64,000 nt of DNA from Bryoerythrophyllum caledonicum (lineage: Eukaryota > Streptophyta > Bryopsida > Pottiales > Pottiaceae), in contig OZ020525.1 in the NCBI GenBank assembly GCA_963971425.1, positions 3,393,560 through 3,457,559 on the forward strand. The letters run 5' to 3'. A model generated the notes under the pieces. That model saw only the letters and a list, made by a program, of their open reading frames with translations. It ran no database searches and had not been told where the DNA came from. The first letter of the stretch is position 1, and each line of letters opens with the position of its first letter. The position numbers and the translations under genes were made by a program. Of the stretch, positions 1 through 64,000 are shown piece by piece.

Positions 1-310
1 TTCACTCAGCTCCAGAGTCTTGAATGTCTTGTAAATTAGGCCAGATTTCCGTGCTTCCATTTAATCACTCTTGTAGTAGAACTTGTATGTGGAAGAACTC
101 CTTGAGAACTGAAGCTGTAGGATACATCGTAGTTATTCTAGAGCTTCAGCTCAGGGTTTCGGGTTTAAGCGTTGCTGGTTATCCGACAGCTTCTGCTTAG
201 GAATTATTCAGCTCTAGAGTGTAAGACCTGAGGATAAAACGCAGTTACCCTATACCTCCACTTGAGAGTTTCGGGGTTACTAACCTTTTTCTCTTGATCA
301 CTTCCCACAG

Positions 311-841
311 ATTCCGCAAGTACGTGAGCTGATGGAAGGAATTGTGCCCTACACAAAGCGGCACTTGAGCCGAATCGACCGGCTCTCTCGCAACGTGTTC
401 CTGCTGGACTACACACTCGCCCGAATGAACGTCCTCCTTCCCCTTGACAACTCCTCGTGGCCGGGAACCGAAGAGCCCTCTGCTCTCACCACCACCAGTT
501 GGCCCACTCTCGATCAGGCGCCCAGGCCTCATGACAAAGCTCCGGAGGAAGAAGAGAAGATGGCTGACCCTGCAGCAGACAGAGACTCAGACGCTGGGGT
601 CAAGAGACAGATTGGTGGAGAAGATGGGTTGCAGACACCTGAACCTGAGTTGAGTAAGAAGCAGAAGAAAGTGGAGGATATGGTTGTGGATGCGCCAGGT
701 GCAAATGGTGGTGGCGAAATCGAGAATGGAGCCCAGGAGAGTAGTAAAAGTGCCTCAAAGGTAGGGTTGCAGAAGAAGGAGAAGAAGAAGAAGAAGAAGA
801 CGAAGAAGGCAAATAGAAGAGCGTCTTTAGGGTCCAGGTAG
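311..841 (+). CDS. Unidentified gene, 3'-terminal exon (partial)
   Basis: A pyrimidine-rich tract ending in CAG at 308-310 looks like a 3' splice site. From 311 the frame is open to TAG at 839-841; an in-frame TAA at 281 rules out extension upstream, so the start codon must lie in an earlier exon outside or near the left edge. The exon codes for about 176 residues. The first 45 or so are mixed hydrophobic and basic (VPYTKRHLSRIDRLSRNVF), possibly helical; the middle is acidic; the C-terminus is very Lys-rich (a run of KEKKKKKKTKK) and resembles a nuclear or nucleolar localisation tail. I do not recognise the family. The stop overlaps a possible donor (CAG|GTAGGA at 835-843), so a further exon is possible. 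Coding is supported by the splice site and the composition bias, not by homology. Confidence 0.5.
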   Translation: MPQVRELMEGIVPYTKRHLSRIDRLSRNVFLLDYTLARMNVLLPLDNSSWPGTEEPSALTTTSWPTLDQAPRPHDKAPEEEEKMADPAADRDSDAGVKRQIGGEDGLQTPEPELSKKQKKVEDMVVDAPGANGGGEIENGAQESSKSASKVGLQKKEKKKKKKTKKANRRASLGSR

Positions 842-1476
842 GAGGATCCAAGTTTTGTACTTTGTCATCTAGGATTAATGAAGCGATTTTTTGTTTTCTT
901 TCCATTTTGCTTGTGTTTGTGAATTGGCTGGTTTTGTGGTCTTCAAGTGGAGGACTCGAAACACTAGCTCAGCAGGGGCACCCATGTGAGGAAGTGACCC
1001 TGCTTTTCATCTGATGGAAAGGACCTGTGCATAAGTCCACAATTCGGTTGTCATACCTTTCACAAAGGCTGCATAATGGGTACTAAAAAAACCAAATTCG
1101 CCACAACCAATCATAATTGTATCATCAAAGTGGGTGTCTTTATTGGAGGGTGCTGTACATACACTATAGTTTCAAAGAATGATAGATATCTTCAAATTGA
1201 CCATGTCCTTCCAACTTCTGCCCTAACCCTGGTCACATCCTACAATTTCATGCTTGCCATAAGAATCATCACCAAACCTGAAACTAAGCTAATACAGACT
1301 AATGAGAGACATAATAATGTATATACTACCACAAAGACCTCGATCAAACTACTACACCTGAATTAGGGGACATAATATATACTACCACAAAGACCTGAAT
1401 GAGGGAACATAATATCAACTCATCAGTAATAGTATGTATGAATATATAAATATATAAATTAGAACTGGTTGTTCTA
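842..1476. other. Intergenic stretch between convergent genes
   Basis: No gene is supported. A 96-codon open frame at 1076-1366 (+) has no recognisable motif or splice signal. A short direct repeat (ACTACCACAAAGACCT) occurs at about 1325 and 1381. The stretch should hold the 3' UTRs of the + strand gene on the left and the minus strand F-box gene on the right. Confidence 0.5.
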
Positions 1477-3389
1477 TCAAATGGACGCATCCAGCATGGG
1501 ATCCACAAACAAGCCCCGGATGGAAAACTTGAGGAAGTTGGTGCTGAGCGGGCACTTGGGCAGCCACCGCCACTCCGTTTGTGGCTTGGAGAAATCAAAC
1601 ACCAGCACCTGCACACAACGTCACCTCCAACGTCAGGCCACTTGAGACAACAGATCTCCATCCTCTCTAGACAGAAAATAGTCACTTGCATGGGAGGAGA
1701 GAGTATTATACTACACCAAAACAGGAGGCTGGAGCTTTGGATGGCTTGACAAAAACTTCAGTTGCTGATGGTACCTTGGTGTGGGAGTCCTTGTAGAAGT
1801 AGATGAAGTCGCCATGCCCGGCGCACTTGAGATCTGACGCGGTCTTCTCCTTGAAGAAGAACTGGAAGTAGTGGTGCGGCATCTTCTCGACCTCCACCCA
1901 CTCCTTCCCCTTCCCCTCGTTCTGCTGCTGGAGCTCCCAGATGTGCACGTGCTCGCATATGCGCTCCGTGCCCACGCCGCCCACCAGGAACAGCCGGTTG
2001 CAGCGCTGCACCAGGAAGGAGCAGAAGAGGAACTGCGGCGGCGGCACCGCCACCTCGCTCCACGAGGCCGCCTTCAGGTCGTACGCGATGATGGTGTAGG
2101 GCCGCCCGGACGTCAGGCAGTAGAGCACGCCGTCGCAAAACACCGTCTTCGACGTCCACCACGTGATCCGCACTGTGAACTCCCGCCGCACCTTCCCCGT
2201 CACCTGCAGAAGATCATGTGCACAAGAACAACAGTCAGTCAGAGAACACCCTATCTCAACCTCAAAAGGACTAACAATAAATCATGAAACCTCCAAAGGT
2301 TATAAGACTTTATAGTTGACTTCAATTTACAATCATAGACGATCACCTTGAACACAAGCATGTGGAAAGTTTGAAGAAAGTTTCCGTTCTTCTTTCAGAT
2401 GGAGAACATGCGAGTTAGCTCAGTGACATGACCACGTCACATTTTCACAGAGGGAGGAAAAGTGAAGGGCAGAAGGAATACCTGCCATGAGTCGGTGGAG
2501 GAGTCGTACACTTCGGTGGTGCACTCGTAGTCGCCGCCGGTTTCCGAGGTTCCACCAGCCACCACGATCTTGTACCCCTTGGTGCGCTTGTCCTCGTAAA
2601 TGCCCACCAGCGAGTTGAGCCGCTTGTGGATCATGGACGGGAGCTCACGCCAGGTGCGCGTCATGGGGTTGCACACCGCCAGCACGCCCGCGTTCGTCAA
2701 GCCGCCCCTCACAAACAGCCGTCCGCCCACCGCCGTCACAGGAAAACGCATATACGACGGCAGAAAGGTGAGCGGAAAGTTGTGCCACCGGTTCTGCACT
2801 GGATCATACGCACATGTATGGTCCCTGCACAAGATAAGGTAAGACAAGCGTTGTGTCAGGAAGCATAGATCTTGTGATAATCCAATGCAACATAATCAAA
2901 TCCCAAGAACGAGCACATGAAGAGTAGCAGAAGGAGGAGCACACAGAAGAGTAGCAGAAGGAGGAGCACACAGAAGAGTAGCAGGAGGCGCACATGCTCT
3001 CGTTGAAGATAAGGTAAGACAAGCGTTGTGTCAGGAGGCATCGACCTTGTGGGAATGCAATGCAACATGCAACCAATAATGAAATCCAAGGGAGAGTCGT
3101 AGTAGTACCGGCAGTTGAAGGAGGAGCACATGAAGAGCCAGGACGGGCCGCGGGCGGCGTACATGCGGTTGAAGCTGGAGGATCGGATGGTGCAGTCCCA
3201 CGACTTGGAGACGCAGCGCAGGTAGAAGAGGTTGGAGATGGGCAGGCACAGCAGGATGCGATCCACTAGCTCGCCGTGCAGGCGGCCCCAGATGGCCGGG
3301 TCCATGGCCCCTGCTTCGTTGTCCTCCTCCGCCGCAGGCTCCTCCGCAGTCTGTTCGGAGCTGAACTTTGTGACCACCGAGAGCTCCAT
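1477..3389 (-). CDS. F-box/Kelch-repeat protein, four exons
   Basis: Probable substrate-recognition subunit of an SCF (Skp1-Cullin-F-box) ubiquitin ligase. Exons on the minus strand: 3389-3109, 2824-2482, 2203-1775, 1608-1477. All three introns are GT-AG and the phases fit (exon 1 ends with two bases of an Arg codon; the next two joins are phase 0), giving 394 residues. The F-box lies at about residues 29-75 (IWGRLHGELVDRILLCLP, then LRCVSKSW), followed by a Kelch-type region with GGRLFVRGG, a TRTWRELPSM-like blade end, VVAGG, and the last blade VFDFSKPQTEWRWLP in exon 4. The start ATG at 3389 is first in frame; a second at 3305-3303 (MDPAIW) lies just before the F-box and could also serve. 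The length suits plant F-box/Kelch proteins. The substrate is unknown. Intron 1 is unusual (see separate entry). No frameshift or stop, so likely functional. Confidence 0.9.
2825..3108 (-). repeat. Intron 1 of the F-box gene: nested direct duplications
   Basis: The 284-bp intron holds two copies of a block that includes GATAAGGTAAGACAAGCG (about 2832-2905 and 3005-3090), separated by three copies of a 27-bp unit (AGAGTAGCAGAAGGAGGAGC...) at about 2913-2990. That unit resembles the last coding bases of exon 1 (3118-3136, GAAGGAGGAGCACATGAAGA), so part of the intron seems to be duplicated exon/intron-border sequence. The inner copy of the 3' end has lost its AG acceptor. Confidence 0.65.
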
Positions 3390-3720
3390 TGCCGGGAAGA
3401 AGAGTGCAGTGCCGCGAGGGAGGAATGGCTCATGATAGAATTGATGGATCAGTAGTCAGTGGGGCATGAGATCGGATATGTCCCACGAGCTGGCTATGCG
3501 TATGAACTTCCACGAGCGTTGCGGGTATGGAGATGTGCCATACCACGACCTCTTCGGCCTGCGAGGCGGTGCGGGAAACAGCCCCAGATTACTGGAATTG
3601 AAGGGGCAGCAGATCCTCGGCGTGGCGTACTTGAAGGCCAGGGTTGCGCTGAACTCCTCCTCACTCTCCTCACCGCCAGCAATTTACATGGCAGCTGCAC
3701 GTCGACCACTTCACAAGGTT
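3390..3720. promoter_or_regulatory. GC-rich upstream region of the F-box gene
   Basis: This GC-rich stretch directly precedes the F-box start and probably holds its 5' UTR and promoter. Both strands are open for 70-140 codons here (for example 3466-3897 on +), but this follows from base composition and no protein motif is visible. No clear TATA box was found. Confidence 0.35.
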
Positions 3721-3775
3721 AGAGTATGCACATATCCCATACCACACGTAAACCAAAACACTCACTTTTTCTCCA

Positions 3776-4210
3776 GCCACCATCTGAAACACCAAACATG
3801 GGCACTACGACCACTAAATGGAGATGGTAAGATGTCGATCCAACCGAAAGAGCAATCCAGATGTGTTACCAACACCTTCACAGATGTCTCACTCTAGTCA
3901 TTACCAACCACCTCTACTGGCATAGCATCCGAAACACCAAACATCTCTTCTGGTTTGGTGTTCGACCACTAAATGGAGGTGGTCAGTTGTAGCTACATTC
4001 AACCCAACCGAAAGACTGCATCCATGAGTGTTATCCTACGTCAAAAACAGATACCACCACCTTCACAGCAGTCCCACTAGCTACTACCAAACATGTTGAA
4101 TGGCCACATCTAGATCTAAACCATCAAACATAGCACATACTTCATCTCTTTCTCTGGTTTACAGTCAACCCACTCCTTTCGATGAAAATGGTCACATGTA
4201 CTATACTCAA
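3776..4210. repeat. Direct repeat, unit about 155 bp, two to three diverged copies
   Basis: The block 3776-3920 (with CGACCACTAAATGGAGATGG and CCAACCGAAAGAG) recurs at 3928-4095 (with CGACCACTAAATGGAGGTGG and CCAACCGAAAGAC). A weaker third copy follows to about 4210. No coding signal. Confidence 0.6.
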
Positions 4211-5066
4211 CCCAAACAAAGGTCCAAACTCGTACAAACAGCAGAAAAAACCACGCTATTTCCAAAACTGGAAGACCCTAAAGAGAGCTCAAGCAGAGGT
4301 TGAGTTGATAGAACAAAGACCCATCCAGGAAACTAGATTCCCATACAGCACCGAGAAAGTAAACCCGGGACCAAAAGGTAAAAGGTGAAAAAAAGTAACT
4401 TTGCACCACCGCCGTTGAGGCGGATAGATTGTACAGAGGACGAAACACGTAAGTAGAAGCACAGACAGCAAAAGCCAGAAGGAGAGAAAACAAGCAAGCG
4501 TCCCACCACCACCATCAACACCAAAAGAGGCAGGAGAAAGCAGCGGCTACTACTACTTCTTCACATGCGAGTTGCAACTTCACAAGGGCACAACTTCAAC
4601 ACACAAATGGGACGTCCTCCGAAACGCACACGAAGACTCATCCATATCAAATGCAACAAGGATGACTACACAAAACTCTACGCTCACCCACCTCCCGGCA
4701 ATTCTCCGGAGCTGAACCAAAACATACACACACACAAAAATCACTCCAAAAACACTCCCGGGAAAACAAAACAACACCCAACAAAAACCACAAAAGGAAA
4801 CCCACAAAAAGTTCCCCCAAATCACCAAAGATTTACCGGAAAAAAACCAAATTCTCCGGGAATCTGCCTTGAAAACACGGGAGCAGTGGTGAGCTCGAAA
4901 ACATCAAGGAGGAGGTGCTATGGAAGCTCCATGATTGCGTCCCAGCAGCAAGCTCCGCACGGCGCCATTGTTGCGATCCGAGCTCGGTGCAAGCAACAAA
5001 GACGGCGAGAAAAAGACGACGGTGCGGCCATGCCAGTATATATAGCGCGTGTGTCTGCCTCCCTCT
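4211..5066. other. Non-coding stretch with TATA-like motif
   Basis: A purine-rich and A/C-rich stretch without a recognisable gene. The 200-codon frame at 4565-5167 is low-complexity (Lys/Pro/Thr/His) and ends inside the minisatellite, so it is not called. TATATATAG at 5037-5045 resembles a plant TATA box on the + strand, but no gene follows it; it lies in a block repeated at 5429-5500 in degenerate form. Confidence 0.35.
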
Positions 5067-5445
5067 CCCCAGTAAAAAAGCCCAGGATAAAAGCTAAAGC
5101 TTGGAATGCGGGTAAACTGAAGGCTCCTCACCAGGAAAAGAATGCGGGTCCAGTAAAAGGCTCCTAACGAGGAATAAAGCGGGTCCAGTAAAAAGGCTCC
5201 TGACGAGGAAAAGAATGCAGGTCAAGTAAAAGGCTCTTTACGTGGAAAAGAATGCGGGTCAAGTAAAAGGCTTCTAACGAGGAAAAGAATGCCGGTCAAG
5301 TAAAAGGCTCCTAACGTATAAAAGAATGCGGGTCAACTAAAAGGCTCCTAACGAGGAAAAGAATGCGGGTCAAGTAAAAGGCTCCTAATGATGTAAAGAA
5401 TGTGGGTAGAGCAAAAGGTTCTTTACGACGCCATTGTCATGCCAG
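5067..5445. repeat. 37-bp minisatellite, about nine copies
   Basis: The unit contains AATGCGGGTCAAGTAAAAGG followed by CTCCTAACGAGGAAAAG. Start points fall at 5105, 5141, about 5176, 5214, 5251, 5288, 5325, 5362 and 5399, a period of 35-38 bp, mostly 37. The array is bracketed by two versions of one sequence (GCCATTGT...CATGCCAG...TAGCG, then GTGTGTCTCCCT) at 4962-5075 and 5429-5500. Confidence 0.85.
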
Positions 5446-6970
5446 CAAATTAGCGTGTGTCTCCCTTTCCAGTTTAAAAACGGGGTGAAATAGGTAAAGC
5501 TTCCTATGCAAGTAGAGGGCAAAGGTTCTTGGCCCCTGGGTTCCTGGAGCAAGGTAAAAGTCGGGGGGGGGAGGTAAAGTTTCATGTGCAGATAGAGGAA
5601 AAGGCTCCAGGGTTGTGCGGAAAAGTTGAAAGGCACTAGAGCTTGGTTTCCGGCTCTGCAAGTTGATGTGGTGAAATCAACAATTGTTTTTCTTATTCAT
5701 CATAGTGGGCTTGGTGATAGGTGTGTCAAGGTGGCACCTGCACAGCAAGAGCGCTACCGCAATTGGAAAGGGAGTTGTTGCTGAAGTGTGCGGATGCTTC
5801 CATGATTTTAGCGCGGGTTATCCGGAAAGGTTAGGGGTTATTGAGAAAGGTTAAGGGGTATCGAGAAAGGTTAAAGGTTATTGAGAAAGGTCAAATATAA
5901 TCTAGAAAGTTAATAATTATCAAGTGAAAGTTTGGGGGTTATTTGGGGTGAATTGAGAGTTTTGAGTTCTAAGGATATGGTGAAATGGTTAAAGAGGAGG
6001 CAACGCTGAGTTGTTACAAGAATGATGTTGCAAAGGCATGTTTTAGGCCTCTCCGGCATTAAAGGGCTATACAGGTCTTGGTGGCCTAAGTACTAGTGTA
6101 ATTTCAAAAGAATCTTTATTCATGTTGCCTAATGGAACCAACGTTATTATTCTTTTGAAAGAATTAGCACTATTGTAGATACAAATATTTGTGGTGAATT
6201 TGTTAGAAATGTTTGGGGTTATCAAGTGAGAATTGGGAGTTTGTATTCCCAGGAAATAGTGAAGTTAGGATTTTTGTAGATAGGATAGTATTTTTGAACC
6301 TTGTGGGGTTACTTATTTCTGGGCTATTGTCTCCTCTTGTTGATGCAATAGACATTAGAGTTTTCCTAAAAGTAAGAGATCTTTTACCCCAAACCTTAGG
6401 GTCTTATGTAGGTAACATGTACATGGTGACTTAGCTTGGGAAAGGTATGAGGTAACCACCGGTCGATTTTTTGGGAACTTTAGCTTTAGCTTGAATGGAA
6501 TAGGGCTCAAGAGCATTGATTGCCATGCATCTCATTGGTGCTAAAAAAGGAAGTACGAGATTTTTGGAAGTCTATTCTTGTGCAATTTTTTTTTGTCATG
6601 TCTAGCACCATATTCTTACTCGCCTTCTCCTTTTGAAAGTACTTTCACGAAAACTCTATTGTCTCTAAAGTTTATGTGTTGTGTAGTAAGAATTGGGAGT
6701 TTGAGTTGCAAGGATATGATGAGATTATTTATTAAGATTTTAGCTGATATGGTGTTTTTAAAAGATGCTATTCACTACCACCAAGTCTACCAACCAATAG
6801 TTTACAACTCATATTTGCGTATTTACCACTACAATTGTTAGTATACCCACAAGTCCTTAAATACCATATCTCCACGAGTGTATAGAATTCTTTCATTCCC
6901 ATTTCATAGGACATATTTTGACCGTCTTTATTTCTTGTGCTAATGAGATGAACATCAAGCCAACTATTCC
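5446..6970. other. Intergenic DNA with short tandem repeat at 5816-5915
   Basis: No gene is supported; the open frames at 6213-6434 and 6578-6841 lack motifs. At 5816-5915 a unit near GGTTATTGAGAAAGGTTAA is repeated four to five times. The rest looks like unique AT-rich DNA. Confidence 0.5.
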
Positions 6971-7325
6971 GAAGGCTGCTTCACCCTATAACCAAGGGTC
7001 AAGAGGCTGTCGGATTCCACAAGTGAGATTGCGAGAATGGCCAAAGTTTGGCCGCTTTGCCTCCACACCAAAGGCCAAATTCCAAAGGTCGTCGCCCTCC
7101 ATTGAGCCCACATGACAACACTTTTTGGTGCCAAGGCGACAACCTGTGAAGACCAAACTCAGATCGCCGTTTTTAGCCGACCCAAACTTCCTTCAAGAGG
7201 CCACCAACTTCCTTCACTTTGTTTACTTTGATGTATTATTTAGGCCAAGAGTTTGGCCTCTCGCCATCATTTGTGCTAAATTTTGACAATTGACCTCTCG
7301 ACTCGGTCACAATGTGAAGCGGCCC
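6971..7325. mobile_element. PIF/Harbinger-like MITE, family G, degraded copy
   Basis: The right end reads GTGAAGCGGCCC followed by TAA, as in the better copies at 20470 and 35534. The left end (GAAGGCTGCTTCACCC) is diverged. The inside shares the 'gagaggccgtcg ... agattgc.agaatggcc' segment with those copies. Non-autonomous; no transposase. Confidence 0.65.
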
Positions 7326-8004
7326 TAATATGGTAGCATAGAGAGTTTGCCATCCATGGGAGGAACCATATTTCTTTTTGAAAAGTTCATCTTTTGGAAA
7401 TGAACTTTGGATTTCTAGGATAGGGTATCAATCAAACTGACTGCAAACAGCTTAGAAATTGGAACGTGGTAATAAACACTATCTATTTATTTTTCCTCTC
7501 TATTTTCTTTTAATCAGTATGGAAGAGAGAGTTCAATGTGGTACTAGCTTGAAAATAAACAGTCTGAAGGAATCGGTGATCAAATATGCTGATCATGGAA
7601 ATGGAAACATATATGAAATCCATTGGACGGTCTCAAGTGCTATTGAATGATAACTGAAACCTACATTGAAGTAGCTTATCATGTTACTACCTGTCTCCAT
7701 CATAATATTTTATTATGGAAGACACAAAAGGCACCCTTGTATGTTCAGCGCTGTCTGTTGAGCAGTCCATTCTTCATTGTCTTGTGAACGCCTACTGAAG
7801 TTGACCTGTGAGGTCAGAATAAAAATAATAGACGCACCTCATTCATGACTGTTTTGGCAAGCAAAGTGCAGGCTGTACTTGGATGACAATTGAAAACTGG
7901 GCCACATGATACTTTCAACACAACGTTGCAGCATGCAGTGCATTTGTGAGAACACATGTGCTAGAGTGGAGAAAAACAATTGAACAAAAAAAAACTTTTA
8001 ATCC
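7326..8004. other. Intergenic DNA, nothing recognised
   Basis: AT-rich sequence; the 63-codon frame at 7459-7650 has no motif. No repeat in the window matches it clearly. Confidence 0.4.
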
Positions 8005-8323
8005 TTAACCCTTTTACCCTTTAGCGCCTATGTGGACCAGGAGAGTCAGAGACAATCTACGAGTGTAGTAGATTTAGGCGAAACATCATATACACAGTGG
8101 GTACATTTCAGCATGAAAATCTACAACTCCACTTCATGGAAATCACTGTAGTTTGTTGATGCTTGCATGGATTTGAGATTGGAATGCTCTGGTGGAGAGC
8201 TAATGAGGGGCTTGAAATGCGTTCAGAGCATGTGAGAGACAATAGACTAATGTAAAAAAGAGTTACAAGAGAAAAGGCATAAAAAACGACCCTGCCAGAG
8301 CTTATTGGGCGCTTAAGGGTTAA
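8005..8323. mobile_element. TTAA-flanked MITE, family J
   Basis: Begins TTAACCC, with TTTAGCGCCTATGTGG close behind, and ends GGGCGCTTAAGGGTTAA. The inside (GTGGGTACATTTCA, ACTTCATGGAAATCACTGTA) matches the family J copies at 39932 and 46090. piggyBac-like by its termini; no ORF. Confidence 0.65.
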
Positions 8324-8408
8324 GGCCAAATGAACATGTACAGGTCGTTTTGGCACAAGAACCTTTGTAGCAAGCCCTACATGCCACCTTGAATGGAAAA
8401 AAATACAC

Positions 8409-8615
8409 CATGACTTAGAAGTGGAGGAAGATGGACAACTATTGAGACCATCACCACAATAATTGGTGCAAGCATGAGCAAGTTACACTGATTTCCGTGA
8501 AGTAGAATTGTAGATTTTTGTGCCAAATGTATCCATTGTATAAATGCCATTCTAAGTGATGTAGAACAATCATAGACTCTCTGGCCATAATACCCCATTG
8601 ACCTTAAAGGATTAA
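8409..8615. mobile_element. TTAA-flanked MITE, family J, truncated
   Basis: Shares GTGGAGGAAGATGG and CAAGCATGAGCAAG-type sequence with other J copies and ends CCTTAAAGGATTAA at 8602-8615. Its terminal TTAA is shared with the next element (family B), forming a chain. Confidence 0.55.
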
Positions 8616-8836
8616 ACGTCATAAGGTGCCATTGGTGGCCGCAATATTCTATATGTATGGTGTCGTTTTTGAACATAATTAGGTTCACATATTGGAATGG
8701 TGTCCAAATGAAAGATCTTACTTGAAGAATCTTCAATCCAAAGGTGTAAGTCTTGCTCAACTTTGATACATTTTTGTATTCTACAAAGTAAAGTACATGC
8801 ATGTATATAGGTTTCCGGCTTATGTTTAAAAGTTAA
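8612..8836. mobile_element. TTAA-flanked MITE, family B
   Basis: Core segments AAGGTGCCATTGGTGGCC, AATATTCTATATGTATGGTG and TCCAAATGAAAGAT recur in at least six other copies in the window. Ends at TATGTTTAAAAGTTAA; the last TTAA is also the first of the following A element. Non-coding. Confidence 0.75.
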
Positions 8837-9033
8837 CCCTTGTTGGACCAAGGTTGTTTAGAGGAATCTCTACTCCATCGATTAGAAACTGTCTAGATGG
8901 ATTTTTTGAGAATGTAACCGTGGGATATTCTTCTAAAATTAGATGAGATGATGTGGTAAAAAAAAGTTGTGAATTTTGATTGTACAGACTCGAAGATAAT
9001 TGCAGTCAAAGGGGAAAACAGTTGATATTTTAA
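8833..9033. mobile_element. TTAA-flanked MITE, family A, right end lost
   Basis: Begins TTAACCCTTGTTGGACCAAGG and contains GAGGAATCTCTACTCCAT and TTTTTGAGAATGTAAC, as in the copy at 49122-49338. The far terminus is not recognisable. Confidence 0.65.
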
Positions 9034-9578
9034 AACCATTAAATCATGCTCCGCTAAGGGCATGCATTTGGAGGTAATTCTAAAAAGTGGATAGTACTGT
9101 ACTTGTGCATTACATATTCAACAGCCTTGATTCTATGTAGGCAAAATCATTTGTTCCTGCCAAGAAGGAAACTCTTTGATTGATGGATACAAGTGTAGAA
9201 AAAGCATAGAAATTACTCAACCTTTTAGTGACCACGTGACGACTTTCTGGTCTTTGAATGTGAAAAATGTGAATTTGCGTGAAATTTGTGAGGAATCAGA
9301 TTGTTAACTCTGAAGTTTAAATTTGCACACACACAGGCGGACACTTTTCAAAAATTTGATCATGGTTTGGAGTTATAGAGCTCTTAGAATACTTCAGAAT
9401 TCATTGCCAAATACACTCAAATGTGATGTTACATCCTAAGTAGTATTTTACACACATCCTATGTAATATATTATACACATGAATCATCATTGAACACTCG
9501 ACAATGTGTAAATGAAAAATACCTTCATACCTCGTGTTTACCTTTGAGAGGAGGCAATCAAGGTAGAATGTGTTATGT
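9034..9578. other. Intergenic DNA with a diverged family F-like fragment
   Basis: About 9270-9530 loosely resembles the inside of the element at 10340-11125 (ATTTGATCATG.TTTGGA, TATTTTACACACAT). Otherwise nothing recognised. Confidence 0.35.
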
Positions 9579-9933
9579 GAGTAAGGTAAGCCCCCCCATA
9601 ACCAACAAAAATCCATAGCCAATGCCTATCACATTGGGGTATATCCAACCCTCTTCCATCCCATTACAACCAACTCACCTCGGAATGGAGGTTTGCTACT
9701 AGTCATGACCCTTACTTTTGGCTGTTGGTTATGGGGGTTACCTACTACTAGCCACCCACTAAACATGGCAGCGCAATTTGAAAATTCATAACTAATTCAG
9801 TTTTCATCGAAAAAATATGAAATTACTTGGGTTGGAATTGTAATTCTACTGGCTATCACTGAAAAGTAAGAGTATAATTATCTCTTCTCTCCATAAACTT
9901 GTCGGTTTTAGGGGGGCTTACCTTAGTAGCACT
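9579..9933. mobile_element. TIR element, family N
   Basis: Termini AAGGTAAGCCCCCC and GGGGGGCTTACCTT form a perfect 14-bp inverted repeat, flanked by AGT on both sides (possible 3-bp duplication). Relatives: one in intron 6 of the nitroreductase gene (about 44608-44957), and one at 33126-34069 interrupted by another element. No ORF. Confidence 0.75.
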
Positions 9934-10339
9934 ACCCCAAACTCTTTATTCATGCTAGTCAACAAGGCCAATTCTACATTTTTAACCACCATGGCTTTGG
10001 CTATCTAAGTATAAGTACATAACGAGGTTATTTGGTTCAAACCTGACTTCCAACTATGGAAATGAAAAAGGATTTTTATTTTTAAAATGGCCCCCACTTT
10101 GTCGGAAAGTAAGCAGTTAAGGCGCATGAGTAGTCACTCTTGACCTGGCATCTTGGACTTCAACGAACCCTTCTCCATTTAAAGACTGATATTTCATTCA
10201 GCCTCAGGTCATCACTTTTTATTATCATCTAGGAGTAAATCTTTCTCACTGAAACTGACTCTAATTTGAAACTTTCAAGTTCATCAAATATCTTCATGTA
10301 TTTCTTTGGTGGTCAAAGAGTCTGACTTCATTTTAACCC
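9934..10339. other. Intergenic DNA, nothing recognised
   Basis: No coding signal and no clear match to the repeat families here. Confidence 0.4.
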
Positions 10340-11125
10340 TTAACCCTTTAGCGCCCAGGAAGCCCGAAATGGGACTCTGGAGGTGCTAAAACTCAATTTG
10401 CCTAAAATCCATGAGGAACTAGGCTTTGAGATACCAAGTTCAGATTTGCGCACTCATTACACAAACACTCTCCAACAATTAGATCATGATTTGGATTTAT
10501 GGAAAAGCTAGGAATACAACACAAAATACACCAAATACATCAAAACACACTAAATACTATGCCACATACTATGTTGTATTTCACACACATGCACATTGAT
10601 TTTGGTCTTAAACTGTGATTGAACTTCGTCTTTAAGACATTCTTCAATGTTTTGTGATTGTTGATTCTCCTCACATACAAAAATTATGTTTTAATTTGTA
10701 TACGGTTGGTACATTTTTGTATACAATCAAGTAGAAAAAAACAAAAAAGTCACCAATAATTGTGTATAAATATTTTCTTCACATATGATATGTCAATGCG
10801 AAGCTATCAACCTAGTGCACAAGTGAACTGCTCTAATTCAAAGTAAAAAAATCTTGCAAGGATCTATTGATGGTTAAAGCAGTAAATCCTCCAAATTCCA
10901 CAGTTTTCACTACCAATATACGGTAACTTGAAACACTATAATCTATTCCATCAACGGTTGGATGTTGTACAAAATTTCCCCAAAGTTCTAGTCATGGGTT
11001 AAGTTCAATTTTGTAAGGTTAGATATGAATATTAGCCATTGTATTTCCATCGAATCTGGTTCAAAGAAAAAATATAGCAGAAATCTTGGTTTTTCAAGAA
11101 ACATCCCTGGGTGGTAAAGGGTTAA
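10340..11125. mobile_element. TTAA-flanked element, family F (uninterrupted copy)
   Basis: TTAACCCTTTAGCGCCCAGG at the left and GGTAAAGGGTTAA at the right bound 786 bp. The copy at 20180-21589 is the same family in inverse orientation and carries a 617-bp insertion; here the matching site (CTAA, 10833-10836) is empty. No transposase frame. Its right TTAA is the left TTAA of the next element. Confidence 0.8.
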
Positions 11126-11252
11126 CCCTTTAACGACAAGGGACAATTTACAAAATCTGAAATGATAACAACAAGTACATTTCATACGACAATATGACGG
11201 CACCTGCTACATTTCAAATTTGTACATGGTCGCCTTGTTGTTCAAGGATTAA
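11122..11252. mobile_element. Short TTAA-flanked palindromic MITE (131 bp)
   Basis: Ends TTAACCCTTTAACGACAAGG and CCTTGTTGTTCAAGGATTAA are imperfect inverted repeats. It shares one TTAA with the F element on its left and one with the B element on its right. Confidence 0.75.
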
Positions 11253-11470
11253 ACGTCAATTGAAAATTGTGTACACAATCACATATATAAATCTGTGGAA
11301 TGTAAACTAGAGTTAGCAAGAGTTACATCTTCGGATTGAAGATTCTTCAACTAACATCTTTCATTTGGAGGTCATTTCAATATGTGAACCTCATCAGATT
11401 CAAACACGACACACCATATATGTAGAATATTGTGGCCACCAGTGGCACCTTGTGACGTTTTAGGGTTTAT
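11249..11470. mobile_element. TTAA-flanked MITE, family B (inverse orientation)
   Basis: Contains CTAACATCTTTCATTTGGAG, GAATATTGTGGCCACCAGTG and ends GGCACCTTGTGACGTTTTAG. Third member of a chain of three elements that share TTAA boundaries. Confidence 0.75.
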
Positions 11471-14400
11471 CTCTAAAGTTCCCTTGACTATTCTGGTCGT
11501 AGTCTAGTGGTTCGTAATTCCCAAAGTTAACCAAAATTAACCTTAAACGAGCCCACCTAACTAGATCGTTTCCAGGGATTTTTATTGTGCATCAAACTCT
11601 TTAAATCTTAACAACACTTCACAATTAATACCTCAGTGTTGGAACACGTTTTTAACGGGTGCATTCCCTTGAGAATTTTTAATGACGAGAGCACCCAAGA
11701 AAAGACTCGTATATCGTTCTAGGGATTCAAGTGAAGTAGCCTAGCAGATCTGATCCGGTCTTACTTATTTTTACCTCTTATTCTACAACTCTCTTTTCCA
11801 ATCTATCCGGTCAACCATCCTTTCCGGATAACCGGAAACTAATTCCTTTCTTCTTGTTTCCGGTTACTGGTCCGTATCCGGATTCCTCTGAACAAGTAAC
11901 AGTAATCAAACTCTAGTTTAACCTCATGATATTAGCTATTAGAGGGCACGTCCTAATTGAGAGAGGGACGGTGCTCAAAACTCTCTTCTTGTAGATTAGA
12001 GTGGCGAAAGACTCCACTATCCACCCTAACCATTCCTAAACACAACACACACATGCACTAGGGTGGTGTCTACTTCCTCACAACTGTAAGGACGCCGTCG
12101 GACAGCCGGTCACGCAAGAAGTATTCCAATTCTTCAATTATTACAACGAGAGCTTCCTTCCGGTTTTGGATCCGGTTACTATCAACTGATCCTGCATGTA
12201 TCTCACAACTGTAGGGAACGCTGCCGGACAACAACAAGAACATACAAGCATACAAGACTTGCGATCCTTTCTCGAAATTTGAAGGAAACCAAATTCTAGA
12301 ACCCACCCTTCCTATTACAACATTTGGGCATCACCAAGGCACTCAACCATTCGCTAATAGGGTTCACACCTCTACAAGGATACTTGGGAGCACAACAAAT
12401 GTGAAGGAAAGAGACACGCGAAGGTGAAGATGAGGGTTAACGAATAAAGTGACTTGTAACCTTTTCACGGAATTCTAAAGGAAACCGGATCTAGAACCTA
12501 CTAACCCTAACAACAACACTTAGGCATCACCAAGGCACTCAACCATTCACAATGGACGTCACACCTCTACTAGGATACTTGGGAGCACGACAAATGCAAA
12601 GATGGGGGATGAAGATTAAAGATGGGAATGGCTTGCAACCATTCTCCTTATGTTCACAAAACATCCCTCATGGTCCTAAAATCCGACTATCGCACAAAGT
12701 CAATTCGCCCCTCAAAGTCCCAAAAACGGCCGCCGAAAACCCTCTAGCAGTAATCCGATTTGATTCAAAAATCACGGATCAGATCCACAAATCACGGTCC
12801 AGTTCCGGTTTCCTATTTCCGCATCTGGTTTCCGGTTTCCGATTTCCGGTTCCGGTTCCGGTTTAGATTCCAATTTCGAATCCGTAACCCTATCTTGTTT
12901 TTACTGGATGTTTAAAAACACCTTTTCCTTTTTCCTAATCCGGTTATTCTTTAAGCTTTCCTTAACACTTTTATCTTTTAAGGACTTGACTATCATGGCC
13001 AATTAATAAAACTAATAAAAACATAAAAATAACAAAAGCAACAATTCCAAACAAACAAAGCAATCTCATTAAAGCACTCATTATTCTTAAATGACTTCTA
13101 AGGTGAAAAGGAGGTTCCGACACTCAGCACATCCCGGAGGATGGTTTCATCGGTACCATAGTAACGGGTAACAAGTATCCACAAGTGTTCAGTTAAACTC
13201 TGTTGAGCGTCACAGTAGTTTTCCGGTAAGTTTTTTATAAGGCCTGTAAAGTTACTGCCCTCCGTTCTCGCAATCCAGAGGCTACAATATCCACAATCTA
13301 ACCCTACATCTCGAAAGAGTTTAAAAAGTTGTAGCCGGTTTATCGGTCTTCACAATCTACCGGAAACTTGTCATGGTAAATTCGTAACGCAAGCCCGGGT
13401 TCCAACTACAACCACACCCAATGAATCAAACCAAGAAGATACAAGACTCACAACAAGTTAGTACCAAGCAAATCATATGAGTAAGACAACCTTCGACGGG
13501 GATCGTCGGAACTCGTCCACTACAAGGGTAGAGATCCCGGAATTCTCCGGATTTAGTCTTAGCCGGAATCTCTCCCGGTGTACCAAGAGGGGGGATATCA
13601 CCCTTCCTCTCCACCAATCCAAACACTTCCCACTTAAGGGAGACTATCATAAATAGCCATGGGCTTCCCGGATCCCATCCAATAAAACAACTCTTCCCGA
13701 TACCACTGGTGAAGGGTCTGGAGCATAGATCCCGAATCTCACTTCACATATCTAACCTGGATATCCTACATCCTCAAGATGTTTCTACCCACACTCAGTC
13801 ACATAACACACAACAAGTCACAACCTTGCACACCTAGCAAAGATATACTAGGAGGATTCAACTCTCTTCCACTCTACTTACACAAACTCTACAAAGACTC
13901 TAGACACAAGCCATGAAGGCAAGACACGAGCAAATCAACTAAGAAAAGAGTATTTAACACAAGAGCCGAAGGCTCTTTAAGTACACAAAGGCTACTAGTT
14001 ACCCTCCAAAACTAGATCCCAAAAGGGTGGAAATGACATCTAGAGCGTGCACTAAAGTCAATAGCTACCTTTCAAACTAGATCCCTAGAAGGTGGAAATG
14101 GCATTTAGAGAGTGCACTAAAGTCAATAGCTACCTTCCAGAAGTAGATCCACAAATGGACAAAACGGCATCTAGATCCTAAAATCAAGGGTAGCCTAGTC
14201 ACCGGCGGATAACTGGTAGACCGATAAACCAGACGACTTCCGGTCCCGAGATCGGTGAACCATTCCCTAATAAAAGTAAGTAGGCGGAGAAACCGCTTAA
14301 GTGGTAGTGACCGGGTGCGCAATGGGGTCCCATCGACATCACTACTCTCACCCTAGTGTTTAAATCTAGCAACTTTTAACAACATTTCACCAACCAGTGG

Positions 14401-16350
14401 GATAATTAAACAATACATATACATATAACAAAGGCTCAACCGGAAGACCCATTCGGAAGAGTGGAATTATCTCCCGGTAGATCCATGGAAGGATTGACCG
14501 GAAGAATAAGTTTAAAAACTCAACCACCTTCATCAAAGTATTCTCCTTTCGCAATCCCTGCTAACTTGTTCGGGTCAATCTTGGAAAGCGTCCGTGTTAC
14601 CGGTGGAGTCATGTTGTCCGGGATGGACTTACTCCTGGATGTGCCTTGTATTTACACCAATTACCACATCAACTTATCACAAGTTCCGGTCCGACCCGGA
14701 AAAGATAAGTATATCGGTCAACCGATGTACTACTCCGGAACACTTTGCTAGAGTTCGTGGATGTTGGTATCTCATGTATCTAACAACACACTCACGAAAT
14801 AATATCACCTGTGATCATTACAAGGAGAGAACTTGAGAGAATAAGACTTAGAAAGAGAATTTCCCGATTGACCGGGGAGACCGGGAAAGAGATAGAAAAT
14901 TTGGGCAAGACTTGGAGAGGATAGGAGGATGAAAAAAACCTAAATAATGGACTTGTCACAAGGCTAAGACAATAGAAAACAAATAGAATGACACCAACGT
15001 AGACTCACACGTGTAAGAAATAACAATATGGTCTAGATAGAGTCCATTGGGTGATTTTTACTCTAGACTGGAGAGGATGTTACCGGAGGTCACCCCCATA
15101 GAAAAAGAGAGAAAAAGACTTACAAACAAAAAAGTTTGCACAAACAAAAGAAACCCAACATGAGCAAGAATCTCCTTTGTTGTCCAACTCCTAGTTATAC
15201 CCGCAACCTCCGTGAACTCTTGATTTTGTCTCTTAGATCTTCTCGCCGCGGCTACAAACCTCCTCCGCCTCCCAAAATCCTAGGAATCTCCACCACCACC
15301 AAACCCTAGGAATCTCCACCAACTTGTCCAAAAAGGCACCTCCTCTTCAAAACCCTAGTTGCACCACCTTCTCTTCAAATCTTGTCTCTTCTTCTTTGAA
15401 ACCTCAACTTGCACCTCCTCCTCTTCTTCCTTGAAATCCCAACTCCAAAAAAATATAAGATTAAATTAGGGAGAAAGAAAAATCAAGAGGGAGAAGGAGA
15501 AAGAAAGAAAAAGAGAGAGATTAAAAAATAAGAGGGGGAATCTTTGGGAAGGAGGGGGGGCGGGAGGAGCTGCGGCCTGGAGAACTTAAGTTGCGGGGAA
15601 GTTGGGGAGAAGTGAGGAGTCGGGATTGGGGTTGTCAATAGGGTCAGGGGTTGGCTCCCTCCCGACCAGCTGGCCCCCGCCCGAGCTCGCCGAGGCCTAG
15701 GTCAATGCCCGAGTAGGCGCTGATGCCCGGGTCCGCTCTGACCTGGCCCGGTTGGCTCGTTCTCGGCCCGGGGGGGCCGGTATCTCCCCCAACTCAGAGG
15801 GCACAACCCCCCGGCCGGGTTTAACTAATTCATAAAATTTTAATTTAAAAAAAACTTATTTATATAATTCTATTTCTTTTCTTTTCCTTTTTATATTCTT
15901 TTCTCCTTTTATATTTTTGTTGCATATAAAATTAAATCCTTACTCTTTCAAATAAGAATTTAAGTTTTCTACAACAATTAAAGTAGAAAGAAAACCTAAT
16001 TACTAAACTAAAAAGAAACACTACCAAATTGTTTATGTATGTGGCAAAGACTTTATTATTAATCTAGCACTAAGTAGTGATTTGGAACTTTGTCATGGAG
16101 ACTTTCCCCGACATCCTCTTTTAGGTTTTCCGAGCACAAAAACTAATCAATTTAAGACGTGGTTTTATCACCACTATAATGCTAATTATCGAGTTAAGCT
16201 TTTCAGTACTTTCGCTATTTGCTATCTAATCTAATTCTACACAACACTTCTAGTTAATTAAGACTAAAAATCCTATTTTAACTAATTTTTTTGGTAGAGG
16301 CAACTTAAAAGTGGGAGTTTTAGACTCCTACAATTCCACATCAAAAGCAC
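11471..16350. repeat. Large degenerate repeat-like block, possibly a non-coding LTR-type element
   Basis: No protein of any transposon family could be read in either strand. The composition shifts from CCGGTT-rich (11700-14800) through a purine-rich tract (15475-15600) to a very GC-rich patch (15560-15830), unlike the flanks. Internal direct repeats: about 12303-12400 against 12497-12600 (GGCATCACCAAGGCACTCAA in both), a TTCCGGTT-rich tract at 12795-12866, and a 70-bp unit at 14015-14185 (GCACTAAAGTCAATAGCTAC). A large retrotransposon derivative without coding capacity would fit, but no LTR pair was identified. Confidence 0.35.
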
Positions 16351-16499
16351 CTTAAACTATCCATTCCAATATAAGGAGTGGAAAAGGAAAAAAAGATTTA
16401 GAAAATAATAATCTATATTTATAAAAGAATACATGATGACAAACAATCCTTTTGGATGAGCGCATCGATGAAAAACACTTTTGGATGAAAAACTAAAAG

Positions 16500-16605
16500 T
16501 TAGGGTTTGCTCCCGGGATGGGGACGGGGACGGGGGACGGGGGACAAGGACGGGGGGGACGATGGATTGGAAGGAAAGGGCTAGGGGACGGGGAGGTGGG
16601 GACTC
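16500..16605. repeat. G-rich tract with quadruplex potential
   Basis: Repeated GGGGACGGGGGACGG-like runs. The four or more G-tracts within about 60 bases could fold as a G-quadruplex on the + strand. Confidence 0.6.
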
Positions 16606-16689
16606 AACACAAAAAAATGTTGTGTACGAAGAACACGGATAACACTCTAGTAAAAAATACAAAGATTCAACTGCAAGATCTTAATTATG

Positions 16690-17005
16690 GTTTATAAAAA
16701 TCACAGCGACACGTGATTTCATAAACTTTGACAGCACAAATAGAAAGATTATAGTGTTTGAAGTGAAGAAAAAGTTTATTTTTCTTAGGTGCATTATGAG
16801 GAACAAGAGACTTTGATTTCATTTAGTGTCAAATTTTTGCATTACACAAGGTCTATATTTGATACCGTAATGTTGAATACATTAGTAGTCCATTCCATAC
16901 AAATTTTTAGAAGTAGAAGACGGGTGTCAGATGTTATAAAAAAATTGTGCATGGAACAAAGGTTGAATAATTCCCACTACACATGTGTAAATCTACTTTG
17001 TTGAT
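16690..17005. mobile_element. Fragment of TTAA element, family E
   Basis: Contains AAAGATTATAGTGTTTGAAG, GTGTCAAATTTTTGCA and TTTTTAGAAGTAGAAGACGG, matching the inside of the element at 28897-29843. No termini preserved. Confidence 0.6.
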
Positions 17006-17367
17006 TCCAAACATTTCAAATATAGAAGGCTTGCATCAATGTACTAAGTATTTTTTATCAAATCGCATGGACAAAGGTTCGAGATGATCCTAAACTACCA
17101 AATGATGGTGCAAACATACCAAACTAAATGGGGTAGTTGCGAGTATAATATATTGTAAAAACGTCTTTCTTCTTCACAAGAACACTTGCTGCAAGTTGCC
17201 AATATAGTAAAAATAAAAATCACATGGACAAGTTAGTAGCTATAATTTATTTGGTGGCATATACTTGCTTGGAGATATTTCAACAGCCCATCAATTGGTT
17301 GTCAGATAAAATTGTTTGTTTGTTTATTTTAAGACTCTTTCTACTAGGATATATCTTGTGCATAATG

Positions 17368-17580
17368 TAGGCCCCCAAAGGACCAAGTGTATTAGCAGGT
17401 TACAAAGTTTTTTACTTTGATTGCAATTATCTTTCAATTTGAATGGTCAAAATTTCACAACTTTTTTATCCACATCATCTCATATAAATTTAGACAAAGA
17501 TCCTCAAAAAGTTCAATTTGGTAATTTTTAATCAATGAAGAAGAGATTCCTTCAAAATGCCTCGGTCTTTCAGGGGTTAA
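17368..17580. mobile_element. TTAA-flanked MITE, family A
   Basis: Left end CCCCCAAAGGACCAAGTG (TTAA decayed), right end CCTCGGTCTTTCAGGGGTTAA. Same family as 38810-39033. The terminal TTAA forms part of the target duplication of the next element. Confidence 0.7.
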
Positions 17581-17585
17581 TTTAG

Positions 17586-17865
17586 GGCTAGGGAGAATTG
17601 ACCCCCTCGCTCGTCCTTACCCAAGGGGACCACAAGGTGGTGGGGCCAAACCTTGCCCCTCTTTTGTTTTTGGATGGGGCCCTATTTATAGCAAGAGAGG
17701 GTCTACTCGGGTAAACAATAGCCATAGGCCCCAAATATGTCCAAAAAAATTCCAAAAAAATCCTCTAGACCCTTCAAAATAAGAGGGCCAGAAAAATGAC
17801 CCCATGCAATTAAGACAGGGCCCACTTCGGGTAAGGACGAGCGAGGGGGTCAGTTCTCCCTGGCC
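17586..17865. mobile_element. Mutator-like MITE, family H, with 9-bp target duplication
   Basis: The 280-bp element is bounded by long inverted repeats (left GGGAGAATTGACCCCCTCGC, right GCGAGGGGGTCAGTTCTCCC; further matches inward such as CGTCCTTACCC). Flanks are TTAATTTAG at 17577-17585 and again at 17866-17874, a perfect 9-bp duplication, the hallmark of Mutator-like elements. No ORF. Confidence 0.85.
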
Positions 17866-18434
17866 TTAATTTAGATACCCTACTCCATAAAATCCCTCGA
17901 AAAATCCATACAGCCCCTAAATAGAACATTGAAAAAATATGTTGGCCTTTGTATTTGCCTTTGATGTCCTAAGAGCAGCCCCTTCTGGCATGTGAAGCAT
18001 ACAGTACTAGCCATTAAGAGGCCCAAATGCAATTTCCACTCGAATATTGATTCCGCACAGTGGAATTTGGATTCATGGAGTAGGTAAACTAAATAAGGTC
18101 TTTTCACCCCAATGGTGGGCTCGAAATTGGGATCCCGTTACCGACCCCCGTCGACGGTGGGTCGAGAGACAAGGCTTGGAGGAGTGGTTGGCACCCTGCC
18201 AACCCTGCCTGCGACCCGTCCTTGTCTTGCCACCATGTCCTCCTCGCAATACAAATCCCACTATTCACCCACAATGCATCTCACATATGTTGCATCAATG
18301 CACAACCTTGGATGAGCTTCACATCTTAATGGCGAGGGGGACAATGGAGCTCATTTTGATGGCCCTCTTATTTTAAGACTCTAGAAGTATGTTTTGAAAA
18401 AAAATCTGTCAAACTTGGTACATGGAGCTCAAAA

Positions 18435-18782
18435 TAGAAGAAGAACTCCAGCCTCGGAAGGAGGCCGGTGTGAATATAGTATTTGTTCATTCTCTTCACT
18501 AAGCATATGGCCACGGGACGTAGGCTAGTGTAATAGAACTACTACCCCCTCTCGAGGGTAAACACTTTTCTACACTAGGTGCTTCCCTACACTAATTGCC
18601 TTAGAGACAACCGACATGTCATCTCCCCCAAGGGCTTTGTGGGTCCCCATACAACAAGGCCTTGGGACCCCCCACCATAATTGGGTGGACTATGGTGGTA
18701 GGCACCACACCGGCAATAGGACTTGAACTCACAACCACCTCACCGGTGTGCCATGACCCAAACCACTACACCAAGGCCGTGT
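18435..18782 (-). mobile_element. tRNA-derived SINE
   Basis: Read on the minus strand, the head has RNA polymerase III box A (TGGTGTAGTGG, 18773-18763) and box B (GTTCAAGTC, 18728-18720), 34 bp apart. The body ends near CACACCGGCCTCCTTCCGAG and GTTCTTCTTCT. 5'-truncated copies of this 3' half occur at 57374-57490 and about 32305-32345, so it is a dispersed family. Pol III transcription and LINE-dependent mobility are inferred from family knowledge. Confidence 0.75.
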
Positions 18783-19868
18783 TCATAAACATAATTCCAA
18801 ACTCAAACACTCCTACTAATGCAACAATCCTACTAATGCAACAATCCTGCTAATGTAACAAACATCAAATATAAATATGAATTCTAATAACAATATTTTT
18901 TGACATATTCAACTTTAGTATTGGTCAAGAAGTGACTGACTCAACCTAACTTCACAGAGTAATTCTAAAACAAGAACCATAATCTCAAACAAACACATCC
19001 AAAGGGGGCCTTCTCCCTTCAAAACATCCACGCCACACAATCACTCACTCCAATATCTATCATACTACTAAAATCATAATCCGCGCACTAATCCACGCAG
19101 CGATCAATGGCGCAATCAACCGTGCAGTGAACTACATAAACGTTGCAGTCAACCGTGCAGTCAACCATGCTGTGAACCATGTTACATTTTTTGAAAATAT
19201 ATTTTGTAATATGAAAACTACATTAAAATGGTTGGACTTATGCATTGCAAAGCAAGCGCCAATTGCTAGTTTATTTCTAAAAATATATGATATTTGGTAG
19301 TATTTTATACTACCAAAAGTAGGCATGCCTAAAATTGTTGTTATTAGTATAATTCAATGAAGGTTAAACCATCAATGATGATCTACCTAGAAGAGGATTT
19401 CAAGTGTGACAATTGTTGAGCCCACATTTTTACACTTGCCCTCAAATTCCCTCACGATTGTCCTTCAAAGGATGAAACCAAATTTAGAAATATGTTACAT
19501 TAGCATATTTGGGGTGCAAGTACACCAAAGAATAACACCTCTAGATGATGCAATGTACCGGAAATTCAATTGTTTTGGTGTAAGGCTTCAGATTATTGGT
19601 GTAATTGCACCCATTTTTCACTAATGTGGTATTTTGGAATTTTGAACTCTAAATTTAAGAACAACGTACATTTTAGAATTGAATCAAAGTAAATCTCCAT
19701 GATAAAATAAAATGGTGGTTGATTATATAGGTTGATATCCGGTGGATATCCGGGTCCCGGTATATATTGGGCGGGGTTTTCCCATTATTAGAAATCAGAG
19801 TCAAACATGGTTTCAATTTGCAAAATCCCTTCCCCTCAGGCTTGGTCTACAATTATGAAGTTCAAGCT
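18783..19868. other. Intergenic DNA with short tandem GTGCAGTCAACC-like repeat
   Basis: At 19085-19180 a 12-bp motif near GTGCAGTCAACC recurs with changes. No gene supported. Confidence 0.45.
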
Positions 19869-19869
19869 T

Positions 19870-19941
19870 TTTTTCTGGAAGGATAGAAATGAATTTTTCT
19901 GGAAGGATAGAAATGAATTTTTCTGGAAGGATAGAAATGAA
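19870..19941. repeat. 24-bp tandem repeat, three copies
   Basis: The unit CTGGAAGGATAGAAATGAA plus TTTTT is repeated three times, starting at 19875, 19899 and 19923, with no changes. Confidence 0.9.
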
Positions 19942-19956
19942 TGGATGCTTCAGGGA

Positions 19957-20183
19957 TTGAACCCTTAAACGTCGGTTGGGAACCATATATATAGGCACAT
20001 ATTTACTCTGTAGGATACATAAAGTATAATAAATTTTAGCAAGTCTTACACCTTTGGATTGGAGATTCTTCAACTAACATCTTTCATTTGGAGGTCATTT
20101 CAATATTTGAACCTTATCATGTTCAATACATGATACTAGAATATTGTGGCCACTGGCAGCACCTTATGAAGTTTAAGGGTTAA
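19957..20183. mobile_element. TTAA-flanked MITE, family B (inverse orientation)
   Basis: Begins near CCCTTAAACGTCGG and ends TGAAGTTTAAGGGTTAA, with CTAACATCTTTCATTTGGAG inside. It shows the intact family B terminus in which an inner TTAA sits 7 bp from the outer TTAA. Its right TTAA is the left TTAA of the next element. Confidence 0.75.
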
Positions 20184-20469
20184 CCCTTTACGCCCACGGA
20201 TGTTTCTAGAAAAACCAAGATTTCTCCTATTTTTTCTTTCAAGCGGATTTGATGGAAATACAATGCCTAATATTCATATCTAACCTTACAAAATTGAACT
20301 TAACCCATGACCTAAACTTTGGGGAAATTTTGCACAACATCCAACCGTTGATGGAATATATTATAGTGTTTCAAGTTACCGTATATTGGTAGTGAAAAGT
20401 GTGGAATTTGGAGGGTGTACTACTTTAACCATCAATAGATCCTTGCAAGATTTTTTAAACTTTAAATTA

Positions 20470-21086
20470 GGGCCGCTTCACACTTGGTGGCCAAGTCGAG
20501 AGGCCGTCGATTTCCACCAATGAGATTGCTAGAATGGCCAAAGTCCGGACTTTGGGCCTTCACACTTGTGCCCAAACTCCAAAGGCCGTCGTCCTACATG
20601 GCAACATTTTGGGTTGTTTTGGTGCCAAAGCGACGGCCTCTCGAGCAAAACTTGGGTCGCCCATTTTAGTTGACCCAAACTACAATCAAGAGTCCGTCAA
20701 ATTTTTTTTTTAAATAATAAAAAAGTGACAAGATCTAGACCGTTAGATGAAAGAGACCGAATTTTTGGGCTGATTTTTTTTGGCTGATTTTTTTTGGCTG
20801 ATTTTTTTGGCTGATTTTTTTGGCTGATTTTTTTTGGCTGATTTTTTTGGCTGATTTTTTTTGGCTGATTTTATTGGCTGATTTTGATTGGCTGGTTTTT
20901 TTTGGCGTACTGATATGGGGTTTGGACTTTGGACTTGGCCTTTGGGGCTTCACACCACGACCGGCCAAACCTTCAATCTATAATATTTAATGTATTTTTT
21001 TGGCAAAAAAGTTTGGCCTCTCGCCATACTTTGGCCACTCATTTTGACGGTCGGCCTCTCAACTTGGGAATAGTGTGAAGCGGCCC
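20470..21086. mobile_element. PIF/Harbinger-like MITE, family G
   Basis: TIRs GGGCCGCTTCACAC and GTGTGAAGCGGCCC are perfect over 14 bp. TTA flanks both sides (20467-20469 and 21087-21089), while the uninterrupted relative at 10834-10836 has a single copy, so the TTA target duplication is seen directly. No transposase. Confidence 0.85.
20773..20910. repeat. GGCTGATTTTTTT tandem repeat
   Basis: About ten copies of GGCTGA plus a T-tract (14-17 bp per unit) within the family G element; the copy at 35534-36045 has only about two, so the array length varies between copies. Confidence 0.85.
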
Positions 21087-21711
21087 TTAGAATGGTTCAC
21101 ATGTGCACTAGGTTGATAGCTTCGCATTGACATATCATATGTGAAGAAAATGTTTATACACAATTATTGGTGATTTTTTTTTGTTTTTTTCTACTTAATT
21201 GTATACAAAAATGTTCCAAACCATATACAAATCAAAAAGGAAGTTTTGTATGTGAAAAGAGAGATCATCAATCACAAAACATTGAAGAATGTCTTAAAGG
21301 CGAAGTTCAATCAAAGTTTAAGACCAAAATCAATGTGCATGTGTGTGAAATACAACATAGTATGTGGCATGGTATTCACTGTATTTTAGTGTATTTTGTG
21401 TTGTATTCCTAGCTTTTCCAAGAGTTCTATAAATCCAAATCATGATCTGATTGTTGGAGAGTGTTCACGTAATGTGTGCGCGAATCTGAACCTTGTATTT
21501 TGGAGCCTAGTTCCTCATGGATTTCATGCAAATTGAGCTTTAGCACCTCCAAAGTCCCATTTCAGGCTTCGTGGGCTCTAAAGGGTAAATAGGAATGGGG
21601 ACAAGAGGTGGACATTTCAAGAAGCACAAGACTTGAGGCTTTTACGAATGGCCACATCCAAGAACTGAAGCAATGGAATAATCGTTCAAGGTCGATGTGT
21701 CGGTTTGGGGG

Positions 21712-21895
21712 ACAAAGTAATTTACTTTGATTCCAATTATCTTTCAATCCGTACAGTCAAAATTCACAATGTTGTACCACATCATCCCATCATCGTCTTT
21801 TATCTTGGCAGTTACATTTTCAAAAAAGTTAATGTTGGCAGTTTTTTTTTAGCAATGGAGTAGATATTCTTCTGAAATGCCTTGATCCTTTAAAA
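21712..21895. mobile_element. TTAA-flanked MITE, family A, left end lost
   Basis: Contains TTTCAATCCGTACAGTCAAA, CCACATCATCCCAT and ends TGCCTTGATCCTTTAAAAG. Termini decayed. Confidence 0.55.
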
Positions 21896-22141
21896 GATAA
21901 GAATTCACAGCCGACTGTCATGCTGCGATAAGCAGGAATCTGCAGTGAAATGTCATAGATTTAGAAACAGTAACATATCACGTACTAGATTCACTATGAC
22001 ACATATCTGACTTCTTACATGATATATTCTTTTCGGTTTCATGATGTGGGCGGTCACATGCCCCCATAAACTGATGGATCTCTTCATCTTTTGATGCGCA
22101 TCATGCCGAATGTTCCTTGCCTTAAAAGATTGAATTAACTC

Positions 22142-22512
22142 TTAACCCTTACAGTTCTGAGAAGGCACATTTGGGATGAAATATGATGTTTTCTGGGTAT
22201 TTGACATCCAAATCATGTATACAATGGTTATAAAACTTTGTATATGTGTTTGTGCGCGATTCAATGACACATGGCATTTTAAATTTAGACCACTATTGCA
22301 CCTACCACATGCTTGAGAAGTTGTAAAGTGGTTATGTATGCTACATGTATAGTGTTGTATTTCAACGTGAGAAGGTTCACATATTGAAATGACCTCCAAA
22401 TGAAAGATGTTAGTGGATGAGTCTTCAATCTAATGGTGTAAGTCTTGCTAAATTTAATACATTTTTGTATTTAAAGAATAAACAAGGTCCTCAATAGACC
22501 TTTAAGGGTTCA
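22142..22512. mobile_element. TTAA-flanked element, family K (long relative of B)
   Basis: Left TTAACCCTTACAG, right CCTTTAAGGGTTCAA. One half is family B-like (GGTTCACATATTGAAATGAC, TCCAAATGAAAGATGTTAGT), the other half has CACATGGCATTTTAAATTTAG. Relatives at about 39165-39550 and 39547-39935. Confidence 0.6.
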
Positions 22513-22745
22513 ACATTAGTTGGGAATCATATATACATGCACGTATTTTACTCTGCATGTATATATGCAGAGTAAAATACAACCAAAAAATATATCAAAA
22601 TTTAGCAAGACTTACACTTTTGGATCAAAGATTCTCCAACTAACATCTTTCATATGGAGGTCATTCAATGTCTGAACCTTATCATGTTCAAATACAACTC
22701 CATACATGTAGAATATTGTGGCCACCAGTGCACCTTTTGATGTTT
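22509..22745. mobile_element. TTAA-flanked MITE, family B (inverse orientation)
   Basis: Begins TTCAACATTAGTTGGGAATC, adjoining the K element; contains CTAACATCTTTCATATGGAG and GAATATTGTGGCCACCAGTG. An internal perfect hairpin (GTATTTTACTCTGCATGTAT and its complement) lies at 22543-22580. Confidence 0.65.
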
Positions 22746-23004
22746 AGTGGTCAAAGTAGCAACGGTCATAAATTGTAAGTGAGAAGTTTGATTACATTTT
22801 CAATCATAACAGACAATGAATTGATTGATGATTTTTTAGCACACAACTTACATTAGTTTGTGTATCTTCGTTATTTATCAAATGTTATAAGTATATAATT
22901 TATTTTTTTCAAGGGGTTTTTTGAAGTTTTAGTTCATAAGACTTGGCCATTTGACATGGCTTTGGAGGTTTCACACTTACAACCACCTACTCTCCAAAGC
23001 CGAT

Positions 23005-23262
23005 TGGTGGCTACAATATGCTACATGTATGGTGGCTACAATAACGGCCGATTGGTGGCTACAATATGCTACATGTATGGTGACATATTTGAACAAGATA
23101 AGGTTGAGATATTGAAATGACCCCGAGATGAAAGATGTTAGGTCAAGATTCTTTCAATCTAAAGGTGTAAGTCTTGCAAAATTTTAATATACTTTTTTAT
23201 TCTTTAGAGTAAACTACTTGCATGGATGGTTATTGACTGATGTTCAACCACTACACTAAAAT
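23005..23262. mobile_element. TTAA-flanked MITE, family B, with internal duplication
   Basis: GCCGATTGGTGGCTACAATA and ATGCTACATGTATGGTG occur twice in tandem (from 23002 and 23045), followed by the usual B sequence to TGATGTTCAA. Confidence 0.55.
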
Positions 23263-23264
23263 TT

Positions 23265-24612
23265 ATGTTTTGTGTAGTATACACGAAATGTGAACCCATA
23301 CACCAATTGCAAATGAGGCATTTAGTGTAGTGACATAACCGTACACTAAATGCCAACTACTACACTATTTGTCAATTTTGGTAAAAATAATAAAATTATT
23401 TCTTTCACTTGTGCACATTTAGTGCATCAATAGTACAAGTGAAGAAAAAGGTCCAGAAGTCGAGGGCTGTCATTGTATCTCATCAACAACTTTCAAATCG
23501 CCATAAGTCACTCAATTTTTATCCTAATTGGGCATATGAGGTGTTTTTTGGCATATTCAGAAAATTTAGATGCCAAAAAACATCTCATATGCCCAATTCG
23601 GACAAAATTTGAATGACTTAGGCCATTTGAAAGTTGCAAATGAGAAGAAGCATGGGTTGGAATGATTGGGGTTTTATTGGGATTTGAGCGAGGGTTACAT
23701 TAACCCCTAAAGGACCAAGGCAATTTTTCCTCAAAAACACTCCAAAACTGCTATTTTCAGCGCACTCAACACAAACTCATACAAAATCATTTTTTTGAAA
23801 ATTCAACCGTAGGATCTTGTACTAGACTTGTATGAGAGTGTGTGGTGAAAGTTTTGGTAAGTTTGACCGCACGGATTGAAAGATATTAGTTTTTGAAGTG
23901 CGACACAATCTCTTTTTCAGGTCATACTATACACCTTCAACAAACTTCGACCACCTTCTATGGCAACTTTTTGCACTATGGGCCGTGATTTTATTGTCTT
24001 AACTTGAAAAGGATCATGTTAGGCACATGCGCACCAAATTTTAGAAGTAGAAGAGGTGTAGAAGATGTCCTAAAAAATCCTGCAATGCACCTATGTGCCG
24101 AGAATCAACAATACACTTTATATTTTGCATATATCATATCCTTCTCAAATATTTGAAATTCACAAATCCGTACGGTAGATGCAAAGATCTCAATTTCCTT
24201 TCCAAGAGGACATTTTAAGTCTTTTAAATGGACAAAAACTCGAATTTCTATTGAATTTAGAAGTTATTAAAGTTTGGTGACAATATTTGTGGTATGTCAC
24301 ACTAAACTGCTGCACTATTTGTATATGGAAGTGAAAATAAATTGTAACTTTTGAACCGTAAGTCGGAATTCTACAAAATTTGTGTCTACGCAAAGCTAAT
24401 CAAAAGTTGGCCATTCAAAAAAAAACTCAGAAAATAATGCCTAGAATTGAGAACGTGGTACCTTACCCAAACTCAAAACGTCCCCCGAGGGGACATTGGT
24501 CCTTTAGGGGTTAATGACATTGGCAGTTGACACCAATTGTCAACTTCTTTACAAATAGTGTACTAGGGTAAGTACAGTATTTGTACCACTACACTAAACA
24601 TAAATTTTAGTG
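23265..24612. mobile_element. CACTA-like non-autonomous element, family I, carrying a nested TTAA element
   Basis: Ends CACTACACTAAAATTTATGT and CATAAATTTTAGTGTA are inverted repeats, and TACACTAAA-type motifs recur in both subterminal regions, a CACTA feature. The copy at 55493-56052 is the same element in inverse orientation without the insertion. Internal palindrome near 23530-23605 (GGCATATGAGGTGTTTTTTG). No transposase. Confidence 0.65.
23700..24514. mobile_element. TTAA-flanked element, family D (815 bp), nested in the CACTA-like copy
   Basis: TTAACCCCTAAAGGACCAAGG at the left and CATTGGTCCTTTAGGGGTTAA at the right are near-perfect TIRs. The host sequence is GGTTACA|TTAA at the left and TTAA|TGACATTGG at the right; the empty paralog at 55595-55598 (read inverse) has GGTTACATTAATGACATTGG, with one TTAA. 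So TTAA was duplicated on insertion, as in the piggyBac superfamily. Second copy: 54164-54979. No transposase frame. Confidence 0.88.
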
Positions 24613-24644
24613 TAATGGACCAAATGTATATGGAAGTACATGTT

Positions 24645-24816
24645 TCTTTTTCCTTTGGCTACAAATATCTTTCAGTAGGTACAGTCAAAATTCACAAAAA
24701 TATTTACCACATCATCTCATATACGTTTAGAAAAAGATCCTACAGTTACATTCTCCAAAAGTTCATCTTGATGTAGTGGAGACTTCTCTTAAATGCCTTG
24801 GTCCTTTAGGAATTAA
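24645..24816. mobile_element. TTAA-flanked MITE, family A, left part lost
   Basis: Contains TACAGTCAAAATTCACAAA, CCACATCATCTCATATACG and ends GCCTTGGTCCTTTAGGAATTAA. Confidence 0.6.
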
Positions 24817-24956
24817 GGGTCAACTACCATACTCAAGGGTCAAATTTGGCACTCAAGTGCCAAAGAGAATGAATTTAAAAATAGATTTTGGCCAATACAT
24901 ATATACTTGCAAGTTCATTGCCTATCTTGTAATTTGAAAACTATTTTTTAGCATCA

Positions 24957-25479
24957 ACCTTTTAATGCCTACGAGGCCCTCGATGGGTCGATATTTGTGC
25001 TTTTGCTCTTCTAACTCTTTCCACAATTGGCCATTGTCTCTCACGTCCTCTGCACACATTTTGAGCTCTTCCTCAGCTTTCAAATGGATCACTCCAATGT
25101 CCAATCCATGCTTGCATTAGCAAATTATACACTAAAGTTGATATATATAGTGTTGAGCACAAATAATGAGTTGTAAATGCCATAAGTTTTTACTCTTGAT
25201 GAATATTCTTACCGCCTATGTTTATGATGATTCTCCTCTTCAGATTGCATGTACTGTACAATTACGCTCTTCGTAAAAACCCGCATCAAAAGTAAAAAGT
25301 TATAACATTTATAAGTCATTTACTGTACTAAACACTGAATTTTCAACTTTAGCGTAAAGATTTCGGTGAAGTGGGATCGTATTAAAATGTACACACTATG
25401 GACAGGATGTTCAACCTAATCTATTCCACTCGTAGATTCTACCAGGCTCTCATGGTCCACATAGGTGTTAAAAGGTTAA
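24957..25479. mobile_element. Probable TTAA element, family J-like
   Basis: Left TTTTAATGCCTACGAGG and right CTCATGGTCCACATAGGTG then TTAAAAGGTTAA; internal GTGAAGTGGGATCG and AAAATGTACAC as in other J copies. Bounds approximate. Confidence 0.4.
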
Positions 25480-26087
25480 AATATCACAGAATGTGTGAGC
25501 CCTGGGTTTTCAACTTTTGAAGGGTTGTCTGAATGAAGACTATTTTGGCGTCACAATGGGTACGGTGTAACTTTCAATCGGCGTGGTTTTCAAGGACTGG
25601 CTTTTTCACTGCACAATATGGAAGTGAATGGATGTCTGCAGCTTGGTACTGTAGTACTTCTGGCACAGTGACTACGTCATGAAGATAATTGTAAGGTTGA
25701 TAGTAATGCTGTAACAGCTCCACATATGTAGTATTCTGCCTGGAAATCAGTGTCAATGATAATGCTGCACATGGACATGCCCAACTTTTGCTCCTCACCA
25801 GACATGTGCTCACACTTGTCATCGCAAACTAATCCACGGAATCACCAAAAATGGTATTCGTTTAAAAAAAAAAGTGATCAACATAGTCTTCGATTTACTT
25901 TTCTGTGGTTGTTTTCTATTCTACAATATTTAGATATTACATTAAATATCCCCAAGATGTACAAGGGTTATATTTTTATGCAAGGTGAAAGTTATTGGCG
26001 GATGTTTCCCTACATGATTAGTACCAACATTTTTATCTTTGGTAAAAAAATTCTACCGTGTGTAGAAAAGTTAGTGTAATCATGTGT
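25480..26087. other. Intergenic DNA, nothing recognised
   Basis: Open frames of 80-110 codons on both strands lack motifs. No gene supported. Confidence 0.4.
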
Positions 26088-26089
26088 CT

Positions 26090-26402
26090 TTACCCTTTAA
26101 GGCGGAGATGGTCATTTTTAGGTTGATTTGGGTATATTTTCTGGTGAGATCTCCTTGTGTGTAAGTTGGATGCACCTTTTTTTTTTGGTGGGAACGAGTC
26201 TGTCTATAGTGAATATCCTTCAAATGGAACAATTCCTAGGCGCATTGGTAAGAGCTACAATGATTTTTGTGAAGTGGGGTCAATGTGAAATGTACTTGTT
26301 GTGTAGATGCTGGTGTGCATTTTCTACTAGACGTTGTGCATGATGTATTGCACTTGTGGATTCTACCAAGCCTTGTGAAGACCTCCGGTGTTAAAGAGTT
26401 AA
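26090..26402. mobile_element. TTAA-flanked MITE, family J
   Basis: Left TTACCCTTTAAGGCGGAGATGG, right AGACCTCCGGTGTTAAAGAGTTAA; internal GTGAAGTGGGGTCAATGTGAAATGTAC matches relatives in short pieces. Confidence 0.55.
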
Positions 26403-26603
26403 TTTATGCATTGACCAATGTATTTATTAGTGTTGTGATGACTCGCCACATCTCTTTCGTGAATCTAGGAAGGGTATAGAACGGAGCGTTATTGGGTCAT
26501 TGGATGGATTTGGGTTGTTCCACCTTAACCCTTTTTAGTGACATTGACCATTTTGGCACACTAATCTCAATAGCAAATACTACAAGCGGACTCCATGATA
26601 GAC

Positions 26604-26908
26604 TTAATCCTTTAAGGACAAGAGGCCCATAGGTGGTCACTTTTGGAGTAATTTGCAAAATTGTGGACCGATACTTCATCTTTGTTTGATCCGAGGCCTA
26701 ATTTAAGTCCCTTAGAGCCTTGCGCTTCTAACAAATGCGGTGAGGATGTGTGCCGGAGTCTGACGGGCAAACTATAGTGATGTTTGTATTGACCAGTCGC
26801 AATGAGATGTACCCAAAGTGTAGATGATGTAGTGATTAGTTGGAATGAAATGTAACCACTTGTGGCATCTCCTAGGCCTAGTCGTAGGTGTTGTCCTTAA
26901 AGGATTAA
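26604..26908. mobile_element. TTAA-flanked MITE, family J
   Basis: Left TTAATCCTTTAAGGACAAG, right GTTGTCCTTAAAGGATTAA, an inverted repeat. Contains GGAATGAAATGTAACC. Its right TTAA starts the next element. Confidence 0.7.
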
Positions 26909-27107
26909 ACTATGATAAATAAGTGGAGGAAGATGGGCATCTATTTAGATTAGCGCCATAAAAATCAGTGCAAGCATCGGCGAGAGCCACAGTAATTTCC
27001 GTGAAGTGGGATTGGAATGAAATGTACCCTATGTGGATGTGTTGTTCTGCATGATCGAGAACACTTATATTGCAGGCTAAAAGAGCTCATTGGCCTTAAA
27101 GGATTAG
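26905..27107. mobile_element. TTAA-flanked MITE, family J, chained to the preceding copy
   Basis: Contains GTGGAGGAAGATGGGCATCT, GTGAAGTGGGATTG, GGAATGAAATGTACCC and ends GGCCTTAAAGGATTAG. Shares the TTAA at 26905-26908. Confidence 0.6.
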
Positions 27108-27157
27108 TGGAGAAAATCAATGTACCCTACGCAATGGCCAATTTTGTATTTAATCAA

Positions 27158-27496
27158 TTCACAATAGAGAATGACCAAATTTTTGGAAAACTCAAGAGGT
27201 TTGTCTCGGTGATACCCATGTAATGCATAGGTGATACACATGTATTACCTAGGTGAAACCAATTGTGTCATATCCACCGCATACTGTAGTACCATATGTG
27301 TAGGTAGATTTCGGCACCCATGTACTGAAATAAAAAAGGAATTCTAACTCATGCATTCGGCACAATGGGTATCATCTAGATATTACATGGGTATCACCTA
27401 GGTGAAAGTGGGTATAACCTCAGTATTACATGCGTATCACATACGCAAATGTCTTGAATTTTCCAATTTTTTTGGACATTCTCTATTGTGAATTAA
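27158..27496. mobile_element. TIR element, family R, with palindromic GATACCCATGTA motifs
   Basis: AATTCACAATAGAGAATG at 27163 and CATTCTCTATTGTGAATT at 27478 are perfect inverted repeats, followed inward by matching CCAAA..TTTTGGAAAA segments. The inside has many GATACCCATGTAAT and TAGGTGATAC-like repeats. Its right end is broken by the next element. Confidence 0.65.
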
Positions 27497-28359
27497 CCCC
27501 TAAAGTCGAAATCGACGAGAATGTGGTCGATTTGACACTGTCAGGCTCTCAGTTACTAAATTTAGATCGTATGAAGTTACAATTTTGGAAGATTGTAGAG
27601 TTTTCCCATACCTTTAAAATGACACCATTCATGCTTCAAAATTCCTCATACTTTAGGAGATATTCACGGTCAAAGTTTGAAAACACTGTTAGGGCATGCT
27701 GAAATCTGCCCAGAACTGCGGTATATGCTCATTTATTCTCAAAATCTGCCCAAAATCAATTAGATCGCAGTAACTTCAAAAATTCACCAAAAATTGAGAT
27801 TTTACTTTTTTTCGAATTTTATTTTTCGTACATGTAAAAGAGGTAGTAAAGCATGATCTCACCGTTTGGATTTTCAATCGGATAATTTTTTACATGCCTT
27901 TTTATTTGTTGAAAATGGGCATTTGTATTTGTATTTCAGCATACCTCCATGTGAAAAATTAAGCATTTCTTTAGGTTTTATAGGTCCTATGAGGGTAAAA
28001 ATTATATGGACATATTCCTTACTCACATAGGAACAAGAATTTGAAGAGCCTCATGTCAAATTTCCTTTCAAAATTGGTTTTTTTGGCCCCCAAAACTTTA
28101 GTTTTCCATTCTACAACAAGGAAAAAATCTTTTTTTTCAACTTTGAACATTACGATCTCACAAATGGAGAGGAATTTGAATCTAAGATTCGGTATGCATG
28201 TACATGTACAAGTTAGGTACTAGATCTTACGGTTACATACTCAAAAATTTGTCAAAAGTTAAAATTTTTCACCTTGCATTGAAAGAGGGCAGTTTTGAGG
28301 GTCTTTGGCAGTTTTGAGGGTCTTTGGCAGTTTTGAGGGCTTTCGACTTTAGGGGTTAA
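27493..28359. mobile_element. TTAA-flanked element, family Q (867 bp)
   Basis: TTAACCCCTAAAGTCGAAA and TTTCGACTTTAGGGGTTAA are perfect 19-bp inverted repeats including the TTAA. It sits at the TTAA close to the end of the R element. Near its right end GGCAGTTTTGAGGGTCTTT is repeated in tandem (28289-28340). No transposase. Confidence 0.85.
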
Positions 28360-28896
28360 TTACGTACAAAAAGAGACCTGCAAGTACTGTAGGGTAGTAC
28401 ATGACAAACTTTTGGGGGTCCTCCTTCACTGACTGGAATCAACTGGACATTTGAACTTTGCATTGGGTAGTCATGAGAAGAAGTATTCAAAGGGGTGCAT
28501 TCTATTACAAAGTGGGAATGGGGACAATGTTGTGGGCGGGCGTGATAATTTACATGGCTACAGGTGACCAACAGAAGATACACTTCACTGAGATTTTGTG
28601 GATGTATATTGAATTGTTCTTGATGCTCTCTAGCTTTAGCAAAAGCCCAAGATCACACATCTAAGAAGGTGGTTTTTTTTTTCCCCACAATTTCAACCAA
28701 TGGACTATCTAGTGAAGGAAAAAGTAGGTGAGTTGAAGGGTACAAGTTATCATGTTGAATCATAATGTGAGTACCTTTTGAAATCTATGAATGGGCTGGA
28801 GATAGGATGAGGAATATACGGTGAAACACTTGGCTGCATAAAAATCACAAGTAAGGGTTGGTTCAGATTATAGCGGACAAATTTACTGGTTAACAC

Positions 28897-29843
28897 TTCA
28901 ACCCCTAATGTACCTTGACAGTTTCACACGAAAAAACACTTCAAAACTGTTGGATTCTAATGAATAAAGAAGGACACTTTTAATCTTATTTCTAGTTCTA
29001 AATATAGAATCTCAATCTAGATTTATTAAATAACATACTCACAAATTTTTTATAAACTTTGACTGCATGGAATGAAAGATTATAGTGTTTGAAGTCAAGC
29101 ACATGGTTCATTTTCTTCCCTAGGTTGAGTGGATTAGCAGACTTTGACTTCGCTTGGTGTCAAATGTTGACACTAAATAAGGTCTAAATGCATAATTATT
29201 GTGTCAAGCATGATGTTAGTTCCTTATACACCAATTTTTAGATGTAGAAATAGGGTGTGGCATATTCAAAACAACTGTGCAAGGAGTAGAGGTTCAAAAA
29301 GTACCAATTTGTGTTATATTTGTTGTGAGCTTATTATGTTTTAGATTGATAGTCTGAATGGTTGATAAGAAGGTCTACACCACATCTTGTTGTGGGAAAA
29401 ATAAGAAGTAAAATATATAAAGATTTCTAAGTTTCATGTGGAAAAGAAGAAGTGGTTTTGGTACCTTGTGTGACAATGTGTGACAATGTGTGAAAATGTT
29501 CGACTTGGGTTAATATGCTATTTTTCACTAAAGACAATAAATGTTTTTTGACACTATGAAGAGAAATAATATTACTTGCAAGTACTGAAAATCTCACATA
29601 CAATAGAGTGTCCTAGCAAAAGTTTTAGGAGGTGCCCAACGTGCCCGCTCTCCCCATTCGAAATTCAAAACCCTATAACTTTTTCATGAAATGTTGATTT
29701 TGGAAAAATTGTTCTCCCACTGAGGTCTCAGTAAAGCCCTTCTTCCAAAATTTTAAAAAGAGGAATGTTGGAAATTGACACCATATGAACCTAACCAAAC
29801 TTTCAAAAAGCCTATTTTTGACACTTGGATCTTTAGGAGTGAA
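28897..29843. mobile_element. TTAA-type element, family E
   Basis: Left AACCCCTAATGTACCTTGAC, right GACACTTGGATCTTTAGGAG; both TTAA copies are mutated (TTCA, TGAA). It is the inverse relative of 51415-52380, with which it shares its termini and AACACTATAATCTTTCA-like, CACATTGTCACA-like and AAGTTTTAGGAGG-like segments. No intact ORF. Confidence 0.7.
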
Positions 29844-29845
29844 GG

Positions 29846-29995
29846 ACAATGGTCAAATCTGGTTGATGCAAGAATCTAAGAGGGTCGTAGATTTGGCAGG
29901 AATAATCTACGAGGGTTGTAGACTTGCCTGACATAATCTACAACCCTCGTAGACTCCCGCAACAACCAGATTTGACTATCGCCCTAAAAGGGTTA
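29846..29995. repeat. Short inverted-repeat unit (hairpin)
   Basis: GGTCAAATCTGGTTG at 29852 pairs with CAACCAGATTTGAC at 29961, and TCTACGAGGGTTGTAGAC at 29910 pairs with TCTACAACCCTCGTAGAC at 29935. Ends CCTAAAAGGGTTAA at 29982-29995. Could form a long stem; probably a very small TTAA-type MITE. Confidence 0.7.
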
Positions 29996-30218
29996 ACAAC
30001 AATTAAGCTACAAAATGGTCCTTTTTGGTCATAAGGTTATTTGGTTATAGGCCACGTCGTTAAAGGTAATGGAACAATATAATCAACCAAAATTGAGACC
30101 TATGTCTTGAGGAAGTTTACCTTTCCGGTAAGACTTTATGAATGGAGAATTTCAAGCACACTCAAAGAAATGACATGTTGCCAATATGGCATAACTTTAT
30201 GTAAGTTTAGTTCACTAA

Positions 30219-30718
30219 GAGCATCTCCACCCCTGGCGGGGAAACTCCCACGCCAGGGGGAGATTTTGGTGTAGGCCAAGGTAGACGGGGGAGGAGTTAT
30301 CCTCCCTTCCCCGCACCCAGCTGCAGCTGGCCGGCAGCTTTAAAAAAATATAATTTTTTAATTTTTTTTAATTTTTTTTTAATTTTAAAAAAAAAAAATT
30401 TAAAAAATTAAAATTTTTTTTTTTAATTTTTTTTTAAAATTTTAAAAAAATATTTTTAATTTAAAAATAATATTTTTTTATTTAAAAAAATTAAAATTTC
30501 CTACCGCTCCACTCCCGGCATGCCACGTGGCATGCGGGGAGTGGGGGGGTCAGAACTGCAAACCCCGGGGAGCTGGGTGCCCAACCCCAGTTCCCCGTTG
30601 GAGGCTCATTTGAACGGGAAAGTCCCGCACCGATGCCTCGTTTTGGGGCATGCGGTGTGGGCATTCAACCACCCCGCACCGCCAGTTTGGCGGTTTGCGG
30701 TGCGGGGTGGAGATGCTC
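30219..30718. mobile_element. Harbinger/Tourist-like MITE with GAGCATCTCCACCCC termini
   Basis: GAGCATCTCCACCCC and GGGGTGGAGATGCTC are perfect 15-bp TIRs flanked by TAA on both sides (30216-30218 and 30719-30721). The ends are GC-rich; the centre (30330-30500) is a 170-bp tract almost purely of A and T. No ORF of note. Confidence 0.8.
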
Positions 30719-30721
30719 TAA

Positions 30722-31344
30722 GGAACAAGTTTGTTGGGCAAGCTCAAACTCTTGGATAAGAAACATGGTCTATGGTGAATTCTATTTTGGTGAACAATTT
30801 TGTGTGTCATTTCATAGTACGGAAATTTAATCAAACTAACCATCTGGTGGCTTTTGAAAATGCTCAAATGTCTACCTAACTCAATTACAAATGCTTGTAT
30901 CTATAAATTGACACATGAATGGTTCCATAATTTAAGCCAATGCAACTTCTAATTTAAGTTACAAATTTAATTTAGTAGATTAGCTACTTGAGAGTGCATG
31001 CATCTATATAATTTGGAAGGCAAAAAACTTGGTCTTTCATTTGAATACTTTTGTAGACAATATAGAAGACAACTTATACATAGTTCATAACCAATTTTAC
31101 TTGCAAATTCTTGCATGATTGCCTCTCTAGAACCTTCATGCCCAAGTACCTTCTATTTTCAAACCTTCTTCACAAGTAGACAAGATGCTAAAGCATCAAT
31201 ATTTGAACGAAGTACAAATCTCATTTCCATGTTAGAGAGAGAAGGTGTGGACTAAGAAAAGCCTCAAGAGCTTTGTATGTAAGTTTGGGCAATGTTCATA
31301 ACACTCATGGTACACATGTTCTAGATGCAAGCTTGGCTATAGAA
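30722..31344. other. AT-rich DNA, possibly the 5' part of the Tc1-like remnant
   Basis: No terminus or N-terminal HTH could be read with confidence. Confidence 0.3.
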
Positions 31345-32140
31345 ATAGATTGCACGTGATGACTAGTGCTACGGAAAGTTCATCTACATTAGAAGTTATC
31401 AGAGGAAGGGTGAGTATTGAATTTGGTGCATCTAAACAGCTAGAGAAAGACTTTGAAATACATGTGAGTGCAAACAATGTAAGATGCGAAATTCATAGAC
31501 ATGGGTTAAGTGTACAAACAAAAAAGAATAAAAGCTTCATTTTTCAAAAAAAACATTAAGGAGTGTTCAGAGTTTTCTAGAATACCCCAAAATTGAATGT
31601 AGACGATCAAAGACTAACTATCTTCTGAAATGAATCTAAACTCAATCGCTTCTACTTAAATTGGATGCTCTAGTGCTGCATGCATGGTTCATAAAAACTT
31701 TCATCTTGAAGTATTTCTCGGACGCTGAAACATGGTGGTTGGGAATTATTATATCGAGAAGTATGTGCATCCATGGACTTGGACATTGAAGGCCACGTAT
31801 TGATATTGTGAGACCTTACATCAAGATGTCTACCCGACATTTTGGAAGTTTCACTTGAATCCTTCTTTTAATATTTTTAATCGGATAATGCTTGTGTGGA
31901 TACCACTAAGATACTTATGGAGTGGTTTTCTTAGTAGCATTTGAATCTCTTCCATTTGCCAACTCAATTGCCCAACTTGAATCCAATCAAACAATTGTGG
32001 GTAATTTTCAAATGGGCATCAAATGGATATGAAAGGATTGATCAATTTTCTACTCTATAGTTTCATATGAATGCATGAGGCTTGTAGAAAGCATGCCATG
32101 CCAGATTGCATTTGTAATCGAAGCAAAAGGAAGTTGGAAA
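31345..32140 (+). pseudogene. Decayed Tc1-like (DD34E) transposase
   Basis: Cut-and-paste DNA transposase of the Tc1/mariner superfamily. One frame from 31350 to 32000 gives, in order: a second-HTH region ending VSANNVRCEIHRHGLS, then KKNKSFIFQKKH; NESK (family DESK, first catalytic Asp now Asn, 31629-31631); TLKHGG at 31722; DN at 31884 (second Asp); and PNLNPIKQLW (family PDLNPIE; third catalytic residue now Lys, 31989-31991). Exactly 34 codons separate the second and third catalytic positions. The C-terminal LVESMP...VIEAKG motif lies in another frame from 32081. Several in-frame stops (for example two adjacent at 31932-31937) show it is dead. The TIRs were not found. Confidence 0.85.
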
Positions 32141-33125
32141 TAATATTATGTGATTTTGCTTCTTGCACTAGGAAAAAATGTTCAAATGCATGTATATTTA
32201 AAATACCTAGTGCAGTGGTCAACCAAGGAAATGAAAGGACCTTCATGTTCAAATGAAAGTTGAACATGGTCGAAATTCAAGTTCAATGATGTCAAAGCAA
32301 ACCTATGTGTGGTGGACATAGATTCAGTGGTGGAATGAACAGACACTTTATTTGCTCCCGCCTCCTTCTGAGACTGTAGTTTTTTGTTGTTGTTTTTTAA
32401 TTAATTTATTGTTGTTGTTGAAGTTACGGCATTGTCCTGCTTGTAACAATGGGTGTAATTAGCACATTCTAATTTGTATGTAAGTTTCTTTCTATTTATC
32501 CAAGGTTATGTTAAGCTATTCAAATGAGCACTTTTAACCTCAAATCACTTTGAAGTAACATGCTAGATCCTTAGGTGGATGAAAAGTAAAACCACACAAA
32601 TTAGAAGAAACGTTGTAGCAGTGGCAACATGAGCATGTGAGTCACAGCTTATTCATCAAATGCAGTTGAGCTGGTGTGTGTGTTTTCCAGTCCATTGTTG
32701 ACATGGAGCTTCAAAAGCCTCACTGTCAGGACTCATCCAATTATGCCTACAAAACTGTCAAGGTGTCTGTAAATTAATATTACAGTATCTCTTTGAACTG
32801 AGGCCCACTTTTGCTTGACTTCAACTGAATAACTTACATCAATTGTTGAGCACATGGGACTTGGAGTTCCTGGAGTTGTGGCCAGGGAGAATTGACCCCC
32901 TTGTAGGCAACATGTTGTGGAAAGTAGTCCACCATGTGTTTCAACACTTGACCCACGGCCTACAAGACACAAAGACTCAAAAGTCAAGACTTCATGTGTA
33001 AAATCGTGATACATGTAATATACTACCATAGAGGGTTGCTGAGAAGAATTTCAAATTTAAAGCTTAAGACTTGGAAAGTTAATTTAGAGTTTGTACAAAT
33101 GTACAACAACTTTGAGAAAATTATA
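32141..33125. other. Intergenic DNA with SINE and Mutator-like end fragments
   Basis: About 32305-32345 matches the SINE 3' half (GGTGGACAT...GTGGAATGAACAGACACTTT). At 32880-32904 lies a solitary end of family H (GGCCAGGGAGAATTGACCCC). No gene supported. Confidence 0.5.
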
Positions 33126-34069
33126 AGGTAAAACCTTCCGTAACCAACAAGTTAAGCAATGTGCACATATGGAGAGAACAAATAATAATACAATTATTTT
33201 TCAAAGATAGTTGATAGAATTACAATTTCAACTCAAGTCATCTCATAGTTTTCTGATGAAATGTGAATTAGGAGGGTTTCACACGCAGACCAGGGGTTGA
33301 GAGGCCGAGTGCAACTTGCAATTCGATTGGTCTAGAGCCTCAAAATCAGCCTCTCGGCTTTCACACATAGACCAAGGGTCGAGAGGTCAAGGGCATCTAA
33401 AATGCCTACATGGCAACACCTTTTTGAGGTTTTGGCGCCAAGAGTTTGGTACCTCGAGAGAAGTTTGAGTTTCTATTCTTGTTCAGACCAAACTCTTGCC
33501 GAGGCGCAAAATATTTGTTCATTAAAATACTAAGATTTGACAAGATCTCAACCATTTGATTAAAACAATAACTTATTTTACCCTCAAATATTTTATCCAA
33601 ATTCTTTACAAAGATTTCAACCCATTTTTTTTACTCTAAATTTTTATCTAAATTTTTTAATTTACATTTTCACCTAAATAATGTTACTTGAAATTTTCAT
33701 GGTATGGGTCTCGGTCCCTCGGGCTTTCACAATACAAGGACCCAAACTCCACAAATTACATATTTTGATATTTTTTCCAACTCCAAAACTTGACCTCTCA
33801 ACATAATTTGGTCCTCGACATAATTCGGCCGACCGTCCGCGTGTGAAACCCCCCTTAGTTATGAAATTTCAAGGTGTGTTTAGCTGGTGGCCGCCAATAG
33901 GTACCTTCTAAAAGTGCTGACAAGAAATAAGGGGTCATGCCTAGTAGCAAGAGTCCATTTGGAGTTGAATGGATGGTAATGGGATGGAAGTGGGTTTAAT
34001 ACCCCTAATTTTGTAAGTGTAGATTATGGATTTTGGTTGATTATCAAAAGGAGTACCAATAGATGTAGG
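33126..34069. mobile_element. TIR element, family N, interrupted by a Harbinger-like element
   Basis: The left part (AACCAACAAGTTAAGC, CATATGGAGAGAACAAATAA) and right part (GCCAATAGGTACC, TAAGGGGTCATG) match the uninterrupted copy in intron 6 of the nitroreductase gene. Family N sequence breaks at 33270 and resumes at 33855. Confidence 0.75.
33271..33854. mobile_element. PIF/Harbinger-like element, subfamily G'
   Basis: TIRs GGAGGGTTTCACACG and CGTGTGAAACCCCCC. TTA occurs at 33268-33270 and 33855-33857, and once at the empty site 44758-44760, so the TTA duplication is seen directly. Internally GAGAGGCCGAGTGC and AGAGTTTGG recall family G. Confidence 0.85.
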
Positions 34070-34793
34070 CACTAAGATGGGTCTAAAGTTTGATTGAAAT
34101 TTGTCCCTAAGAGACTTTTTAATGTCTTGTGAATGTAGATTTTCCAAATCACATGTAAGCTTATATAGTAATTTGTACACATTTTGGAACATCTTTATAT
34201 GCAATCAAGTAGAGAATAGATGAAAATTAATCAAAATCAAACAAAAATGTTTACTTCATGTGTCGTATGTCAATGAGTGACTATCAACATAGTCCATGTC
34301 TAAATCTTGTCCACTTGAAGTATGAATCATCTTGTAATGGTAAAGTAGTACAACCTTTAAAATTGACAATGTTTAGTACCAAGATATGTTGATTTCAAAC
34401 ACTATAATCTATTACATCAATTGTTGGATGTTATGCAGATTTCACCCAAAGTTAAGATCGTGCGTTAAATTCAATATTTTCAATTTGAATATTAAAATTA
34501 TAAATTCATTCCATGAAAAGCAATATAAAACAGTAAAAACCAATACAAGTTTTAAGATGATCAAAATGACCTCCAAATGAAAGATGTTGATCAACTCCAA
34601 AATGTAAAAAGTCCCTAGTAGGTGGGCTTTTGCAAATCTTGGGCATGTTTCCATGGTTGCAAATTATATTTACAATTCTTGAAATTTGTACAAAGATGGA
34701 GGAAGACGTGAGGTACATGGAAATATGTTTTTTTTTCTTTTGTCACTGGACTAATGGAAAAAGTTATGCCATCTTAAAGAAAAACTTCTCAAA
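34070..34793. other. Repeat-derived AT-rich DNA, diverged
   Basis: 34090-34470 resembles family F sequence loosely (TGTCAATG.G..GCTATCAAC, CACTATAATCTATT.CATCAA). 34560-34600 has CCTCCAAATGAAAGATGTTG of family B/K. Boundaries not defined. Confidence 0.4.
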
Positions 34794-35170
34794 TGCGGGC
34801 AAGTTGGGCAACTCTAAAAACTTTTGCTAAGACACTCGTTTAAACATGAGATTTTCAATACTAGCAAGTAATATTATTTCCTTTCAATTGTCAAATAAAA
34901 TTCTTGTCTTTACTGATAAATAACATTTTAATCCAAGTCAAACATTTTTACACATTGTCACACATTTCAAGGCATGGTACCAATTTTTTTCTTTTCCACA
35001 TTAGATCATAGAGATCTTAATATTTTTTACTTTTTACTTTTTCTTCTATGAGATGCAATGTAGACCTTCATATTGACTACTTGGATTCATATTCTAAAGC
35101 ATATAAAGTTCACCAAATAATAAAACCTTAATTGAAATGTTTTGAAATTCTACTCCTTGCACAATTGCTT
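34794..35170. mobile_element. Fragment of TTAA element, family E
   Basis: Contains AAAACTTTTGCTAAGACACT, AAGTCAAACATTTTTACACA and TCTACTCCTTGCACAATTGC, matching the inside of 28897-29843. Confidence 0.6.
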
Positions 35171-35239
35171 TGAATATGCCGAAAAGACCCAATTCGGGAT
35201 AAATTAAAATGAAATTGGAAACACAACAAAGCTCAAAGG

Positions 35240-36510
35240 CAACAATCATAAATTGGCATTGAGCCCAGACACAAGAAGAGTCAGGGGCAAATGCTGGCAC
35301 AAGGCAATATTCGGGAAAGAAGGAAAACAACAATCCAACAAGAAGCAAGGATACCAATCAAATGAACACCCACAAAGGATGCCACAAGGAACCCAAACCA
35401 CAAAAGCGTCAATTAGGCTCTTTAGGAACATTAATCCTCACCTAAGGATTGGGAGAGGGGTGCTGAGGAGGGGGTTGAGTGCCAACCTGCTTATGAAAAG
35501 CTTCAAATTTGGAGAGACCTTGAAGTTGACTAAGGGCCGCTTCACACTTGGTGACCAAGTCTAGTGGCCGTCGATTTCCACCAATGAGATTGCTAGAATG
35601 GCCAAAGTCCGGACGTTGGGCCTTCACACTTGTGCCCAAACTCCAAAGGTCGTCGTCCTACATGGCAACACTTTTGGGCTGTTTTGGCGCCAAAGCGACG
35701 ACCTCTCGAGCAAAACTTGGGTCGCCCATTGTTGCGGACCTAAACTACAATCGAGAGTCCGTCGATTTTTTAAAATAAAATAATAATAATAATTGACAAG
35801 ATCTAGACCGTTAGATGAAAGAGGCCAAATTTTTTGGCTGATTTTTTTGGCTGATTTTTTTTGGTGTAATAATATGGGATTTGGACTCTGGACTTGGGCT
35901 TTGAGGCTTCACACCACGACTGGCCAAACCTTCAATCTATATTATTTAATGTATTTTTTTGGCAAAAACGTTTGGCCTCTCGCCATAGTTTGGCCACTCA
36001 TTTTGACGGACGGTTACTCGACTTGGGCATAGTGTGTAGCGGCCCTAATCTTCCCCAAAGGAAGAGTGTCATGGGAGGAACCAACAGAGGGGACCCGCGA
36101 GAGGACATAAACCATGAGTGGGGGAAGGATTGTTTCTTCTCGAAGAAACTCCAAATTGGCTTAATCAATAAGATCCTCATCAAACTGCAAAATTTTGGGA
36201 AAAAGTAAAGCATCCTGGTAATTTCCACCTCCAAGTCGAGTATAAAAGCAGCAAGGACTTCCTCTGCATACAACTCCACAACTGCCAAACAATCCTCCAA
36301 AGTCTGAGAAGCAAAAGCGACTCACAAGGCGTCCTTAACTTGGTTTTGAGTGAGAAAACTGTCCAATGTAGACATGATTTGAGTATCAAAGTTTTTGTAA
36401 GGCAAACTTGGTTGCAAAGGACGAGATTGAAAGGCCTTGTAACAAATGGCTAAGTCTTGAGGAAGAAAGTCCTTGTGTGGGGGCAATGTTCCAACAAAGA
36501 CCAACAGTTT
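35240..36510 (-). pseudogene. Possible decayed coding sequence, unidentified, split by a MITE
   Basis: On the minus strand, from 36504 downwards, broken frames read like protein (a segment with PHKDFLPQDLAICYKAFQSR, then LEDCLAVVELYAEEVLAAF at 36297-36240) and may continue past the Harbinger-like insertion into 35520-35250. Frames shift at least twice. No family recognised; it could be a gene relic or part of an old transposon. Support is only the protein-like composition. Confidence 0.3.
35534..36045. mobile_element. PIF/Harbinger-like MITE, family G
   Basis: GGGCCGCTTCACACTTGG at the left, GTGTGTAGCGGCCC at the right, TAA on both sides (35531-35533, 36046-36048). Inside: CCACCAATGAGATTGCTAGA as at 20510. 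Non-autonomous. Confidence 0.85.
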
Positions 36511-38809
36511 TGCAACATAAGATCCCTCCTAAATTCCACAAGGACTGGAAGACTTCATCTTTTTATTGTTGTTTTGTGGATAATATTTGTATTTGCCCTT
36601 ATTGTACTTGGTCAGCTCCTTCTAAGCACCCATCCTAGCTAGAACGGTCAGTTGCCAAGCCCTAACGAGATCAACACCCACGTGCAAGTCTGTTGCAGGC
36701 AAGTCAAATGCACAATTCAGACATCAAAGTTGCCAAACGAGGCAACTACGCATTTCGTTATAATTAGTTTTCTATCGATATTTGCGCAGTCGTCTTTCAC
36801 CGAGCAAACATCTTCGAGGTATTTCTGTCCGAGGACTGGTCTCGGAGGCAAACTGATCGTACAGGTAGAAGGTAAGATGATCTGAGCATTTCGTTATAAT
36901 TAGTTTTCAAAAAACTAAGAAAACAAACTAAAATTTTCTCTCAGCTTTCCAGCAGCGTCTGTGAAGAAAATCTCCCTAGCCCTCATCATCCTTGTCTTAT
37001 CAAGATAGTACTAAGTGTCATTGTTGTTGCAGCCTCGCTATTCCTCACATAAAAACATTTGTGTGGTGTAATGGCCAAAACCTAGCGTAAGATTAATTGC
37101 CTCATCCTGCTTAGAGGTTCAATTATGTGCCTAAAACCACGTTTTTGTGTGACCTTCGCAACCTGCAGCTCTATGATCAGGTGATTACTTCTATTCTAGT
37201 ACTAGATTAACTCCTGACAGATTGTTCTTGATGATGCCGTCAAATCTACGCAAGGCCGCGTGTGGAGCGTTGCAAAAAAAACAACTCACAGCTCACGAGG
37301 TCTCCTATAAATTCACCTTTTGTTTATCTAAAATATTGAGTTTCTTTTGATGTTACAGCTAAATATACAATTGATCTACAAAAGTGTAAGGCTCTGGTGG
37401 TAATTTAACTTATGTCTTGATGGAGCAGTTGAAAGCTATCGAAATGGTGATAATAATGTCAAAAACATCACCTCAGAATGCTGAATGTTGTGTATTCAAT
37501 CCATGGGCCTTCATTACGTTTTAATCTTGAAATACTTTTGTGCAATACTTTTTCCACGTCTAATTTGTTCATGTGAATGTTATGTGTACCTTTTGCGCAT
37601 GATGTTTTCATCACCTTTCGTCCACATTCTGGTCATGTAATATTTTTTGGTATTTTTTATTTTCAGCAATCTTTTGGGTGCATTAGATTGTCTATAATTC
37701 TTCTTGTTAATACTTAAGAGTACATCCCTAGGTTGTCTTCTATCTTGGTTGCATTTTCCTTTAGTATGATATTTACCAGAACTAAATATGGGGAGAGATT
37801 GGAGCCCTATCGAAATGGCTATCCTACTAAGCAAATGCACATGAGTGCGGTAGGGGTGGCTTTTGACCCCATCTGGTCTTTGGAATCCCGGATTGAGACC
37901 TGGGTGATCATATGGGTTAAACCCAATAGACTGAAGGGGTCTAGGTCTAGGCCCAAATGGAGGTTGTAAGTGTTTACTAAATGTCCTTCAAGTTATGGAT
38001 GAGGAGTTGAACAAGCTGCAAGGAAGTCTGGAGTCCAGTTCCAGCAAATTCAATGTTACTCGCAATTACCTTGATTGGCTCACATCCTTCCATGGGGTCA
38101 TTTCACATTTGTTTCTATGATAATCCCTTTCTGGTTTTCAGTAACGCATTTGCAAATGTTGCTATTCTTTTGATTTTATTGAAAAACCGGTAATCCCTTT
38201 CTGAGTACAATCTTTTCATTTTCCTTTATGCAGCGGCATGTTCATGCTGTTGACGCGTTGCAAGTATTTTCAATTCATGGACATAGTTGTTTTTGTTGCT
38301 ACTTGGCTTTTGTAGTCGCTGCTAGTAACACATTGCATTTGAGTGCATAATTGGAAATATTGTGGGTGTGAAGGAACGCATCGTTGAACCCATAGCAGTT
38401 GGCAGATTACGTGGGTGAATGTGCTGCTGCTCAATGACATCTATGTTGAAGACCTAGGACGTAATTTAGGTTGCACATGTTAAGCGCCTCGTAATGATTT
38501 TAGTAGCATACAAGTGGATATGGAAGTTTTAGAACCACTGCAGTTATTTCTTTTGTGCCAAAGTGTGTTCCTTATTTATAAAATTTGTGAATGTTGGAAA
38601 TTTACAGGAAAGATCACCGTGGCCACCAGGTTTAGGAAGACCAGTATTGGATGATTGGTAGTATTATATATGTTTTATACAGAATCTACCATAATCGAGT
38701 ATATTGTATGTACTATACATATGTTTATATGGTATGATATATGCAACATAAATAACAAATCTAATTTTAGTTTATATGAATATGATATGCATACTTAAGT
38801 CTAACCTCG
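36511..38809. other. Intergenic DNA, a 21-bp direct repeat the only structure
   Basis: CATTTCGTTATAATTAGTTT(TC) occurs at 36750 and again at 36886, bracketing about 115 bp; this may be a long target duplication or a local duplication. Otherwise no gene, no splice-supported exon and no family match seen. Confidence 0.4.
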
Positions 38810-39033
38810 TTAACCCCTAAAGAACCAAGTGTATTCGTGGGATACAAAATTTCCCATTTTGATTGTGATTATGTTTCAATATGTACGGTTACAATTCACA
38901 AAGTCTTTACCACATGATCTCATATAAGCTTAGAAGAAGATCCTATTTTTACATTCTCCAAAAGTTCATTTTAGTAGTTTTTAATCAATGGAGTAGAGAA
39001 TCCTCTAAAATGCCTTGGTCCTTTCAGGGATAA
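38810..39033. mobile_element. TTAA-flanked MITE, family A
   Basis: TTAACCCCTAAAGAACCAAG at the left, CTTGGTCCTTTCAGGGATAA at the right; 224 bp, one of the two most complete copies of the family (with 49122-49338). Confidence 0.8.
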
Positions 39034-39164
39034 TATGGCAAGTTTGAAAAACCAAACCAAAAGTTTGGCTTAACTTGTAAACTTCAGATGTGAACTGTAT
39101 ATACAAACATGTAATTAAGTTTGTAGAATGTACTACAGATTAGTAAGAGTTACATCTTTGGCTT

Positions 39165-39550
39165 GAAGATCTATGGAGGACCATATAATATACGGTCACG
39201 TATTTTACTCTTAGTATACCAAAAATGTATTGAAATTTTGCAAGAGATACATCTTTCAACTGAAGATTCTTCAACTGTAATATCTTTCATTTGGACATCA
39301 TTTCAATCAATCTAAATCTTGTCATGTTCAAATGCGACACCATACATGTAGAATACATGACCATTTTGCAACTTCTCAAAGCAATGTAGTAGGTGCATTA
39401 ATAATCTAAAATTGAAATGCCATGTGTTATTAACTTAACACAAGTACAAACTTTGTAACTCTCCTATACATCAATCTTACACTTTATATATTGAATACAC
39501 AAAAAATATCATGTTGCAAGCTTCTCAAACCTTTCAAGTTCAAGAATTAA
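39165..39550. mobile_element. TTAA-flanked element, family K, left end lost
   Basis: Contains GGAGGACCATATAATATACG, ACATGTAGAATACATGACCA, CATGTGTTATTAACTTAAC and ends CAAGAATTAA. The same sequence follows again in the next element. Confidence 0.6.
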
Positions 39551-39935
39551 CCCTTAAAGGTCAGTGGAGGACCATATATATGATCACGTAATTTACTCTT
39601 AACATACAAAAAATGTACTAAAATCTAGCAAGACATATACCTTTGGATTGAAGATTCTTCTACTAACATCTTTCATTTGGAGGTCATTTCAAATCAAAAC
39701 CTTATCACACTCAAATACAACACCATACATGTAGAATACATGATCATTTTGCAACTTCTCAAGCCTGTAGTAGGTGCAATAATGATCTAAATTAAAATTG
39801 TCATGTGTCCTGGGATTGGATTCAACACAAGTACAAACTTGTGTAACTATCCTATATATCAATTCTTACATCGTGTCTATGAAATACACAGAAAACATCA
39901 TGTTGCAATCCAAATGTGGCTTCTCTGACCTTTAA
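39547..39935. mobile_element. TTAA-flanked element, family K
   Basis: Left TTAACCCTTAAAGGTCAGTGG, right TTCTCTGACCTTTAA; direct neighbour and same orientation as the preceding K copy, sharing TTAA 39547-39550. Confidence 0.7.
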
Positions 39936-40225
39936 CCCTTCAAGATCGATGAGCTCTTTTAGCCTCCAAGAATCTACAAGTGTTCTAGATCATGCAGAAC
40001 ATCACCCAAACAGAGGGTACATTTCATCACAACCCACTTCACGGAAATCACTATAACTCGCCCATGCTTGAACCAGTTTTTGTGGCACCAATCATAATTT
40101 ATGCCCATCTTTCTCCACCTCTTTATCATAGTTTAAGTCTTTCATGGAGGTGGCATGTTGCAGTTGCTATGGAGATGATTGTGGCAAAACGACCCAAAAA
40201 TGGTCACTTGTCCTTAAAGGGTTAA
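39932..40225. mobile_element. TTAA-flanked MITE, family J
   Basis: Left TTAACCCTTCAAGATCG, right CTTGTCCTTAAAGGGTTAA; internal GAGGGTACATTTCATC and CTTCACGGAAATCACTATA as at 8005-8323. Third link of a K-K-J chain. Confidence 0.7.
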
Positions 40226-41177
40226 GTGGTAACCCTTGAACACCATAGTAGCCAAAAAGTGGTTGCTCATATGACATTTTGAGGATGATTATCGCTGTAA
40301 ACAATTGGTTTTCATCCAATTCTTTTGTAGAGAGTTCATCGAATGTGTAAGTATCATATGTTGATGAAACTTGCTTCATAGAGGTAATCATGTTATATAT
40401 AAAAAAAAAAAAAGTTTGTGACATGGATCTCAATGTAATGTATCTTGGAAAATTCTCGCTCTAGCTCTAAATCTGAATTCAAGTCATTCAAATGATATTT
40501 TTTGATTTTGAGTCCAACTAATGAAATGGGGTTTATGAAGTCTAGTTTCCATTCCAGTTTGAAAATCTGAAAAACCCTTAAAATTGGATAAGTTATTGCA
40601 ATTCAAACTCTGGGCCTCTAACCGATTCTCTAATTCTATCTGAACAAGGAAGTTTCATTCACACCACAAGTTTTGTCCCCAAAGTACACCTTTGCTGAAA
40701 TTTTCAAAAAAAATTTGCATACTTTAAATTTGATATGAATTTTCTTCACTTGTTATTCAAAAAATCACAATAAATTCAAATTTCCCCCCAATTTTTTTTA
40801 AAAATTCATAAAATGAACATAACATGTGATCTCATCTCTTAAAAATGAAATAAAAAAATAATTCCACATATATTTGATAAAAAATGAGAGCACACAGCAG
40901 AATGGAAATTGGGGTTGATTCCACGGTCACAGGCTCCGTCCTTTTAGGGTTTGTAACCAAATCAACCCACACTTGTGTGCACAACGTAGCTTGCATGGCC
41001 ACTAACTAAGCATCGCTGATTCTCAACGTGATCAAATCCATTATCAACAACAAAAGCAGGGCAATCCTTGCAATCTGAAGGTCGGAGAGAAGACAGCCTC
41101 TACTCTAAATTTGCACTGGTGTAGTGTTTTGCAAGAATTGTTACATGTTGTAGTAGGGTTTGTGATATCTCACTCTT
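40226..41177. other. Intergenic DNA upstream of the nitroreductase gene
   Basis: AT-rich, with an A-run at 40402-40414. No gene supported. Confidence 0.4.
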
Positions 41178-41571
41178 GATCGCCACACTGAGTTGCTCTT
41201 CTGCTTTCATGAGCATTGCTACTCCCATTTTCTGGATTCTATTCACCTTCTGATTTCCAGATTTAGAGTTGCAACGACTACTTCAATTAGGGTTAGAAAT
41301 TTCGATTGAAAGCTCGTTTGCAGTAGTTTTTGCATACCTTGCATGTTGCAATCCTTGCACAAATCTCACTCTTGCACTGAACTCTCGATTGCTGCAGATG
41401 AGCGTTGTCGCTCCCACTTCCAGGACTCAATCAGCTCTTGAAACCCCAACTTGAGGCAGATTTAGGGTTACAGATCAGGAATTTCTGTAGACAATCAGGC
41501 AGATGAGGGTCCAGAGCAGAGTGTAGACTCACCGACGATGGCGATGGCGAGCTGACGATGAGGCGAGAGCG
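41178..41571 (+). promoter_or_regulatory. Probable promoter/5' UTR with two short uORFs
   Basis: Two similar segments (41178-41270 and 41380-41466, both with CTCCCA.TTTC and CAGATTTAG.GTT) precede the start. The leader has ATGGCGATGGCGAGCTGA at 41538 (5 codons) and ATGAGGCGAGAGCGATGA at 41557; the second stop codon overlaps the main start as ATGA at 41572-41575, an arrangement that could lower or regulate initiation. No TATA box called. Confidence 0.45.
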
Positions 41572-44500
41572 ATGAGGGCGCTCCGCATCATCCCAGCGAG
41601 CGGTGGGCGTCTGGCGAACCTCGCAAGAGCGTCGAGCATGGCAGAGCGTGTGGGCGCAGCAGACGTCGCGTGCGTCCTCCACTACCACGAGGAAACCAAG
41701 CACTCGCTGCGGCGCTACGCGCGCGGCCCACACGGGCTCGACTGGGCGAACCAGCCCAACCCCTTCCGTCGCTACGACGGCGCCCCGGTGGTGCACCTGG
41801 CGCATCCTCCCTCCGCTGGTGGCGCTCCGTTCCCTCTCATCTTCCAGGAGCCACTTCCTGCGCAGCCCCTGGACAGAAGCTCCCTCTCGCAGCTCCTCTA
41901 CGACAGCCTCGCGTTGTCGGCCTGGAAGGTCTGCATTCCTCTATCCCTTTCGCAGGCACTCTCCTCGATGTGATGCTTACATCTAGAAGGGGTTGTGTTG
42001 TTTTTCTTGCAGGTCGCGGGGCGCTCGACGTGGTCGCTGCGAGTGAATCCGAGCAGCGGGAACTTGCACCCCACGGAGGGGTACGTGATCTGCGGTGCCA
42101 TCGAGGGCGTTTCGTCCCTGCCCTTCATCGCGCATTACGCGCCCAAGGAGCACGCGCTGGAGATCCGCGCGGAGCTCGGAGTGGAGCTCTGGAACCGGAT
42201 CTCAAGCGGCCTGCCTCCCGGCTCCGTCCTCTTCGGATTCTCCTCCATCTTCTGGAGAGAGTCATGGAAATACGGCGAGCGCGCTTTCAGGTCAGTCGTG
42301 ACAGCCTCTTCTTTGGCTCCAGATGATTGTTTTCTCATCTCATGTGATGCAGGTATTGTAACCACGACGTGGGGCATGCGATTGGCGCGGTGGCCATCGC
42401 CGCAGCCTCGTTGGGATGGAACGCTTGCATGTTGGATGGCTACAGCGGCCACGAGCTCGGGAGCTTGTTCGGATTGCCTCACGTCAGAGCCAGCACCGAC
42501 CGCGGCCCTGCCAAGGGCGTCATGCGTGAGCTCGAGGCGGAGCACGCAGACTGCGTCGTCGCAATCTTCCCTTCTAGTGAGCTAATTTGTCCACATATCT
42601 TCTGAGAATATGCTCATCGTGCTATCGACTCTTTGTATCCTTTTCTCCACTCATGTGACAAATCTAACATGTCCTGTTGCATCTATTGCATGTGTATACA
42701 TCTGTTGCATCTACATTTCTGTTTTCTGTTGAGACTGTTGTTTGGATGCAACTTGTTGACTGAATTTTGGATGTGTTGTTTGGTCAGGTGAGGAGATCTC
42801 TGGGCAGCCGTGCTACCATGTGTCGGAGCTTCTGAGGGACGTGAGGTGGGTGGGGGAGATGAACGCGTTGAGCAAGGAGCACGTGAGGTGGGGCATTATT
42901 TATGAGGCGGCTCAGGCTGCAGAGAAGAGGGATGTGACCAGTGCTGCGCTGGGAAGATCAGTTCCTTTGCGTAACTCGGTGGTGACATCTGCGGAGTACG
43001 AGCCTTTGACTGTTCGACAGGTTGTTTGCCGTCTCCTTTTTATGTTTTATATATTAGTGTTGTTTGGAAAAATAGGCCCTAAATAACTCTGAATATCTAT
43101 AATCCTATCAAAGAGGTAAAAAGGCGTCTATGATTCTCTCCTTCATTCTAAAAATAGTTATATCTTTTATGTAAAGACCACCAACCTCTTCCATATTTAC
43201 CAATGATTCTAGTTGATAAACCACCGAGCTCTTTCATTGATCTAATAGCTAGTAAGAATGAAGAAAGAGTAATATCGTAAGTCGACGAGGATGTAAACTT
43301 TGGCTGACTCTAGTGTTCGCTAGGAATGGTCCAATTTCCATGGATTGATGGCAGTTACTCGGACAAATTGTGGTATAGTTGGTATGGATATTGATTACGA
43401 AAGCCACCTTGCTAGGAATATATAGCAATGGATATATAGCAATGAATATATGCTACCATATATATATCCATTGCTAGGAATGATCCGATTTTCCATGGCA
43501 TTCTTCTGATTAGTTGATGATCAAAGCCACCTTGGTTGTCTTCATTGCTAGGAATGATCAGAGTTTCATGGATGGTTTGTTGACAGTTCTTCAGACAAGT
43601 TGTTGCTCATCAAATCCACCTTGTTTTGTTTGGTGTTTCTTCCAGGTAGTGCGGAAGCGTCGGAGTGCTGTGAGCATGGACGGCACATACGGCATGCTTC
43701 CGGAGGTCTTCTTCCAGATGCTAGCCAAGACTCTGCCCACAGGCGAGGGCGAAGAAGCAGAGACGAAGCAAGGGGCTCCTCGCCAACTGCCCTTCGGTGT
43801 GCTTCCCTGGAACGCCGAGGTTCACCTGGCCATCTTCGTGCACCGCGTGATGGGGCTGAAGTCTGGAATCTATTTCTTGGTGCGGAACGAAGCGCATGCC
43901 AAGGAGCTTGCCGCGGCCATGACGCAGGAGTTCGTGTGGGAGAAACCCCCCAAGTGCCCCGCTTGCTTGCCGCTGTATGCGCTGCAGTATGGGGATGTCA
44001 AAGAGTTGGCACAGCAACTCTCATGTAACCAGGTGAGTGATCAACACGTTCTTTCTAAAGTCACCCAAAGTTGCCATAAGATAACCCCCCCTCCCCTTTT
44101 CACTACTCTTTCCTCACTGTAGACAGCTACTAGATCCATAGAAAGAACTTGATGGCCTTTCCACCAGAAAAGCGAAAAAGAGCGGTTCTCTTGTTGAAAG
44201 TATGGGTGACTTTAGAAAGAACTCTTTTCTATCTTAAGTGAACTCTCTTCAAAATAAGATGTGAATCTCGGATAGTTTGGCTGGTTCCTTACATTGCATG
44301 TATGGTCACATTGGTTGAAATTTGCAATATTTGGTCAGGAAATAGCTGGAGAAGGGTTTTTCAGCTTGGGCATGCTGGCCAGATTCGAGCCTGCCCTGAG
44401 GGACTTTGGGCCTTCCATGTACCCGCGCTTGTTTTGGGAGACAGGGCTCATCGGTCAAGTGTTGTATCTGGAAGCGCATGCTTTTGGTTTTTCCGCCACA

Positions 44501-45465
44501 GGAATTGGCTGCTTTTTGGATGATCCAGGTGCGCTTCCCTCTTTCTACTTTGCACTTTATCCTATTCACCCAAGACTTTATGTAAATAACTTAACTCAGA
44601 GTGAATATAAGGTTAAAAACCCCCCATAACCGACAAGTTAAGCTCTATGCATATATGGAGAGAATAAATAATAACCCTTTTATTTTATTTTAGTGATAGC
44701 CAATAACATTATAATTTCAACCCGAAATGATTTCATATTTTTCTAATGAAATGTGAGTTAGTTATGAATTTTCAAAGTGTGGCTGCCATGTTTAGCCAGT
44801 GCTCGCCAATAGGTACCCCCAAATAAGCGCCGACTAGAATTAAGGGGTCATGATTAAGAGCAAATTGAATGGGTGGTAGTGGGATGGAAGTGGATTGGAT
44901 ATACTCCAATTTTATAAGTGTTGGTTGTGGGTTTTGGTTGGTTACTAGGGAGTTACCTCATTGGTACTACTCTTGTGATAGAACATACCTTGTAAAGATA
45001 TTTGCCTTGTAAACTTTTTAATAAAAAGATGTAGTGTATCTTGTAGCAACTATGATCATCAATGTAGTAAATTAAGGTATCTGTAATATTACTCTAAGTT
45101 TTGAACAAGATACCCCTCTTTTTTTCATTATTTGGATTGATTCAAATTCTTCTCTCAAAAATAGCTACAACTATGTTGACTTGAGTTTAGAGACCATCAA
45201 GTGCTTTTGTTGTTCTAATAATATTTGGAGTGAGGAAAGAACAATCTAAAGAGGGGGGTAATCTTATTAATTCTAACAAATAATACGGTTAAATAGCACT
45301 ATAAGCTGACTCTTTTGAGATGATTTTCCTACAGTACATCAGGTGCTAGGATTGAAAGGCACTAGTTTCCAAAGCCTTTATCATTTCACTGTGGGAGTTC
45401 CTAGATTCGACAAACGCATTCAACAAATTGAAGCCTATCCAGGCCCTGCAAATGCCAATTTCTAA
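41572..45465 (+). CDS. SagB-type/nitroreductase double-domain protein, seven exons
   Basis: Probable FMN-dependent oxidoreductase of the nitroreductase fold; substrate unknown. Exons: 41572-41928, 42013-42290, 42353-42576, 42788-43020, 43646-44032, 44339-44528, 45335-45465. All introns are GT-AG and phases agree, giving 599 residues. The first half has HSLRRYARGP near residue 45, LSAWK, the SagB-like NPSSGNLHPTEGYV motif (131-144) and HDVGHAIGAVAIAAASLGW (215-233). The second half repeats the fold: RRSAVSMDG (about 369), PWNAEVHLAIFVHRV (418-432), GFFSLGMLARFE, then LYLEAHAFGFSATGIGCF before the C-terminus. The N-terminal 22 residues (Arg/Ala/Ser-rich, no acids) may be an organelle-targeting peptide; ATG 41638 is an alternative start. 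GC content is far above the flanks. No defect seen. Confidence 0.9.
43315..43625 (+). repeat. Intron 4: three diverged direct repeats and a small hairpin
   Basis: GCTAGGAATGGTCCAATTTCC (43319), GCTAGGAATGATCCGATTTTCC (43473) and GCTAGGAATGATCAGAGTTTC (43550) start three related blocks that continue with CATGG..TG.T....CAGTT and CAAATTG/CAAGTTG. AGCAATGGATATATA at 43426 pairs with TATATATCCATTGCT at 43459. Confidence 0.6.
44608..44957. mobile_element. TIR element, family N, inside intron 6 of the nitroreductase gene
   Basis: Left AAGGTTAAAAACCCCCC; right CTAGGGAGTTACC. Internally GCCAATAGGTACCCCC and TTAAGGGGTCATG match 33126-34069. It provides the empty site (TTA, 44758-44760) for the G' insertion. 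It contributes about 350 of the 806-bp intron. Confidence 0.75.
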
Positions 45466-45702
45466 CAGAGGCTTTGGAATTAATATGGTCAGCTCCATTT
45501 ATAGAAGCATCTGATTCAACAACAATCTTGTTACAACAATCTTGTTATTATAGGCAACTTGGATGAGAACAAATCTTTTCTTTTTGTATGAACACTTGGT
45601 GTACGAGGCATTACCCACCCTTTCTATTATAACAATAGCAGCCTCTATGTATAGTAGGTAGATCCAACATGGTTGTTGTAAAAGGAGTTGATTGTATAGT
45701 AA

Positions 45703-45822
45703 TAGGGATCAAACTATTTACTAGGGATGGATTAGCTTTTTGTATATATCTTGTACATATATATAGGGATCAAACTATTTTCTAGGGATGGATTAGCTTT
45801 TGTATATATCTTGTACATATAT
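45703..45822. repeat. Tandem duplication of about 60 bp, downstream of the nitroreductase gene
   Basis: TAGGGATCAAACTATTTACT starts at 45703 and again at 45764, each followed by AGGGATGGATTAGC and TATATATCTTGTACATATAT. Likely in the 3' UTR or just beyond. Confidence 0.85.
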
Positions 45823-46089
45823 GCGGTATAAGGAAGAACCCTTCTTGAAGCTCATCAACCGTAGTTTTTATTTCTTATTTTGTAAATCTTCAACTTATTG
45901 TAAAGATGGTATAAGATGACCAAACATTATTGAATATAGTCACCACCCTCTGTAACAACCATGTTTGTCCAAACAATATATGTTACGACAACCATGTTTG
46001 TAGAGGAATTTGACCATTGTAAAAGATGCTCTTGGAAAGGGAATTGATTTTGTACCAAAAATTGGATGACTCAACAAACATCTTAGGTA

Positions 46090-46373
46090 TTAACCTTCTA
46101 ATGCCTAAGTGGACCATGAGTCCTTGTGAGATTCTATGAGCATTACAGAGTATGCAAAACATCATTTTCACAATGGATACTTTTCATGGCAATCCAAGTG
46201 TAGTTCGCCAATGCCTCCATTGATTGGAGATCGCCGAGATGCATAGAAAAGCTTTGCAGATCGCCAAGTGCATTCTAAAGACCGCGACTACGATGGCCAA
46301 TCATGGAAAAAGTTAGAACACCCAAAGCACCAAAATTGACCCTCTCATGACCGGGTAGGCTTTAAAGGGTTAA
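46090..46373. mobile_element. TTAA-flanked MITE, family J
   Basis: Left TTAACCTTCTAATGCCTAAG, right GGCTTTAAAGGGTTAA; internal TTGTGAGATTCTATGAGCAT and GGATACTTTTCATGGC. piggyBac-like by termini. Confidence 0.6.
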
Positions 46374-46658
46374 GTATACCAAAACAATGACTCTCAAACA
46401 AACTGCCATTATTTGGTGTACTCAATGGTCATCTCATACCATCTTTTAGTAGTGCAAAACACTCTATTTTAGACTTTGAAGGGTGTTAGAAATATCTGAG
46501 TTGTTTGTTAAGTCATCCAATGTTTCCATAAGACACTCTCTCTTATTTATTTCAATGCCTTGCTTGAATTAGTTATTAGATCAATTGAAGACTTTGTGCT
46601 CTGTTAATTAGATTTCTTCAAACAAAGAATAGAAGAGTTTGAGGTGTGTCTGTTAATA

Positions 46659-47012
46659 CCATAGGTGAACCTCTAGTTCGGCGTTTATTAATTAGAAATA
46701 TACTTGCCTAATTAAATGGGAAAATAATTAATGAAATTGCCAAAATTAGAGAAACTATATATTAACAGATTTTTTCACATTGCTAGGCATAAAAAGGGAG
46801 TGGGGCTTGGAAAAGCCTCCATTCAAGGTAGGCTTTGATTTAGAACCCTAAGGTCTTGGGTTCAAACCAGACGGTTGTCAAATGTGTTAAATATAGCAAT
46901 TTGTGATTTCTAGCTGAAAATTAATTTATTTTGATTTTGAATGCCAAATGGCCTTTACTCACTTTAATTAAATATTCGGCATGGAGGTGCCAAACTAGAG
47001 GTTCACCTACGG
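46659..47012. mobile_element. TIR element with TA flanks, family O (354 bp)
   Basis: CCATAGGTGAACCTCTAG at the left and CTAGAGGTTCACCTACGG at the right (24-bp TIRs with two or three mismatches), flanked by TA at 46657-46658 and 47013-47014. A TA target is typical of Tc1/mariner-type MITEs. A B-box-like GGTTCAAACC at about 46859 is without a box A. Confidence 0.7.
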
Positions 47013-47604
47013 TATTCTTTGAATTAAGAATGGAGGGGTTTGGTTGTCTCAAAATTCACGTCAAAGTAATTCAACCACCTTTGAAATCAAGCGATCTTTT
47101 TCTCCTTTGAGCTGATTTTAGGTAGAGAAATATTTAAACCTGACATTAATAATTTCAAAATGATGAAAGAGAGGTTACCTTATTCAAACTTTGGGTGACT
47201 GTACAAATAAACCTATCGTCTTCAAAAAGCAATCATGTGCAGTTGTCCTTGTTTGACATTTTCATTGACCTTAAGGTCACATAGTCATCTCGTTTTTTTT
47301 TGTCATTCATGACAACCAGTCTGAGGAGAAGACGTGAAGTCCTCAGCTTTTACGTGGGACATGCTGTACTTTCAAAACACACTACCTCAGAAGTTTATCA
47401 GTAGTTTTCAGACATGAATTAAAACTTTGGAGAGAGACCGACTCCATGAGTAATTCTATTATCCAGATGTTTATCCCCATTTTTATTGTCCAGAAAAAAA
47501 TGAAGAAAACAAGAAATTAGAAAACTATTTGGGCCAGAAAACGAAAGTCTAAAAAAAAAAAAAACCATTTTCTATTTATAAATATTATCCCACCTCTTTC
47601 AACA

Positions 47605-48400
47605 ATTAACTCCTGAAGGTCATTCTGTCCTTAGGGGACATTTGCCATTTTGGGCGGATTACTATGATGTCAATTTTGATCACAAAATTTTTAAGATGTG
47701 CCACAGTAATAATCTCATGGGAATATAATTTTCTTTTTTACCTTGGACTTCTAGAATGTAAATTATGCTATTCTAAGTGCAAATTGATGGGCTTTCTTTT
47801 TGCTTGGGAGCTCCGAAGCTTTTGCGACACCCTTTGTTAGGTATTGAGAATATTTTGTAATACAATCTTACTAATAAGTTTCCAAATTTTTTTGTCTTTA
47901 GTGTAAAATTCCTATTTTAACCCAAGTCAAACATTATCACACATTGTCAAGCAGTGGACCAAAAAAGCGTTTTCTTCCCTACATAAAACTAGATAATTTA
48001 ATATTTTGATTATTTATTTTACTATTACAAGGTGTAGTATGAGCCTTCTTTTTCATCAATTGGATTCCATCTATAACAAATTTGATTCACAGTAAATGAA
48101 AATGTGTATTGGCAAATTTTGAACCATTGGTCCTTGCCCAATTGTTTTGAATATGCTATGCTAGTCTTCTACCTCTAAAAACTAGTGTACAAGCAAGTGA
48201 TGCCAAGTGAAACATGATGGTATAAATATTTGTCCTTGAGTAATGCAAAAATTTAGCACCAAATGAGGTTAAAGTTTGCTAATCCTCTCAACAAAAGGAA
48301 GAGAAGAGCCTCTTTCCTCACTTCAAATACTATAATCTTTCAATATGTGTGGTCAAAGTTGATGATTATTTGTGAGCATGTTAGTTTACTAGCATAGACT
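47605..48400. mobile_element. TTAA element related to family E, right end lost
   Basis: Left TTAACTCCTGAAGGTCATTC; inside AACCCAAGTCAAACATTATC, CACATTGTCAAGCA and TTCAAATACTATAATCTTTC as in 51415-52380. Termination not visible. Confidence 0.6.
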
Positions 48401-49121
48401 AAGATATGAGGATTGAAGGAAATGAATTAGAAATTCATTTTGGAGGAAGGGGGACAATTTTTATTTTATTTTGAAAAATATGGTATATTCATGTCAAGGG
48501 TGGCAATCCTGCTATGGCACTATGGTAATCAACTACTTGATTGTCTATCTATGTAAACTAAGGTTGAATGACCTATTTCCACCACCTACTCTAGAAGTGT
48601 CACTGAATCACATCCCACATCCCACAAGCAATCAGCTAAACTCCACGACCTACCATGATCCATCTTTTCAAGATAATTTTATAATATCTATTGTAGTAGT
48701 TTCAAGGAAGGGTGGACACGGGTAAGGTTGTGACCAATGTTTCTTCCATTGGGTTGTAAAATTGCATTATTTAAAGTCAAGATTTTGTTTTCGGCATCTT
48801 AAAATTTTGGTTTGTGAAGTTTCCAATCACTATTTTAGGTAGTGGCGGAGTCAATTCTTGCAAAATTTGTACAAGACATAGGGCAGACTCTATGATAAAG
48901 ATCCGGTCACAACTTACTTTACACTTTGAGCATTTGAAACTATTTCAATACTCAGACTTTAAACCTTGGAAAATTTGCAAAAATCATGATGTTCTATCTT
49001 TATAAAAAGAAAGATAGAAAAGAATAGAAAAGAAACCCTCATGCACCACTGCTATAATAGATAAAGGATGTCCTACAACCACCAACTTAAGTTGCTTATA
49101 CTGTAACAGAGCATTCGATCC
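48401..49121. other. Intergenic DNA, nothing recognised
   Basis: No coding signal beyond short open frames. Confidence 0.4.
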
Positions 49122-49338
49122 TTAACCCATAAAGGACCAAGGCATTTTAGAGGAATCTCTAATCCATAGATCACAAACTGCCAAGATGGACTTTTTGAGA
49201 ATGTAAACGAAGGATCTTCTCTAAACTTGTATGAGATGAAGTGGTAATTTATTTGTGAAGTTTGAGTGAAAGATAACTGTAGTCAACGTGGAAATTTTTG
49301 TCCCCATAATAGACACGTGGTCCTTAAATACGGATTAA
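49122..49338. mobile_element. TTAA-flanked MITE, family A
   Basis: Left TTAACCCATAAAGGACCAAG, right CGTGGTCCTTAAATACGGATTAA (terminal bases changed). Shares TTAA 49335-49338 with the next element. Confidence 0.8.
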
Positions 49339-49784
49339 CCCATAAACGTCGTAAGGTGCCACTTATTTCCACAATATTCTACATGTATGGTGTCATATTT
49401 CAACATGATAAGGTTCACATATTGAAATGACCTCCAAATGAAAAATGTTGGTTGAAGAATATTTTACACCAAAAGTGTCTTACTAGACCTTGATTCATTT
49501 TTTTGTGTTATACAGAATAAAACACGTACATGTATACACGGTTCGGCCTGATGTTTAACCCCTAGAGGACCAGAGTCTCCTTCGGGGGGATTCCTTGATT
49601 TTTGGGCAGGTTCCTAGAATTCGAAAAAAAATCAATTTTCTCTGAAATTTTTATTCTAGATTGCCTTTGATAAGAGCTTTGTGGACATATTTTTATTTTA
49701 TTTTTCGGATTTGTGGTTTGAAAGTTAGTACCACTTATAGTTTTTGAGGGAAATTGTCAAGGAACTTTAGGGGTTAAGGGTTAA
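49335..49784. mobile_element. TTAA-flanked MITE, family B, with a second TTAA element in its terminus
   Basis: Left TTAACCCATAAACGTCGTAAGG; B sequence runs to TGATGTTTAA at 49558, is interrupted, and its last seven bases GGGTTAA resume at 49778-49784. Intact B termini (for example 20171-20183) read GTTTAAGGGTTAA, so the inner TTAA was the target. Confidence 0.8.
49555..49777. mobile_element. TTAA-flanked MITE, family C (223 bp), nested in the B terminus
   Basis: TTAACCCCTAGAGGACCAGAG to GGAACTTTAGGGGTTAA. Its first 180 bp and last 40 bp match the ends of the 1165-bp copy at 49971-51135, so this is an internal-deletion derivative. Confidence 0.85.
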
Positions 49785-49970
49785 AACACTCAGTGGTATG
49801 TACGGTAAACTGTATGAAAAGTGTGGGATTGTGCCAGAGTTTCCAGAGTTTTTCTCCAAGCTAGGAACCATTTTCAAAGAGGCCAGAAAGTGTTGAACAT
49901 TCAGACCCTTTCATGAGACTTGGTCCTTTTCTCTTACAAAGTTGAATTTCAGCACAAGTACTATTGGTCC

Positions 49971-51135
49971 TTAACCCCTAAAGGACCAGAGTCTCCTTCG
50001 GGGGGGGGGGATTTCGGATTTTGGGCAGGTTCCTCAAATTCAAAAAAAATCCTTTTTTTTGAAATTTTTATTCTAGATCGCCCCTGATGAGAGCTTCGTG
50101 GAGGTATTTTTAAATTTTTTTTTGAATTTACGGTTTGAAAGTTAGTACCACCTATTCTCAAAAATGGGGACGTTGGGCAGCCTGGGCACCCCTGGGAACC
50201 AATGAAACACATGTGTGAAAGAGGGGCAGTAAGTAGGGACACGAAGGGTGGAGGGAGGGTCGGGCAGCCCAAATCAAGGGGAAGAATGATGGAAGGGAAG
50301 ACCCCACAAATTCCAAGAAAAGGGATAAATAGAAATTAAAAAAAAATAGCATAAAGTAGCGCATGGCAGGGGCTGTGGCCGGGCCCGGGTACTGAAAGAG
50401 ATGGCATGTATGAAGAAAAAAAAAAAAAAAAAACACACCTCCTTGCAGTGGCGGACCACCCCCGAGGAGCTACGCGGGTCCCGCACAGGGGAGTGGGAGA
50501 ATGACATGGCCCTTCATTTCTTGGAGGGTCCCCATTTTGAAGCCCTGCCCTCACCTATAATATCTGAATAATTCAATAAATTCATCAAAATTAGAGATTT
50601 TACCCGTTTTAGAAAAAAAAATCTCTAAAATAAGTAAAAATTAAATTCCACATTTCAACTGTACGAATTTGTAAATTTGTAAATTCGTATTTAGCAAATC
50701 ATTTCTCACTTCATTTGTAGTCATTTGCATTGTTTTATTCCCCTTTCACTAAAGTATTTATTTGAGCATGATGTACCCCTCGAAATGACCTCAAATTTTG
50801 CACACACTTAGCTAACATTGTATTCTTTGCATTGGTATTGGTTTCCATCACAATGTACTGTAAAAACTAGAAGATATGCTTAGTCAAAGTGAGCTGACTT
50901 TGGCGGGCAAGAGGGAAAAAAAACTACTTCTTGCACTTCAAACACTATAATTTTCACATCCGTGCGGTGGATTGCAACTATAATTTTACAGGATTATTAT
51001 ACATGAGTCTAGTTTTAGACCTTACGGTTAAAAGTTGAGAATTCTTCTAAAAAATGTGATTATTGCGGCCATGTTTGACAATGGGAGTTTTGGACTAGTT
51101 TTTGGCAGAAATTGTCAAAGAACTTTAGGGGTTAA
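49971..51135. mobile_element. TTAA-flanked element, family C, long copy (1165 bp)
   Basis: TTAACCCCTAAAGGACCAGAG at the left, AGAACTTTAGGGGTTAA at the right. The inside has a GC-richer part (50160-50540) with an 18-A run (50417-50434) and an AT-rich part. Minus-strand open frames at 49961-50554 are low in complexity and show no transposase motif; a nested insertion inside is possible. Confidence 0.7.
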
Positions 51136-51153
51136 TCCAATTACAGTAACGTA

Positions 51154-52596
51154 GGGACAATTCACACTAGGACTGAGAGTTGAGAGGCCGAGTGCTACTA
51201 GTAATTTAATTGGTCTAGAGCCTAAGTATTGGCCTTGGTTGGCCTTTAGGCTTTCACATTAGGGACCAAGGTTGAGAAACGGACAACGTCTTGTATGCTT
51301 ACATGGCACGACTTTTTGAAGGTTTGGTGCCAAGAGTTTGGCTTCTAAAGGAAAGTTTAGGTTGAACAAGAACAGAACTCCAACCTCTTGCCAAGGTGCC
51401 AGATGTTTTTATCATTAACCCCTAAAGGACCAAGTGTCAAAAATGGGCTTTTGGAAAGTTTGGTCATGTTCCTATGGTGTCAATTTCCAACATTCCTCTT
51501 TGAAATTTTTACTGTAGAAGGCCATTACGAGGATTGCTATCTTGTGAGCGGTAAATGATGAGCCGTGAGCATTGAGCAATCAAATTTAGGGTTTAGGATT
51601 AAGGTTTTAGGGTTTAGGGTTTACATTTTACATTTTATGGTTTGGTAAGAGAGAACACTTTCATATTTTTTGAAAAAAAAAAATACATATTATTTTTCTC
51701 CTATTTTTTTACTCACCGCTCACCGCTCGTTGTTCACCGCTCACAAGATAGCATCGCTCATATTCTTTCCCTTCATTGTGTCAAAGAAGTTCTTCCCTTT
51801 AGTGAAAAATAGAATATTAACCCAAGTCAAACATTTTCACACATTGTCGGGCAAGGTAACAAAAAAACTCCTTCGTTTCCACATAAAACTTAGAGGTCTT
51901 TATATTTTTGAATTCTTATTTTTTCCACAACAATTTGTGGTGTAAACCTTATTTTTGACCATTGAAATTATCAATCTAAAACATATTAAGTACAGACAAA
52001 TTAAAACCTGAATTGGCAATTTTTGAACCTCTACTCCTTGCAAAGTTGTTTTGAACCTATAGTGCACTACAAAAATTTGACACTGTCACATTGAACATAG
52101 AACTTGTGCAGTGCAAAAATTTGACACCAAGTGAAGTCAAATTCTGCTGATCCACTCAATGTGGAGAAGGATATGAACCATTTGCATGACTTCAAACACT
52201 ATAATCTTTCAATCTGTGCGGTCAAAGTTGATGAAATTTTGTGAATATGTTACTTAATAAGTCTTATTTGGGATCCTATGGTCGAAACTACAACTATAAG
52301 TCCTAGTTTCCTTCTATATTCATTGCATTAGAATCCAACCAATTTTGAAGTGATTTTGGTGTGAAAATATTAGGGGTTAAAATATTCAATACCTGACAAG
52401 ATCTCCACCATGTTTACCTCAAATGTTTACCCAAATTTATTATTAACCAAATTAAAATTGATTACCTTGATGTTTTTACTTGAAATGTTACACCTAGATT
52501 TTTTATTAGATTAAACTTTCAACTCCAAAACTCGACCTCTTGGCATGGTTTGGTCTTTAACGGAGTTTGCTCTTTGGTCCAAGTGTGAATCGCCCC
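51154..52596. mobile_element. PIF/Harbinger-like element (G type), interrupted by family E
   Basis: GGGACAATTCACACTAGGACT at the left and TCCAAGTGTGAATCGCCCC at the right; GTA/ATA flanks. Inside GAGTTGAGAGGCCGAGTGC matches 33271-33854. The sequence stops at 51414 and resumes at 52381. Confidence 0.75.
51415..52380. mobile_element. TTAA-flanked element, family E (966 bp), nested
   Basis: TTAACCCCTAAAGGACCAAG at the left, AAAATATTAGGGGTTAA at the right. Host flanks ATCA|TTAA and TTAA|AATATTC...GACAAGATCTC match the empty paralog GTTCATTAAAATAC...GACAAGATCTC at 33517-33558, with one TTAA. Inside, a GGTTTAGGGTTTAG-type run (51580-51630) and TCACCGCTCACCGCTCGTTG tandem (51714-51745). Confidence 0.85.
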
Positions 52597-52619
52597 ATAG
52601 CTCGAGCGGCTAAAGTGGT

Positions 52620-54163
52620 TTAGATGCTAGGTGAGTAGCTACAGGGTTCTAGTTGAATAGATAGATTGGTACTTCTGAATATATAAAGAATTGATATTCT
52701 TCTTTGCTTTTTTGACCATCAAATTACCAGTCTTTTTGGTCCAACTTTAGTTAGAGATGTCTTCCAAGACACAAAAACAAAACAATCATGCCCTAAATTT
52801 TCTACCGTGACAAATGACATGATTATCGAGCACTTGAATGCTATAAATCGAAAAGTTCTGGAAAGCAAAAAAGTCTCCCACATACATCCCCATCTTAGAA
52901 CAGACACATTGGTCGCGGTTGACCCTAGGAAGGATCTGGTTTTTACTTTGTCTTCTCGGTTTGGTCTAGTTTAAATGAATTTTTTTCTTAAAGAACCAGG
53001 GCCCACTGCAAGGACATGATTATCAACACATGGGTGGAAGCCATGCTACAGATGCATCTCTATGACACAAAGGTAGACAAAGCGATTCAAGTTTCAACAG
53101 AAACACCATAGGTTACTCACCAGTCAAACCTTGCAACCAAAGTCATTCCTAAACTTCCAAGTCGTCGTCATTTCTAAGACTCCCCTTTCCCTATTTAATC
53201 TAGTACCTAGCTGGTTATCTGCTATGGATATTTCCCAGGGTGACCCTCATTTTCTCTGGCTTTTTTTTTTTTTTTTTTTTTTTTTTTTTGTTTTGGGGTC
53301 CAAAGGCTTTTTTTTGGAAAAATTATGTCAAATATGGTGCTTCAATCATAAAAAGCTCAGCTCTTTTGGCGGTTGGGCAAGGTACTATAGAGATGAATAG
53401 TCCTACTGTAGAGTTGACGATTGCACTTATTTGAGGTAGGTAGTGTGAAGGAAAGTTCTTGGCAACATTCATTGTTTTCACTTAAAAACGTATAGAGATT
53501 AAAGATTTTACTTTTTTTGAAAAATGTTTTTTCAGTTGTTAGGATAAGTCATGATAATTCTATTCATTGTTTGGATTATAGATCCAACAATTATTTCTCT
53601 ATTTAGAAAAAAAAAATTGCTTTCCTGAGTAAAGGGCCACTTTCTATACCCCTAGTCATTGCAGGTCCATCTTTCTTATTGTAAACACCTCCATTACTTG
53701 TGATTTTTGGCGTGCAATGACTTAACACAAGGTAGAACATAGATCCATTGAGTTTATGCAATGTTTAGTGGAAAAATATGCCATTGTCTTGAGTCAAAGT
53801 ATCATGGCCCTGTCCAGGCACGGTTGTAAAATACAATTATGGACTCTTCAAATGCATGTATCTTACAATCCGCGTGGTCAAAGTTTACAAAAAAATTAGG
53901 GTCTCTTCCTAGAGTAGTTTCTTGAAGATCCTTTGGTTGAAAATAGTAAAATTTTGTTTGAATTAGTCTAATAATATCTCATCTCAAAGTGGGAGTTTTG
54001 GAGTGGTTTTGCTGAAGCATAAGGCAAGGTCTTGTAAGGATTAAACACAAATCTTTAGGGGTTTCTTTTCTTTTCTTGGGGCCTCATGAAAATTAAAATA
54101 GTTTATAGGTTTTGTCCACACCTATCTCCCTTGACAAGTGTGGCAATGATTTAGGGCAAGCCT
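52620..54163. other. Intergenic DNA with a long T-run
   Basis: A 28-base T tract lies at 53262-53289. About 53820-54050 resembles TTAA families A/E (CAATCCGCGTGGTCAAAGTT, ending GGTCTTGTAAGGATTAA) but the left end is unclear. No gene supported. Confidence 0.4.
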
Positions 54164-54979
54164 TTAACTCCTAAAGGCCCAAGGCATTTTAGCACCCAAA
54201 CTTACTGAAAACTGCCACTTTCAATGCATTCAACACAATATGCAAATCAACACAATTTTTACGTATTTAACCATAGGATCTTGTACTAGGATTGTACAAG
54301 TCCATGTGGTAAAACTTTTGTTCGGTTTGACCACAAGGATTGAAAGATATCAGCCATTGAAGTGAGACATTAACTCTACTTGTGGTCATACTAAACACCA
54401 AGTTCATCAAACTTCGACCACCCTCTATGGCAACTTTTTGCACTGCAATCCATGATTTTCTAATTTAAACTTAAAGAGGATCATGTTAGGCACATGTGCA
54501 CCAAATTTTAGAAGTAGAAGAGGAGTAGAATATGTCCTTAAAAACCCTGCAATTCAACTATGTGCTAAGAACTAACAATACAGTTCAAGTTTTGCATATG
54601 TCATTTCTTTCTCGTATTTTTCAAAGTAAAAAATCCAAACGGTAGATGCAAAGATTTCCATATCCTTTTCAAGACGATTTTTTCTTTTTTAGATGATAAA
54701 ACTAAAATTTATTTCGAATTTATAATTAACCAAAGTTTTGCTACACTATTTGTATATGTCACACTATGTTGCTGCACTATTTGTATATGACACTGAATTT
54801 TTTTTGTAACTTTTGAACCGCAAGTCAAAATTCTACAAAAATTACATCTACGGCAAGCTAATAAAAAGTTGCCCATTCTATAAAAAAATCTCAAAAAATC
54901 ATGACTAAATATGAGAACGTGGTATCCTATCAAAACTCAATATGTTGCCCGAGGGGACATTGGGTCTTTAGAAGATTAA
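54164..54979. mobile_element. TTAA-flanked element, family D (816 bp)
   Basis: Left TTAACTCCTAAAGGCCCAAGG, right CATTGGGTCTTTAGAAGATTAA. Full-length relative, same orientation, of 23700-24514, with matching segments throughout (ATAGGATCTTGTACTAG, TTTTAGAAGTAGAAGAGG, CACTATTTGTATATG). More decayed. Confidence 0.8.
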
Positions 54980-55439
54980 TCCACAATATGCCTAAATTCC
55001 TATGGCCGAGTAGAATTTAGGGAAATGCACATAAAAATGACACTTTTGCACCATGTCTATGGGAGAGGACACTAATTCCACATAGTACTTGTAGTTGTCT
55101 CATTGAAATGCAAATGTATGCAACTCCTAGTTCCTAAACCTATCATCATATTCTACTTGATTATGGATTGAACATTATCAAAAAGGAAACAAGTGATTGG
55201 TGGATGATATGAGTACAATAATGGGGTTCTCTACTAACAATTACTATCGTCTGTAAGGATTTACTTCAACAATTTATGAAAAACTCATAAGAAGAGATTT
55301 TTCAAATTAAAAAATGGATCTAAGCTTCTTACTCAAAATTTGAAATATTGACATCGTAGCTTTAAAGAATATACTCATATATTGGAGAATGTCTAGAGAC
55401 AATATCTCTTACAATATATGAGCACAAGTGAAGCCATGT
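54980..55439. other. Intergenic DNA, nothing recognised
   Basis: No coding signal or family match. Confidence 0.4.
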
Positions 55440-56200
55440 AGAACCTTTGTAGGTGAATGAATTTGGGCTTTTAAGTGAGTAAACTTGATATCACTACACT
55501 AAAGTTTATGTTTAGTGTAGTGGTATGAATAGTGTACTTACCCTAGTACGCTATTTGTAAAGAAGTTGACAATTGGTGTTAGCTACCAATGTCATTAATG
55601 TAACCTTCACTCAAACCCCAATCAATCCCCCAATCATTCCAGCCCATGCTTCTCTTCATTTGCAACTTTCAAATGGTCATAACTCATTCAAAAACTTGTC
55701 CAAATTGGGCAAATGAGGTATTTTTTAGCATCTACATTTTTGTAGATGCCAAAAAACACCTCATCTGTCCTATTCGGGTTTATAATGAATGAGTTGTGGC
55801 CAATTGGAAGTTGCTAATAAGATACTCTGACAGCCCTCAACTGTTGGACCTTTTTTTATACTTCTACTATTGATACACTAAATGTGCACAAGTGAAAAAA
55901 ATTATGTTGAAATCTTTACTAAAATTGACAAATAGTGTAGTAGTTGGCATTTAGTGTAGGGTTTTGTCACTACACTAAATGCCTCGTTCGCAATTGGTGT
56001 ATGGGTTTGCATTTTGTGTATACTACACTAAACATAAATTTTAGTGTACTGGCCCATTGGGGACCTTTGTGGATGAGTGAACTCAGGCTTTTGAGTGAGT
56101 GAGCTCGGGATCACTACTAGCTTGTTGAGGATCTGTAGGGGTGAGTGAACTTGGACTTTTGAGCAAACTCGGGGTCATTGTTGACCCATTAGGAACAAAG
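55440..56200. repeat. Tandem repeat, unit near 60 bp, split by a CACTA-like element
   Basis: ACCTTTGTAGGTGAATGAA...CTTTTAAGTGAGTAAACTTGATA (55447-55490), ACCTTTGTGGATGAGTGAAC...TTGAGTGAGTGAGCTCGGGATCA (56060-56113) and a third copy to about 56180 form an array interrupted at 55493-56052. Confidence 0.65.
55493..56052. mobile_element. CACTA-like non-autonomous element, family I, uninterrupted copy
   Basis: Left CACTACACTAAAGTTTATGT, right ACATAAATTTTAGTGTACTG. About 560 bp, inverse orientation to 23265-24612. It has a single TTAA (55595-55598) where that copy carries an 815-bp insertion. Internal palindrome at 55715-55765 (GAGGTATTTTTTAGCATCTA). No ORF. Confidence 0.7.
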
Positions 56201-56211
56201 GGGTCCACTAC

Positions 56212-56435
56212 ACTAGATATGACATTTAGTGTTTCCACACTATATAATTTGGAACTGCTATAATTATTTACTTTTTGACAAAGATTTTTACCTAGAACAC
56301 AAGTATCAAAAATACTCAAAGAGGGTAATCATTGTAAACATAGTCGGTAAAGATATTCATCAGAAGTAAAAACTTACAGTATTTATTCATCAATTAGTGT
56401 AACTACACTAAATGTCATATTTAGAGTACTTTATA
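56212..56435. mobile_element. Small CACTA-like MITE
   Basis: CTACACTAGATATGACATTT at the left and AAATGTCATATTTAGAGTA at the right are imperfect inverted repeats rich in the ACACTAAA motif. About 220 bp. Confidence 0.5.
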
Positions 56436-56926
56436 TAAATATTCATCACGAGTGAGAAGTTGCATCACTTTGAAACAATGAACACTAATTGAAATGAAAT
56501 CGAGTGTACTTTCCACCCAAATGTACACGACGAGCACATAGGTGAGGTAAAGGTGAGGTACCCACAAGTACATGGGGTGAGGTATGGGCTTTGGCAGCAC
56601 AAAAGGTTGGAGCAGCGACTGCAGCAGCCAATGAAGCAAGGATGGCGTAAGATGACAATATGTTCTTACAACGGCCGATCTCATCTGCCGCGTAGCTCCA
56701 GACTGGCACTGCCACAAAGATGTCCTGCTTTCTCATCAGAAGATGCAATTCAACTGTTACAACATACACAATCCAGATTGCAGAGTATACACGCTAGGAC
56801 ATTAAACTTCGCTCTCAACCGACCATATCATGTACCGTATTGGAGTGTATTGTCCTTCTTTCTCATCAAAAGGTGTGATTCAACTGTTGCAACATACATA
56901 CATACATGTAAGTATACCCCCATGAT
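56436..56926. other. Intergenic DNA, local duplication
   Basis: TTTCTCATCA.AAG and GATTCAACTGTT.CAACATAC occur at 56731-56768 and 56858-56898. The 129-codon frame at 56553-56942 has no motif. Confidence 0.4.
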
Positions 56927-57202
56927 GGCCAGGGAGAATTGACCCCTTGCTTGTCCTTACCGGAGTGGGCCCGGTCTTAATTGCATGGGGTCGTTTTTCT
57001 GGCCCTCTTATTTTTGGAGGTCCGGAGGCTTTTTTTGGATTTTTGGGGACAAATTTGGGTCCTACGACCATTGTTTACCATTTGGTCTCCCCCTCGCCGT
57101 AAGTAGGGCCCCATCCAGAAACAAAATAGGGGCCAGGTTTGGCCCAACCATCTCGTGGCCCCCACGGGTAAGGACAAGCGAGGGGGTCAATTCTCCCTGG
57201 CC
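56927..57202. mobile_element. Mutator-like MITE, family H
   Basis: GGCCAGGGAGAATTGACCCC and GGGGTCAATTCTCCCTGGCC are perfect 20-bp TIRs. Flanks CCCCATGAT (56918-56926) and CCCCGTGAC (57203-57211) are a 9-bp duplication with two changes. Same family as 17586-17865. Confidence 0.85.
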
Positions 57203-57221
57203 CCCCGTGACCAACAGATTA

Positions 57222-57575
57222 ACCCTTAAACATCAGTGAGGCACCGTATATACATGCACGTATTTTACTCTATAGAATGCTAAAAATGTATTGAAGTTTG
57301 GCAAGACTTACGCCTTCTGATTGATGATTCTTCAACAAACATCTTTCATTTGGAGGTCATTTATATATTTGAAAGGGAGAAGTAGTTCCAGCTCACTAAT
57401 TCCCTGTCCGGTGGGCATGGTCTTGGTAGTGGAACGAACATACACTTTATTCACGCCGGTTCCCTTCGGGAATCAACGTTCTTCTACATCTTTGAACCTT
57501 ACCATGTTCAAATACAACACCGTACATGTAGAATACAATGGCCACTAATGGCACATTCTGACATCTAAGGGTTAA
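57222..57575. mobile_element. TTAA-flanked MITE, family B (inverse), interrupted by a SINE fragment
   Basis: TTAACCCTTAAACATCAGTG at the left, TTCTGACATCTAAGGGTTAA at the right. B sequence breaks at 57373 and resumes at 57491. Confidence 0.8.
57374..57490 (+). mobile_element. 5'-truncated SINE copy with TTTGAA duplication
   Basis: 117 bp matching the 3' half of the SINE at 18435-18782 (GGGCATGGTCTTGGTAGTGG, ATTCACGCCGGTTCCCTTCG). TTTGAA flanks both sides (57368-57373, 57491-57496); uninterrupted B copies have it once. Confidence 0.75.
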
Positions 57576-57959
57576 TCATTGGGCATATAAGGAGAATCCA
57601 AATAATGATACATTTGTTTTTTAGTGATAGCCAATAGAATTATAAAACTCAGCTTAATTATGTGTGAATTTAGTTATGAATTTGTAAAGTTGAGATTGTA
57701 GTTCATCAAGATTTATTGAGTATCATACTTACAAAATTTCATAAACTTTACGGTACAGATTGAAGGATTATAGTGTTTGAAGTAGATAAAAGGGTTCATG
57801 TTTCTTCTGAAGTCAATAACTATCGACAAAATATACTATAACAAACATGAAGTTGATATTAGTCCATTTGAGTCTTCAAACCAAGTTGTAAATAGAGAGG
57901 TAAGCTGGGTACAGTTGAGCCCATCCTCAATTGCTTCCAACGCCATTTTTGTGGTCAGA
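57576..57959. other. Intergenic DNA with family E fragment
   Basis: 57720-57800 matches family E (CAGATTGAAGGATTATAGTG). This is also where the 3' LTR of the Ty3/gypsy element would be expected, but no partner copy is in the window to prove it. Confidence 0.4.
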
Positions 57960-58040
57960 TTCTATTTTCAACTTTGCAATACTCTGGATGATGGTATATT
58001 CTCACTACATCCATGTAATATATGATTACCTTGGTTTATT

Positions 58041-58175
58041 ACATCGTGGGCAACTCTAATCTCCTTTAGGAATTGTTGCGAGAGGAGGACGAAGACATGC
58101 CATATGCCAACCTCTCTGACATTGGTCGCATAACAACATAATTGTTGTGCCCTTGGATTTTCCACAAACAAAACA
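58041..58175 (-). pseudogene. PHD finger at the C-terminus of the retrotransposon integrase
   Basis: In one frame: CFVCGKSKG, MLLCDQCQRGWHMACLRPPL, ATIPKGD, stop (TAG where the family has Trp), SCPRC. All eight zinc ligands of the C4HC3 pattern are present (two CxxC pairs, GWH, MAC, CPRC) and the spacing suits a PHD finger, which in other proteins binds histone H3 tails. Here it sits where chromoviruses carry a chromodomain, so a targeting role is inferred. The stop at the Trp codon and the frame change upstream inactivate it. Confidence 0.85.
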
Positions 58176-58360
58176 TCTATATCTAGCTCCACCGCCATCT
58201 CTCGATGTATTGATCCTTCAATAGACAAATGACAAGGTGTACAATTCATAGTATTGTCCCTGCATTCTTGTCCATCTTTTTCTTCTACAAGAAGAATCCC
58301 ACTTAGCAAGATCTCTTTGACCCGCAAGATAGTTCTACCTGTCCAAACATCCAAGGTCAT
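58176..58360 (-). pseudogene. Post-integrase region leading to the PHD finger
   Basis: The frame starting at 58360 has TLDVWTGRTILRVKEILLSG, CRDNTMNCTPCHLSIEGSIH and REMAVELD. The first part resembles the beta-rich C-terminal integrase domain; the Cys-rich part has no family I can name. A one-base frame change then opens the PHD frame. Confidence 0.65.
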
Positions 58361-58619
58361 CGGTGCCTCACATTGTAAATATACGTAATCACCTACTTGA
58401 AAACATCAAAGTTGAGGTTCATAAGCCCCACTTCTAATACATGCATAATGCAACTTATGTCTATGTTGCGCTATTGCCAAGTTCTCCATAGCCATAGGCA
58501 TGGCCCTCTGAAAATACTCAACTCGATCTTGCAACCCTTATGCCCAAATTTTTGGATCATCAAAGTCCACAACAGGATATAGTTTCTTTCTTATTGCCAA
58601 AGGCAATACTGGCTCTTTG

Positions 58620-59424
58620 CTATAAGGACTTTTCATGCATATTTGTATAATCCAGGCTTGATTGTCTAAACCACTCTCTCTGCCAATCCATTTGCCTCTG
58701 GATGGTCTCTAGATGTTGTTCGATGATCAATCAGAGCTTTAGTGCAAAACTCTTCAAAAGATCCAAGGAACTCCATTCCTTGGTCTGTCAACACCTCTAC
58801 ATAGGCCCCAAACCTAGCTAGAACTCGGTCTAGGAAAAATGCCGCTGCTAGCTCAGAGGAATTTTGCGATAAAGTCACCAGCTCAATCCACTTACTGAAA
58901 TACTCTACAATAACAATTACATACTAAGCACCTCGTTTTGTGGTCATCAATGGCCCAACAAAATCGAGACTCCACCTATTGCCTAATCCCATAATTGGTA
59001 TTGGTTGTAGTTCGGGAGACAAGGTATTGAAGCTTGATCTAACCCAATCGCAAGCTTCACACCTCCCTACATAGGTTGCCACCTCCTATTGCATGCCCAT
59101 CCACCAATATTGACTACGCAACATTGAATTTGTACATCATACTCCAAATTGTTCCAAGCCTTCATACATTTGTTGTATCAACTGAAGACGTTGTTCTAGC
59201 CTAGGAACTATCCTCCGTGTTCCATCTTGCCATCTCTAAAAAATAAGTTCACCCTCGCAATGAAATCTAGCCGCTCTATGAGCTATCCGGTCTCTTGCTT
59301 GAGGTGTGGTGTTAGGCAAAAACTCGGCATGTTGTAGACAATACAAAATCCCTTGGTCTCGCCACACATCAGTGCTAATTATGGATCGTTTCTCATCTGA
59401 CTGCTCATCTTCAACATTTTTCAA
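58620..59424 (-). pseudogene. Integrase domain of the Ty3/gypsy element
   Basis: Broken frames give an N-terminal zinc-binding region (MLRSQYWWMGM, GRCEACDWVR with the CxxC pair near 59060), the first catalytic Asp in WSLDFVGP (58965-58963), the second in LTDQGMEF (58785-58783) and the Glu in GLAERV (58680-58678), 35 residues on. Acts to insert the cDNA into the genome. DDE residues are kept, but stops interrupt the domain (for example near 59230 and 58918). Confidence 0.88.
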
Positions 59425-59517
59425 AGCTTCTACAATGACCTAGCCGGATTTTCCTTCCATCCAAGCCAAATAAGCCGAAGCATGCCAACATGGCACTATC
59501 TCTTGGTCAGAAGTACC

Positions 59518-60060
59518 CTACCACCTAGCACCGGTAAAGTCCTCTTGCAACAGGCTTGAATTGTGGCTTAAGCCATCAACATTCAAGTTTTGCAATCCCG
59601 CCTTGTGGAATACTTCAAAATCATATTCTTGTAATAGCAAGGCCCATCTAGCCAACTTTCCCGTGAGTTTATCAGATTCCATCAACCATTTTAAAGGTTT
59701 ATGATCTGTCACAAGGGTAAAACTCGGGCCGTAGAGATATGGGCAGAAGTGGAAAACTGCCGACACAATTGCTAAGCACTCTCCTTCATATGAAGAATAC
59801 TTGGCCTTTGCATCATTGTTGCTTCGTGAAGCGTACCCAATGACATACTCTTTGCCATCATCATCTTTTTGAATCAACACGGCACCAATTTCTAACATAC
59901 TCCAATCTATGTGGAGCGGGAAAGGCCGTTGAGCATCGGGCCGCCTCAGCACTAGAGCTGAACGAAGTGCTCCCTTTAAAGCCTCAAATGCATTCTCTTT
60001 ATTATGATCCCATATCAATTTTTTATCAGTTCGAGTCAATTGGGTCAAAGGTTTGGCCAA
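59518..60060 (-). pseudogene. RNase H domain of the Ty3/gypsy element
   Basis: One open frame of 180 residues, the best preserved part. It starts with KPLTQLTRTDKKLIWD, a typical RT-RNase H junction, then the acidic residues in PLHIDWS, SSYEGECLA and LVTDHKPLKWLM, and the end LARWALLLQEYDFEV and LNVDGLSHN. Removes RNA from RNA:DNA hybrids during reverse transcription. Intact reading frame but in a broken polyprotein. Confidence 0.9.
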
Positions 60061-60119
60061 GAGACTAAATCCACAAAAATAATTGCCAATATTAGTTAGC
60101 TAGTCCCATAAATGCTCTC

Positions 60120-61044
60120 AACCTTAAATCTCTAAGAATAAGATCCTATTTAAAGCTTCCACCTTTGCTTGTTGTACACCTAATCCTCCTGGCGTGATTA
60201 CATGGCCTAAATAAGGTAATTGATCATGAAAGAATTTATACTTTTGATGATCCAAGCAAAGACCCCATTGTTACAGCCTTTCAAATACTTGGTGCAAATA
60301 TTTTACATGCTCTTGTGGTGTATCACAAAAGATAATAACATCATCCAATTAACACCGAGCAAATGACAAATCCTTGAAGACTTGATCCATCACACGTTGA
60401 AATTCCACTGGAGCATTCTTCAATCCAAAAGGTAAGAATTTCTAATGGAAGATCATTTCTCTTCCATCATCATCTACTCCTCAAAATGTTGTTTTCACCC
60501 GATCTTCTTTTCTCAATGGCAATTGGTGGTATGTTGACCTCAAGTCCAAAGTATTAAAGACTCTTGTTTTTCTAACCGCATCAAATAACTCCTGAGGTGT
60601 AGGCATGCGGTAGCGATCCGATTTGATCCTCTTGTTAATTGGCCAATAATCACCGCAGATACACTTCTCCATCCAATTTTTAAAAATAACCTTCTTTGCT
60701 GGCATGATTGTTGCACATGCATATTCATCATTTCAGAGCTCCACCAAATTTGCATCAAACAATTCCTTGCATCGTTGTTTGACCTCATCTCTTTCAGAAA
60801 TACTCAACTTGTACAGACGTCTAAATATTGGATGATTGTCCTCTAATTGTATCATAACCGGCTTGCCCTTATAGCCCTCTAAATGAGTGAGCTTGAAAGC
60901 AAAGCAGGCCTTATACGAGCAAATAAAAGCTCGCACCTTCTGTGCCTCTACACCTGTGAGACCCATTCCTATGTCCATCTCCCACTCCTTCTCAACTGGC
61001 AAGATTACATGATTTTCTAATGACTCTAATAGAGGTGTTGGCAC
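60120..61044 (-). pseudogene. Reverse transcriptase domain of the Ty3/gypsy element
   Basis: The frame 61044-60733 carries the region upstream of RT (GYKGKPVMIQLEDNHPIFRR, then ERDEVKQRCKELFDANLVEL). The frame 60705-60481 has CGDYWPINK, DRYRMPTPQELFD and FNTLDLRSTYHQLPLR, the fingers/palm motifs of Ty3/gypsy RT with the first catalytic Asp (TLDLRS). Near 60335-60350 the catalytic YIDD box reads stop-LDD followed by VIIF. Connection sequence (FHDQLPYLGHVI) follows near 60225. Several stops; inactive. Confidence 0.88.
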
Positions 61045-61105
61045 TCCTTCTAGTTGCTAGTTGGATGAAGATGCACCATTGCCTTTTCCAAGGCAGTAGA
61101 TGCTA

Positions 61106-61436
61106 TTATTTGATCATGAATATGAGCAAAGGAGGTACTTTCTTTACTAAAAATACCTTCTTAAAAACTTCCTTAGCATTCCCCTTATCTAATTCTTGGG
61201 CCAATGACGCAAAAATCCTTTGACCTCGTAGTTCATCTTCTAATACCCATTCAAATGCACCTCCATCCGGCGTCTTCATTCCCCTAACTGTTGTATCCCA
61301 AACTTGCTTACTCTCCAGCCACACCTTGACATGTGAATGAGTGTGCTTTGAAATATCATTCAACCTTGTGCCCCTTGGCTTGAAGACTCTACTTCCAGAT
61401 GTCCATCCAAGCCACCATTTTGATGCACTTGAGCTG
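61106..61436 (-). pseudogene. Linker between methyltransferase and reverse transcriptase
   Basis: Open in one frame down to 61106, Trp/Ser/Lys-rich (KWWLGWTSGSRVF, VKVWLESKQVWDT, FEWVLEDELRGQR). No family recognised; the position suggests the spacer before RT or a remnant of another pol segment. Confidence 0.5.
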
Positions 61437-62553
61437 CTAGACAAACCCCGAGAACCAAGCCATGAAGTATAAATCCATGGCTTGTCCAAAGATGTGGCGG
61501 CGTTGAGACTCAATAAATCCATGTCCAACCGTTGTACTTGTCAGAAAGTCCATGGCTCTATCCCGTTCATCAACACAAGACTCACGAAGACTTTGTATGC
61601 TAATATCAAATGCTAAGCCTCGTCCTTCTTCACAAAATGCGGAAGATCGAGGATGACTCATGAATGTAGGGGAAGCCAGACGATGCTCTCCTACATTATT
61701 TATCAAGGCAAATGGGGTTGAATCTGCCTGCATCACTTCTTGTGAATAGCAACCAACATCTAAAATTTAATCAACATGCCTCCCTTGTAGAGTTGCAAGA
61801 TGCCCCAATGCTATTGAAATACATGGTGCGGAAGCCAAGTTTGTCCATTTCACCGCAGCTGATGTGCATAAGAACCAAGAGCTGTTGCATCCACTAGTAC
61901 TAGTTCTCCAAGGTGCAAGCACACTTCTACTGCAACATTTTGCAATTGTGCATTGACCACCCCTAGTGGTGGCTCATTGTCAAAGATATAGGCTACAAGA
62001 GTAGCTTGAAGGTGTTGCCATGACTTCAATAAACGCAATAGTTTCCAGATCGGGGATCTTGGAGGCTTTGACCTGGCCCAGATTGGGAATGCCCTTGATA
62101 AGGCCATCCAACCATCACATGGTCCACTCTTCTTAACCTTTGAAGATCCTCTTGGCCAATCAAAGCAATGTCCAATGGTAAACGTGACATACAACCTTGT
62201 ATTTCACTTGCGGATAATTGCGTTGGATATCTCATATGCAATTGTTGAAGATGATGCTTTGTTGCTATACTAACAATGGCGTTATTATCCACGTATATAT
62301 AACTTTGTATAGATAATCCAGCTTCTGCGAACCTTGTACCAAGTCTTGCAAATAATCCTACAAGCACTATGTCGCCAATATCCTTGCGAAGCTCCGCATG
62401 CTTTGCAAGGGAGACCCTGTATTTCAACTTCCAAAGGTGTTGATCAATATTTTTTACCAATTTGTGGCATCGATCCATCAAGTCTTTAGATGAAGTCCAT
62501 GGTGGCGTTGGATCCTTTGGATGCCTAACAAACTTGCCCAATTGAGTTAGCAC
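61437..62553 (-). pseudogene. C5 cytosine DNA methyltransferase domain inside the retrotransposon (decayed)
   Basis: Would transfer methyl from S-adenosylmethionine to cytosine C5. Three successive frames cover it. Frame 1 (62553-62026): motif I region IVLVGLFARLGT (family FxGxG altered), YVDNNA, and motif IV VGWPYQGHSQSG followed by LQDPRS; the catalytic Cys of PCQ is Tyr (TAT, 62100-62098). Frame 2 (about 62050-61850): AYIFDNEPPLG, a changed motif VI (family ENV), then motif VIII-like HQLR. Frame 3 (about 61848-61437): WTNLA, HPRSSAF, DERDRAMDF and RRHIFGQAMDL, matching motifs IX-X. About 355 residues, the size of a catalytic domain only. It lies between protease and RT in the same direction, so it was part of the element's polyprotein, not a host gene. 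Confidence 0.87.
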
Positions 62554-62554
62554 T

Positions 62555-63227
62555 TACATGTCTGATTGTGGAGATGAATCCAATGAAGACATATTCCCTT
62601 GAAGTAGCAAATCACTAGATGCAAACCACTCGGCAATACATCCATACATAGCTACTTGTCCCTATACTAGGTCTGCACTTGCAACAAAGGTGACAGGAAG
62701 TATTTCTTTCTTTCCATCTCCTTGAGACCAACCTGGTCTAAACCATGCCACCTCACTTCAACAATCCTAACCAAAACCAATGGGGTACAATGTTTATTAC
62801 TCTAAAAGTATATCATAAGTGGTAGACCCGTGATCACACATCTTATAGACATGTGAGTATAATATGCATCGTTGCCCACCTTGAATTGGAGCCTTAAGGG
62901 TTCTTTTGTAAGCCTTCTTGAATGTTTCGTACCCGTAACAGATGTTGCAATTGTAAAAGGGCATAGATCAAGGTCTTCTGCCTTAATATCCAGGCTTTTG
63001 ACTAGGTTCTTCCCCACTATAATCAATTGAGCCCTTGTATCAAGCAAAATCTTAAGGGTAGTAGGGTTGCTTATCTGGCTGTGTACGTACCTGATGCTCG
63101 TTCGGTGTCTTGAGGTCTTGTCTACTTGCTGTTGATGTGCTTGGTGTTGTGAATTGTGTTGTCGTTGTGGTGGTCGCATTGTGGAGCTTTTCAAGGTGTG
63201 GGGTCTAGGGGCTTGAACTTCCATCAT
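62555..63227 (-). pseudogene. Retropepsin-like protease region and linker of the Ty3/gypsy element
   Basis: The frame 63227-62802 has ILLDTRAQLIIVGKNLV, the aspartic protease active-site motif with Gly of DTGA changed to Arg (DTRA), then a retropepsin-like domain with RLQFKVG. A following stretch (62760-62560) continues in broken frames with EVAWFRPGW and MYGCIAEWFASSDLL, leading into the methyltransferase. The upstream segment is Gln/His/Arg-rich, like a nucleocapsid-protease linker. The changed active-site loop and the frame breaks make it non-functional. Confidence 0.75.
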
Positions 63228-63300
63228 TGCTAAATATGGTGGATTTTTGAGTTTTTGTTGATGTTCCTCCTTTCAGCTCTTGCTTGCTATGTCGTCGGAC

Positions 63301-64000
63301 TTCTTTGTTGATTGCTCCTTGGCGGTAGAGTTTGCAGTCTTTTCTGGTGATATGAGATTGGAAGCAAATGATGGTTAGGTGATCTTGGCATATTGACGTT
63401 GGTGTGGTGTTGATGGCGCAGCTCTCTTTGGACTATGTGATGAAATCCAGGCGACCTTCCATGGGTGGTGTCGCTCCATACAATGTCGCTTGTATACTTG
63501 TGCGGATCTACCTATGTTGTAGTTGCTTTGTGGCCTCTTGTGATGGGGGTTAGGCATGAGTATTACAACAACAACAGTCACTAGAGTATTTCTACGATGT
63601 TTGTAAAAGCAAATTGAAACATTTCAAGGTACAGAATACGCATGTGTAACTTAGCTAGACTTGGAGGATGTTGGTCCTTTTGAGCAAATCTTGCATCTTG
63701 GCGTTGGTCTTGTTTGTCCCTGGTATGGGCAGGGATCGATCTTCATGTACATGTGCTTGTGTCCTAGTTGAGGAGGTGATAGGTGTGGTGTTTCTAGTTG
63801 TGGTATAATATCCAGATTTAGATCTATATGTGCATGCTTGACATGGATAGTGCAAGATCTAGAGCTAGATGTGGGCCAACACAGAGCCCCCACTTGAGAT
63901 CTACTCTCCCAAACTAGCGCTAGATCTTTGCAACCCATACCAACTTGTGACAATAGATCAAGAACTTGCAATCCCTTCCAACACTCTACACATCATGGAA
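63301..64000 (-). other. Upstream part of the retrotransposon, gag not readable
   Basis: Fragmented minus-strand frames (63375-63581, 63651-63971) show no capsid motif or clear CCHC zinc knuckle. Probably degenerate gag or leader sequence of the same element. Confidence 0.35.

Follow-up and report, generated by a model that had tools for sequence, protein, structure and literature searches.

The window, a stretch of 64,000 nucleotides from Bryoerythrophyllum caledonicum (contig OZ020525.1), holds a Ty3-type retroelement whose recognizable parts all lie on the minus strand (Table 1). Two plastid psaB stretches match best to 7ksq, 6l35 and 8htu, which are Physcomitrium entries, pointing to a moss as the probable host. 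We located the domains by tblastn, using those of longer copies in the same genome as queries and the whole window as the target; the reversed window, serving as a control, gave no tblastn matches at an E-value of 1e-3. An earlier note on this DNA had claimed a protease, a C5 DNA methyltransferase (DNMT), reverse transcriptase (RT), RNase H, DDE integrase and PHD finger in that order on one strand, and the tblastn matches confirm it. When pieces of the window are searched with Pfam, RNase H, the integrase core (rve) and the PHD finger pass their cut-offs and the protease falls below; the DNMT of this copy is not called.

Table 1. Parts of the retroelement identified in the window
Feature	Position	Strand	Evidence and remarks
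Retroelement part inside the window	57804..64000	-	blastn against copies L030 and L031; L030 3′ end
Aspartic protease	62826..63062	-	tblastn E 6e-22; Pfam below cut-off; DTRAQL at 63041-63024
C5-DNMT, N-terminal part	62035..62370	-	tblastn E 4e-30
DNMT motif I relic, ARLGTRFAEAG	62349-62317	-	window copy
DNMT motif IV relic, GWPYQG	62109-62092	-	catalytic Cys lost; GWPCQG in other copies
C5-DNMT, C-terminal part	61443..62122	-	tblastn 62122-61853 and 61847-61443, joint E 5e-36
DNMT ENV relic, IFDNEPP	61987-61967	-	ENV changed to DNE
DNMT motif IX/X relic, ESQRRHIFGQA	61511-61479	-	window copy
TAG-CAA-CTA, in frame	61051..61059	-	relic of the stop that separates the Gag-PR-DNMT frame from the RT-RH-INT-PHD frame
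Reverse transcriptase	60184..60813	-	tblastn E 3e-98; TLDLRS at 60552, LDD at 60348
RNase H	59560..59928	-	PF17917 2e-34; tblastn 1e-61
DDE integrase core	58648..59004	-	PF00665 (rve) 1.3e-10; tblastn 1e-61
C-terminal C4HC3 PHD finger	58035..58175	-	PF00628 2.7e-9; tblastn 8e-21

The element is present where the earlier note placed it (57960 to 63300) but is larger, with similarity to other copies reaching down to 57804 and its 5′ repeat, A1, lying beyond the window end at window coordinates 64887-64502 (blastn against L030 and L031). The same comparison found no match to other copies from 64170 to 63053, so the gag of this copy is mostly deleted or diverged, and a search with the 3′ end of L030 did not find the 3′ repeat block, B1-A2-B2, within the window. 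A candidate LTR pair at window 56927-57204 and C14:3460773-3461046 was rejected as a MITE-like repeat with inverted ends. Many stops interrupt the window copy, TAG-CAA-CTA being one of eight in-frame stops in the stretch that holds it, and the catalytic PCQ of its DNMT has become PYQ. Its C>T rates are 0.241 at CG, 0.227 at CHG and 0.109 at CHH, with A/T transitions at 0.043; this is the pattern expected from methylated cytosine, and it may be the host's doing. With 57960-63300 as the query, 63 matching pieces were recovered from 31 scored of 1479 candidates, at 82-89% identity except for the window's match to itself. The sequence shows this copy to be long dead, one member of a retroelement lineage that comprises several families.

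Other copies show that the DNMT and the PHD finger belong to this lineage. Among 18 loci chosen by their DNMT and fetched at 10 kb, all have CCHC, protease and DNMT, 17 have the PHD in place, and 16 carry the whole domain set, the incomplete ones being L016 (no RT) and L019 (cut in RNase H); L026 and L027 are fill-in stretches at non-DNMT loci and stand outside this count. When every 15th of 150 RT matches was taken as a sample, a DNMT was present in 10/10 copies, nearly whole in seven and in part in three, and a PHD in 9/10. Since all 150 matches resemble the query at 81-100%, this sample covers only these families, and the slice searched for a PHD was enlarged for ranks 70 and 85 once the PHD matches were known. 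Within the window family, the PHD stretch follows in order in 21 of the 22 copies that match over the DNMT stretch (window excluded). Some copies retain long open frames, and in several the protease and DNMT share a single one. Same-family copies without the two domains, which the earlier note had named as counter-evidence, did not appear among the RT-picked copies, and in the 18 loci the DNMT follows the protease at a constant position rather than standing as a later, separate insert. That the two domains are chance neighbors, a separate gene or a later insert beside a Ty3 pol, might be suspected from the window alone, where the DNMT is too decayed for Pfam; for these families the probability of this is negligible given the identical order in sampled copies, the retention of both domains in RT-sampled ones, the open frame common to protease and DNMT, the purifying selection between sub-families, the same pairing in proteins from other records, and the agreement of DNMT and RT+INT trees. 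On this sequence evidence, C5-DNMT and PHD finger are regular components of a Ty3-type lineage, each with its fixed position across many copies. One further locus, L001, with a 370-aa DNMT frame in DNA of 63% GC, does not belong to the lineage and has the look of contamination or transfer.

The coding capacity is divided between ORF1, encoding Gag with two CCHC knuckles, protease and DNMT, and ORF2, encoding RT, RNase H, DDE integrase and PHD; an ORF0 ahead of ORF1 is seen in family A. Pfam identifies RVT_1, RT_RNaseH, Integrase_H2C2 and rve in ORF2 of L023, with the DNMT standing between protease and RT, and at E 0.001 there is no match to a chromodomain in ORF2 or to a recombinase family in either ORF of this copy. 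A UAG-CAR-YYA stop lies between the DNMT and RT frames in 22/24 loci, a count that omits L002, L005 and L016 (RT or DNMT end missing or partial), and its YYA is CCA, TCA or CTA in three families. We take UAG-CAR-YYA to be the readthrough context of tobacco mosaic virus (TMV) type, and from this context readthrough is predicted. It is not universal, because three related proteins (P0049, P0052 and P0114) run from DNMT through PHD in one frame and L024 is without the stop. The stop and its context were overlooked by the earlier reader, as were the split direct repeats with target-site duplications.

These elements are laid out as A1-ORFs-B1-A2-B2, with split direct repeats and not LTRs, so that the ends are A1 and B2. 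Split repeats were found in L011, L023 and L031, and B1-A2-B2 in L030. The termini read TGTC...GACA (L016 starts TGTG), and 4-bp target-site duplications flank 11 of 11 scorable copies; 14 were tried, with L013 and L030 (no A1 in the fetched pieces) and L015 (no A2) unscorable. The empty site of L023 is uninterrupted and reads through an RT/RNase H gene that L023 had split. Nested copies exist, as they would if these were ordinary LTR elements with split repeats arising as an artefact of assembly or nesting, but we regard that explanation as very improbable: families A, B and C have one layout, the duplications match in every scorable copy, the empty site is clean, and a figure legend states the same layout for KnitGypsy-Dnmt3 (PMC5890265). 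A B1-GC-A2 palindrome occupies the repeat junction. No TGG-type tRNA primer site was seen after A1 in three copies, a point against the mechanism proposed below. Two of 13 copies (3/21 flanks) are inserted into or beside relatives, against 0/114 control pieces of the window; this is no proof of targeting.

Relatives occur in Marchantia, Closterium and volvocine algae, among others, and in a sister group the DNMT lies between RNase H and integrase. In both the DNMT and the RT+INT trees (58 and 45 rows kept; DNMT stretches <270 aa and rows not carrying RT and INT together left out) the rows whose DNMT precedes RT group as a single clade, with the other rows outside. The third of three protein searches gave no match bearing the name of a cellular DNMT3 (P0269, at E 1.4e-7, is called DNMT1), none of the matches listed in the three bears a Klebsormidium name, and a search of viral contigs with ORF2 gave six pattern matches and no relatives. 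The two DNMT positions, and the clade that appears in both trees, make it a real possibility that an older PHD-bearing Ty3 lineage captured a DNMT on two occasions, one placing it ahead of RT and the other between RNase H and integrase; against this, DNMTs located between RNase H and integrase share the motifs of those before RT, and identity to the L023 DNMT is 37 and 41% for two of them. One capture followed by a move is equally likely, because the tree contained no cellular DNMT3.

Purifying selection on DNMT and PHD between sub-families is supported by dN/dS in four pairs from the sister sub-families A and A′, at 0.04 for DNMT, 0.05-0.10 for PHD, 0.02-0.03 for RT and 0.01-0.03 for INT; within sub-families the counts are small and the values less clear (L009-L020: DNMT 0.14, PHD 0.30; L022-L023: DNMT 0.17, PHD 0.89, RNase H 1.98). 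The catalytic Cys, the E and N of ENV, and the RxR residues are kept in 27/27 rows of the DNMT-before-RT clade, the Cys in 31/34 rows of the sister type, and the C4HC3 zinc ligands are intact in 122-123 of 123 aligned PHDs. The lineage that the earlier note inferred, with a methylation writer coupled to a chromatin reader, is supported by its domains, their recurrence at fixed places and the selection between sub-families, but its elements have split repeats instead of LTRs; the steering of insertion and the masking of new copies that the note suggested are predictions. The DNMT motifs, which we take to be I, IV, VI, VIII, IX and X, run in that order with no DRM-type rearrangement, and an AlphaFold model (pLDDT 92.5) has DNMT3-family entries as 50/50 of the fold matches listed; by motifs and modeled fold the methyltransferase is of the DNMT3 class, and cytosine methylation is predicted. 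The C-terminal, PHD-side model is weaker (pLDDT 78.5, pTM 0.38), its top fold matches (PHF1) aligning 126-134 columns at an rmsd near 12, and the PHD matches by sequence and fold include UHRF1, BAZ2A/B, BHC80, KDM5, ATXR5 and DPF fingers, and also CHD4, PHF12 and PHF1. One sub-family is CpG-depleted (o/e 0.50-0.55) and its sister CHG-depleted (CWG o/e 0.48-0.50), a contrast that might arise if the two differed in the contexts marked by their enzymes or hosts.

Several known systems share parts of this arrangement. Cellular DNMT3 couples its enzyme with an H3K4me0-reading ADD domain; DNMT3A and DNMT3B resemble the element's enzyme in catalytic fold and motifs at about 20-22% identity, whereas here reader and writer sit on two parts of a polyprotein. 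DIRS elements use a tyrosine recombinase and make no target-site duplication, unlike the DDE integrase and 4-bp duplications here. REM1 of Chlamydomonas is likewise a green-lineage Ty3 element with a PHD finger, but its PHD and chromodomain lie in a separate inverse ORF, and we know of no DNMT in it. Of the Ty3/Gypsy hallmarks, PR-RT-RH-INT order, a DDE integrase, TG...CA ends and a short duplication are present, but two direct LTRs are not. REM1 has a reversed, truncated INT with GPY/F and a chromodomain, and chromoviruses have a chromatin-reading domain at the integrase C-terminus (PMC2774666); here a PHD replaces the chromodomain, and split repeats and a DNMT are further differences. DIRS/PAT and SymbioDIRS-Dnmt3 share the A1-B1-A2-B2 split direct repeats, some with methyltransferases (PMC5890265). 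There is a published precedent from 2018 for a Gypsy element that has DIRS-like repeats and carries a DNMT, namely KnitGypsy-Dnmt3 of Klebsormidium nitens; by its published description it is like our elements in Gypsy domains, a non-rearranged Dnmt3-class DNMT, purifying selection and DIRS-like repeats, but its DNMT is in the Pol ORF and ours in the Gag-PR frame before the stop (PMC5890265). The Klebsormidium Gypsy DNMT had no activity in a yeast test that the study called inconclusive, and neither PHD nor readthrough occurs in the available text, figures aside (PMC5890265). The pairing of DNMT with PHD, of which the earlier note knew no description, did not turn up in our searches of open-licence literature, a body that omits most subscription papers.

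We consider it probable that this Gag-PR-DNMT, readthrough, RT-RH-INT-PHD lineage with split repeats uses writer and reader to mimic silenced host DNA, by a mechanism that we infer as follows. Most ribosomes would stop at UAG and release Gag-PR-DNMT, and a few would read through to the full protein, as in TMV-type readthrough. Because it would be made at the Gag level, the methyltransferase may be packaged with RNA and reverse transcriptase, and could then act without delay, methylating either freshly made cDNA or chromatin at the insertion site. The PHD occupies the chromodomain position of chromovirus integrases and, by likeness to the UHRF1, BAZ2, BHC80 and ATXR5 fingers, would bind the H3 tail without K4 methylation, steering integration to silent chromatin; with both activities, a new copy would resemble already silenced host DNA. 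The substrate of the integrase would be a molecule with TG...CA ends in which the B and A arms had once been joined, as the B1-GC-A2 palindrome suggests, much like a two-LTR circle opened at another point. Only tentatively do we extend this to a widespread green-lineage clade with its own epigenetic kit and replication form, combining a Gag-level DNMT3 that methylates the incoming copy, a PHD that picks H3K4-unmethylated chromatin and a DIRS-like permuted molecule, laid out as an opened two-LTR circle with an inherited B1-GC-A2 junction and inserted by a DDE integrase.

The DNMT might instead act in self-restraint, silencing new copies for the host's survival while the PHD only tethers the integrase; the CG/CHG deamination signature of old copies fits this, and de Mendoza et al. 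2018 (PMC5890265) discuss the possibility, but within-cell selection for self-silencing should be weak, whereas constraint on the DNMT is close to that on the protease, an argument that is not decisive. We think self-restraint unlikely. Somewhat less likely again is a methyltransferase fold kept for nucleic-acid binding, particle assembly or RNA methylation and not for DNA catalysis: the location of the DNMT in these families, upstream of the stop together with Gag, and the absence of the catalytic Cys in 3/34 sister-type rows would suit such a role, whereas the unbroken conservation of Cys, ENV and RxR in the clade and the modeled DNMT3-like fold argue against it.

DNA methylation is a means by which hosts silence transposons. 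An element in which selection maintains a methyltransferase together with a chromatin reader therefore raises the question of whether silencing can benefit the element itself. The question is testable in a plant, with copies that have long open frames, sister sub-families depleted in different contexts, and relatives with the enzyme elsewhere in the polyprotein. A DDE integrase, target-site duplications and split direct repeats, found together, break the textbook tie of split repeats to tyrosine recombinases, and such an element may control how it is packaged and where it inserts.

The protease, C5 cytosine methyltransferase (DNMT), RT, RNase H, integrase (INT) and PHD finger that the earlier note had described on one strand are all matched, in that order on the minus strand of the window, in a tblastn search with domain proteins of longer copies found in this genome (best E-values 8e-21 to 3e-98), and the coordinates it gave, 57960..63300, are correct for the coding part. 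A reversed window, used as a control, gave zero matches to the same proteins. The copy is dead, with GWPYQG as motif IV of its DNMT, DNE as the ENV motif, and abundant stops and frame breaks; Pfam alone makes no call for this DNMT.

We searched the assembly (437 Mb, 894 contigs, with the window in contig C14) using 57960-63300 as a query. Of 1479 candidates, 31 were scored and yielded 63 matching pieces, which are 82-89% identical to the query, the window itself excepted. Reading this match table by eye, the DNMT stretch is covered at 22 non-window places, and the PHD stretch lies in order at 21 of them, including one on C6 where ~11 kb separates the parts; at C4:29811703 the PHD piece is absent, though the DNMT stretch is covered. 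Genome searches with PF00145, PF00628 and RT returned at least 123 scored matches (from 1054 candidates), at least 150 (from 1526) and at least 150 (from 4219), respectively. Taking every 15th of 150 RT matches and fetching the expected DNMT and PHD places, we found DNMT in all ten copies (seven over 322-324 aa and three over 128-189 aa) and PHD in nine, with the PHD slice of two copies widened after the genome PHD matches were known; the PHD of the tenth may be shifted. Because all 150 RT matches are 81-100% like the query, this result is valid for these families only. Among 18 loci of 10 kb picked by DNMT matches, and mostly long-framed, all carry CCHC, protease and DNMT, 17 carry PHD, and 16 the whole domain set, such that recurrence of the pair in other copies is borne out from both sides.

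Families A (with its sister A'), B and C, the last including the window copy, share one coding plan. An uninterrupted ORF1 of ~1350-1370 aa codes for Gag with two CCHC motifs, protease and DNMT, and an uninterrupted ORF2 of 1041-1047 aa for RT, RNase H, INT and PHD. In 22 of 24 loci checked, the two are in the same frame with a UAG in between and CAR-YYA after it (CAA-CCA in A, CAA-TCA in B, and CAA-CTA in C, the last retained after TAG in the window copy); UAG-CAR-YYA is a known readthrough context of tobacco mosaic virus. No stop was found at this border in L017, where the stretch is shortened, or in L024, and four of the 24 loci have further stops. Family A has an extra first frame, ORF0, of 216-223 aa and with no Pfam match. 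ORF0 is under coding constraint: its own frame has an amino-acid identity of 0.67-0.72 with saturated dS, and the other two frames give ratios of 1.0-2.0.

The copies studied begin with repeat arm A1 and end with a G-rich tract followed by arms B1-A2-B2; their ends are not LTRs, and the paired LTRs anticipated in the earlier note were not found. The B1-A2 junction is ACGACA-GC-TGTC in A, A', B and L030 of family C, and ACGACA-AC-TGTT in L031; elements start with TGTC (TGTG in L016) and end with GACA. A 4-bp target duplication is present in 11/11 copies with both ends readable, leaving out L013, L015 and L030, which are not scorable. One copy, L023, is nested in another, A-like element, and its flanks minus one duplication run on uninterrupted through the gene that L023 had broken. 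From the duplications and this empty-site reading, the DDE integrase appears to insert the split-repeat molecule. We infer that the layout could correspond to a two-LTR circle that has been opened where B meets A, and that the GC between CA and TG may resemble untrimmed end bases of a two-LTR-circle junction. There is no TGG-type tRNA primer site directly after the 5' repeat in L011, L023 or L031 (CTTGAGAAAG, ACTTGACAAAG and CTTGACAAGA, respectively).

Several other features of the window and assembly were noted (see table). A MITE-like repeat with ~30-bp inverted ends lies on both sides of the element, the two being 81% alike. Two inverted arms, perhaps another transposon, are 5.4-5.5 kb apart, and one lies near the retroelement 3' break at 57804. 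The TTTAGGG array has the plant-type telomere unit. Contigs G000:C894 and G000:C821 are plastid-like with full psaA/psaB-type frames, are ~92% alike over 900 bases, and may reflect either another copy or DNA of a second plant within the sample. L001 (G000:C14:16014858-16018817), a 370-aa cytosine methyltransferase frame in 63% GC DNA on a chromosome-size contig, looks like either contamination or a transfer.

Coordinates of features in the window and in related copies
Feature	Location	Strand	Context
Probable host gene, F-box and Kelch motifs	window 3455-2440	minus	
Short TTTAGGG array	window 51585-51630		
Inverted arms	window 52173-52265, 57708-57799		
MITE-like repeat	window 56927-57204, C14:3460773-3461046		both sides of element
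TAG-CAA-CTA	window 61059-61051		ORF1/ORF2 border
ORF0	L011 762-1409		family A, before Gag
ORF0	L009 803-1471		family A, before Gag

In four A versus A' pairs, dN/dS is 0.04 for DNMT and 0.05-0.10 for PHD, compared with 0.07-0.10 for protease and 0.02-0.03 for RT; constraint on DNMT and PHD is protease-like and near that on RT. For L030 and L031, both old copies of family C, the values are 0.98 (DNMT) and 1.06 (PHD). Within sub-families the ratios are uneven and counts small: DNMT 0.14, RT 0.38 and PHD 0.30 for L009-L020; DNMT 0.17, RNase H 1.98 and PHD 0.89 for L022-L023; and DNMT 0.19 and PHD 0.06 for L023-L025. For A versus B, nearly every domain has saturated dS, and between A and A' dS varies along the element (ORF0 saturated, Gag part 3.1, protease 0.7-0.9, DNMT 1.6-1.8, RT 0.9-1.0, RNase H 1.3-1.6, INT about 0.6), perhaps through recombination.

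C>T changes in the window copy are at 0.241 (49/203) in CG, 0.227 (58/255) in CHG and 0.109 (192/1768) in CHH, with A/T transitions at 0.043 (121/2804). This pattern reads as the trace left by cytosines methylated in plant contexts, and the host may be its maker. Comparing DNMT to INT in L010-L014, L017 and L018 with L009, L015, L020, L021, L024 and L028, the depleted contexts are opposite between the sisters: CpG o/e is 0.50-0.55 and CWG 1.02-1.09 in A, versus 0.81-0.85 and 0.48-0.50 in A'. Across four pairs, the polarity of C>T changes supports CpG-side depletion (17-19% vs 7-9%) and the CHG side less (15-16% vs 11-14%), with CHH at 10-12%.

Named relatives in a DNMT protein search (33 proteins) are from Marchantia polymorpha and Closterium, and the 120 listed of 286 matches to INT-PHD include Marchantia, Haematococcus, Chromochloris, Tetrabaena and Volvox reticuliferus. 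By our own profiles, DNMT stretches are present in the Marchantia, Tetrabaena and Volvox rows, and none in those of Haematococcus and Chromochloris. A DNMT profile search (118 proteins) adds, from Sphagnum troendelagicum and Calypogeia fissa, sequences of 281-529 aa, known here as DNMT proteins alone. Applied to the 153 proteins from the DNMT and INT-PHD searches, our iterated profiles give RT-RH-DNMT-INT-PHD in 21, DNMT-RT-RH-INT-PHD in three, DNMT-INT-PHD in 21 and CCHC-PR-DNMT in 21, and no PHD in the three Closterium rows reaching integrase; stored Pfam calls have PF00145 and PHD together in 10 of the 120 listed INT-PHD rows. In trees drawn with midpoint roots, 27 of the 58 DNMT rows, those with DNMT before RT, make up a single clade (100/97), and the RT+INT tree (45 rows) has a clade of 25 (100/100), with DNMT before RT visible in seven and DNMT unseen in the other 18 proteins; the two trees agree. 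A 2019 opinion paper describes methylase-encoding transposons as missing from land plants, with tracheophytes as its example (PMC6338049), and the bryophyte matches fall outside that example. Searches of open-licence literature turned up no account of a DNMT together with a PHD within one element, in keeping with the earlier note, which knew of no such description, and none of the readthrough, which was not queried by name.

The DNMT model has a pLDDT of 92.5, DNMT3-family structures fill the best 50 of 1096 fold matches, and DNMT3B is the best solved relative by sequence. For the PHD, CHD4 and PHF12 are best by sequence, then DPF2, UHRF1, BHC80, KDM5 and ATXR5 among others; by fold, PHF1 ranks first and fits loosely, and the fits of the UHRF1, BAZ2, ATXR5 and BHC80 fingers are tight, several of these fold matches having been solved with unmodified H3. 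The zinc ligands are conserved in 122-123 of 123 rows, and 118 of 123 have Gly at the cage Trp position of H3K4me3 readers. A Gypsy element that carries a DNMT3 and has DIRS-like repeats is already published; de Mendoza et al. (2018) put forward self-methylation of the cDNA, and restraint too, and report no signal in yeast for the Klebsormidium Gypsy DNMT, in their word inconclusive (PMC5890265). In the elements described here, we propose that the methyltransferase would be made at Gag level and packaged with the cDNA, and that the integrase would read silent chromatin.
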